From positions 1 through 42,214 of the forward strand of contig CANDIF010000002.1 in assembly GCA_947384775.1 (NCBI GenBank): a DNA stretch of 42,214 bases, read 5' to 3'. The position numbers were made by a program, and so were the translations under genes. Origin of the DNA: an uncultured Clostridium sp. GTDB taxonomy: Bacteria > Bacillota > Clostridia > TANB77 > CAG-508. Positions 1 through 42,214 of this stretch are shown here, piece by piece; within the stretch, counting starts at the first letter, position 1, and every line of letters starts with the position of its first letter. The notes beneath the pieces were generated by a model. The model ran no database searches, had not been told where the DNA came from, and saw only the letters and a program-made list of their open reading frames with translations.

Positions 1-526
1 CCTCTAGGTCTGCTTCATGTAATAGTAATGCTAATGGATATTTCTTAAATGCCTGACCTAATGTAGAATATTGTTCTTTTGGTTCTGAAAATCCCATATG
101 CCAGCGAATTGCATATTTTTCTTCGTTTGTTAGTTTCATATATTCTGTAATCATCATTACTGATTTTTCTCCATGCCCATATGGTATGGTATCTTCAATT
201 GCATAATATGGTACTTTTTCCCATTCTCCTTTACTATTTTTTGCATTTCTATAATCTACTTTGTAAAAATTCACTTTGCAGATATCGTGCAATATTGTTA
301 CTATTATAAGTGTTTCTTCACTTACTTCTAAATTATGAAATTTTACTTTTTCTTTTAAAATTTCATATACTTTATAGCTGTGTTCTATTAGTCCTGATTG
401 ATACGCTCCATGATATCTTGTACTTGCTGGAGCTTCATAAAAATCTGAATTTTCCAAAAATGCTTTTAGTTCTTCTATTCCTTCTCTGTTTATTTTATTT
501 AATAGTTCTTTTACTTTTTCTTTCAT
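1..526 (-). CDS. HD-domain phosphohydrolase-like protein (3' end cut)
   Basis: The reading frame starts at an ATG at 526 behind an AAGGAAG ribosome site and runs off the left edge after 175 codons, so the C-terminus is missing. Metal-binding residues of an HD fold are in order: H49 (GLIEHS), H80-D81 (ILHDICK), H118 (GHGEKS), H143 (RWHMG) and D173 (LLHEAD). HD proteins are usually metal-dependent phosphohydrolases; the substrate cannot be told from sequence. It follows clpX by 24 bases on the same strand and may be co-transcribed with it. Fold assignment is good, function unknown. Confidence 0.72.
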   Translation of the reverse strand, partial: MKEKVKELLNKINREGIEELKAFLENSDFYEAPASTRYHGAYQSGLIEHSYKVYEILKEKVKFHNLEVSEETLIIVTILHDICKVNFYKVDYRNAKNSKGEWEKVPYYAIEDTIPYGHGEKSVMMITEYMKLTNEEKYAIRWHMGFSEPKEQYSTLGQAFKKYPLALLLHEADLE

Positions 527-550
527 TTTCTTCTTCCTTTTTTGTTTATT

Positions 551-1870
551 TTATGCTGGTTCTGATTTTTGTTTTGGTGTTACTTTATGTTTTTTTACTA
601 TTCCTTTTCTTTGAGTTTTTTCTATGGTTTCATCTAAAACTAATACTGGTGATTCGCCATTTTCTACTGTACCTTTTGTTATTGTGCATTTTTCAATTCT
701 GCTATCTGTTGGTACATCAAACATTATATCTCTCATTATTTCTTCTATTATAGAACGCAATCCTCTTGCTCCTGTATTTCTTTCTATTGCTCTATCCACT
801 ATTGAGTTAAGTGCTTCTGGCTCAAATTCTAATTCTACTCCATCTAGTTCTAATAATTTTTTATATTGTTTTATTAAAGCATTTTTTGGTTCTGTTATAA
901 TTTTTATTAAAGTTTCTCTATCTAATTCATGCAAAGTTGCTATTATTGGTAATCTTCCAACAAATTCTGGTATTAATCCAAATTTCAATAAATCTTGTGG
1001 TAATAGTTGGTCAAATATTTCATATTTTTTCTGTTCTTGTTTGCTTTCTATTTGTGCACCAAAACCTAATGTTTTTTTGTTTGTTCTTTCTTTTACTATT
1101 TTCTCTAAACCTTCAAAAGCACCTCCACATATAAATAATATGTTTGATGTATCTATTTGTATGAATTCTTGATGTGGATGCTTTCTTCCTCCTTGTGGTG
1201 GTACTGATGCAACCATGCCTTCAACTATTTTCAACAACGCTTGTTGAACACCTTCTCCACTAACATCTCTTGTTATTGATGGGTTTTCAGATTTTCTTGA
1301 TATTTTGTCTATTTCGTCTATATATATAATTCCTTTTTGTGCTTTTTCTATATCATACTCAGCTGCTTGAATAAGTTTTAAAAGTATGTTTTCTACATCT
1401 TCTCCAACATATCCTGCTTCTGTTAATGTTGTTGCATCTGCAATTGCAAATGGCACATTTAAAATTCTAGCTAATGTTTGTGCAAGTAATGTTTTTCCTG
1501 AACCTGTTGGTCCTAGTAATAATACATTACTTTTTTGTATTTCTACATCATCTATTATTTCTTTACAGTTTATCCTTTTGTAATGGTTATATACTGCTAC
1601 TGATAAAGTCTTTTTGGCTTCATCTTGCCCTATAACATAATCATCTAATATTTTTTTTATTTCAGCTGGTGTTGGAATTTCATCTACTGATACGTCTTCA
1701 TATCCTAAATCTTCTTCATAACTTTCGTTTTCTATTATGCTATTGCATACATTAATACATTCATCACAAATATATACTGATTTTGGTCCTGCAATAATTC
1801 TTTTTACCATTTCTTGTGCTTTACCACAAAAAGAGCATCTTATCTCATTTGAATCTTTTTTACTTGCCAT
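551..1870 (-). CDS. clpX: ATP-dependent Clp protease ATP-binding subunit ClpX
   Basis: Unfoldase that recognises tagged or native substrates and threads them into ClpP in the cytoplasm. Full family length (439 aa). The N-terminal zinc domain has C12, C15, C35 and C38; Walker A is GPTGSGKT (120-127), Walker B IIYIDEID (181-188), the pore loop GYVGED lies near 153, and the sensor-2 motif GARGLR is near the C-terminus. An LGFG sequence stands where the ClpP-docking IGF-type loop is expected. It starts 12 bases after the clpP stop, with a GGAGG-type site in the gap, so the two are one transcription unit. Confidence 0.97.
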
Positions 1871-1882
1871 CTATTTCCTCCT

Positions 1883-2491
1883 CTATTTTCTTTGATCAAA
1901 AATTCCATCTATTAATCCGTATTTTAATGCTTCTTCAGCTGTCATGTAATTGTCTCTTTCTGTATCTTTTGCTATTTGTTCTAGACTCTGACCTGTTCTT
2001 TCGCTTAATATTTTATTTAATTTTTCTCTAGTTTTTACCATATGGTCTGCATGTATTTTGATTTCTGTTGTTTGTCCTGAAAGTCCTCCACCTGCTATTA
2101 ATGGTTGATGTATAAGTATTTCTGAATTTGGTGTTGCAAATCTTTTTCCTTTTTCTCCTGAGGCTAATAATACTGCTCCCATACTTGCTGCCATTCCTAT
2201 GCATATTGTAGATACTGGACATTTTATATAATTCATTGTGTCTACTATTGCCATACCATCTGTTATTGAGCCACCTGGGCTGTTTATATAAAATGATATT
2301 TCTTTATCTGGATCTTCTGATTCTAAAAATAACATTTGTGCTACTACTAAGCTTGCTGTTGCAGCATTTACATCTTCACTTAAGAATATTATTCTATCTT
2401 TTAAAAGTCTTGAGAATATATCGTATGATCTTTCTCCTCTACTTGTCTGTTCAATTACATATGGTACTAAACTATTTTTTATATCTTCCAT
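1883..2491 (-). CDS. clpP: ATP-dependent Clp protease proteolytic subunit ClpP
   Basis: Serine protease subunit that forms the barrel into which ClpX feeds unfolded proteins. At 202 aa it is of normal length. The catalytic triad is visible: S103 in GMAASMGA, H128 in ILIHQP and D180 in KDTERD. The handle region is about three residues longer than in the E. coli protein (a GGG stretch near 134-136). It lies between tig and clpX, the usual order in Bacillota. An A/G-rich ribosome site (AGAGAGGAT) precedes the ATG. Confidence 0.97.
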
Positions 2492-2537
2492 AAAATCCTC
2501 TCTTTCTTGAGTTTCAAATACTCTAAACTCATATTTT

Positions 2538-2572
2538 AATAGGGTGAATTCTTCTTATAGCTTCACCCTATT
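2538..2572. terminator. Hairpin between tig and clpP
   Basis: An 11-bp perfect stem (AATAGGGTGAA with TTCACCCTATT) and a 13-base loop. In the direction of the tig-clpP genes it is followed by AAAAT, not a U-run; the T-run (GTTTTTT) is on the plus-strand side. It is therefore either an mRNA 3'-end or processing hairpin for tig, or a terminator facing antisense transcription. Confidence 0.6.
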
Positions 2573-2581
2573 GTTTTTTAA

Positions 2582-3868
2582 TTATTTAATTTTTGCTTTG
2601 TCTACTATGTATTGTACTGTTTTTTCAGATTTTAAGCTTCCTTCTATATAATTTCTAAGTTGTGCATTATTTTTAATTTCTTCTTCTTTTTGTCCATATG
2701 CTTCTGCCATTTCTTTTATTTTTTCGTCTATATCTTTATCTGTTACTTCTATCTTTGCAGCTTTTTCAACTGCTTCTAATACTAGATTAACTTTAACTTG
2801 TCTTTCAGCTTCTTCTTTATATTCATCTCTAAATTCTTGTTTTGTTTTTCCAATCATTTGAAGATATTGGTCTAAGTTCATTCCTTGATATTGCAATCTG
2901 TTAGAAATGTCTTGTTCCATATTATCTATTTGAGTTTCTATCATTCCTGATGGAATTTCTACTGTTGCTTCTTTACAAACTGCTTCTATTGCTGCTTCTT
3001 CAGTTTCATATTTTGCTTTTGATGCATTTTCTTTTTCTTGTTTTTCTTTAATAGATTTTTTCCAATCTGCTAATGTATCAAACTCACTAGCATCTTTTGC
3101 AAAATCATCATTAATTTCTGGAAGTTCTTTTTTCTTTATTTCATGTAATTTTATTTTGAATGTAGCTTCTTTTCCTGCTAAATCTTTAGATGGATAATCT
3201 TCTGGGAATGTTACTTTTATGTCTTTTTCTTCTTCTGTTTTCATTCCTATTATTTGGTCTTCAAATCCTGGTATGAATTTTCCACTTCCGATTTCTAATT
3301 CATAGTTTTCTGCTTTTCCACCTTCAAATGCTTTTCCATCTACAAATCCTTCAAAATCTATTATTGTTATATTTGATTTTTCTACTGGCTTATCTTCTAC
3401 TGTAACTAGTCTCGCATTATGTTCTGCTATGTGTGATAGTTCATGTTCAACATCTTCATCAGATACATTATACTCTACTTTTTTTAATTCTATACCTTCA
3501 TATTTTCCTAATGTTACTTCTGGTTTTGTTTGAACAACTGCTGTGAATATTAAGTCTTTTCCTGATTCCATTTGTTCTATATCTATTTCTGGTTTACTTA
3601 CAGCTTCTATTTTATTATCTTCTATTCCTTTAGGATATACTTCTCCTGCTACTTCATTAAATGCATCTTCATAGAATATTTGTATACCATACATTTTTTC
3701 TACCATTTTAAATGGTGCTTTTCCTTTTCTAAATCCTGGTATATTAAAATATTTTGCATTTTTTGTGTATACATTTTGAATTGCTTCCTCAAATTTTTCT
3801 GCCTCAACTGTAAAGTGTAATTTAACTTCATTTGCTTTGTCTTTTACATTTTCTACTTTTACTTTCAT
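2582..3868 (-). CDS. tig: Trigger factor, ribosome-associated chaperone
   Basis: Binds near the nascent-chain exit tunnel (via L23) and shields new polypeptides; it also has peptidyl-prolyl isomerase activity. The 428-aa length is typical. The ribosome-binding signature GFRKGKAP is at about residues 45-52, followed by an FKBP-like PPIase domain around 150-240 and a charged helical C-terminal domain. It heads the tig-clpP-clpX cluster and has its own promoter just upstream. Confidence 0.96.
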   Translation of the reverse strand: MKVKVENVKDKANEVKLHFTVEAEKFEEAIQNVYTKNAKYFNIPGFRKGKAPFKMVEKMYGIQIFYEDAFNEVAGEVYPKGIEDNKIEAVSKPEIDIEQMESGKDLIFTAVVQTKPEVTLGKYEGIELKKVEYNVSDEDVEHELSHIAEHNARLVTVEDKPVEKSNITIIDFEGFVDGKAFEGGKAENYELEIGSGKFIPGFEDQIIGMKTEEEKDIKVTFPEDYPSKDLAGKEATFKIKLHEIKKKELPEINDDFAKDASEFDTLADWKKSIKEKQEKENASKAKYETEEAAIEAVCKEATVEIPSGMIETQIDNMEQDISNRLQYQGMNLDQYLQMIGKTKQEFRDEYKEEAERQVKVNLVLEAVEKAAKIEVTDKDIDEKIKEMAEAYGQKEEEIKNNAQLRNYIEGSLKSEKTVQYIVDKAKIK

Positions 3869-3911
3869 TGTTTAAATTCAATCCTTTCTTCTTGCATAAA
3901 TTAACCATATC

Positions 3912-3939
3912 ATTATACCATAAAAAATTAATTTTGCAA
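3912..3939 (-). promoter_or_regulatory. Sigma-A-type promoter for tig
   Basis: On the minus strand TTGCAA and TATAAT are separated by 16 bases, with the start codon about 40 bases beyond. It lies immediately after the terminator of the preceding lipoprotein gene, which fits a separate transcription unit. Confidence 0.7.
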
Positions 3940-3951
3940 GACTCTAGGCAT

Positions 3952-3985
3952 AAAAAAACAAGGCTCTTAATATTTTAGAGTCTTG
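3952..3985 (-). terminator. Rho-independent terminator of the lipoprotein gene
   Basis: CAAGACTCT pairs with AGAGCCTTG (one G-T pair) around a 9-base loop and is followed on the minus strand by a run of seven T. It ends the unit beginning at 4419. Confidence 0.85.
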
Positions 3986-3999
3986 CTTTTTATAATTCT

Positions 4000-4419
4000 T
4001 TATTTTACTTTGTATCCTGCTTCTTCAAGATCTTTCTTTATAGCATCTTTTGAAACTTCTTCCATTTCTACTTCGCTTAATGCTGAGAATGCTTTTGCAT
4101 CTAATTTCATTGTTATTTTTTTACCTTTTCCTTCAATTTCTATTCCTTCAGAATCCATTCCCATCATTTTTAACATTGCTATTCCTTGATCTAATTGATC
4201 TTTCATTTTTTCAGCAGTATCTTTGTCTTCAAATGTCATTGTCATTTTTACTGTATCAACTTTATCATCTTTTAATTTGATTTCAACCTTTTCTTTATAT
4301 GTAATTCCTTCTTCTGTTGTCTCTTTTGTTGCTACTATTTTATTTCCACATCCTGTTAGTGATACTAATATTACAAATAAAAAGGCTACAACTGCTAGTA
4401 TTTTCAATGATTTTTTCAT
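4000..4419 (-). CDS. Small secreted lipoprotein, unknown function
   Basis: The 139-aa product starts with a lysine-rich, hydrophobic signal peptide ending in a lipobox (LTGC), with the lipidated cysteine near residue 24. The rest is an acidic/basic alternating domain rich in K, E, T and D with beta-strand-like stretches (VEIKLKDDKVDTVKMTMTF), as in many small membrane-anchored lipoproteins of clostridia. A strong GGAGGTG site precedes the ATG. It has its own promoter and terminator, so it is a monocistronic unit. I do not recognise a named family. Confidence 0.8.
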   Translation of the reverse strand: MKKSLKILAVVAFLFVILVSLTGCGNKIVATKETTEEGITYKEKVEIKLKDDKVDTVKMTMTFEDKDTAEKMKDQLDQGIAMLKMMGMDSEGIEIEGKGKKITMKLDAKAFSALSEVEMEEVSKDAIKKDLEEAGYKVK

Positions 4420-4453
4420 TTATTAATTCACCTCCACAAAATTTTATACTTGC

Positions 4454-4459
4454 ATTATA
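4454..4459 (-). promoter_or_regulatory. -10 element for the lipoprotein gene
   Basis: TATAAT preceded by TGA (an extended -10, TGnTATAAT) on the minus strand, about 35 bases from the start codon. No clear -35 box. Confidence 0.5.
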
Positions 4460-4518
4460 TCATAATGATAAAAAATAGTACACCCTTTTTCGACTTTTTT
4501 TTATTTTTTTAGTATATT

Positions 4519-4552
4519 TAAAAAAACAAGACGAACATTATTAGTTCGTCTA
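4519..4552 (-). terminator. Terminator of the DUF1292 gene
   Basis: AGACGAAC and GTTCGTCT form a perfect 8-bp stem with a 7-base loop, followed on the minus strand by TTGTTTTTTT. Confidence 0.9.
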
Positions 4553-4559
4553 TATTTTT

Positions 4560-4868
4560 TTATTCATCTATAAAATTAAATTCGTCCTTAAATTTATCTT
4601 TAAATATTTGGAATATTGTGTTTAATGTTTCTTGATCTTCAACGCCTACATAAGATTCTTCATCTTCTGAATCTGTATCTTCTACTTTTAATATTACTAC
4701 TTCATCTGCTTCCTCTTCTTCTGTTGGTAATAATATTACATATTCTTCTGAATTATATTCAATTAAATCTAAAAATTCGAATTTTACTTCGTTTCCATCC
4801 TCATCATTTAAAGTTATAATGTTATCTAATTCTTCATCCATTTCTGGTATATCATTTTCTAAATCCAT
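4560..4868 (-). CDS. DUF1292 (YrzB-like) acidic protein
   Basis: A 102-aa, very acidic protein with the beta-rich pattern of the DUF1292 / UPF0473 family (ITLNDEDGNEVKFEFLDLIEYN, then EEYVILLP). Family members in Bacillota often lie near a Holliday-junction resolvase and alanyl-tRNA synthetase; here it stands alone. The biochemical role is not established. The start has an ideal AAAGGAGAT site five bases ahead. It has its own promoter and terminator. Confidence 0.85.
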   Translation of the reverse strand: MDLENDIPEMDEELDNIITLNDEDGNEVKFEFLDLIEYNSEEYVILLPTEEEEADEVVILKVEDTDSEDEESYVGVEDQETLNTIFQIFKDKFKDEFNFIDE

Positions 4869-4898
4869 ATTAATCTCCTTTCACGTTTTCATATTCTT

Positions 4899-4927
4899 TT
4901 TATATCACATACTTATATTATTTGCAA
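4899..4927 (-). promoter_or_regulatory. Promoter of the DUF1292 gene
   Basis: TTGCAA, 17-base spacer, TATAAA on the minus strand, with TGTGA before the -10. It lies between the 3' end of the putative 6S RNA and the gene. Confidence 0.7.
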
Positions 4928-4984
4928 TAGATTTAGAAAATATTTATTTGTTATATTTTTATATGATTTGTCCCCTCTGTTGGC

Positions 4985-5203
4985 AAAAAAATCCCCCACA
5001 TTAGCCGTTTTCAAAGAAATTTTAAGGACCTGTTCTAAAACAGGTGGGTGTCTGCCTTAATATTCATGGGCTTCTTACTATCTTTATGTGTAAGCTTGCA
5101 CGCCATATTCAGAGCTTCGGACTCCCTTTCCTCGAATGTTGGTTCTAAAATTTCTCGTCTTTCTCGCACTACGCAGGGAAAAATTAAATTCATTATTTAT
5201 TAT
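4985..5203 (-). ncRNA. ssrS: Probable 6S RNA (SsrS)
   Basis: A non-coding stretch of about 219 bases with its own consensus promoter and a terminal T-run. The ends can pair (TCCC with GGGA; GAAATTTTA near 5145-5155 pairs perfectly with TAAAATTTC near 5013-5025), enclosing a rod-like middle. ATGGCGTGCAAGC, AGAAGCC, and GACACCCACCTG followed by an AACAGGT hairpin resemble the central part of bacterial 6S RNAs, which mimic an open promoter and sequester sigma-70/A RNA polymerase. The assignment rests on layout, length and these motifs without a covariance search. RNase P RNA was considered because of GAGGAAAG, but the length and other conserved regions do not fit. Confidence 0.65.
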
Positions 5204-5209
5204 AAATTT

Positions 5210-5238
5210 ATATTATCATATTATGCATTTAAAGTCAA
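5210..5238 (-). promoter_or_regulatory. Promoter of the putative 6S RNA
   Basis: TTGACT, 17-base spacer, TAATAT on the minus strand; predicted start near 5203. This is one of the best promoters in the window and has no ORF behind it, which is the main argument for an RNA gene. Confidence 0.8.
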
Positions 5239-5300
5239 TTTTGTTAACAGATTTTTTTAATTTTTTATTTCTCTTTTTCTTATGAATTACTTCCTCAAGG

Positions 5301-5346
5301 AAAACGAAAACCCCACATGAATTTATTCACATGAGGTTCCCGTTTT
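5301..5346 (-). terminator. Terminator of the 5365-5808 gene
   Basis: A long hairpin on the minus strand (AAAACG with CGTTTT at the base; CCTCATGTGAA with TTCATGTGGGG nearer the loop). Several G-U pairs form only on the minus strand, so the orientation is clear. A T-rich tail follows. Confidence 0.8.
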
Positions 5347-5364
5347 GCTGAATTCTGCTTGCTT

Positions 5365-5808
5365 TTAATTTTTCTTTTCGGGCATTACAAAGGTCAGTGT
5401 GTATTCAAAGGCGTAGTTTGTGCCGTTCCGTCTTGTGCCTCTGAAATTCGGATAAAGTTTACTTGCAATCCTACACATTGCCTCACAGATTTCCTTTGCT
5501 GTCAAGTCCTCCTTGCCGTTAAATTGATGCCCTTGTGCTTTGCCCAAGTTGTGGTCATAGTAAATTTTGTCAAAAGTATCATGTTCCTTCTGGCTTGCCT
5601 CTACTTTGATTTGTCTTTCTTTGACTGCGATGACAATAATCGTAATAGAAGATGCCTCAGGGTTTTCCTTTTGACGATTTCGGAAGTGCTTTTCCAGGAC
5701 AGGCAACAGATACTGTTCTGCTTCTTTTTCTGCCTGTACTTTTCTAGCAGCCTCACTCCTTTTTACTGTTTCCTCGTAGTTTGCTTGCAGTTCTTCAAAA
5801 AATGACAT
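5365..5808 (-). CDS. Unknown orphan protein, composition unlike neighbours
   Basis: A 147-aa soluble protein. The first 45 residues look like a charged helix or coiled coil (EELQANYEETVKRSEAARK), followed by a beta-strand (ITIIVIAVKERQIKVEAS) and a C-terminal domain with NFRGTRRNGTNYAFEYTLTF. I recognise no family. Codon choice and base composition are visibly richer in G and C than in adjacent genes (many C- or G-ending codons), which suggests recent acquisition. It forms a complete cassette: consensus promoter, GGAGG site nine bases before ATG, and strong terminator. It is divergent from pncB. Confidence 0.75.
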   Translation of the reverse strand: MSFFEELQANYEETVKRSEAARKVQAEKEAEQYLLPVLEKHFRNRQKENPEASSITIIVIAVKERQIKVEASQKEHDTFDKIYYDHNLGKAQGHQFNGKEDLTAKEICEAMCRIASKLYPNFRGTRRNGTNYAFEYTLTFVMPEKKN

Positions 5809-5857
5809 TGCTAAATGCCTCCTATAACTCTAGCTAACAGCCAGTTGTTGTATTACT

Positions 5858-5886
5858 ATTATATCACATTTTACATAACCTATCAA
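5858..5886 (-). promoter_or_regulatory. Promoter of the 5365-5808 gene
   Basis: TTGATA, 17-base spacer, TATAAT with an extended TGnTATAAT on the minus strand, about 50 bases ahead of the start codon. Confidence 0.8.
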
Positions 5887-5908
5887 AGTATATTTCATTT
5901 GACAACTG

Positions 5909-5917
5909 TGTTATAAT
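5909..5917 (+). promoter_or_regulatory. Extended -10 promoter of pncB
   Basis: TGTTATAAT on the plus strand, about 37 bases before the start. A TTGACA lies only 7 bases upstream of it and so cannot serve as its -35; no other good -35 is visible. Confidence 0.5.
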
Positions 5918-5953
5918 TTTTGTTAGAAAAATTTTTTTATTATGGAGGTTGTT

Positions 5954-7387
5954 ATGGATAATAGAAATTTAACATTAGTTACAGATTTTTATGAGCTTAC
6001 CATGTCTAATGCTTATTTTGAAAAAGGAATGCAAGATACTATTGTATATTTTGATGTTTTCTTTAGACAGATTCCTGATAATGGTGGTTATGCTATCTGT
6101 GCAGGGTTAGAACAAATTATAGATTATGTTAAAAATTTACATTTTACTAAAGATGATATTGAATATTTAAGAAGTTTTAAAAAGTTTTCTGATGACTTTT
6201 TAGAGTATTTAGAAAACTTTAAATTTACTGGAAGTATTTGGGCTATACCTGAGGGAACTGTAATCTTCCCAAATGAGCCTATAATTACTGTAAGAGCACC
6301 AATTATTGAAGCACAAGTTTTGGAAACCACTATTTTAATGATGTTAAATCATGAGTCTTTAATTGCTACAAAATCTTCTAGAATTATTGCAGCTGCTAAA
6401 GGTAGACCTGTTATGGAGTTTGGGGCAAGACGTGCCCATAATGTTGATGCAGCAGTTTTTGGAGCTAGAGCTGCTATTATAGGAGGATGTGCTGGTACTT
6501 CTTGTACATATACTGCACAAAAATTTAATGTTATTGCAAGTGGCACTATGGCACACAGTTTTGTACAGAGTTTCAATTCTGAATATGAAGCATTCAAAGC
6601 GTATGCTGAAACATATCCTGATGATTGTTTACTTCTTATAGATACATATAACTCCGTTGAATCTGGCATTGTAAATGCCATCAAAGTTTTTAATGATGTG
6701 CTTGTTCCAAGAGGAATTAGACCAAAAGGTGTTAGATTAGACAGTGGAGATTTAGCTTATCTTTCTAAAAAAATAAGAAAAATTTTAGATGATGCTGGAT
6801 TTGCTGATTGTAAAATATGTGTTAGTAATGCTTTAGATGAAAGACTTATTACCTCTCTTCTAAATCAAGGAGCTTGTATAGATTCTTTTGGTGTTGGAGA
6901 AAATTTAATAACAGCTAAAAGTAACCCTGTATTTGGTGGAGTTTATAAATTAGCTGCAATTGAAAAAGATGGAAAAATTATTCCTAAAATTAAAGTATCA
7001 GAAAACACAGTAAAAATAACAAATCCTGGATTTAAAAAAGTCTATCGCTTCTATTCAAAAGATTCTGGTAAAGCTTTAGCAGATGTAATTACTCTAGCAG
7101 ATGAAAAAATTTCAGAAGATAACTATGAGATATTCGACCCTCAAAATCCTTGGAGAAAAAAAGTTCTAAAAAATTATGCCGTAAGGCCACTACATGAAGA
7201 AATATTTAAAAATGGAAAATTAGTTTATAATTCTCCTTCTCTTTCTGATATTTCAAAACATTGTAAAGAAGAGTTAAACACTTTATGGGATGAAGTCAGA
7301 CGTTTAGAAAATCCACATAGATACTATGTTGATTTGTCTCATAATTTATGGAATTTGAAAAACAAAATGTTGAATGAAATCAAGTAA
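5954..7387 (+). CDS. pncB: Nicotinate phosphoribosyltransferase
   Basis: Joins nicotinate to PRPP, giving nicotinate mononucleotide, in the salvage route to NAD. The 477-aa protein begins LTLVTDFYELTMSNAY, typical of the long bacterial form, and has the conserved MEFGARRAH, DTYNSVESG and GVRLDSGDLAYLS segments that bind substrate and PRPP. I choose the ATG at 5954 because GGAGG (5944-5948) lies five bases before it; the ATG at 5942 overlaps this ribosome site and adds four residues. It is transcribed alone, divergent from the orphan gene and convergent with galE. Confidence 0.95.
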   Translation: MDNRNLTLVTDFYELTMSNAYFEKGMQDTIVYFDVFFRQIPDNGGYAICAGLEQIIDYVKNLHFTKDDIEYLRSFKKFSDDFLEYLENFKFTGSIWAIPEGTVIFPNEPIITVRAPIIEAQVLETTILMMLNHESLIATKSSRIIAAAKGRPVMEFGARRAHNVDAAVFGARAAIIGGCAGTSCTYTAQKFNVIASGTMAHSFVQSFNSEYEAFKAYAETYPDDCLLLIDTYNSVESGIVNAIKVFNDVLVPRGIRPKGVRLDSGDLAYLSKKIRKILDDAGFADCKICVSNALDERLITSLLNQGACIDSFGVGENLITAKSNPVFGGVYKLAAIEKDGKIIPKIKVSENTVKITNPGFKKVYRFYSKDSGKALADVITLADEKISEDNYEIFDPQNPWRKKVLKNYAVRPLHEEIFKNGKLVYNSPSLSDISKHCKEELNTLWDEVRRLENPHRYYVDLSHNLWNLKNKMLNEIK

Positions 7388-7410
7388 TTTTTTAATAAGT
7401 ATACAAAATA

Positions 7411-7574
7411 AATATAATAAATTTTTCAAGTTCAGTTGTCTCCTCATATTCGCAGAAGTTTTAAATATCTTTTATGGCACCCTTTCAATGTAAAATTGAA
7501 CTATTTCCATAAAATCTATTAAAAACTTCTAGCTCTATTCTGTCGAACCCCTCACTTTCAAAATTTATTATATT
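7411..7574. repeat. 164-bp nested palindrome with perfect 15-bp terminal inverted repeats
   Basis: AATATAATAAATTTT (7411-7425) is matched exactly by its inverse at 7560-7574. Inside, 7454-7477 pairs with 7507-7530 at 21 of 24 positions (AGAAGTTTT / AAAACTTCT, TTTTATGG / CCATAAAA), and TTCAAT/ATTGAA closes an apical loop. Roughly 28 and 30 unpaired bases form an internal loop between the outer and inner stems. It lies between convergent pncB and galE. It may be a MITE-like element or a structured RNA; no transposase or clear target duplication is seen. Confidence 0.7.
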
Positions 7575-7584
7575 ATTTCTGTAT

Positions 7585-7626
7585 TATTAAAAGTCAGAAG
7601 AACATATAAAACATTCTCCTGACTTT
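7585..7626 (-). terminator. Terminator after galE
   Basis: AAAGTCAG and CTGACTTT flank an inner AGAA/TTCT pairing; on the minus strand the stem is followed by TTAATAAT. The weak T-tail makes the end point approximate. Confidence 0.65.
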
Positions 7627-7640
7627 CTTTATGTTTATTT

Positions 7641-8639
7641 CTAATTTTTTTGTGCAAAATTCCATGTATCTTTACACATTTCCTCTATTTTTCTTTCTGC
7701 TTTCCATCCTAATTCTTTTTCTGCCTTACTTGCATCTGCATAGCATGCTGGGATATCTCCTGGTCTTCTGGCTCCGATTTTATAATTTACTTTTATATTG
7801 TTCATTTTTTCAAAATTTTGTACTAATTCTAATACTGAATATCCATTTCCTGTTCCTAAATTATATATTTTTACTCCAGCTTCTTTTCTTATTTTGTCTA
7901 AGGCCTTTAAATGTCCTTTTGCTAAGTCCACTACATGTATGTAATCTCTTACTCCTGTTCCGTCTGGTGTTGGATAATCATTTCCAAATACTGTTAACTC
8001 AGGATAATTTCCTTTTGCTACACCTACTATATATGGCATTACATTATTTGGAATTCCATTTGGTCTTTCTCCTATTAGTCCGCTTTCATGTGCACCTATT
8101 GGGTTGAAATATCTAAGTATTGCTACACTAAATTCGTTATCTGATACATTTACATCTTGCAAGATTTGTTCTATCATTAATTTTGTTGATCCATATGGGT
8201 TTGTTGTTGATAATGGAAAATCCTCTGTTATTGGTAGTTTTGCTGGATTTCCATATACTGTTGCTGATGAACTAAATACTATTTTTTTGCAATTATATTT
8301 TTTCATCATTTTTAGTAAGATTAATGTTCCTGTTATGTTATTATGATAATATTCTATGGGTTTTGCAACTGATTCTCCTACTGCTTTCAATCCTGCAAAA
8401 TGCATTACTGATTCAATATCATTTTCTTTAAATACTTGTTCTATCTTTTCTTCATCTAATAAATCTACTTCGTAAAAACCAAATTCCTTTCCTGTTATTT
8501 CTTTTAATCTATCTAAAACATCTGGCGAGCTATTAGAAAAGTTATCTACTATAACTACTTCTTCTCCTGACTCTAATAATTCTACTACTGCATGACTTCC
8601 AATGTAACCTGTCCCTCCTGTTACTAAAATTTTACTCAT
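7641..8639 (-). CDS. galE: UDP-glucose 4-epimerase
   Basis: Interconverts UDP-glucose and UDP-galactose (Leloir pathway and surface glycan precursors) using bound NAD. The 332-aa length is usual. The Rossmann motif GGTGYIGS is at residues 8-15, the substrate-contact serines in FSSSATVYG at 122-130, and the catalytic Y149 and K153 in PYGSTK. AGGGGA precedes the ATG. It is the last gene of the deoC-to-galE run; its nearness to two membrane glycosyltransferases and a peptidoglycan lyase suggests use in envelope glycans (inference). Confidence 0.95.
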   Translation of the reverse strand: MSKILVTGGTGYIGSHAVVELLESGEEVVIVDNFSNSSPDVLDRLKEITGKEFGFYEVDLLDEEKIEQVFKENDIESVMHFAGLKAVGESVAKPIEYYHNNITGTLILLKMMKKYNCKKIVFSSSATVYGNPAKLPITEDFPLSTTNPYGSTKLMIEQILQDVNVSDNEFSVAILRYFNPIGAHESGLIGERPNGIPNNVMPYIVGVAKGNYPELTVFGNDYPTPDGTGVRDYIHVVDLAKGHLKALDKIRKEAGVKIYNLGTGNGYSVLELVQNFEKMNNIKVNYKIGARRPGDIPACYADASKAEKELGWKAERKIEEMCKDTWNFAQKN

Positions 8640-8659
8640 AAAAATTCCCCTTTCTTATT

Positions 8660-9208
8660 TTAATATATTTCTTTATATATTTCATAATTTTGTAATATCT
8701 TCTTTACATACATTTTGGTTTCTGCAAATGGTATATTTTCTATATCAGTACCTTGCTCATTTATTGTTCCATCTTCTATCCAAGCATTTACATTTCCCAT
8801 TCCGGCATTATATGCTATAATTGCCAAATTTAATTTATTATCATATGCATCTAATAACATTGAAAAGTATTTTGTTCCTATTTTTATATTTGTTTCTGCT
8901 TCATATAATTGCTTTTCCGTTATATCTTCTATTCCTAATTCTCTAGCTATTTCTTCTGCTGTTGGTAACATTATTTGCATTAATCCTATTGCTCCACTTG
9001 CTGATTTTACATTTGCTTCAAATCCACTTTCTGCTTTTATTATACTATATATTAATAATTCATCAATTCCCATTTCTTGTGCACTTTTCTTTACATGTTC
9101 TTGATATTTAATTGGATATATTGTTTGCATTATTTGTGGTTTAAAACTATACAATAGTGCAATTGTCACTATTCCTATTAGTATAATAATCAATAATAAT
9201 TTTTTCAA
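8660..9208 (-). CDS. Membrane-anchored lytic transglycosylase (SLT domain)
   Basis: Cleaves peptidoglycan glycan strands to anhydro-muropeptides at the cell surface. The protein has an N-terminal membrane anchor (LLLIIILIGIVTIALLY) and a C-terminal SLT domain with the catalytic glutamate in IIKAESGF, then SGAIGLMQIM and AYNAGMGNV. I choose the TTG at 9208 because AAAGGAG stands about six bases before it; an upstream ATG at 9241 overlaps the polA stop and lacks a ribosome site. The stop-SD-start arrangement couples it to polA. Confidence 0.88.
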   Translation of the reverse strand: MKKLLLIIILIGIVTIALLYSFKPQIMQTIYPIKYQEHVKKSAQEMGIDELLIYSIIKAESGFEANVKSASGAIGLMQIMLPTAEEIARELGIEDITEKQLYEAETNIKIGTKYFSMLLDAYDNKLNLAIIAYNAGMGNVNAWIEDGTINEQGTDIENIPFAETKMYVKKILQNYEIYKEIY

Positions 9209-9227
9209 TATATTCTCCTTTGTATAT

Positions 9228-11904
9228 TTATTTTGCATCATACAAGTTCTTAGCTTCTGAAAGTTCTATCTTTAAAGGTATTTTTAATTTTATGACATTT
9301 TCCATTTTATCTTTTACTATTTCTTTTACTTTTTCTATTTCTTCTGCTTCTGTTTCTATTAAAATCTCATCATGAACTTGTAATATAATTTTTGATTTCA
9401 TATTAGCTTTTTTTAATTGGCTGTATATCTCCCACATTGCTTTTTTCATTATATCTGCTGCTGTTCCCTGTATTGGAGTATTCATTGCTACTCTACTTCC
9501 AAATTGTCTTACCATATAATTATTTGATTGTAGTTCTGGAACATATCTTCTTCTGTTAAATAAAGTTTCTACATATGTTTTATTTTTTGCTTCTTCTACA
9601 ACTGTTTCCATGAATTTTTTTATTCCACTATACTTATCCAAATATTGTTCTATATACTGTTTTGCTTCTTTTCTAGATATTCCTATTTGCTCTCCTAATC
9701 CAAAATCTGATATTCCATATACTATTCCAAAATTTACTGCTTTTGCTTTTGATCTTTCTTCATGAGTTACTTCTTCCATTGGAACATCAAATACTTTTGA
9801 TGCTACTTGTTGGTGTATATCTTCATCATTATTAAATGCATGTATCATATTAGTATCATCTGATATGTGTGCCAGTACTCTTAGCTCTATTTGTGAATAA
9901 TCTGCGTCTATAAATATTTTGTTCTCTGTTGCCTTAAATACTTTTCTTAAATTCTTACCTAATTCAAATCTTGTTGGAATATTTTGTAAGTTTGGCTCTG
10001 TGCTACTAATTCTTCCTGTTGCTGTTACTGTTTGGTGAAAATATGAGTGTACTCTATTATCTTTTTCGTTTATATATGGAATTAGTCCTTCAACATATGT
10101 TGAGTTTAATTTTCCTATTTGTCTAAATTCTAGTAGCTTGTTAATTATTGGGTGTGTATTTTTTAATTTTTCAAGTGTTTCAACATTTGTCGAATAACCT
10201 GTTTTGTTTTTCTTAGCTAATGGCAATTTTAGTTTTTCAAATAGTATTTCTCCCAGTTGTTTTGGTGAATTGATATTAAATTCTTCTCCTGCTAATTCAT
10301 ATATTTCTTTTGATAATTCATCTATTCTTTGTTTTAAATCTTTTCCAAATTCTAATAGTTCTTTTTTATCTACATATATTCCTACATATTGCATATCTGC
10401 TAACACTTCTACAAGTGGCATCTCTATTTCATTAAATAGGTTTAGTATCTCTGCTTCTTGCATTTTTTTTGTTAATTCATAATATAGTTTATTTATAAAG
10501 TTAACGTGTATATATAGTTTTAAGTCTTTGATTTCTCCTGCATTTTGTATTTCAAATAAATTTAGTTGTTCTGTTTTTTCTTCTTTTTTTTCATCTAGAT
10601 AATCTGCAATATCTATTTGTAAATATTCTTGTGCTAGATATTCTATTGTGTATTTACTGATATTTGAATTTAGTAAATATCCTGCAATTTCTATATCAAA
10701 CATTAATCTTTCTGGTTTTATTCCCACTTCTTTTAGTAAGATATAATCCTGTTTTTGTTTATATCCTACTTTTATAATTTCTTCGCTTTCAAATATTTCT
10801 TTTAAGTTTTGAAAATCTTTTATTAAATATGCTTTGTTTTTCTTTTCTGAATATACTGCTACTGCTTCTATTTCCTTATTTATTATTCCTGCATTTGGTT
10901 CTTCTTTAGCTATTATATAATAAAATATTTTTTTATTTTCTTTTACTTCTTTTTTTATTTCATTTATAGCATTTTCATCTACATTTTCTTCATAATCTAT
11001 TTCTAATTTTTTTTCTTCTGCAATTTCTTTTTGTAAATCGAATTTTTCTATAAATTTTGCAAATTTTAATTTTTTAAAAATTTTTAAGACTTCATCTTTA
11101 TTCCATTCAACTAACTTTATTTCATTTAACTCTACTTCTATTGGTACCTTTGTATCTATTGTACCTAATGTTCTTGACATATATGCCATTTCCTCATTTT
11201 GTTCTATTTTTTCCTTCAATTTCCCTTTGAATTCATCTATATGCATATATATTCCTTCTATGTTTTTATATTGCTTTACTAAGTTTATTGCTGTTTTTTC
11301 CCCTACTCCCGGAATTCCTGGAATATTATCTGAACTATCTCCAGCTAGCCCTTTTACTTCTATTAGTTCTTGTGGTTTTAGTCCATATTTTTCTTCAATT
11401 TTTTCTATTGTGTAGTCATCTGTTTCTGTTTTTCCTTGTGTTGTATGAGGAATTCTTACCTTTATACTTTCGTCTACTAATTGAAAACTATCTCTATCTC
11501 CTGTAAGTATAGTTACTTCTAGATTCCTGCTTTGTCCCCATTTTGCAAGTGTTCCAAGTATGTCATCTGCTTCGTATCCTTCTTTTTCTATAATCTTTAT
11601 GTTCATAGCTGTTAATATTTCTTTTAGTATTGGCATTTGACTTGCAAGCTCATTTGGCATTCCTTTTCTATTTGCTTTATATCCATCATACATTTTGTGT
11701 CTAAAAGTTGGAGCTTTTAGGTCAAATGCTACTGCTAAATATTCTGGTTTTATATCATCTGTTATTTTAAATAATATTGATAGAAATCCATATATTGCAT
11801 TTGTATATGTTCCGGTCTTCTGTCATTAACATTTTATTATTCATAATTCCATAAAATGCTCTGTTTATGATGCTATTTCCATCAATCAAAACTAATTTTT
11901 CCAT
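9228..11904 (-). CDS. polA: DNA polymerase I, apparent +1 frameshift near codon 30
   Basis: Repair and Okazaki-fragment polymerase with 5'-3' exonuclease. From the ATG at 11904 (site GGAG) the frame reads KLVLIDGNSIINRAFYG, the start of the 5' nuclease. At 11812-11815 (CCGG) one extra base breaks it; the other frame then continues FLSILFKITDDIKPEY and AVAFDLKAPTFRHKMYDGYK without loss. Polymerase motifs A (DYSQIELR), B (KAVNFGIVYG) and C (QVHDEIL) are intact. The middle 3'-5' exonuclease-like domain lacks the DxE pair, so proofreading is likely absent, as in Bacillus. The restored protein is about 890 aa. It overlaps the upstream glycosyltransferase gene by 23 bases. Confidence 0.9.
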
Positions 11905-13327
11905 ACAAACTCCTTACTTTTTTATTGTTTCCTAGTAATTTTAATCCAACTATTGATACTAACATTATTCCAAAGAAAGTTCCTCCATATGTCCAAGCTT
12001 CGCTATTTAACAAAAATACACAATTAGCAAATAGTGTTGCAAGACATAAGTTTATTAAATAAAATACATTTTCTTTCTTTTGCCAGAATGCACAGTAGAA
12101 TAGCCATATTAAATACCATGGTTGAAAATTTGTTATCAGTAGAAATAAGAATATCATTAAATATATTGTATGCTCTCTCATTTCTTTTTCTATTTTTATT
12201 TCTTTTTTGAATAATAAGTGTAAACATTTTATAAAATACAATATTATAAATGTTAGTGTTAGTATTTTGTTAACTCTTCCAGCTATTCCTACATGTGTTG
12301 GAAATAACAGTCTTATTGCTACATAGATACTTTTAGCAAGTTTTCCTTGTTGTGTTTGCATTCCTTCAAATACTGACATATCCTCTATAAATGGCATGTA
12401 GTATATTAGTACCATTGTTATAAATATTAATATACATGAACCACCTAAAAGTATTCTTTTATTTAATTTTTTATCTCTGTAATAATATAGCACAAATATT
12501 GGTAATAGTAGTATTGCAAAGTATTTTATAGCTGTTGCTAAACTTAAGAATAATACTGATGCAAATATGTTTTTCTTTTTTACTAGCATATATGTTGAAA
12601 TAAGTATAAATAGCAGTACAAACATATCGTTATGTACATTAGATATCCCTTCTATTAGTACAAATGGATTTAACCCATACATTAGGGTAAACGCTTTTTT
12701 ATTCCATATTTTATATATAAAATAACAATTTAGAAGATGTATTAATACATTTACTAATTTAAATACTAATAGCCCAAAATCTATATTTCCAAGTGATAAT
12801 TTTGCAACTCCTCCGCATATTAATGTCCATATTGGTCCATATACTACTGTTGTTTTTCCCCATACATTATTATATCCTTGTTTTAGAACTGTATCTTCTT
12901 CTAAATCAACACTTTTATGTGTTTCTACATATTCTTTTATTGTTGTATAATATGGATTCTTTTCATATTCTGAATATAGTCTTCCTACGCCTAAATAGTA
13001 AAACACATCTGAGCACCAAAATGGTACAACTAGTACAAAGATTAATGATATAATAGCTATATACTTAAATATCTGTTTAGTATTCTTAAATATTTTATCT
13101 TTGTTTTTTATTATCAGATAATATACTATTATCATTCCTATTATTAAATACGCATATACAAATGTCTGAAATCCTTTGTGCGCATCATTTAATAAAAAAC
13201 GAAATTCTTTATTAAATCCTAAAATAGTTTTGTTGTTTATGTAATATATTATTGATGGTATTGCAAACATTATTGAAAATAATATAAATATATATTTCAA
13301 AAAATTTCTCTTTGGCTTTTTATCCAT
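11882..13327 (-). CDS. Multi-pass GT-C membrane glycosyltransferase (GT87/MptB-like)
   Basis: A 481-aa integral membrane protein with about ten to twelve hydrophobic helices. The first periplasmic-side loop carries PFWCSDVFYYLGVGR, an aspartate-containing site typical of polyprenyl-phosphate-sugar-dependent GT-C enzymes, and later NPFVLIEGISNVHND and ATAIKYFAILLLP resemble DUF2029/GT87 and mannosyltransferase families. Donor and acceptor cannot be named. The last codons overlap the polA start in another frame, so translation of the two is probably coupled. Confidence 0.75.
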   Translation of the reverse strand: MDKKPKRNFLKYIFILFSIMFAIPSIIYYINNKTILGFNKEFRFLLNDAHKGFQTFVYAYLIIGMIIVYYLIIKNKDKIFKNTKQIFKYIAIISLIFVLVVPFWCSDVFYYLGVGRLYSEYEKNPYYTTIKEYVETHKSVDLEEDTVLKQGYNNVWGKTTVVYGPIWTLICGGVAKLSLGNIDFGLLVFKLVNVLIHLLNCYFIYKIWNKKAFTLMYGLNPFVLIEGISNVHNDMFVLLFILISTYMLVKKKNIFASVLFLSLATAIKYFAILLLPIFVLYYYRDKKLNKRILLGGSCILIFITMVLIYYMPFIEDMSVFEGMQTQQGKLAKSIYVAIRLLFPTHVGIAGRVNKILTLTFIILYFIKCLHLLFKKEIKIEKEMREHTIYLMIFLFLLITNFQPWYLIWLFYCAFWQKKENVFYLINLCLATLFANCVFLLNSEAWTYGGTFFGIMLVSIVGLKLLGNNKKVRSLYGKISFD

Positions 13328-13401
13328 TATTCTGTCCTTTCTTTTATCCTTTATTTTTTATTAAGTTTTTATTAGTTAGTAATCTTTATATTGACTTTAC
13401 A

Positions 13402-14970
13402 TTATTCTACTACTATGTATTTTTCAAATTCTTTAATTTTATATCCATCTAAATTGTAATTATCTTTGTCTTCTTTTTTTATAACATATACTTTTGTTTT
13501 TTCTAAATCTTTTATGTCTTCAAAATAGTACTTTCCAAATGATAATACATTTTTGAATTCTGCTCTTGGGTCTTCATAACGTACAGTTTCTATAAAATCT
13601 TTTGTGTTATATTGTGTATAGAATAGTACGTGTATGTAATTTGATTGTATTTTACTTGTTACATGAATTTCTTTATTTTCTATATTATCAACATATTCAA
13701 TAACTTCTTTTAAGTCTCCTTCAAATGTTCCATACTCATTGCAATCTTCTTGGAAATATCTTACTGTAAATAATCCAAAAGATGCTAAGTATAATATCAA
13801 TATTGCCATTGCTATTCTTTTTGACTTTTCTACTGCTATACAAAGTCCTGCAATTGTATAATAAATAATTGGCATCATTATTATATTTATTCTATTTATA
13901 TTAGGCTCACATATTATCATTAGTATTATTGATACTATAAACCATACATTAAATAAATAATTGTATTTTACTTCTAATAGCTTTTTCTTTTTAAATCCAT
14001 TTACTATTCCTATTATTGTAAAAACGATTGAGAATAGATATGTTGTTCCAAAGTAGTTTAGTTGGTTCCATGGTAATCCATCATTTTGTAGTACTAATAC
14101 TCCCATTCCTTTAATACAGTTTATTGCACTCATTTTAAAGAATTCTGTTGAAAATATTGAAGTTAGAACTTTATATCTATTTACTTCTAGCTTAGGTATT
14201 GTTACAAATGGCAAGTTTATCTGTTCCCATCCTAATGTATTTATAACTACATATAAAATTACTGGTAAAGATACAATTCCTACAATTGCAATTGACATGA
14301 TTGCTTGTTTTATTGTTATTTTTTCTTTCTTTATTAAAATTATCATTAATGGTATTAGAAATACTGGTAAGAAATAATATGATGTTCCATATGAATATGC
14401 TGATATCCCTGCTATTACAAATGCTAGATAGTATAATATTTTATTTCTATCTTCTATTCCTTTTATTAATAAGTAAGCAAATATTAAAATTAAATCTGGA
14501 AATAGGTTAGATTCTAGTCCCCATCTGCTTTTCATTATATGCCACGGACATATTGCAAAAAATAGCAAACCTATTACTGCAATTTTTTTATTAGCTATTT
14601 TTTTCATTAATAAATACATGATTATTAATGATATGCATCCTAATATTGCCATTGGTAGTCTTATTGATAGTGCATTTAGTCCTAGTACCTTTATAAAGGG
14701 TATCATAAAGTATGAAAGAAGTACATTTTGTCCTCCACCCCATGATACTAAAAATGATGGAAGTTTATTTCCATTTCTATCTATTCCATAGTTTAGTATT
14801 GAATATGCTTCATATCCAGATGATGCTTCATCACAGTTTAGTGCATTTGGCATTTCTCCAATTCCAACAATTCTAATTAGCATACCTATTATTAATATAA
14901 TTACAATAAGCATATCTATTTTAGAAAACTTTTTTTGCTTGATTGTTTTCTCTTCATTTTCTAAATCCAT
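13402..14970 (-). CDS. GT39/PMT-like GT-C membrane glycosyltransferase
   Basis: A 522-aa protein with a cytoplasmic charged N-terminus and many membrane helices. The first outer loop has NALNCDEASSGYEAYS, the acidic D-E site of dolichyl-phosphate-mannose protein mannosyltransferase/ArnT-type enzymes, followed by the conserved pattern LSYFMIPFIKVLGLNALSIR. A soluble C-terminal part of about 100 residues follows the last helix. Likely transfers a lipid-linked sugar at the outer membrane face; substrate unknown. AGGAGAAAATAT precedes the ATG, 14 bases after deoC. Confidence 0.78.
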   Translation of the reverse strand: MDLENEEKTIKQKKFSKIDMLIVIILIIGMLIRIVGIGEMPNALNCDEASSGYEAYSILNYGIDRNGNKLPSFLVSWGGGQNVLLSYFMIPFIKVLGLNALSIRLPMAILGCISLIIMYLLMKKIANKKIAVIGLLFFAICPWHIMKSRWGLESNLFPDLILIFAYLLIKGIEDRNKILYYLAFVIAGISAYSYGTSYYFLPVFLIPLMIILIKKEKITIKQAIMSIAIVGIVSLPVILYVVINTLGWEQINLPFVTIPKLEVNRYKVLTSIFSTEFFKMSAINCIKGMGVLVLQNDGLPWNQLNYFGTTYLFSIVFTIIGIVNGFKKKKLLEVKYNYLFNVWFIVSIILMIICEPNINRINIIMMPIIYYTIAGLCIAVEKSKRIAMAILILYLASFGLFTVRYFQEDCNEYGTFEGDLKEVIEYVDNIENKEIHVTSKIQSNYIHVLFYTQYNTKDFIETVRYEDPRAEFKNVLSFGKYYFEDIKDLEKTKVYVIKKEDKDNYNLDGYKIKEFEKYIVVE

Positions 14971-14984
14971 ATATTTTCTCCTAA

Positions 14985-15644
14985 TTAAATTTCCTTTACT
15001 GCCTTTATTATTCTACTTGTTCCTAGTCTTGAAGCCCCTAAATTTATAAACTTTTCGGCATCTTCTAGTCCGCTTATTCCTCCTGCTGCTTTTACTTTTA
15101 CTCCTTCTGCTACATTTTTTGCCATTAATTCTACATCTGCAAAAGTTGCTCCTGCTTTTGAAAATCCTGTTGATGTTTTTATGTAATCTGCTCCCGCTTC
15201 TGATACTATTTTACACATTTTTATCTTTTCTTCTTCTGTAAGTAAACATGTTTCAATTATTACTTTTAGTAATTTTCCATTACATGCTTTTTTTATTGAT
15301 TTTATTTCTTCTAAAATACTATCATACTTCTTATCTTTTAGCCATCCTATGTTTATAACCATATCTATTTCCACTGCTCCATTTGCTACTGCATTTTGTG
15401 TTTCAAATACTTTTGTTTCTGTTGTATTGTAGCCATTTGGAAATCCTATTACTGTACATACTTTTAAGTCGCTATTATTTTCTTTTATATATTCTACCGC
15501 CTGTTTTACATATGATGGTGCTATACAAATTGATGCTGTTTTATATTTCATTCCATCATCACATATTTGTTTTATGTCTTCCCATGTTGATTCTTGTTTT
15601 AATATTGTGTGATCTACTTTTGATAAAATTTCATTAATTTCCAT
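14985..15644 (-). CDS. deoC: Deoxyribose-phosphate aldolase
   Basis: Splits 2-deoxyribose 5-phosphate into glyceraldehyde 3-phosphate and acetaldehyde in deoxynucleoside breakdown. The 219-aa TIM barrel has D94 (VEIDMV), the Schiff-base lysine K156 in YIKTSTGF and K185 in VKAAGGI. It lies apart from other nucleoside-catabolism genes and heads a run of glycosyltransferase and polA genes, an odd context. It is separated by 69 bases from the transglutaminase-fold gene upstream. Confidence 0.95.
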
Positions 15645-15713
15645 AATATTTTCCTTTCTATTTTTTACTTTTTTGTTATTCTATCATATTTTATATGACT
15701 TTTCTATAAAATA

Positions 15714-17003
15714 CTAACTTTTATCCTCATGTCCTTCTTCTCTTCCTAATCCTTGTACTTCTCTAATCTGATTTTCCCAAAATGGGGGTTGTGTATTGTT
15801 TTTATGATATCTAAACTTAGCTTGTAACTCTTCTGCGGATATATCTAAAACTCTATTTCCCTTTGGATCTATCATCTTTGTTCTACTTGTATTATTCTTT
15901 CCCTTTATATTAATTACTAATTTCGGAGACATGAACTCACTATCGTCTAATGCATATACATATTGTGATGTTACATTTTGCATATCTACTCCATGCCATC
16001 TTAAACAATTTTCAAACATACTTTTACATTCTTCTATATGTGCAAATTTATCTCCAAGTTTCTCTTCAATTAATTCCCATACTCGACTTGTACGTTCTTC
16101 TTGTGATGAGAATTCTCTACTTTTCATTTCTGTTATTATTTCACTTACTTTTGAATTAAATTTTCCGTCTTTTCCAATAATACCTATACTGTAATAAATT
16201 TCTCTAAGTTCTTCGTCTGAGATACTTATTACATTTGTTGGTGGGTCTTCTAGTTTATGTGCATTTGAATTATCTCCATCTATTTTTCTAAATTCTTCAT
16301 AAGTCTTTCCAAAATATTGTGGTTTACATCCGAAAGTCGTATAATCTAAATCCCATGTAGCATCTGTTATTATATTTCCATCTTCTGTTTCTGTTAGCAT
16401 AAAGCTATGTGTTCCAGAGGATAATTCTTTTGTAGTTACACCTACCCTACTTAATATTGTTCTTTGTATATATGTAATTCCATTGCATACTGAAATTCCA
16501 GAAGTCAGTGATTTCCATATATTTCTTGCACCTGATATGTATTGCGTAGTAGGTGGCTTACTGTTTGATGGATAGTCTGCCATATATGTAACAAGTTCTC
16601 CAATCTTAAAGTGTACAAATGCTAATTTTTGTTTTACAGTCCAATTTGGATTTATTTGAGCAACTATCTCTTCAATAATATTTTCTGCCTCTAAGAATTC
16701 TCCTTTTGTACATAATCCAACTGAACAATTACCAATCCTGATATTTTCTTTGCAGTTCACTACAAAATTCCTAGCTGCTTCATACCATTGTTTATCATGT
16801 CTTTCTGTAGTGTCCATTTCTAACCTTTCTAGCTCTGTTGCTCTTTGAGCAACATCTAAATATTCTGAAGGATTTCCTAGTATTCTTGCTCTTTCTTCAT
16901 TTATAGAATCCAAAAAACTTTCTTTTCTTTCATTTCCCAGATATAATTCTTTTAAAATTTTTACTTTTTTATTGTCTTTCATAAATTCATCATATGTAAC
17001 CAT
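15714..17003 (-). CDS. Transglutaminase-fold protein, no signal peptide
   Basis: About 429 aa. The central part has a cysteine-histidine-aspartate triad in the order and spacing of the transglutaminase-like superfamily: C173 (GISVCNGIT), H199 (SSGTHSFML) and D214 (IITDATWDLDY). Such proteins act as transglutaminases, proteases or peptidoglycan-linked enzymes. No signal peptide or membrane segment is visible, so it seems cytoplasmic. The flanking regions (charged helices before, about 200 residues after) match nothing I know. The ATG at 17003 shares its A with the stop codon of the preceding ORF; a TTG at 17021 would add six residues. Confidence 0.7.
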   Translation of the reverse strand: MVTYDEFMKDNKKVKILKELYLGNERKESFLDSINEERARILGNPSEYLDVAQRATELERLEMDTTERHDKQWYEAARNFVVNCKENIRIGNCSVGLCTKGEFLEAENIIEEIVAQINPNWTVKQKLAFVHFKIGELVTYMADYPSNSKPPTTQYISGARNIWKSLTSGISVCNGITYIQRTILSRVGVTTKELSSGTHSFMLTETEDGNIITDATWDLDYTTFGCKPQYFGKTYEEFRKIDGDNSNAHKLEDPPTNVISISDEELREIYYSIGIIGKDGKFNSKVSEIITEMKSREFSSQEERTSRVWELIEEKLGDKFAHIEECKSMFENCLRWHGVDMQNVTSQYVYALDDSEFMSPKLVINIKGKNNTSRTKMIDPKGNRVLDISAEELQAKFRYHKNNTQPPFWENQIREVQGLGREEGHEDKS

Positions 17004-17215
17004 TATATTAAACTCTCCCAATCAATATTTTTTACTATCCCATATCCATTTCCATCGTCTTGATTTAGATAGGTATCTTTTCTTAAATTTATTAGGAACT
17101 CACTTTTTGTAGTTTCTCTTAAATCTATCTTTGTTTCAATATTGTGGTCACATAGCATTAATTTTTTATTTTTGCTAAATATTCTCTCTAAAAAATTTTT
17201 TATTATATTAACCAT
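17003..17215 (-). CDS. Small unknown protein coupled to the transglutaminase-fold gene
   Basis: A 70-aa product starting MVNIIKNFLERIFSKNKK: a short amphipathic, basic N-terminus followed by a polar region ending GNGYGIVKNIDWESL. The stop overlaps the next start (TAATG), typical of translational coupling. It could be an inhibitor, partner or targeting factor for the downstream enzyme (inference only). It has an AAAGGA ribosome site and is divergent from the 17385 gene. Confidence 0.55.
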   Translation of the reverse strand: MVNIIKNFLERIFSKNKKLMLCDHNIETKIDLRETTKSEFLINLRKDTYLNQDDGNGYGIVKNIDWESLI

Positions 17216-17340
17216 ATTATTTTTCCTTTAATATATTCGAATTATATATTATCATAAAACAATATTTTTTTCTACATGAGCATGGAAATTTATAACTTTA
17301 TTTTAAGACAGTTCCATAATTTTACAAAATTCCCAAAAAA

Positions 17341-17349
17341 TGCTATAAT
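17341..17349 (+). promoter_or_regulatory. Extended -10 promoter for the 17385 gene
   Basis: TGCTATAAT on the plus strand, about 36 bases before the ATG; no strong -35. Confidence 0.55.
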
Positions 17350-17384
17350 TATAGTAGTTTCGAACATTATTGGGAGGCGATTCC

Positions 17385-17648
17385 ATGAATGACATACGAG
17401 AACTATTGCCCACGCTTAGAAAATTCTTAGAGGATCCCGAACTTCGGGAATTCAGACCACTTGTAGAGGAATTGATTAAAGGAGCAGAAACTCCTGGCTA
17501 TGATAATATTAATAGAGTTCTGGAACTTTTTTACCAGAATGACCTTGCATATCATTGCCGGAGAATCGCTGAGGAACTTTTCTATGTAAATATGTTCCTT
17601 GCTCCTCCTAAAAATAAGTGGGACGAAATGGACGATAACCTGTTCTAA
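17385..17648 (+). CDS. Unknown small acidic protein
   Basis: An 87-aa acidic, probably all-helical protein (LLPTLRKFLEDPELREF, VEELIKGAE, ending DEMDDNLF). I do not recognise it. The ATG at 17385 is chosen because GGGAGG lies seven bases before it; a TTG 15 bases earlier is inside this site. Codon use (CGA, CTA, CCC, ACG, CGG) and composition are less AT-rich than the neighbours, as in the 5365-5808 orphan gene. It has its own promoter and terminator on the opposite strand to its surroundings. Confidence 0.7.
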   Translation: MNDIRELLPTLRKFLEDPELREFRPLVEELIKGAETPGYDNINRVLELFYQNDLAYHCRRIAEELFYVNMFLAPPKNKWDEMDDNLF

Positions 17649-17652
17649 TGTC

Positions 17653-17694
17653 AAAAAAAGCCAGTTGGCACACACGTGCTGACTGACTTCTTTT
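17653..17694. terminator. Bidirectional terminator between convergent genes
   Basis: The hairpin 17658-17689 pairs at 13 of 14 positions on the plus strand, with G-U pairs and loop ACAC, and is followed by CTTTT; on the minus strand two positions are unpaired but a run of seven T follows. It can serve both the 17385 gene and the aminopeptidase gene. Confidence 0.8.
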
Positions 17695-17696
17695 AA

Positions 17697-18815
17697 TTAT
17701 CCCAAATTTTCTGGATTTAAACATTCTAATTCAGGTAGCACGAAAATTCCATCTTTTCGTACTAAAATATCATCAAAGTATATTTCTCCTCCACCACATT
17801 CTAGAGTTTGAATATTTACTATATCCCAATGAATACTTGATTTGTTTCCATTGTCACTTTCCTCCAAACTATCTCCTGGTGTAAAATGAAAGCTTCCTCT
17901 TATTTTTTCGTCAAATAGAGTATCTCCTATTGGTTTCTCAACATATGGGTTTAATCCAAGTGCAAATTCTCCAATATATCTAGCTCCTTCATCAGTATCT
18001 AAAATTTCATTTAATTCTTTTGTTTTATTTGCTGTTGCTTTAATTATTTTTCCATCTTTAAATTCGAACTTTATATTATTAAATAAAATTCCATTATATG
18101 TAGTTTCTGTGTTATATGATATGTATCCATTTACACTTGTTTTTACTGGTGCAGACGCTACTTCTCCATCTGGTATATTAAATGTTCCTGTGTATTTTTC
18201 TGCTGGTATTCCTTTTATGCTAAATGTTAAATCTGTTCCATTTCCTATAATATGTACTTTATCTGTTCTGTTCATTAAATCTTTCAAGCTATCCATCGCT
18301 ATTGACATTTTTTTATAGTCTAGATTACATACGTTAAAATAATAATCTTCAAATTCATCTTTATTCATTTTTGCCATTTGTGCCATTGAAGCATTTGGAT
18401 ACCTTAATATACACCATTTTGTATTTTTTACTCTTTCTTCAAAATGAACCTGTGTTGTATAGTATTTATTATACATTTCCATTATTTCGTTCGAAATTCC
18501 ATTTAATTCAGATGTGTTTGAATTTGCTTTTATTCCAATATATGCATCCATATCTTTCATTCTTTGAGCATCATGTTTTGCATATAATTTTATTTGTTCT
18601 TCTGTTGCATTTTCTAACATAACTCTTAATATTTCATAATTTATTATATTAAAATATGGCTTTGCTCCTAGTCTTTCAGCTTGTTTTATTAATTCTTTAG
18701 CAAGAGGAATTCCGTCTTCTCCTAATATTTCTATTAATATATTTTCGCCATTCTGTATACTTACTGAATAAGTTAATAAATTGTTTGCTAGTTTCTCTAT
18801 TCTTAAATCTTTCAT
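17697..18815 (-). CDS. M29-family metallo-aminopeptidase
   Basis: A cytoplasmic aminopeptidase of the thermophilic M29 (AmpS/PepS/aminopeptidase T) family that removes N-terminal residues using two metal ions. The 372-aa length is close to the usual 400 or so. Expected metal-site segments are present in order: FNIPDGEV (Glu), ARYIGEFALG (Glu), GSFHF (His), SSIHWD (His and Asp). The ATG has an AAAGGA site. A 79-bp palindrome lies about 105 bases before the gene. Confidence 0.88.
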   Translation of the reverse strand: MKDLRIEKLANNLLTYSVSIQNGENILIEILGEDGIPLAKELIKQAERLGAKPYFNIINYEILRVMLENATEEQIKLYAKHDAQRMKDMDAYIGIKANSNTSELNGISNEIMEMYNKYYTTQVHFEERVKNTKWCILRYPNASMAQMAKMNKDEFEDYYFNVCNLDYKKMSIAMDSLKDLMNRTDKVHIIGNGTDLTFSIKGIPAEKYTGTFNIPDGEVASAPVKTSVNGYISYNTETTYNGILFNNIKFEFKDGKIIKATANKTKELNEILDTDEGARYIGEFALGLNPYVEKPIGDTLFDEKIRGSFHFTPGDSLEESDNGNKSSIHWDIVNIQTLECGGGEIYFDDILVRKDGIFVLPELECLNPENLG

Positions 18816-18921
18816 AATTTTCCTTTCATAATTTCATATTTTTATCTTTTCCTTGTTTCTTTTTTTCAATCTTTTAAATATATATCTTCTATAATTTACA
18901 GCTAATTTATTGTACTATGCA

Positions 18922-19000
18922 GCTCCACGTGGATGTTGCACTTTTCATTTTTGAGCAACTATACAAAAATAAAAATGTCCAACATCCATCAAGATGGAGC
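18922..19000. repeat. 79-bp imperfect palindrome
   Basis: GCTCCA and TGGATGTTG on the left pair with CAACATCCA and TGGAGC on the right; inner CATTTTT/AAAAATG stretches can pair too, leaving a loop around GAGCAACTATA. No T-run adjoins it on either strand, so it is not a standard terminator. It separates the L,D-transpeptidase gene from the aminopeptidase gene. Confidence 0.65.
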
Positions 19001-19041
19001 GGATTTAATAGGATAATTGTGAATTGAAACAACTAAGTCTA

Positions 19042-19560
19042 TTATTGTATCTCTATTTTAGTATTTTTATCTATATTCTCCACTATTTTCTCCATTATAT
19101 CTCTACTAACTGCAACACACCCTTCTGTTGATTTATTATTAGAACAGTGTAAAAATATTGCACTTCCCATTCCTAAAATATTATTAGGATTTGTTCTTAT
19201 TTCTATTAAGTATTCATATTGTATTGGATAATCTATTAAATGCTCTGCTGAATTCCAATCTTTTTCTACTTTTGATATCTCTACTAATTGATTATAATAT
19301 TTAGATTTAGAATCATCAATCCAATACATATTTTCATTTATTTCTTGATATTCCAAGCTATTTTTATTGTTTATTTTTGTATGTGTACCTAATATTCTAC
19401 CTAATTCAAAACTTCCTAATGGAGTTTTTCCATCTCTTTCTTTCTTATCTTTTGTTATTCCATTTTTTCCTATATATGCGTTTGTTTCGATATTATACTT
19501 TGGAAATTTTAGCATCCACTCATTATTTTCATTCATAAAAACATATATAATATTATCCAT
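19042..19560 (-). CDS. L,D-transpeptidase (YkuD) catalytic-domain protein
   Basis: The YkuD fold forms 3-3 cross-links in peptidoglycan or attaches proteins to it through a catalytic cysteine. The core motif is present: H138 (GSAIFLHCS) and C148 in STEGCVAVS, with R153 after it; KTPLGSF is typical of the N-terminal half. The protein (172 aa) is just the catalytic domain with no visible signal peptide or membrane anchor, which is unusual for an enzyme acting on the wall. It lies 59 bases after queH on the same strand. Confidence 0.85.
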   Translation of the reverse strand: MDNIIYVFMNENNEWMLKFPKYNIETNAYIGKNGITKDKKERDGKTPLGSFELGRILGTHTKINNKNSLEYQEINENMYWIDDSKSKYYNQLVEISKVEKDWNSAEHLIDYPIQYEYLIEIRTNPNNILGMGSAIFLHCSNNKSTEGCVAVSRDIMEKIVENIDKNTKIEIQ

Positions 19561-19619
19561 ATTTATTCCCTTTCTTATAAAGTGATATTCTATATGTTAT
19601 TTAAGTGTTACAAATTTTA

Positions 19620-20174
19620 TTATTCATTCTTATCTTTCTCTATTTGTTTTTTGTATCTATCTTCTTCTGAAAATATACATCCACAATACTTTTGCATATA
19701 TAGCCCTAATTCTCTTGCTTTGTTTTGTCCTTCTCTGAAGCCTATTCTAAAGTCTCTATATATGAATTCTATTCCATACTTTTTGGCTAATTCTTCTCCT
19801 ATTTCTTTTAAAACTTCATGCTTTTGATATGGGCTTACAAGTAATGTTGTTGAAAAACTATCGTATCCATTTTCTTTTGCATATTTTGCTGTTTGTTCTA
19901 GTCTTACTTTATAACAATAATTTGAGCATCTATTTTCTAAGTCTGATATTGTATTTCTGCAAAATTCTTTTAAGCCATATTCTTCTTCAAATATGGCTTC
20001 TATGTTTATTGATTTTGTATATTCTTTTAAGCAGTTTCTTCTTGCTTCGTATTCTTTATATGGATGTATATTTGGATTATACCAATATACTGTTGGTTCT
20101 ATTCCTTCTTCTCTTAGTTCTTGTATACAATATACACTACATGGTGCACAACAAGTATGTAATAATAATTTCAT
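19620..20174 (-). CDS. queH: Epoxyqueuosine reductase QueH
   Basis: Catalyses the last step of queuosine synthesis in tRNA, reducing epoxyqueuosine, in organisms without the cobalamin-dependent QueG. The DUF208 signatures are clear: the N-terminal HTCCAPCS, the middle RCSNYCY cysteines, and the C-terminal YCGCIFSEEDRY that binds the iron-sulfur cluster and metal. The 184-aa length is normal. It begins 12 bases after ruvB, with a GAGG site, so the two are co-transcribed. Confidence 0.93.
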   Translation of the reverse strand: MKLLLHTCCAPCSVYCIQELREEGIEPTVYWYNPNIHPYKEYEARRNCLKEYTKSINIEAIFEEEYGLKEFCRNTISDLENRCSNYCYKVRLEQTAKYAKENGYDSFSTTLLVSPYQKHEVLKEIGEELAKKYGIEFIYRDFRIGFREGQNKARELGLYMQKYCGCIFSEEDRYKKQIEKDKNE

Positions 20175-20186
20175 AATTTCCTCTTT

Positions 20187-21191
20187 TTAATTTTTATATT
20201 CTAATCCTAAATGTTCATATGCTCTAGGTAAAGCCACTCTTCCTCTTGGAGTACGTCCGATAAAATTCTTTTGCATCAAATATGGCTCATAAACATCTTC
20301 TATTGTTTCTACTTCTTCTCCTATTGTTGATGCTAATGTCTCAACACCTACAGGTCCTCCTGTGTAATTTACTATTATTGTTTCCAATATTTTTCTATCT
20401 ATATTGTCTAATCCTAATTCGTCTATTTCTAATTTTTTTAATGAGATATCTGCAATGTCTCTTGTTATATTTCCATCACCTAATACTGATGCATAGTCTC
20501 TTACTCTTTTTAACAGTCTATTTGCTATTCTTGGAGTTCCTCTAGAACGTTTTGCAATTTCTAATGAACCTAATTTATCTATTTTTATATTCATTATATC
20601 TGCTGATCTTTGAACAATATCTTGTAATTGTTCTTCATCATACAATTCTAACCTACTCACTATTCCAAATCTATCTCTAAGTGGTGTTGTAAGCGATCCA
20701 GCTCTAGTTGTTGCAGCAACTAATGTAAATTTAGGTAAATCTAATCTAATTGACCTTGCACTAGGTCCTTTACCTATAATTATGTCTAAATTATAATCTT
20801 CTAGTGCTGGATATAGAATTTCTTCTACGCTTCTATTTAGCCTATGAATTTCATCTATAAATAGCACATCATTTGGTGCTAAATTTGTAAGTAAAGCTGC
20901 TAAGTCTCCTGGTTTTTCTATTGCTGGTCCTGATGTTATTCTTATATTTGAATTCATTTCAGTTGCTATAATATTTGCAAGTGTTGTTTTTCCAAGTCCT
21001 GGAGGCCCATATAGTAATACATGATCTAGCGGTTCATTTCTCTTCTTCGCTGCTTCTATATATACTTTCATATTTTCTTTTACTTTTGTTTGTCCTATAT
21101 ACTCATTTAAAGTTCTTGGTCTTAATGTATTTTCAACTTTTTCTTCCTCATTATCTTGTAAATTAGGAACTAATAAATTTTCGTCTTCCAT
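20187..21191 (-). CDS. ruvB: Holliday junction branch migration ATPase RuvB
   Basis: Hexameric motor that, with RuvA, drives branch migration during recombination repair. Walker [12 protein letters not shown], Walker B FIDEIHRL, sensor TTRAG and the C-terminal winged helix ([11 protein letters not shown]) are present. I favour the ATG at 21191, which has GAGG about 11 bases ahead and gives the usual short N-terminus (334 aa); an ATG at 21215 adds eight residues but lacks a ribosome site. No ruvA is visible beside it. Confidence 0.95.
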
Positions 21192-21227
21192 TGTATAATA
21201 TTCCTCTTCTTTCATTAGATATTAATT

Positions 21228-21722
21228 TTAAAGTCCTAATGCTGTAAGTATAATAATTGGATTCATTAATAATACTGTTAACTCTAAATATCCAAGAGTG
21301 TTTCCATCCATTTCATCAAACATTTTAAATTTGTCTTCAATTAGTTTCTTATCAACTGTTTCTATTTTTATATGCCCTACATTCTTATATACATAATTCA
21401 CTTCGAAATTTACTGTCTCTTTTGGATAAAAATATGAAATCGGATAGTATTCTGTTCCTAGATAATCTCCTTTTTTATTATATAACTTTACCTTTATACA
21501 TGTTGCTTCAATTATTTCTTCTCCTGTATTGCTTATGTTTCCTTTTATATAACCTTTTGTATATGAATTTTTACATTCAGTAATTTCTATTTTTGATCCT
21601 TCTGTTGCTATTTCATATTCATTAAAATCTTTGTAATGTGGCTTTGTTACTAGATTTATAAAGAAATTAACTATGAAATATGAAGCAATTAATAGAATTA
21701 CACATTTAATTATCCTTTCCAT
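21228..21722 (-). CDS. Membrane-anchored FxLYD-like protein
   Basis: A 164-aa protein with an N-terminal membrane segment (CVILLIASYFIVNFFINLV), an extracytoplasmic beta-sandwich of the FxLYD kind (GYIKGNISNTGEE, then VKLYNKKGDYLGTEYYPI) and a hydrophobic C-terminal segment (LTVLLMNPIIILTALGL). The ATG at 21722 has AAGGAG ahead of it; an ATG at 21785 would put the promoter inside the gene. Function unknown. It is 12 bases upstream of ruvB. Confidence 0.72.
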   Translation of the reverse strand: MERIIKCVILLIASYFIVNFFINLVTKPHYKDFNEYEIATEGSKIEITECKNSYTKGYIKGNISNTGEEIIEATCIKVKLYNKKGDYLGTEYYPISYFYPKETVNFEVNYVYKNVGHIKIETVDKKLIEDKFKMFDEMDGNTLGYLELTVLLMNPIIILTALGL

Positions 21723-21753
21723 AACTTTTTCTCCTTCATATATTTTCTGTTTA

Positions 21754-21782
21754 ATTATACTATAATTTGGCGAAAAAGTAAA
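21754..21782 (-). promoter_or_regulatory. Promoter of the FxLYD-ruvB-queH unit
   Basis: TTTACT, 17-base spacer, TATAAT on the minus strand, about 30 bases before the ATG at 21722. Confidence 0.75.
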
Positions 21783-21822
21783 CATTTGCTCTCTTCAAAT
21801 CAGTATTTTATAATGTATCCCT

Positions 21823-21857
21823 ATAAAAAAATAAAAGCAGTATAATTAATTATACTG
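21823..21857 (-). terminator. Terminator after rpmE
   Basis: Perfect palindrome CAGTATAATT/AATTATACTG followed on the minus strand by CTTTTATTTTTTTA. It ends the long ribosomal protein transcript. Confidence 0.85.
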
Positions 21858-21878
21858 TTTTTATCTTTGTATATAGAT

Positions 21879-22079
21879 TTATTCGATTCCATATTTCTTC
21901 TTGAATTTGTCTGCTCTTCCTCCTGTTGTATCTCTTTTTAAGTTTCCTGTCCAGAATGCATGACAATTTGAACATACATCGACTTTTAAATCTTTTTTTG
22001 TTGATCCTACTTTGTATACTTTTCCACATGCACATGTTATTGTTGTTTCTTCAAATTGTGGTTGTATTTCTTTTTTCAC
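21879..22079 (-). CDS. rpmE: 50S ribosomal protein L31, zinc-binding form
   Basis: A 66-aa large-subunit protein. Cysteines in ITCACGKVY and VDVCSNCH supply the zinc site, so this is the primary (C+) form rather than the zinc-free paralogue made during zinc starvation. The C-terminus RADKFKKKYG is typical. It lies 24 bases after a small membrane or lipoprotein ORF and is the last gene before the terminator. Confidence 0.95.
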   Translation of the reverse strand: MKKEIQPQFEETTITCACGKVYKVGSTKKDLKVDVCSNCHAFWTGNLKRDTTGGRADKFKKKYGIE

Positions 22080-22103
22080 TTAAGATACACCTCTCTTTTC
22101 ATA

Positions 22104-22274
22104 TTATTTTTGATTGTTTTTTTGCTCTGCAGCTTTCTTTACAGAAAAGCTACTTTTTATGTCTGTAATAACATCATCAAAAGATATTTTAGATGCAATT
22201 TTACAACCTATGTTTATCAAACATGCTATCACTAAAATAATTAATCCTATTTTTTTCCAGTATTTTGCTAACAT
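22104..22274 (-). CDS. Small membrane or lipoprotein ORF
   Basis: A 56-codon ORF: basic start (MLAKYWKKIG), hydrophobic segment LIILVIACLINIGC, then a polar tail ending AAEQKNNQK. The sequence INIGC could be a weak lipobox; otherwise it is a single-pass membrane peptide. GAGGAG lies about 10 bases before the ATG. It fills the space between rplQ (17 bases upstream) and rpmE and so is likely co-transcribed with ribosomal genes. Family unknown. Confidence 0.5.
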   Translation of the reverse strand: MLAKYWKKIGLIILVIACLINIGCKIASKISFDDVITDIKSSFSVKKAAEQKNNQK

Positions 22275-22290
22275 AAGTTTTCATCTCCTC

Positions 22291-22809
22291 TTATACTAAC
22301 TCAATTATTACTCTTTCAGCATTATCGCCTTTTCTTGGTCCTAGTTTTAATATTCTAGTATAACCACCTTGTCTTGATTCGTATTTAGTAGCTATTTCTC
22401 CAAATAATTTAGCTGGTAAATCTATTTTGTTTCCTTCGCTATCTTTTACTTTATTTGTTTTTGCCATTATTTTTCTTCTTGCATTTAATCTTGTTGGCAT
22501 ATCTTTTTGTCTTTTTTCTGTTTTTTCTTCTTTAACTACTCTTAGATATTCTTTACCATTTTTGCTTGTAACTTTTTCTAATTCTTTGTTTCCTTTGCTA
22601 TCTAATTTTGCTTTTACTACTTTTACTTCAACTTCTTCAAAGTTATTCTTTTCTCTAACTGCTAATGCTATTAAGTTTTCTGCTAAGCTTCTTACTTCTT
22701 TAGCTCTAGCTTCTGTAGTCTCTATTCTACCATATACTAATAAGTCTGTTGTTAAGTTTTTTAACATTGCCATTCTCTGGTCTGTTGGTTTTCCTAACTT
22801 TCTAGCCAA
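22291..22809 (-). CDS. rplQ: 50S ribosomal protein L17 with internal insertion
   Basis: Large-subunit protein near the exit tunnel. The N-terminus ([22 protein letters not shown]) and C-terminus ([22 protein letters not shown]) are typical, but the protein has 172 aa where bacterial L17 usually has about 115-130. The extra residues lie in the middle (about 55-110), rich in K and E ([20 protein letters not shown]). Follows rpoA as in other bacteria. Confidence 0.95.
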
Positions 22810-22837
22810 TTTTTTCAGCCTCCTTATATTTTATTTT

Positions 22838-23785
22838 TTATTCATCTTCTGAAGCAAAGTCTAAGTCTAATGAATGTAATTTATTTATAACTTCATCTAG
22901 TGATTTTTTACCTAAATTTCTTACTTTCATCATATCTGCTTCAGATTTATTTGCTAAATCTTCAACTGTTGAGATTCCTGCTCTCTTCAAGCAATTATAT
23001 GATCTTACAGATAATTCTAATTCTTCTATTGGCATTTCCAATATTTTTTCTTTCTTAGATTCAGATTTTTCAACCATTACTTTCGTATTTCTTGCTGTCT
23101 CTGATAAATCTATGAATAATTCTAAATGGCTAACCATAACTTTAGCTGCTAAAGATACAGCTTCATATGCTTTTAAACTACCATCTGTCCATACTTCTAT
23201 TGTTAATTTATCATAGTCTATTGATTGTCCTACTCTAGTATTTTCTACTGAATAATTTACTTTTTTTACTGGAGTAAATATAGAATCTATTGGTAGTACA
23301 TCTATTGATTGATTTTCTGTTTTGTTTTTTTCTGCAACATTATATCCTCTGCCTTTATCAACAGTCATCTCCATATGTAAAAATCCGCCTTCTGCAACTG
23401 TAGCTATATGTAAATCTGGATTTAATATTTCTATAGATGAATCTGTGATTATATCTCCTGCTTTTACTTCTCCTTCATTATTAAAGTCGATTTTTATAGT
23501 TTTTACTTCATTTTCGTGCATTTTTAATCTTACACTTTTTAAGTTTACTATAATTTCTGGCACATCTTCTACTACATTTGGAATACTTGAAAATTCATGT
23601 ACAACGCCTTCAATTTTTACACTTGTTATTGCTGCTCCTGGTAATGATGATAGTAATATTCTTCTTAAAGAATTTCCTATTGTCATTCCATATCCTCTCT
23701 CTAAAGGTTCGCATACGAATTTTCCATAGCTCTCATCTTCATTTATTGCTAGGCATTCAATATTTGGTTTTTCAAATTCAATCAT
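22838..23785 (-). CDS. rpoA: RNA polymerase alpha subunit
   Basis: Scaffold for RNA polymerase assembly and contact for activators and UP elements. The 315-aa protein has the N-terminal dimerisation domain ([20 protein letters not shown]) and the C-terminal DNA-binding domain ([17 protein letters not shown], then [13 protein letters not shown]). Placed between rpsD and rplQ as usual. GGAGG precedes the ATG; two 12-bp direct repeats (ATTTAGATGTTA) lie just upstream. Confidence 0.98.
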
Positions 23786-23879
23786 TAATTTTAACCTCCT
23801 ATTTAGATGTTAGAATTTAGATGTTATTTTTAGAATTTTTTTAACTACTAATTCTAATTTTCTAAATTTTACTTTTTAA

Positions 23880-24506
23880 CTATTTAGAATATAATTCTAC
23901 GATTAAGTGTTCTTCAACTGCAATATCTACATCTTCTCTAGATGCTAATTTTACTACTTTTACTTGTTGTTTGTCATTGTCTTTTTCTAACCAAGCTGGT
24001 ACTGGTTTTGATTTATTTACTTCTGCATTTTCTTTTATAGTTTTATTGTCTTTCTTAATTTCTCTAACTGTGATAACATCTCCTGCTTTTACTAAGTAAG
24101 ATGGAATATCTACTTTTTTACCATTTACATCAAAGTGTCCATGGTTTACAAGTTGTCTTGCTTGTGCTCTTGATGTTCCAAATCCTGCTCTGTAAACAAC
24201 ATTATCTAATCTGCTTTCTAATATTTGTAATAAGTTTTCACCAGTAATACCTTTTTTATTTTCAGCCATTGTAAAATATTTTCTGAATTGCTTTTCTCCT
24301 ACTCCATAGAAGTATTTTGTTTTTTGTTTTTCTCTTAATTGCATTCCATATTCAGATAGCTTTTTCTTTCCTTGTCCGTGTTCTCCAGGTGCATAGTTTC
24401 TTCTTGTAACACTACACTTATCTGTATAGCATCTTGAACCTTTTAAGAACAATTTTTGCCCTTCTCTACGGCAAATACGGCATTGTTCGTCTTTATATCT
24501 TGCCAT
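23880..24506 (-). CDS. rpsD: 30S ribosomal protein S4
   Basis: Primary 16S rRNA-binding protein and, in many bacteria, translational regulator. 208 aa. The N-terminal zinc-type cysteines (CRICRREG ... CYTDKCS) are kept, and the S4 RNA-binding domain follows ([20 protein letters not shown]). In this genome it sits in the alpha operon between rpsK and rpoA, where in Bacillus subtilis it is elsewhere. Confidence 0.97.
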
Positions 24507-24520
24507 TATATATTTCCTCC

Positions 24521-24919
24521 TTATACTCTTCTTCTTTTTGGTGGTCTACAACCATTATGTGGAATTGGTGTTACATCCTTAATTGCACTGATTTCTAATC
24601 CAGCTGTTTGTAAAGATCTTATAGCAGCTTCTCTACCAGAACCTGGTCCTTTTACAAATACTGCTACACTTCTTAGTCCATGTTCCATTCCTGCTTTTGC
24701 AGCTGTAAGTGCTACTTCACCTGCTGCATATGGAGTGCTTTTTCTAGAACCTTTAAATCCTAATTCTCCAGCACTTGACCAAGAAATAACATTTCCTTTT
24801 TCATCAGTGATTGTAACTATTGTATTATTAAAACTAGAATGAATATGAGCTTGACCTTTTTCTATATTTTTTCTATCTCTTCTTCTAGTTACTGTTTTTT
24901 TCTGTGCTACTTTTGCCAT
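24521..24919 (-). CDS. rpsK: 30S ribosomal protein S11
   Basis: Platform protein that contacts mRNA near the Shine-Dalgarno helix. 132 aa. Hallmarks are [16 protein letters not shown], the [13 protein letters not shown] loop and the C-terminal [13 protein letters not shown]. It lies 14 bases ahead of rpsD. Confidence 0.98.
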
Positions 24920-24961
24920 TTTTAGTTTTTCCTCCTTTTACATGGATATCAAAATTTTTTA

Positions 24962-25327
24962 TTATTTACTTTTTCTGCTTACAACTTTTCTAGGTCCTTT
25001 TCTTGTACGTGCATTTGTTTTTGTTCTTTGACCTCTAACTGGTAATCCTCTTTTATGTCTTGTTCCTCTAAAGCATCCTATTTCTGTAAGTCTTTTTATA
25101 TTTAGAGCTACTTCTCTACGTAAGTCACCTTCTACTTTATAACCATCCATTGCTTTTCTTATGCTTTGTACTTGGTCATCTGTTAAGTCTTTTACTCTAA
25201 TATCTGGATTTACATCAGCTGCTTTCAATATTTTATTAGAACTTGTTCTACCTATTCCATAGATATAAGTTAATCCTATTTCTACTCTTTTTTCTTTAGG
25301 TAGATCTACACCTGCGATTCTTGCCAT
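24962..25327 (-). CDS. rpsM: 30S ribosomal protein S13
   Basis: Head protein contacting the P-site tRNA and L5. 121 aa. Starts [14 protein letters not shown], with the helix-two-turn-helix [16 protein letters not shown] and the basic tail [19 protein letters not shown]. It is preceded by an unusually long 217-base spacer after rpmJ. Confidence 0.98.
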
Positions 25328-25544
25328 AATAAAAATTCACCTCTTTAATTTAATCTTAATATTTGGATTGTATTACATATAATAAGAAATATTATTTTAT
25401 TTATAATATTTACTTACTATATCTAGAAAAATTTTGCAATTTTTCCTATATATAATAAATAAAAACAGATATTCCTAAAATATTATCATTTTAGGACAGC
25501 CGCACCATTTTTATATTATTAGCTAATTTAATTTTAGGATTTAA
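25328..25544 (-). promoter_or_regulatory. Structured 217-base leader between rpmJ and rpsM
   Basis: No ORF is visible. Two clean hairpins occur: TCCTAAAAT/ATTTTAGGA (25473-25496), and a stem of 8 bp (GAAAAATT/AATTTTTC) with a GCAA loop on the minus strand (25426-25445), extended by ATAT/ATAT. It may hold a control element or internal promoter for the alpha operon; the sequence alone does not say which. Confidence 0.45.
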
Positions 25545-25658
25545 TTATCCTTGTCTTTGTTTGTGTTTAGGGTTTTCACAAATTACTCTTGTAACACCTT
25601 TTCTTTTTATTATTTTGCATTTTTCACATATTTTTTTTACTGATGGTCTTACTTTCAT
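25545..25658 (-). CDS. rpmJ: 50S ribosomal protein L36, zinc-binding form
   Basis: A 37-aa protein, [20 protein letters not shown] at the N-terminus and [10 protein letters not shown] at the end. The zinc ligands are three cysteines and a histidine (CEKC, CENPKH). GAGGTG stands before the ATG. It follows infA, the usual order. Confidence 0.95.
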
Positions 25659-25745
25659 TTCTTTCACCTCATTTTGAATTTTAGGATTTAGAAAATTATG
25701 TTTTCAATTTATTGGTCTTTAATTCTTTTTTCTAAATATCCTTTT

Positions 25746-25964
25746 TTATTTGTCTCTCCAGGTTATACGTCCTTTTGTAAGGTCATATGGAGATAGTTCT
25801 AATTTTACTTTATCACCTGGAAGTATTTTTATATAATTCATTCTAAGTTTTCCTGAAATATGTGCTAACACTTGATGTCCGTTTTCCAATTCAACTTTAA
25901 ACTGAGTGTTTGGTAAACTTTCAACTACTGTTCCTTCAACTTCTATAACGTCTTCTTTTGACAC
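25746..25964 (-). CDS. infA: Translation initiation factor IF-1
   Basis: A 72-aa single OB-fold protein that binds the ribosomal A site during initiation. The family pattern is plain: [36 protein letters not shown] and [15 protein letters not shown]. Lies between map and rpmJ. Confidence 0.98.
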
Positions 25965-26033
25965 TTTTTTTCTTCCTCCTACAATGAATTTTATTTATAC
26001 ATTAAATAACTTTTAAATTATATACTATTTTCT

Positions 26034-26801
26034 CTAATTTGTCAATATTTCTGGCTCTTTTTCTGTAATTAATATTGTGTTTTCATAATGAGCTGCTAAA
26101 TTTCCACTTTCTGTTACTATTGTCCATCCATCATCTAGCTCTAGAATATCATCATTTCCTATCATTACCATTGGCTCTATTGCTAGAGTCATTCCTGGTT
26201 CAAGCCTTATACCTTTTCCTGCTTTTCCATAATTTGGAATGGCTGGATCTTCATGCATATTTCTGCCTATACCATGTCCTTGAAATTCTTTTACCACTGA
26301 ATATCCATTTTTTGTAACAAATTCACCAATTGCATGTGATACGTCACCTATTCGATAACCTTTCTTTGCAAATTTAATTCCTTCAAAAAACGCTTGTTTT
26401 GTAACTTCAATCAATTTTTTGGCTTCGTCTGAAATCTTTCCTACGGTATAAGTTCTTGCACAATCTCCGTTGAATCCATTTTTCAATACCACTAAATCTA
26501 CACTAACTATGTCTCCCTCTTTTAGCAAAACTTTTTTAGATGGTATGCCATGTATTACTTCATCATTTATAGATATACATAATGTTGCTGGAAATGGACT
26601 TATTCTACTATCTGGGTGTGGATAATTTTTTTGTGCTGGAATAGCATTATTCTTTTTTATAAAATCTTCTGCGATTTTATCTAGTTCCATTGTAGATATG
26701 CCTGGTCTTATTGCTTCTTCAACTTTTCTTTGAGTTGCTATAGCTAATTTGCAGGCTTCTCTCATTAATTCAATTTCTCTTTTAGATTTTATTTCAACCA
26801 A
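26034..26801 (-). CDS. map: Methionine aminopeptidase, type I
   Basis: Removes the initiator methionine from new proteins. The 255-aa pita-bread fold shows all metal ligands: Asp in VSVDLVV, Asp in GDCARTY, His in FQGHGIG, Glu in LAIEPMV and Glu in VTESGN. The start codon is TTG at 26801, with AGGGGA a few bases before; no ATG near it has a ribosome site. Twenty bases separate it from adk. Confidence 0.96.
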   Translation of the reverse strand: MVEIKSKREIELMREACKLAIATQRKVEEAIRPGISTMELDKIAEDFIKKNNAIPAQKNYPHPDSRISPFPATLCISINDEVIHGIPSKKVLLKEGDIVSVDLVVLKNGFNGDCARTYTVGKISDEAKKLIEVTKQAFFEGIKFAKKGYRIGDVSHAIGEFVTKNGYSVVKEFQGHGIGRNMHEDPAIPNYGKAGKGIRLEPGMTLAIEPMVMIGNDDILELDDGWTIVTESGNLAAHYENTILITEKEPEILTN

Positions 26802-26820
26802 TCCTATTCCCCTGCCTTTT

Positions 26821-27474
26821 CTATTTTAATTCTTTTTCTAATTTTTCTGCAACTTCATAAGAAGTTTGACCTGCTTTGTCTCCAGCTTTTTCTGTTCTTA
26901 ATACATTTTTTTCAGCATAGTAATTAATTAATGCTTCTGAAGAATTTTTATATACTTCTAACCTATTTTGAACAACTTCTGGTTTTTGGTCTTCTCTTTG
27001 ATATAGTTCTCCTCCACATTCATCGCATATTCCTTCTTGTTTAGGTGGATTAAATACTACATTATATATTGCTGAGCATCCTCTGCAGCTTCTTCTATTA
27101 GCAATTCTTTCTACTATTTCATCAAATGGTACTTCTATATTTAATGCCATATCTACTTTTTTACCTTTTGATGATAATAATTCATCTAAAACAACTGCTT
27201 GATTTGTTGTTCTTGGGAATCCATCTAATATTGCTCCATTTGCAACATCAGCTTCTTCCATTCTTTTTTCTAACATTTTTACTGTCAATTCATCTGGAAC
27301 TAGTTCTCCTTTATCCATATATGTTTTTGCTTCTTTTCCTAGTTCTGTTTCATTTTTTAAATTTTCTCTAAATAAATCTCCTGTTGATATGTGTGCTAAT
27401 TTTAATTTTTCTGCTAAAATTTTTCCTACTGTTCCTTTTCCACTTCCTGGTGCTCCTAATAATACTATAACCAT
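26821..27474 (-). CDS. adk: Adenylate kinase, zinc-lid type
   Basis: Interconverts ATP, AMP and ADP. 217 aa. The P-loop GAPGSGKGT is at 7-15, the AMP site LDGFPRT in the middle, and the LID has two CxxC pairs (CRGC, CDECGG) that bind zinc, as in Gram-positive enzymes. It stands between secY and map. Confidence 0.97.
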   Translation of the reverse strand: MVIVLLGAPGSGKGTVGKILAEKLKLAHISTGDLFRENLKNETELGKEAKTYMDKGELVPDELTVKMLEKRMEEADVANGAILDGFPRTTNQAVVLDELLSSKGKKVDMALNIEVPFDEIVERIANRRSCRGCSAIYNVVFNPPKQEGICDECGGELYQREDQKPEVVQNRLEVYKNSSEALINYYAEKNVLRTEKAGDKAGQTSYEVAEKLEKELK

Positions 27475-27499
27475 ATTTTCCTCCTATTACATGACGAAA

Positions 27500-27580
27500 A
27501 ATTAATAATGAATATTAATTAATTCCATTAGTTTTTGGCTATTAAAGCCAAAAACTAACAGTAATTATCAATTATTAATT
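27500..27580. repeat. AT-rich palindrome between secY and adk
   Basis: A perfect 12-bp stem (TTAGTTTTTGGC / GCCAAAAACTAA) with a 7-base loop is flanked by outer arms AATTAATAATG and CAATTATTAATT that also pair. No T-run follows, so it is not a plain terminator. The segment CACTATTAATTATTC beside it recurs in the tandem repeats at 33248. Confidence 0.65.
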
Positions 27581-27592
27581 CTTCACTATTAA

Positions 27593-28927
27593 TTATTCTA
27601 AAAATCCTTTATAGTGTCTCATTACTAATCTAGATTCTAATTGCTCTACCATTTCTAGTGCAACTCCTACTACGATTAATATTGATGTTCCTCCAAAAGA
27701 TATATTTAATCCTGTAAAGCTTAATAGCATAGGTAATATTGCTATTATACTTAAGAATATTCCTCCAAATAGAGTTAATTTTTTCATTATTGCTGATAAA
27801 TAATCTGCTGTAGGTTTTCCTGCTCTTATTCCTGGTATAAATCCACCATTTTTCTTAATATTATTTGATACTTCTGCTGGATTAAATGTTGCATAAGTAT
27901 AAAAGTAAGTAAATCCTACTATCAATAGCAAGTATACTATAGCGTTTGCTATTGTGTATCCTACTCCAAACTGTGAAGTTTGTGTAGATACTGAAAACTT
28001 ATAAATTGTTGCCCAAAATCCTGTTGCTTCAGCTATATTGCTATTAAACATAGGTATAATCATTGCTGGGAAAGTTAAGAAAGATGATGCAAATATAACT
28101 GGCATTACACCTGCCATAGCCAACTTTAGTGGTATATGTGTGTTTTGCCCACCATACATTTTTCTTCCTACTACTTTTTTAGCATATTGTACTGGAACTC
28201 TTCTTTCTGCTTGTTGTACAAATACAACACCTGAAACTAAAAGTAATGCTCCCGCAATTATTGCTAACGTAATTATCAATCCTGTTGTATTAAATACTCC
28301 ATTTACCATAATATTATTATATAATCCTATAGCAGCTCCTGGTAATGAAGATATTATACCAACAAATATAATCATTGAAATTCCATTTCCAATTCCTTTG
28401 TTAGTTATTTGATCTCCTAACCACATAAGTAGAGCTGTTCCTGCCATTAATGATATTACAAATAAGCAAGCTGTTCCAAAGCCAGGGTTTATAAATACTC
28501 CTAATCCTTTATAAGCGTTACTATATGTTAAGTATAAACCTGTTGCTTCTATTAAAGCTAAAAATACTGTAAGTAATTTTGTATATCTATTTACTTTAGC
28601 TTTTCCTTCTTCTCCACCTTCTTTAATTGCTCTTTCCAAAGAAGGTATTACCATTCCTAATAATTGAATTACTATAGATGCAGTAATATATGGAGTTATT
28701 GTCATTGCAAATATTGATAATTTAGAGAAAGCTCCTCCGGAAATTATATCAATTAACTTTGATATACTTGTTCCTGAATTTGATGTTAGATTATCTAGTG
28801 CTAAACTATCAACTCCTGGTACTGTTACATAGCATCCAAATCTGAATATAACAATTAACAATAATGTATATAAAAGTCTTTTTCTTACATCTGGACTTTT
28901 AAATGCGTTTTTAATTGTTTTAAACAA
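27593..28927 (-). CDS. secY: Preprotein translocase subunit SecY
   Basis: Channel subunit of the Sec translocase in the cytoplasmic membrane. 444 aa with ten membrane segments. The N-terminus (FKSPDVRKRLLYTLLLIVIFRFG), the plug-region sequence FSKLSIFAMTITPYI and the cytoplasmic loop QQAERRVPVQYAKK are typical. It follows rplO by one base pair of spacing, so translation is tightly coupled. Confidence 0.98.
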   Translation of the reverse strand: MFKTIKNAFKSPDVRKRLLYTLLLIVIFRFGCYVTVPGVDSLALDNLTSNSGTSISKLIDIISGGAFSKLSIFAMTITPYITASIVIQLLGMVIPSLERAIKEGGEEGKAKVNRYTKLLTVFLALIEATGLYLTYSNAYKGLGVFINPGFGTACLFVISLMAGTALLMWLGDQITNKGIGNGISMIIFVGIISSLPGAAIGLYNNIMVNGVFNTTGLIITLAIIAGALLLVSGVVFVQQAERRVPVQYAKKVVGRKMYGGQNTHIPLKLAMAGVMPVIFASSFLTFPAMIIPMFNSNIAEATGFWATIYKFSVSTQTSQFGVGYTIANAIVYLLLIVGFTYFYTYATFNPAEVSNNIKKNGGFIPGIRAGKPTADYLSAIMKKLTLFGGIFLSIIAILPMLLSFTGLNISFGGTSILIVVGVALEMVEQLESRLVMRHYKGFLE

Positions 28928-28928
28928 C

Positions 28929-29363
28929 TTAAATCACCTCTGCTTTTCCACCGGCTTTTTCTATTGCCTCAGCAGCTGATTTTGTGAATCTTGTAGCTTT
29001 TACTGTTAGTTTTTTTTCTAATTTTCCGGTTCCTAAAATAACTATTCCGTCATTTGCTTTACTGATTATTCCATCTTTTATTAAAGATTCAGCTGTAACT
29101 TCTTCTGTTGTCGCTTTATTCAACATTGTTAAAGTTACTTCTGTATATGTGTTTGCATGGATATTTGTAAATCCTCTTTTTGGTAATCTTCTATATAAAG
29201 GTGTTTGACCTCCTTCAAAACCACGTCTAACTCCTCCACCTGTTCTAGCTTTTTGTCCTTTATGTCCTCTACCAGATGTTTTACCAAGTCCTGAACCAAT
29301 TCCACGTCCTACTCTTTTCTTTGTTTCGTTTTTAGTAGCAGCTTTAATGTTTCCTAATTCCAT
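28929..29363 (-). CDS. rplO: 50S ribosomal protein L15
   Basis: A 144-aa late-assembly protein. The glycine/arginine-rich N-terminus ([20 protein letters not shown]) and the C-terminal [21 protein letters not shown] region fit. It follows rpsE directly with a 46-base gap; rpmD (L30), normally between them, is missing. Confidence 0.97.
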
Positions 29364-29409
29364 GTTTTGTTTCCCTCCATTCTTAAATTAGTCTTTTAAT
29401 CTCTAACTA

Positions 29410-29898
29410 TTAGATAACTTCTTCAACTTTTTTATTTCTTTTTTTAGCTATCTCTTCAGCTGTAGACATGTTTTGTAATGCATCTATTGTTGCATAACCT
29501 ACATTTCTTGGATTATTTGTACCAATAATTTTTGTTTTAATGTCTCTATATCCAGCTAATTCTAATATTGGTCTAACACTTCCTCCAGCTATAAGTCCAG
29601 ATCCTTGTGGAGCTGGTTTTAATAAAACACTTGCTGAACCAAAAGTTCCAATAAATTCGTGTGGTACAGTTGTTCCAACCATAGGAACTTCAATTAAATT
29701 CTTTTTAGCATCTTCAATAGCTTTTTTTATAGCATCTGGAACTTCAGCTGCTTTACCATTTCCAATACCTACGTGACCGTTTTCGTCTCCAACAACTACA
29801 ACAGCACTAAATCTGAAATTTCTACCACCTTTAACAACTTTTGCAACTCTGTTAATAGCTACAACTTTTTCTTTATATTCAACTGTTTTTTCTTCCAT
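29410..29898 (-). CDS. rpsE: 30S ribosomal protein S5
   Basis: Decoding-fidelity protein at the mRNA entry. 162 aa. Double-stranded RNA-binding region [17 protein letters not shown] and the loop [18 protein letters not shown] are typical. Confidence 0.98.
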
Positions 29899-29944
29899 AT
29901 TGAACTAAATTTCCCTCCTTACATTATTAGAGTTTGTTTTACTC

Positions 29945-30304
29945 CTAAAATTTTAGCCCTGCTTCTCTTGCAGATTCTGCTAATTCTTTTACAACACCGT
30001 GGTATATGTATCCACCTCTGTCGTAAACAACATTTTCTATTTTCTTTTCTAAAGCTCTTTTTGCAATTAATGCTCCAACTTCTTTAGCAGCTTCTTTATT
30101 TGAATGTTTTGTTTTAACTTCTTTATCTAAAGTAGAAGCTTGAACTAATGTAGTTCCTTTAGTATCATCAATTATTTGAGCATACAAATTTGTGTTACTT
30201 CTAAATACTGATAATCTTGGGCATTCAGATGTTCCACTTATTTTTGTACGAACTCTTGCATGTCTTCTTTCTCTTTCTAATTTTCTATTAGTTTTAGAAA
30301 CCAT
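29945..30304 (-). CDS. rplR: 50S ribosomal protein L18
   Basis: Binds 5S rRNA with L5. 119 aa; [20 protein letters not shown] at the N-terminus and [21 protein letters not shown] C-terminus. Preceded by a 184-base spacer holding palindromic repeat copy A. Confidence 0.97.
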
Positions 30305-30362
30305 TACGATTACTCCTTTCTAATCTAATTTTATAGTTATATATGTTTTTAATTACTTGTTT

Positions 30363-30484
30363 CAAACAAAGCAAAAGTGGTATATTGCAAGGAAAGCAAA
30401 TAAAAATTTTTGAGACTATACGCTGTATGTCGATAAAATTTTTATGCAGCTTGACAAAGCAAGATGCCGCTTTTCATTTGTTTG
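30363..30484. repeat. Palindromic repeat family, copy A (after rplF)
   Basis: An imperfect 122-bp palindrome: the ends CAAACAAA and TTTGTTTG pair, with GCAAAAG/CTTTT next. Around the centre is ATACGCTGTAT then GTCGATAAAATTTTT. AGTGGTATATTGC on one arm and GCAAGATGCCGC on the other correspond to segments in copies B-D. It begins four bases from the rplF stop. Confidence 0.75.
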
Positions 30485-30488
30485 CATT

Positions 30489-31028
30489 TTACTTCTTTCC
30501 AGTTTTACCCTCTTTACGTCTAATATGTTCTTCAACATATTTAATACCTTTACCTCTATATACTTCAGGTGGTCTCTTTGTTCTTATAACTGCTGCCATT
30601 TCTCCAACTAATTCTTTATCAATTCCTCTTACAATTATTTGGTTTGGAGATGGAACTTCATATTTAATTCCTTCTGGTTCTACCATTTCTACTGGATGAG
30701 AATATCCTAATGTTAGAACTAATTTATTTCCTTGTTTTGCAGCTCTATAACCTACACCATTGATTTCTAATTCTCTAGTGTATTCGTTTAGAACACCTTG
30801 AATCATATTATTTATCAAAGTTCTTGTTAATCCATGAATACTTCTATTAAATGGTTGGTCATCTGGTCTCACAACTGTTATGACTTTATCATTTAATTCG
30901 ATTTTCATATTTGGGTGCATTTCTTTTTCAAGTGTACCTTTAGGACCTTTTACAGTAACTTTTTGACCTTCTATTTTTACTTCTACAGAATCTGGTACTG
31001 TAATTGGTTTATTTCCTATTCTTGACAT
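30489..31028 (-). CDS. rplF: 50S ribosomal protein L6
   Basis: Binds the sarcin-ricin loop region. 179 aa; [17 protein letters not shown] at the N-terminus and the C-terminal signature [20 protein letters not shown]. Copy A of the palindrome family adjoins its stop codon. Confidence 0.98.
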
Positions 31029-31055
31029 AACTATTTTCTCCTTTCTATTTATGAA

Positions 31056-31454
31056 TTACCATACATAAGCTAATACTTCTCCACCAACACCTAATTCTCT
31101 TGCTTTTTTATCTGTCATTATTCCTTTTGATGTTGATATTAATGCTATACCTAAACCATTTAAAACTTTAGGTAATTCTTCTTTAGAAGCATATATTCTT
31201 AAACCTGGTTTACTTATTCTTCTTAATCCAGATATAACTTTTTTACCTTTTTCTGTATATTTTAAAGTTATTCTTATAATTCCTTGATTATCGTTTTTTA
31301 TTTCTTCATAAGATTTTATATAACCTTCGTTAAATAGAATCTCTGCGATATCTCTTTTTATATTTGATGCAGGAACATCAACTGTTTTAAATTTAGCTTG
31401 ACCTGCATTTCTGATTCTTGTAAGCATATCTGCTATTGGATCAGTTGTAACCAT
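31056..31454 (-). CDS. rpsH: 30S ribosomal protein S8
   Basis: Central-domain 16S rRNA binder. 132 aa; [17 protein letters not shown] at the start and the C-terminal [20 protein letters not shown] motif. Confidence 0.98.
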
Positions 31455-31506
31455 TTTGTCTCCTCCTTTTTCACTATTATTTATATATTAGTTATTTATT
31501 TCCAAA

Positions 31507-31623
31507 AATTAATCAAAAACGAGTATGGCTAGCATCCGAAATTAAAAGCCGGAAACGTACGCTGTACGCTGAGGATTTTTCATATTAAAGGATAACAATG
31601 CCAGACGAAGTTTTTCATTAATT
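31507..31623. repeat. Palindromic repeat family, copy C (after rpsZ)
   Basis: A 117-bp imperfect palindrome. AATTAAT and AAAAAC at one end pair with GTTTTT and ATTAATT at the other; the centre CGTACGCTGTACGCTGAGGATTTTT matches the centre of copies A and B. AGTATGGCTAGC and AATGCCAGACGAAG form the shoulders. It begins two bases from the rpsZ stop. Confidence 0.75.
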
Positions 31624-31625
31624 TT

Positions 31626-31811
31626 TTACCAGCTAGACTTCTTAACACCAGGAATCTCACCCTTATGTGCTAATTCTCTAAAACAAATACGGCAAATTCC
31701 ATATTTTCTGATATAAGCATGTGGTCTTCCGCATAATTTGCATCTATTATATTCTCTTGTTTTATATTTTTGTGTTTTTTGTTGTTTAACAATCATTGCT
31801 TTTTTAGCCAT
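31626..31811 (-). CDS. rpsZ: 30S ribosomal protein S14, short zinc-binding form
   Basis: 61 aa, the short type. Zinc ligands are CKLC and CRIC; the C-terminal [17 protein letters not shown] is diagnostic. It occupies the spc-operon position between rplE and rpsH. Confidence 0.97.
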
Positions 31812-31834
31812 CTGTTTTTATTTCCTCCTTTTTA

Positions 31835-32374
31835 TTAATTTTTAAAAGGCATTCCTAATAGATTTAACAATTCTCTAGCTTCTTCATCTGAAGCAGCTGT
31901 TGTTACGAATATGATATCCATACCTCTTGTTTTATCTATTTTGTCATATTCTATTTCAGGAAATATTAATTGTTCTTTTATTCCTAAAGAATAGTTTCCT
32001 TTTCCATCAAAAGAATTCTTTGAAAGTCCTCTAAAGTCTCTTACTCTAGGTAATGCTACGTTAAATAGTTTGTATGCAAAATCATACATTTTTCCTTGTC
32101 TTAATGTAACTTTGCAACCTACATTAGCACCTTCTCTTAATTTGAATGCAGCTATTGATTTCTTAGCCTTTGTTACAATTGGCTTTTGACCTGTTATAAG
32201 TGTCAAATCATTTATTGCATTTTCTAATGATTTAGGATTGTCCTTTGTGTCTCCTAAACCTATATTGATAACAATCTTCTCTAATTTTGGAACTTGCATA
32301 ACTGATTTATATTGAAATTTTTTCATTAATGCAGGAACTACTTCTTTTTCATATTGTTCTCTTAAAGTTTCCAT
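31835..32374 (-). CDS. rplE: 50S ribosomal protein L5
   Basis: 5S rRNA-binding protein contacting P-site tRNA. 179 aa; [21 protein letters not shown] loop and C-terminal [20 protein letters not shown] are typical. Confidence 0.98.
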
Positions 32375-32388
32375 TATTTCTCCTCCTT

Positions 32389-32697
32389 CTATTTAATTAC
32401 TGTTCCACATCTTTTACAAACACGAACTTTAGAATCCTTTTCCATTTTGTAACCTATTCTTGCTGGTTTATTGCATTTAGAACAAACTACATTTACTTTG
32501 CTAGAATTTATTTCGCATTCTACTGGAATAATTCCACCTTCTTCTCCTTGTTTTTTAGGCTTGATGTGTTTTTTTCTAATATTTACACCTTTAACAATAA
32601 CTTTATCTTGTTTTGGCATTATTTTTAAAACTTCTCCAGTTTTTCCTTTATCATTTCCAGATAAAACTTGAACTGTATCACCTTTTTTTATTTTCAT
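32389..32697 (-). CDS. rplX: 50S ribosomal protein L24
   Basis: Assembly-initiator protein with a KOW motif ([19 protein letters not shown]). 102 aa. Two CxxC pairs near the C-terminus (CSKC, CKRC) suggest a bound zinc. Confidence 0.97.
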
Positions 32698-32741
32698 TAA
32701 GGTTTTCCCTCCTTTTTTGATTATTCAACTTAGTTTTATTA

Positions 32742-32860
32742 AACAAATTAAAATTAGTATATTGCTAGGCAAATTTTTTAATAAAACCGTAGGCGTGCTT
32801 TTGCACGTTGAGGATTTTATTAGAAAATTTAACGACGCAAGATGCTGATTTTTATTTGTT
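32742..32860. repeat. Palindromic repeat family, copy B (after rplN)
   Basis: The most regular copy, 119 bp. AACAAAT/ATTTGTT close the base; AAATTTT/AAAATTT, AATAAAACC/GGATTTTATT and GGCGTGC/GCACGTT pair inward to a TTTT loop. AGTATATTGCTAGG and GACGCAAGATGCTG are the shoulders. It ends one base from the rplN stop and 44 bases before the rplX start. Confidence 0.8.
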
Positions 32861-32861
32861 T

Positions 32862-33230
32862 TTATAGTACTTCTGGAGCTAAAGATAAAATCTTCATATA
32901 ATCTTTATCTCTTAATTCTCTTGCTATTGGTCCAAATATACGAGTTCCTTTTGGAGTTCCATCATCTCTTATGATAACTGCTGCATTTTCATCAAATCTT
33001 ACATAAGAACCATCAGCTCTTTTTATAGGTTTTGTTGTTCTTACTATAACTGCTTTTACAACATCACCTTTTTTTACAACACCATTTGGTATAGCATTTT
33101 TAACTGATGCAACTATAACATCACCTACACCTGCAAATTTTCTATGTGAACCACCTAAACATCTGATACACATAAGTTCTTTTGCTCCTGTGTTATCTGC
33201 TACTTTTAATCTAGATTGTTGTTGAATCAT
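32862..33230 (-). CDS. rplN: 50S ribosomal protein L14
   Basis: Intersubunit-bridge protein. 122 aa; [20 protein letters not shown] at the start and [18 protein letters not shown] motif. Copy B adjoins its stop. Confidence 0.98.
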
Positions 33231-33247
33231 TTAGGTTTCCTCCTTCT

Positions 33248-33289
33248 TATTAATTATTCACTATTAACTATTCACTATTAATTATTCAC
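33248..33289. repeat. Three tandem 14-bp repeats
   Basis: TATTAATTATTCAC, TATTAACTATTCAC, TATTAATTATTCAC in direct succession between rpsQ and rplN. A further partial copy lies at 27578-27592. No function evident. Confidence 0.8.
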
Positions 33290-33306
33290 TACTAGCTTTC
33301 ATTAAT

Positions 33307-33570
33307 TTATTTAATAACTGCTTTTTCCATAACTTCAACCAATCTCCATCTCTTATCTTTTGATAGAGGTCTAGTTTCCATTACTTTTACTTTATCACCT
33401 ATTTGGCATTCATTATTTTCATCATGTGCTTTTAATTTATATGTTCTTTTAACGAATTTTCCATATAATGGGTGTTTTACACTTGTTTCAACTGATACTA
33501 CTATTGTTTTATCCATTTTATTAGATGTTACTGTACCAACCATAACTTTACGAAGATTTCTTTCTTCCAT
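33307..33570 (-). CDS. rpsQ: 30S ribosomal protein S17
   Basis: OB-fold 16S rRNA binder. 87 aa; [20 protein letters not shown] and the [21 protein letters not shown] stretch shortened here are typical. Confidence 0.97.
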
Positions 33571-33605
33571 GTTTAATCTCCTTTCTCGATAACATTAGTT
33601 CTATG

Positions 33606-33800
33606 TTATTTTGCTAATTCTCTTTCTTTTAAAACTGTATTTATTCTAGCAATATCTTTCTTTGTTTCTTTTATTTTCATAGGATTATCTAATCCATTTG
33701 TTGCTAAATTAAATCTTAGTTTGAATAATTCAGTTTTTAATTCACCTAATTCTTTTTCTAAGTCTGGTGAAGACATTTCTCTTATTTTATCTATCTTCAT
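33606..33800 (-). CDS. rpmC: 50S ribosomal protein L29
   Basis: Two-helix exit-tunnel protein, 64 aa from [19 protein letters not shown] choose the ATG at 33800, eight bases after AAGGTGG; alternative GTG/ATG codons up to 33812 overlap this site. It overlaps the rplP end by 14 bases, implying coupled translation. Confidence 0.95.
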
Positions 33801-34230
33801 CAACATCACCACCTTGATTATTTTCTCTTACTACGAATTTTGTTTTTACTGGTAGTTTATGTGAAGCTAATCTTAAAGCTTCTCTAGCTGTTCCTTCTGC
33901 TACTTCATCTAATTCGAATAGGATTCTTCCTGGTTTAACTGGTGCTACCCAATATTCTACAGCACCTTTACCTTTACCCATACGAGTTTCAGCAGGTTTT
34001 TTGCTTATTGGTTTGTTTGGGAATATTTTAATCCAAACTTTTCCACCTCTTTTTATATAACGTGTCATTGCTATACGGGCTGCTTCTATTTGATTTGCTG
34101 TAATTAATCCTGCTTCTACTGTTTGTAATCCATATTGTCCTTCATTTACAACATTACCTCTTGTTGCTTTTCCTCTGTTTCTACCCTTTTGCATTTTTCT
34201 ATATTTTGTTCTTTTTGGCATTACTGGCAT
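33787..34230 (-). CDS. rplP: 50S ribosomal protein L16
   Basis: A-site region protein, 147 aa. [19 protein letters not shown] and the [19 protein letters not shown] motif are diagnostic. Its ATG shares a base with the rpsC stop (TAATG); GGAGG lies ten bases before. Confidence 0.98.
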
Positions 34231-34892
34231 TATACATTTCCTCCTTCTGCTTTTATTTTTTTAGTAGGAAGAACTTCTCCTTTATATATCCAAACTTTTA
34301 CACCTATTTTTCCATAAGTTGTATCTGCTTCATAGAAACCATAGTCTATATCTGCTCTTATTGTTTGTAGTGGAATTGTTCCTTCTTTATAGAATTCTGT
34401 TCTTGCCATATCAGCTCCACCTAATCTTCCAGATACAGATGTTTTTATTCCTAAAGCTCCTGCTTTCATTGCTTTTTGCATACATTGTTTCATTGCTCTT
34501 CTAAAAGAGATTCTTCTTTCTAATTGATTACAAATGTTTTCTGCTACTAATTGTGCATTTGTATCAACATCTTTTACTTCAACTATATTTAAGTTTACAT
34601 CTTTGTTTATCATTTTAGCTAATTCTTGTTTTAAGCTTTCAGCTAAGTTTCCACCTTTTCCTATTACTAGTCCTGGTTTTGCTGTGTAAACATTTACTTT
34701 AACAAATTTAGCTGTTCTTTCTATTTCAATCTTAGAAATACCGCTAACAAATAATTTTTTCTTTACATATTCACGGATTTTGTGGTCTTCTACTAAATAG
34801 TCACTGAAATTTCTTGAATCAGCATACCATTTTGAACTCCAATCTTTTATAACACCAACTCTTAATCCATGTGGATGCATTTTTTGTCCCAT
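34230..34892 (-). CDS. rpsC: 30S ribosomal protein S3
   Basis: mRNA-entry and helicase-associated protein, 220 aa. N-terminal [20 protein letters not shown] domain [14 protein letters not shown] and C-terminal [20 protein letters not shown] are typical. Confidence 0.98.
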
Positions 34893-34911
34893 TTTTATCT
34901 TTCCCTCCTTA

Positions 34912-35265
34912 TTAAACTTCTCTCAATTTAATTGTTATATGACTGGTTCTTTTTCTTATTCTTACAGCTGAACCTTTGGCTGCTGGTCTTATTCTTTTCA
35001 TTGTTGGACCTTGGTTTGCATAAATTTCACTAACTACTAAGTTTCCTCTATTCATACCATGATTATTTTCTGCATTTGCTATTGCAGATTTAAGTAATTT
35101 TTCTAATATTTCAGATGATGCTTTTGGTGTGAATTTTACTATTGCTAATGCTTCATCTGCTTTTTTTCCTCTTATAAGATCTGCTACTATTTTTACTTTT
35201 CTAGCTGAAATTCTTGCAAATCTTAATGTAGCTGTTGCTTCTAGCACTTTATTTTCTTCTGGCAT
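34912..35265 (-). CDS. rplV: 50S ribosomal protein L22
   Basis: Exit-tunnel protein, 117 aa. [19 protein letters not shown] and the hairpin-loop end [16 protein letters not shown] are typical. GGAGG precedes the ATG within the last bases of a palindromic spacer. Confidence 0.98.
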
Positions 35266-35396
35266 TTTTTATTTACCTCCTTAATAATATTCCGTTCTAT
35301 CGTATTGCATAGGAAAAACTCTTTTTTCTCTAACGATTAAGTTCTTCCAATACAACAAGGTTACTTTCATTATTTTATATATTTGTAAAATACTTT

Positions 35397-35675
35397 CTAT
35401 TTTACTGTTGTTTTCTTGTCTCCTGAATGTCCTCTAAATGTTCTTGTTGGAGCAAATTCTCCTAATTTATGTCCTATCATCTCTTCTGATATATAAATTG
35501 GAACATGTTTTCTTCCATCATGAACTGCTATTGTATGACCTACCATTTGTGGGTATATTGTAGAAGCTCTTGACCAAGTTTTTAAAACACTTTTTTGTCC
35601 ACTTTCATTCATGGCTTCAATTCTTTTTAAAAGTTTTGGCTCTATAAATGGTTTTTTCTTACTAGATCTTGACAT
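35397..35675 (-). CDS. rpsS: 30S ribosomal protein S19
   Basis: Head protein, 92 aa. [19 protein letters not shown] and the [19 protein letters not shown] signature are present. Confidence 0.98.
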
Positions 35676-35694
35676 TAAATTTTCCTCCTTTTAC

Positions 35695-36522
35695 CTATTT
35701 TCTTCTCTTTACTATATATTTGTCTGTTTTATTATTTTTCTTTCTTGTCTTATATCCTAATGCTGGTTTACCCCAAGGAGTAAGTGGTCCACTATGTCCT
35801 ACTGGTGCTCTACCTTCACCACCACCATGTGGGTGATCTACTGGGTTCATAACAGAACCTCTAACTGTTGGTCTTATACCCATATGTCTTTTTCTTCCTG
35901 CTTTTCCTAATTTGATATTGCTGTGGTCTGCATTTCCTATTGTTCCTATTGTTGCTCTACATTTTGCTCTAACTAATCTCATTTCTCCAGAAGGTAATCT
36001 TATATGTGCATAATTTCCTTCTTTAGCCATTAATTGAGCTTCTCCTCCAGCAGCTTTTACCATTTTTCCACCTTGACCTGGGTTTAATTCTATATTATGA
36101 ATTACTGTACCTACTGGTATGTTTTCTATTGGTAAGCAGTTTCCTGGTTTAATATCTGCATTATTTCCAGATACTACTTTGTCTCCTTCTTTTAATCCTT
36201 GTGGAGCTAATATATAATTTAAAACTCCATCTTCATATTTAATTAATGCTATGTTACTTGTACGGTTTGGATCATATTCGATTCCTATAACTGTAGCTGG
36301 CATATCATCTTTTAATCTTTTAAAATCTATTATTCTATATTTTTGTCTGTTTCCTCCACCTTGATGTCTTACTGTTATTCTTCCATATGAATTTCTACCT
36401 GCATTTTTTTTCTTTTTTGATAATAAAGATTTTTCAGGTGTCTTTTTTGTTATTTCTTCATTTCCTAATGTTGTCATGTTTCTTCTTGATGGTGTATAGG
36501 GTCTGAATGTTTTTATACTCAT
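35695..36522 (-). CDS. rplB: 50S ribosomal protein L2
   Basis: Peptidyl-transferase-centre protein, 275 aa. [19 protein letters not shown] at the start and the essential C-terminal [19 protein letters not shown] loop are conserved. A structured 99-base spacer and an unknown 54-codon ORF separate it from rplW, its usual direct neighbour. Confidence 0.98.
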
Positions 36523-36621
36523 TGTCTTTTCTCCTTTTATTTTATATTTAGTGGATGTTTTCCTGCTCCACTGGGCAGATATTTATTTATTTTCCCAGTT
36601 TAATCTGGATATTTTTATCGT
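36523..36621 (-). promoter_or_regulatory. Overlapping-hairpin leader before rplB
   Basis: On the minus strand three hairpins follow one another and share arms: CCAG/CTGG; then ACTGGG/CCCAGT, which uses the same CTGG; then AGTGGA/TCCACT, which uses the AGT of the second. Forming the second excludes the other two, the pattern of an RNA switch. No T-run follows, so control of translation would be more likely than termination. Confidence 0.45.
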
Positions 36622-36786
36622 TTATCTTTCTTGTTCTTCTCCATCTTTTTTAGGTAATTCTAATATTTTTCTAAGTCTTTCTGGTGAAAGAAAATAGCTA
36701 TTATCACGCATAACTTTTCCTTCTTTACGTCCACTTCTTAGTCTTTCAAATCTTTTTACTTTCATAGAGTCTCTAAATTCACTCAT
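36622..36786 (-). CDS. Unknown 54-residue basic protein in the S10 operon
   Basis: An unreported-looking ORF: MSEFRDSMKVKRFERLRSGR followed by KEGKVMRDNSYFLSPERLRK and a charged end. It is basic in its first half and predicted mostly helical. AAAGGAAG lies about 10 bases ahead of the ATG. It stands between rplW and rplB, which are normally adjacent; the spacing from repeat copy D (45 bases) equals that between repeats and true genes elsewhere in the operon, which supports translation. It resembles no ribosomal protein I know. Confidence 0.6.
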   Translation of the reverse strand: MSEFRDSMKVKRFERLRSGRKEGKVMRDNSYFLSPERLRKILELPKKDGEEQER

Positions 36787-36830
36787 GGCTTCATCTTCCT
36801 TTCTCTATATTTAAAATTTTGTTCTTTTGA

Positions 36831-36949
36831 TTAAGAATTAGAAGCAAGTATAACAAATCAGCCGAACTAAAAATTTTGAAGGTGTACACTATACATTGAA
36901 AATTTTTAGAGAAGACTAACTTAAGTTAGACGATGCTTATAACTCTTAA
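36831..36949. repeat. Palindromic repeat family, copy D (after rplW)
   Basis: A 119-bp imperfect palindrome overlapping the rplW stop codon. TTAAGAATTAGAAGCA pairs with TGCTTATAACTCTTAA at the base. The centre GTGTACACTATACATTGAAAA and the shoulders AAGTATAAC and GACGATGC correspond to copies A-C. Confidence 0.7.
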
Positions 36950-37293
36950 GCACCCATAAATTCTTCTATTGAAGACTTATACTTCTTATCAACTTTAACT
37001 TCTTTTCCACCTTTTGATAAGTATTTTGTTTCAGATGGATTTGTATCTATTGTTACAATAGCTTTTTTCCAGTCTGGTCTTTTTCCTTCATGAGCACCCA
37101 TTCTTTTTACTTTTCCTGTAACTGTCATTGTATTAACTTTTAATACTTTAACATTGAATAATGCTTCAACTGAATTTGCTATTTGAACTTTTGTAGCATT
37201 TTTAGCTACTTTAAAGGTGTATTTCCCTTGTTCTAATTCGCTGTTACTTTTTTCTGTGATTATTGGCTTTATTATAATATCTTCTGGTCTCAT
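36946..37293 (-). CDS. rplW: 50S ribosomal protein L23
   Basis: Exit-site protein that docks trigger factor and SRP. 115 aa, slightly longer than usual at the C-terminus. PIITEKSNSELEQGKYTFKV and the VKVLKVNTMTVTGKVKRMG region are typical. Confidence 0.97.
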   Translation of the reverse strand: MRPEDIIIKPIITEKSNSELEQGKYTFKVAKNATKVQIANSVEALFNVKVLKVNTMTVTGKVKRMGAHEGKRPDWKKAIVTIDTNPSETKYLSKGGKEVKVDKKYKSSIEEFMGA

Positions 37294-37295
37294 AA

Positions 37296-37919
37296 TTAAG
37301 CATACACCTCCTCTAATTTTTTAACACTGTCTACTGTTAATATTAATTTGTTGTAATTTAATAAATCATGGATATTGATTGTGCTTGTTAAACTTGTTTT
37401 TACACCTTCAATATTTCTTGCTGATTTTTGAACGTTTTCATTCTTTTCTGGTAATACTATTAGAGTTTTTCCTTCAATTTTAAGGTTTTCTAATGCTTTT
37501 ACCATATTTTTTGTTTTGATTTCTTTTAAATCTAATTTATCTACAACTACTAAGTTGTTTTCTAATACTTTAGAACTTAATACTGATTTTATTGCTAGTT
37601 GTCTTTCTTTTTTGTTTATTCTGTAGCTAAAATCACGTGGTTTTGGTCCTAATGCAATACCACCTTTTATCCATTGTGGTGCTCTTATACTTCCTTGTCT
37701 TGCTCTACCTGTACCTTTTTGTCTCCATGGTTTTCTTCCACCACCAGATACTTCTGATCTTGTTAGTGTGTTAGCTGTACCTTGTCTTTGATTTGCCATG
37801 TAGTTTACTAAGGCAGTATGAACTATTTTCTCATTTGGTTTAATACCAAAAATGCTTTCATTTAATTCTAAGTCTTTTACTTTTTTACCTTCTATATTGT
37901 ATACACTAATTTTAGGCAT
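37296..37919 (-). CDS. rplD: 50S ribosomal protein L4
   Basis: Assembly and exit-tunnel protein, 207 aa; RSEVSGGGRKPWRQKGTGRA is the hallmark loop. In E. coli L4 represses its own operon; whether it does so here is unknown. Confidence 0.98.
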   Translation of the reverse strand: MPKISVYNIEGKKVKDLELNESIFGIKPNEKIVHTALVNYMANQRQGTANTLTRSEVSGGGRKPWRQKGTGRARQGSIRAPQWIKGGIALGPKPRDFSYRINKKERQLAIKSVLSSKVLENNLVVVDKLDLKEIKTKNMVKALENLKIEGKTLIVLPEKNENVQKSARNIEGVKTSLTSTINIHDLLNYNKLILTVDSVKKLEEVYA

Positions 37920-37942
37920 TTTCTTTTCTCTCCTCTCTTACC

Positions 37943-38575
37943 TTATTTTGCACTCTTAACTGTATTTCTTATTTTTAGGATTGCTCCTTTGTTTCCTGGA
38001 ACGCTTCCTTTTATTAATAATACATTTTTATCTAAGTCAACTTTTACTATTTCTAGGTTTTGAACTGTAACTGTTTCCATACCCATATGTCCTGGTAAGT
38101 TTTTACCTTTAAAAACTCTACCTGGTGTTGATGTTGATCCCATTGAACCTGGTCTTCTATGATACATTGAACCATGTCCCATAGGTCCTCTTGATTGTCC
38201 ATGACGTTTGATAACACCTTGGAATCCTTTTCCTTTTGTTGTTCCTGTTACATCAACTGATTCTCCATCTTGGAATATATCAACTTTTATTTCATCTCCA
38301 ACTTTGTAAGAGATTTCTTCTAATCTAAATTCTCTTAAATGTTTCTTTGGAGTTACACTTGCTTTTGCAAAATGTCCTTTCTTAGGTTTGATTAGTTTCT
38401 TTTCTTTAACTTCTCCAAATCCTAATTGAATTGCTTCGTATCCGTCGCAATCTTTTGTTTTTACTTGAACTACTGTACATGGTCCAGCTTCTATTACTGT
38501 AACTGGTATTGCTTTTCCAGTAGAATCAAATATTTGTGTCATTCCTAGTTTTCTTCCTAAAATTGCTTTTTTCAT
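37943..38575 (-). CDS. rplC: 50S ribosomal protein L3
   Basis: Early-assembly protein, 210 aa. [19 protein letters not shown] at the start and the [18 protein letters not shown] extension are conserved. The 102-base spacer before it holds hairpins. Confidence 0.98.
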
Positions 38576-38599
38576 TACATTTCCTCCTTATTACTATAG

Positions 38600-38656
38600 G
38601 CTGGCTAGTTCTAGTCAGCTTGGCTTAAGGTATATATCTATTATTTATCTCAAGCT
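38600..38656 (-). promoter_or_regulatory. Alternative hairpins between rpsJ and rplC
   Basis: GCTGGCTAG/CTAGTCAGC (38600-38619) forms an 8-of-9-bp stem; AGCTTG/CAAGCT (38617-38656) shares its right arm, so only one can form at once. No T-run. A possible control or processing site. Confidence 0.4.
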
Positions 38657-38677
38657 CTAATTTTTAAATCTCATTTT

Positions 38678-39130
38678 TTATAGTTTGATTTCTATTTCAA
38701 CACCTGCTGGTAACTCTAGTTTCATTAGAGTATCAACTGTTGTTTGAGTTGGATATAATATATCAATAACTCTCTTATGTGTTCTCATTTCAAATTGTTC
38801 TCTTGAGTCTTTGTGTTTGTGTGGTGAACGAATAACTGTAACAACTTCTTTTTTAGTTGGTAGTGGAATAGGACCTGAAACTTTAGCTCCTGTTCTTTTA
38901 GCAGTATCTACTATTTTTTCAGCAGACTGATCTATAAGAACGTGATCATAAGCTTTTAATCTTATTCTTATTTTTTCACTTGTTGCTACCACCTTTGTTG
39001 TTTTTGCAGCTTTTTCTGTTTTTGGTTTGCTTGTAGTTTTCTTTGTTGTTGCTGCTTTTTTTGTTGCAGTTTTCTTTGCTGTTCCTTTCTCAACTTTTTC
39101 TGTTTTTTCAACTTCTGTTGCTTTTGCCAT
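38678..39130 (-). CDS. rpsJ: 30S ribosomal protein S10 with long N-terminal extension
   Basis: Head protein of the small subunit, also NusE in antitermination. The S10 domain starts at about residue 50 ([20 protein letters not shown]) and ends at a normal C-terminus. About 48 residues before it are almost only K, A, T, E, P and V ([19 protein letters not shown]). GGAGG lies just before the upstream ATG and there is no ribosome site before the domain itself, so the extension is probably translated. Confidence 0.95.
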
Positions 39131-39354
39131 TGTTAAATTCCCTCCTTAAATATAATTAGTTTTACCTTAGGTAGGAAAGTTATTAACACACCCTGGTGTT
39201 TCATTTAAACCCATTATAAAATCCTAGTTTTATGCCTAGGACAAGTGTTTAAATCTAACTTATCCGCCTGGTCTATGCCAAGACATACTCCACGAAAGTT
39301 CCCTCCACTATATAAGTGTAGCCACATTTCGCTTCATCGCAAATCTACACGCAA
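39131..39354 (-). promoter_or_regulatory. Structured leader of the S10 operon
   Basis: About 224 untranslated bases between promoter and rpsJ. Hairpins: GTGTAG/CTACAC (39316-39350), TCCTAG/CTAGGA (39222-39241) followed by TTTTAT on the minus strand, an outer TTTAAAC/GTTTAAA pair around it, and AACAC/GTGTT (39185-39200). The second resembles a weak terminator, so attenuation is possible. Ligand (ribosomal protein or other) cannot be named. Confidence 0.55.
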
Positions 39355-39359
39355 TAATT

Positions 39360-39389
39360 ATTTTACTACGTTTTACCAGTATATGTCAA
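39360..39389 (-). promoter_or_regulatory. Main promoter of the S10-spc-alpha operon
   Basis: TTGACA, 18-base spacer, TAAAAT on the minus strand; predicted start near 39354. No comparable promoter is seen further down the operon. Confidence 0.8.
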
Positions 39390-39435
39390 GCTTTTTTAGG
39401 AAAATTAAGGAAATATTTTATTTATTTTTATGTTT

Positions 39436-39466
39436 TATAAAAAAGAATCACATTTTTTGTGATTCC
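39436..39466 (-). terminator. Terminator after the BspA-like gene
   Basis: GAATCACA/TGTGATTC with a 5-base loop, followed on the minus strand by TTTTTTAT. It isolates the surface-protein gene from the S10 operon promoter. Confidence 0.9.
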
Positions 39467-39482
39467 TTTTATCTATTCTATA

Positions 39483-41107
39483 TTAAGGTGCTGTTTTTAT
39501 TGTTACATCCGATACTCCACACTGTTCAAACATTCTGTCTATTGTCGCATTGCTTGAATTCCAGTTTGCTCCAACATATACACTAGTTATTGCTCTAGTT
39601 CCATAAAACATTCTTGTCATATTTGTTACTTTATTTGTATCGAAACTAGTTAAATCTAGAGTTGTTAAAAGATCACATCCTTCGAACATCCATTGCATAT
39701 TTGCAACATTACTTGTATCAAATTTACTAACATTTATTGTAGAAATATTCTCACAATATGCAAACATTTTTGCCATAATAGTTGCTTTGTTAGTTTTAAA
39801 ATTACTTACATCAATTATTGGAACTTTTCTACAATTATAAAACATATTAGCAAAATCTGTTACATTTGCTGTATCAAAACCGCTTACATCTAAATCTGTC
39901 AATTCTTTACATTCTTCAAACATTCCATGCATGTCTGTTACATTTGTTGTAATAAAATTGCTAACATCTAAATTCACTAATTTATTGCAATAGCTGAACA
40001 TGTCTCTCATTGTTGTTACATTACTCGTATCAAAATTACTAATATCTAAATTTGTTAAAGAAGTACATCCATAAAACATTCCACTTACCTTTGTTGCATT
40101 GCTTATATCAATTTTACTAGTATCTATATTTGTTAAGCTACTGCAATTATAAAACATATCATTTAAATCTGCCACTTTAGATGTATTGAAATTATTTCCA
40201 AATTTTATATTTGTTAAGTTTCTACATCCCTCAAATAAATTCTTCATAGTTGTGACATTTTTTGTATTAAAATTGCTTATATCTAATGTCGTTAAACTAT
40301 TACATCCATAAAATAGTTCATTCATATCTGTTACATTTTCTGTGTTGAAATTACTAACATCTATTTTTTTAAATTGCTACAATTATAGAACATATATCCC
40401 ATATCTGTTGCATTACTTGTATTGAATCCTCTTACATCTATGTCAATTAAATTACTACATCCAAAAAACATATCATGCATATTAGTCACATTCTCTGTAT
40501 TAAAAGTGCTTAAATTTAATGACGTTAAACTGCTACAGTTTTTAAATGTATTTTCCATACTTGTAACTTTACTTGTATCAATTTTATTTAAATTTACTAT
40601 TTCTTTTAATGATGTAAACCCTGTAAAGTAACTCCTCATAGTCGTTGGAGCTATTTTATTTGCAATTACTACCCTTTCTATCGTCGTTCTTTTGCTATCC
40701 CATGGTGATGGTTTGCTACTCCTAAATTCTATTCCTTTTATATTTCCGAAATTATTTTCTGTACTATCTGCATTTGCTTTTGCCGCTTCTTCATTATTGA
40801 AAAAGCTTAACGTAGTACCATTTAATGAAACAAAAATATCTTCTGAAGCTACTTCCTCTTCTATTGTTGGAAATTCAATTTTATTAGGTAGGTCCAATTC
40901 TTCTTCCTGTGCCTTTCCCCATTTTTCTACTGCACTTTTTGCATGTCCAAATAAACCGCTATCTACAGCTGTTTTTACTGTTACTGCTACTAGGATTAGC
41001 ATTACTATTATTGTGATTATTAGGGCAATCAGTGTGATACCACTGTTACTAGTGGTAGCAACCTCTACATTTTTTAATTTAATTTTGTGGTAATTTTTCT
41101 TTTGCAT
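39483..41107 (-). CDS. BspA-like leucine-rich-repeat surface protein, split by a frameshift
   Basis: The first frame (41107-40361, 248 aa) has a basic N-terminus and SGITLIALIITIIVMLILVA, a hydrophobic segment like class III (pilin-type) signals, then a linker and repeats; it stops at TAG (40361-40363). The second frame resumes at the same repeat position and runs to 39483. Together (about 540 aa) they hold about 14 BspA/DUF285 repeats of roughly 23 residues, consensus MFxxCxxLxxLDxSxFxTxxVTxM. Such proteins often bind host or matrix components. No LPXTG or wall-binding C-terminus is seen. GGGGG precedes the ATG. Either translation shifts at the A7 tract or the gene is broken. Confidence 0.85.
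40361..40370 (-). promoter_or_regulatory. Slippery heptamer A AAA AAA directly before UAG
   Basis: In the zero frame the codons read TTA AAA AAA TAG, so the last A of TTA and the two AAA codons form a canonical -1 slippery heptamer (40364-40370). A -1 slip gives AAA AAA ATA GAT and continues the repeat pattern exactly. No strong stimulatory hairpin is evident downstream. Confidence 0.6.
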
Positions 41108-41136
41108 TTTTAGTTCCCCCTTTTATTTTGAAACAG

Positions 41137-41172
41137 AAAAAAACCAGATATTACTGAATGTAATTATGCCTG
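41137..41172 (-). terminator. Terminator between the small ORF and the BspA-like gene
   Basis: On the minus strand GTAAT pairs with ATTAC around loop ATTCA, with further imperfect pairing (CAGG / CTGG), then seven T. It stands 30 bases before the BspA-like start, leaving no space for another promoter. Confidence 0.65.
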
Positions 41173-41327
41173 ATTAGGTATTAGGTTGCTGTGGTTAACA
41201 ACCCCTACATCAATAATATTTGGTCTTCTTTTTTCTGGATTTAAAAAAATATAGTTTATTAGATTTCTTATAACATTACTTGTGTGTATACTCCTGCAAG
41301 GCTTTCGTCGTTTTCTAATATAAACAT
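41164..41327 (-). pseudogene. Small ORF with a frameshift, or a 19-aa leader peptide
   Basis: From ATG 41327, behind a very strong GAGGAGG site, the frame reads MFILENDESLAGVYTQVML and stops at 41268. Shifting by -1 near the ACACACA tract (41280-41287) opens a further 38-residue frame (SNVIRNLINYIFLNPEKRRP at its start) ending at 41164, inside the terminator stem. Read together it would be a protein of about 53 residues, unknown to me. It may be a decayed gene or a short leader peptide. Confidence 0.5.
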
Positions 41328-41357
41328 ATTTTTTCCTCCTCATATTTTTATTAATTA

Positions 41358-41386
41358 ATTTTATCTATATTTTTTCTATTTGTCAA
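41358..41386 (-). promoter_or_regulatory. Promoter of the small ORF and BspA-like gene
   Basis: TTGACA, 17-base spacer, TAAAAT on the minus strand, about 30 bases before the ATG at 41327. Confidence 0.8.
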
Positions 41387-41473
41387 CCCCTATAAAAAAA
41401 TATTACATTTGTATAACTTTTGCTTTTTTTAGTTATTTTATATACATTCATGCTAAAATTTCTTTTCATATCG

Positions 41474-41499
41474 AAAATACATAAATACTTATGTATTTT
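41474..41499. promoter_or_regulatory. Perfect 11-bp dyad in the divergent region
   Basis: AAAATACATAA, ATAC, TTATGTATTTT. Lies between the divergent XRE gene and the surface-protein unit; candidate operator. Confidence 0.5.
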
Positions 41500-41527
41500 T
41501 GGTACATGCTATTTTTTGTGTGATAGA

Positions 41528-41546
41528 ATTTTACTGTTAGTAAAAT
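41528..41546. promoter_or_regulatory. Perfect 8-bp dyad before the XRE gene
   Basis: ATTTTACT, GTT, AGTAAAAT, about 50 bases before the regulator's start; candidate autoregulatory operator. Confidence 0.5.
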
Positions 41547-41595
41547 TTAACAAAAATTTATAATGTTTTGTTTTATAAATTTAGAGAGGTTTTTC

Positions 41596-41820
41596 ATGAA
41601 GTATAAAAGGTTGAAAGATTTAAGAGAAGATAAAGATATTTACCAAAAAGAAATTGCAAAACTATTAAATATTTCTCAACAATATTATTCAGAATACGAG
41701 AACGGCAAAAGACCTATTCCTGTTGAGTATTTAATAACTCTTGCAAAATTTTATAATACGTCAATCGATTATATCACTGGTCTTACAGATGACAATAAAC
41801 CTTATAAGAGAATAAGCTAA
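41596..41820 (+). CDS. XRE-family helix-turn-helix regulator
   Basis: A 74-aa DNA-binding protein made only of the HTH_3 domain: LKDLREDKDIYQKEIAKLLN, then SQQYYSEYENGKRPIPVEYL and IDYITGLTD. The ATG at 41596 follows GAGAGG; an ATG 33 bases earlier lacks a site and adds residues outside the domain. It is divergent from the BspA-like unit and has two perfect dyads upstream, so it may control itself and that unit (inference). Confidence 0.88.
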   Translation: MKYKRLKDLREDKDIYQKEIAKLLNISQQYYSEYENGKRPIPVEYLITLAKFYNTSIDYITGLTDDNKPYKRIS

Positions 41821-41863
41821 GAAGCATGTAGCATTTATTTCATGTTATATGCTTCTTTTTTTA
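41819..41863 (+). terminator. Terminator after the XRE gene
   Basis: AAGAAGCAT/ATGCTTCTT around a loop of about 21 bases, followed by TTTTTTAT on the plus strand. Confidence 0.8.
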
Positions 41864-41892
41864 TTGACTTTTCTTTTTCTATTTGCTAAAAT
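41864..41892 (+). promoter_or_regulatory. Promoter of the Smr-like gene
   Basis: TTGACT, 17-base spacer, TAAAAT on the plus strand, 24 bases before the ATG. Confidence 0.75.
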
Positions 41893-41915
41893 TTTTTGTG
41901 AGAGGAAGATTTATT

Positions 41916-42170
41916 ATGTATGATGATTTATTTTTTACTGAGGAAGAACGTGTAACTATTGATTTGCATGATATGGAGCTTTTAGAAGCTACTTACTATT
42001 TAGAAAAATTATTTGAAACTTTGCCAGAAAATATTAAAGAAGTTGTTGTTATACATGGTTATCATAAAGGTCAAGTTTTGCTCAACATGGTTAGGAAAGA
42101 TTTTAAAAATCCTAGAATAAAGAAAAAAGTAATCCCTATGAATAAAGGAATTACTTTATTATATGTTTAA
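41916..42170 (+). CDS. Stand-alone Smr-like domain protein
   Basis: An 84-aa protein with the pattern of the Smr domain found at the C-terminus of MutS2: TIDLHDMELLEATYYLEKLF, then VVVIHGYHKGQVLLNMVRK and a terminal NKGITLLYV. LDLHG is changed to IDLHD and HGxGxG to HGYHKG. Smr domains are often nucleases. The ATG at 41916 follows GAGAGGAAG. The last codons contain a hairpin (AAAGTAAT/ATTACTTT) that could act as a terminator. Confidence 0.72.
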   Translation: MYDDLFFTEEERVTIDLHDMELLEATYYLEKLFETLPENIKEVVVIHGYHKGQVLLNMVRKDFKNPRIKKKVIPMNKGITLLYV

Positions 42171-42214
42171 TTGGTTATTTCTCTAATGTCTGGATTTACT
42201 AGTACTTCATCATA
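42167..42214 (-). CDS. 3' end of an unidentified minus-strand gene
   Basis: An open frame enters from the right edge and reads YDEVLVNPDIREITN before a TAA at 42167-42169, overlapping the Smr-like stop by a few bases. Too short to identify. Confidence 0.4.
   Translation of the reverse strand, partial: YDEVLVNPDIREITN

Follow-up and report, generated by a model that had tools for sequence, protein, structure and literature searches.

A dispersed palindromic hairpin family at stop codons, including those of ribosomal protein genes, and its probable nature as a small non-autonomous mobile element

Four hairpins in a ribosomal protein operon

The window analyzed here, a stretch of 42,214 nt on a contig from an uncultured Clostridium sp., carries four hairpins, copies A to D, each paired with an upstream ribosomal protein gene that was called as an open reading frame and named by reading the sequence.

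30363..30484, + strand (the model strand; antisense to rplF): copy A; 4 nt separate its right end from the rplF stop codon
30489..31028, - strand: rplF (L6), upstream of copy A
31507..31623, + strand: copy C; 2 nt separate its right end from the rpsZ (S14) stop codon
31626..31811, - strand: rpsZ (rpsN type Z, S14), upstream of copy C
32742..32860, + strand: copy B; 1 nt separates its right end from the rplN stop codon
32862..33230, - strand: rplN (L14), upstream of copy B
36831..36949, + strand: copy D, with the rplW stop codon inside its right end
36946..37293, - strand: rplW (L23), upstream of copy D

All four hairpins occur where the sequence-only reading had placed them, and they are real, structured, and homologous, with pairwise identities of only 55-63%. 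That reading had each hairpin starting 0-4 bases past a stop codon, which is the case for copies A, C, and B and nearly so for copy D, and ending 44-59 bases before the next gene. The measured distances to the next start codon are 58 nt (A), 52 nt (C), 44 nt (B), and 44 nt (D), the last start codon belonging to an unnamed open reading frame of 54 aa. The inner arms of copy D are flanked by TTAA on both sides. When the plus strand was folded as RNA, three of the four copies performed better than all 200 dinucleotide shuffles (z -6.6, -9.8, and -3.9), and copy C folded weakly (z -2.1), with 6 of 200 shuffles equally good.

Copies in the genome and its relatives

Copies were sought with two covariance models: R1, the first, in which hand-drawn pairs are two columns out of register, and R2, a cross-phylum model with an RNAalifold structure, which recovers all of the copies found by R1 (121/121). 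The training rows of R2 include distant loci, so the best scores of those loci arise by construction, and further copy counts do not. Counts are lower bounds throughout, being drawn from at most 150 scored first-look candidates per genome in the window's own genome (G000), in Nitrospira defluvii, and in the Nitrospirota records, and from at most 97 per genome in a survey of 38 genomes of the window's clade.

The own genome holds at least 13 copies by R1 at E ≤ 0.04, and R2 also finds 13. Nine of these are additional to A-D, and all 13 lie at a stop codon or no more than 17 nt from one. The center and shoulders common to A-D are seen again in other copies. Sites include rplF, rpsZ, rplN, rplW, fusA, rpsG, infB, and hpf (names by reading), as well as porD, where the element lies 17 nt after the stop, and dapA and rubredoxin-like sites, where placement at the stop was read from the letters, the open reading frame rule of the scan having missed both.

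Occurrence across relatives is patchy. The element is present in at least 18 of the 38 clade genomes, own genome counted, and three of the seven other genomes of the genus (G001, G002, and G007) gave no element match among the candidates scored. In other genera, the rplW-rplB, rplJ-rplL, rpsG-fusA, and porD-porA junctions are used repeatedly. The copy A site is occupied at the same position in G006 (97% identical) and G003 (95%), and this shared position, the nine additional copies, and the covariation described below all run counter to what the sequence-only reading had named as refuting it. At the rpsZ stop, copy C and the G003 copy are only 65% identical, the G003 copy is closer to copy A (82%), and in the sister genome G006 the site is empty, a bare 21-nt gap. 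The rpsZ-rpsH junction is also R2-positive in G022, G040, and G044. Element-like letters at the rplF-rplR junction of G024 gave no R2 match and were not counted as a copy. Tandem copies occur at four loci.

Conserved fold and internal loops

Pairing is better kept than sequence, as had been suggested from copies A-D alone. The 13 own-genome copies have 82.9% of their cells paired, compared with 37.9-51.5% when the partner is slid, and both sides have changed in 26 of 39 pairs. The corresponding values are 92.1% versus 31-44% for 44 cross-phylum sequences and 88.7% versus 33-47% for the 121-copy alignment. The compensatory changes sought as a check are present in both the own-genome and 121-copy sets, and the covariation scores of the 44-, 13-, and 121-sequence sets were reached by none of 500 shuffles. 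The outer arms of the 13 own copies pair as well, with 83% of cells paired in helix 1, and form terminal inverted repeats; WWWWWATGAAAAAC is an example of the arms in the window's clade. Two internal loops are conserved, GC[UA]AGGC with AACRAMGC and CCGGAGGYGUAC with GUACRUYGAGG, and the hairpin core recurs with these loops in other phyla on different arms.

Template switching can make quasi-palindromes perfect, and palindromes of chance or compositional origin, or functionless stems that strand-switch repair has corrected, might be proposed on that basis. Mismatches and internal loops nevertheless stay conserved across phyla, R2 E-values descend to 6e-26 (the best rows belonging to the training set), and no shuffle attains the covariation scores, all of which make such an origin exceedingly improbable.

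The variable stems have G.U and A.C in ratios of 47:40 in set A7 and 14:4 in set A6. So slight a strand preference does not clearly favor selection acting on a single RNA strand, and the G.U excess is confined to two conserved inner pairs, so it is no proof of RNA over DNA.

Placement and orientation at stop codons

In the clade context set of 121 aligned copies, 13 of them from the own genome and with neighboring genes taken from open reading frames picked in this analysis, 83 are antisense and lie between co-directional genes. Seventy of these 83 end between -14 and +9 nt from the stop codon, whereas 14.1 would be expected if ends were uniform in the gap. In 104 of 121 copies, the more stable strand by >2 kcal/mol is the model strand, which mostly runs antisense to the upstream gene. 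The relatives' stops show no depletion of TGA, at 5/90 beside elements and 27/370 overall.

These positions could reflect a host-maintained cis element of polycistronic mRNA, in which the hairpin would set stoichiometry in highly expressed operons by slowing ribosomes or by protecting or processing the message upstream of it. The many copies in translation operons of the own genome, the junctions that recur in other genera, and the stems kept by covariation are in line with such a role, and REPs ≤15 nt from a stop are reported to affect translation (PMC12306157). The abundance in translation genes is also something that neutral insertion alone does not explain. A cis role is nonetheless unlikely, as the rplF-rplR and rpsZ-rpsH junctions are without an element in most of 24 genomes, where the gap is often short, and copy C is absent from a sister species with 99% identical RplF. 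Furthermore, selection on one RNA strand should favor G.U over A.C in the variable stems, where the two are nearly balanced (set A7), and the more stable strand is mostly the one antisense to the message.

Units with target duplications in Nitrospira defluvii

At least 97 copies are listed by R2 in N. defluvii, 70 of which make up the context set for that genome, and five Nitrospirota records that were searched gave about 100 or more each. In N. defluvii, many copies make up the right end of a larger, 199-bp unit bounded by terminal inverted repeats. An IS5-family insertion sequence of the same genome has the CAGG..CCTG ends of these units as well. Among the 199-bp units listed with at least three of four matching flank bases, 16 of 17 have identical 4-bp flanks, eight of which are non-palindromic (CTAA, TTAG, CTAC, and CTAT); the target duplications are of a 4-bp YTAN type. 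The gene for an IS5-family transposase is found in a 1.3-kb insertion sequence that has the same terminal inverted repeat and is flanked on each side by TTAG. TGA is rarer at N. defluvii elements, accounting for 5 of 29 abutted stops versus 92 of 243 open reading frames (p = 0.015). A 207-nt N. defluvii query had no match in plasmid and phage collections at E 0.001, and viral contigs gave five pattern matches.

MITEs of IS5-family elements target YTAR, and the N. defluvii units resemble them in sharing terminal inverted repeats with an IS5-family element of their own genome, in their YTAN duplications, and in their many near-identical copies. The family as a whole differs, since its core and loops are found on other arms in other phyla and an IS5_4 transposase is found in none of the 38 genomes of the window's clade, G000 included. 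Symmetric YTAR repeats flank 11 of 117 clade copies compared with a control mean of 3.1, with 10 of the 11 being TTAA, as arm pairing alone would produce, and direct repeats at fixed offsets show no clear signal in the relatives. Among 128 motif matches listed, some of which may be due to chance, 57 are, by the folding rule applied, hairpins of 117-131 nt with enough flank, and these distant hairpin-only copies have a YTAN repeat at both ends in 1 of 57 cases (control 0.7).

Comparison with other repeat families and recombination systems

No element in the window or at 20 distant loci was matched in an Rfam scan at the gathering threshold, and a permissive scan gave a single sub-threshold miRNA match over copy B; a literature search found no published description of the hairpin family. 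ERIC/IRU sequences are likewise imperfect palindromes of ~120 bp in transcribed intergenic regions, and the present family is set apart from them, by description, in its hosts and its placement at stops.

The likeness to REP/BIME elements proposed in the sequence-only reading extends to extragenic placement downstream of genes, to pairs in tandem or inverted arrangement, to compensatory changes, and to numbers of several to many copies per genome. It does not extend to the end tags, since within 14 nt of an element end, on either strand, GTAG occurs in 0/121 and CGTC in 4/121 copies, or to architecture, as REPs have conserved ends, whereas this element is ~120 nt long with a conserved center and shoulders.

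A variant of the mobile reading would have a REPIN-like family moved by a REP-associated tyrosine transposase (RAYT) via folded single-stranded DNA. REPINs are likewise long hairpins with compensatory change (PMC3116915), and Y1_Tnp open reading frames of ≥200 aa occur in 11 of 18 element genomes versus 3 of 20 without (Fisher p = 0.006, kinship ignored). The loci themselves argue against this variant. Twenty ~3-kb loci around RAYT-type genes in 15 genomes gave no R1 match at E ≤ 5, and the sole R1 match among 28 Y1_Tnp loci (E 0.0015) adjoins an IS200-type gene. Several RAYT genes are instead flanked, by eye, by other, GGGGACGG-like short repeats, and G005 (at least 10 copies) and G024 (at least 8) have no Y1_Tnp match. 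Together with the missing GTAG tag, this makes mobilization by RAYT improbable.

Integron attC sites share with the family a folded strand antisense to the upstream gene, a post-stop position, and tandem copies, and carry RYYYAAC...GTTRRRY cores at the base of the stem. Element ends are by eye variable across the 121 aligned copies, the neighbors are conserved operons in which no cassette arrays were seen, and no integrase-like family was conspicuous by eye among proteins near elements. Recombination sites of an integron-type system are therefore a most implausible explanation.

A probable mobile element at stop codons

Copies A-D belong to a dispersed palindromic family with one fixed end at stop codons. 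The family is most likely, with a probability of roughly 70%, a small mobile element of the non-autonomous kind, with the TA of the stop codon as its predicted insertion site. The earlier suggestion of mobile elements at stop-codon TAA/TTAA sites is well supported by copy number, patchiness, recurrent arrival at the same stop codons, and the YTAN duplications of N. defluvii, and the sequence-only reading is supported in its mobile, stop-targeting part and partially in its likeness to REP/BIME. We infer that the window's copies arrived as in N. defluvii, moved in trans by a different enzyme.

Insertion at a YTAR spanning the stop codon would rebuild TAA or TAG on the gene side and so would cost the gene nothing. 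In the opposite orientation, the hairpin would lie against the ribosome-binding site of the next gene and would presumably be selected against. In DNA folded as a single strand or a cruciform, the conserved loops are predicted to be the signal recognized by a host factor or by the transposition apparatus. Keeping internal loops across phyla is not a known property of ordinary MITEs, which counts against the mobile-element reading. It is conceivable, if rather doubtful, that a single ancient hairpin module occupies many bacterial phyla as a mobile parasite, exchanging its outer arms to suit the host transposase and persisting in the densest operons by landing on stops in one orientation.

If true, the mobile-element reading would explain how foreign DNA persists within the most conserved operons, as the stop codon would be the one gene position where a YTAR-duplicating insertion is silent. 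The analysis also exposes a widespread repeat family, as the Nitrospirota counts attest, that has no entry in a curated RNA library, and its copies offer a natural set of independent insertions for studying the effect of strong post-stop hairpins on operon expression.

No transposase was conspicuous by eye among protein families near elements across phyla. A reverse transcriptase was considered as mobilizer and rejected, because PF00078 matches do not track element load, with G003, G010, G016, and G029 having many copies and no match. Serine recombinases, identified by reading, adjoin 5 of the 121 copies, which are read as elements riding on mobile DNA.

Hairpin elements in the ribosomal operon

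The S10-spc operon lies on the minus strand of the window, and the palindromes of about 120 bp that the sequence-only reading had described there were recovered as imperfect palindromes of 117-122 nt in four gene-pair gaps. Against shuffled sequences, three of them (A, B and D) fold far better and copy C modestly; the aligned copies have a mean column identity of 70% and pairwise identities of 55-63%. These elements and one accompanying gene are as follows.

Copy A, rplF-rplR gap
Copy C, rpsZ-rpsH gap
Copy B, rplN-rplX gap
Copy D, gap between rplW and the 54-aa ORF
36622-36786, minus strand, unnamed 54-aa ORF that has a plausible ribosome-binding site and sits between rplW and rplB

Further copies in the genome

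A single copy used as a DNA query found one further clear copy in the window's own genome (1.49 Mb, 34 contigs). The covariance-model search proposed with the sequence-only reading was run with a model trained on five copies (R1) and gave 13 copies, nine of them beyond the window; the later cross-phylum model (R2, with an RNAalifold structure) likewise gave 13, per-genome counts from both models being lower bounds. The nine follow hpf, fusA, rpsG, infB, gatC, a porD-like gene (17 nt past its stop), an ORF before hemW, dapA and a rubredoxin-like ORF, with neighbours named from their translations and the dapA and rubredoxin-like stops read from the letters. In all 13, the upstream gene is encoded on the strand opposite to the model strand. 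The earlier impression that pairing is kept better than sequence was borne out: once the pair register of R1, two columns off, was corrected, 82.9% of paired cells could pair, versus 37.9-51.5% with the pairing partner slid, and 26 of 39 pairs had changed on both sides.

Occurrence and placement among relatives

R1 matched 18 of the clade's 38 searched genomes (the own one counted), finding 1-17 copies per genome, and had no match in several close relatives within that set; R2 matched 31 of 249 genomes sampled from the phylum, own included. The alignment built from the fetched loci comprises 121 copies, 13 of them from the own genome, and R2 recovers all 121. By an ORF-based scan, 83 lie antisense between co-directional genes, with one more inside a mis-called ORF, 16 are convergent, eight sense and four divergent, and nine have no assigned class. 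The right end, which is the fixed end, falls at -14 to +9 nt of the upstream stop in 70 of the 83 antisense co-directional copies, versus 14.1 expected if position within the gap were uniform, and the left end is equally close to the next start in only three. Several sense copies place the same right end 16-29 nt ahead of the next start. Junctions used repeatedly across genera, as named from their sequences, are rplW-rplB, rplJ-rplL, rpsG-fusA, rpsL, infB-rbfA, porD-porA and nrdD; the preference for translation genes could stem from insertion linked to expression, from tolerance or from use by the host.

Tandem copies occur at four loci. One rpsZ-rpsH gap, in relative G044 (L149:2547-2871), holds two R2 matches in opposite orientations, as do loci L058 and L037, and two copies (L058:4108-4279 and L102:1564-1730) carry about 50 additional nt mid-element.

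Gain and loss at single sites

Junctions were compared in 24 genomes with rplF, own included. The rplF-rplR gap has R2 matches in four (the own genome G000, G010, G016 and G044, the last in sense orientation), a weak match in G040 (E 0.017) and, judged by eye, a retained fragment in G022; most other gaps there are 17-132 nt. At rpsZ-rpsH the matches are in G000, G022, G040 and G044.

The sequence-only reading had proposed conservation of the positions in close relatives as a check; within the genus, the site of copy A is occupied in G003 (95% identical to A) and G006 (97%). The copies of G000 and G003 at the rpsZ site are only 65% identical and the G003 copy is 82% identical to copy A, while G006, whose RplF is 99% identical to that of G000, has a 21-nt gap. 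Either copies reached this stop codon independently, or one was lost and another took its place.

Other short elements also occupy this operon: in several genera a small CTAATGCTGTTACATTAG-like hairpin stands directly ahead of rplR's ribosome-binding site (L137, L135, L139, L147), and gaps in G001 and G007 (L374, L371) hold TTAGAAGTTAG- or GGATGTCGG-type repeats.

Other phyla and the conserved core

The central motif was found in at least 117 stretches of genome contigs, many in Nitrospira and others labelled, among the matches listed, Clostridia, Planctomycetota, Rokuibacteriota, Methylomirabilota, Riflebacteria, Spirochaetia and more. The fetched loci contain 128 motif hits, of which 57 form a hairpin of 117-131 nt under a folding rule, the rest being longer, shorter or unfolded. 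In an alignment of 44 sequences, 92.1% of paired cells pair versus 31-44% when slid, and both partners have changed in 18 of 23 pairs. The folded strand may act as DNA or as RNA; non-Watson-Crick pairs in the variable stems number 47 G.U and 40 A.C in alignment A7, and 14 and 4 in alignment A6. Conservation is strongest in blocks that are unpaired or mispaired, GC[UA]AGGC / AACRAMGC and CCGGAGGYGUAC / GUACRUYGAGG. R2 found copies in all 14 records behind the loci, the Myxococcaceae record giving a weak match (best E 0.008).

R2 copies per record
Five Nitrospirota records: at least 97-150 each
Phycisphaerae: at least 58
Rokuibacteriota: at least 37
Riflebacteria: at least 15
Spirochaetia: at least 9

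Rfam gave no match for the element in the loci scanned. No paper describing the family was recognised among the listed matches in open-access full text, as far as their text was available, nor was a description recognised in the available portions of PMC12306157, PMC3116915 and PMC3733652.

Nitrospira defluvii units and a proposed insertion mechanism

The Nitrospira defluvii genome has at least 97 copies listed by R2; those of one near-identical group have about 206 nt in common, of which the hairpin is the right part. The units are 199 bp, starting with CAGG and finishing with CCTG, and 16 of the 17 listed, all chosen because three or more of their four flank bases match, have identical 4-bp YTAN flanks. 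A pattern search found one pair of unit-type ends 1.3 kb apart, with TTAG at either side, enclosing the gene for a 342-aa transposase that scores 278.9 bits against NCBIfam IS5_4 (cut-off 140) and also matches PF05598 and PF01609. IS5-type elements usually target YTAR. Where the right end abuts a stop, the codon is TAG or TAA in 24 of 29 cases, and TGA is less frequent there than among 243 ORFs (p = 0.015). YTAR-directed insertion across a stop codon would explain where the element lies, since duplication of the target rebuilds the stop.

Other N. defluvii units, of about 265-340 bp (L376-L381), have the same CAGG..CCTG ends and a hairpin with extra side arms.

Mobiliser candidates in the window's clade

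An IS5_4 transposase was found in none of the clade's 38 genomes. As for target duplications in the relatives' copies, symmetric YTAR repeats number 11 of 117 versus a control mean of 3.1, and 10 of the 11 are TTAA, which pairing of the arms would produce by itself. Y1_Tnp ORFs of the length of a REP-associated tyrosine transposase (RAYT) occur in 11 of 18 genomes with the element versus 3 of 20 without (p = 0.006, uncorrected for kinship), and 20 loci surrounding RAYT-type genes, taken from 15 genomes, contained no element. By eye, several RAYT genes in the relatives have another kind of short repeat, of GGGGACGG type, at their flanks (L151-L169). Serine recombinase-like genes adjoin five copies (L036, L038, L086, L045, L100), which suggests that these travel on larger mobile DNA.

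Other features of the window

4989-5182, minus strand, 6S RNA, scoring above Rfam's gathering threshold
39483-41107, minus strand, BspA-like repeats in two adjacent ORFs, together with tandem repeats of 77-78 bp
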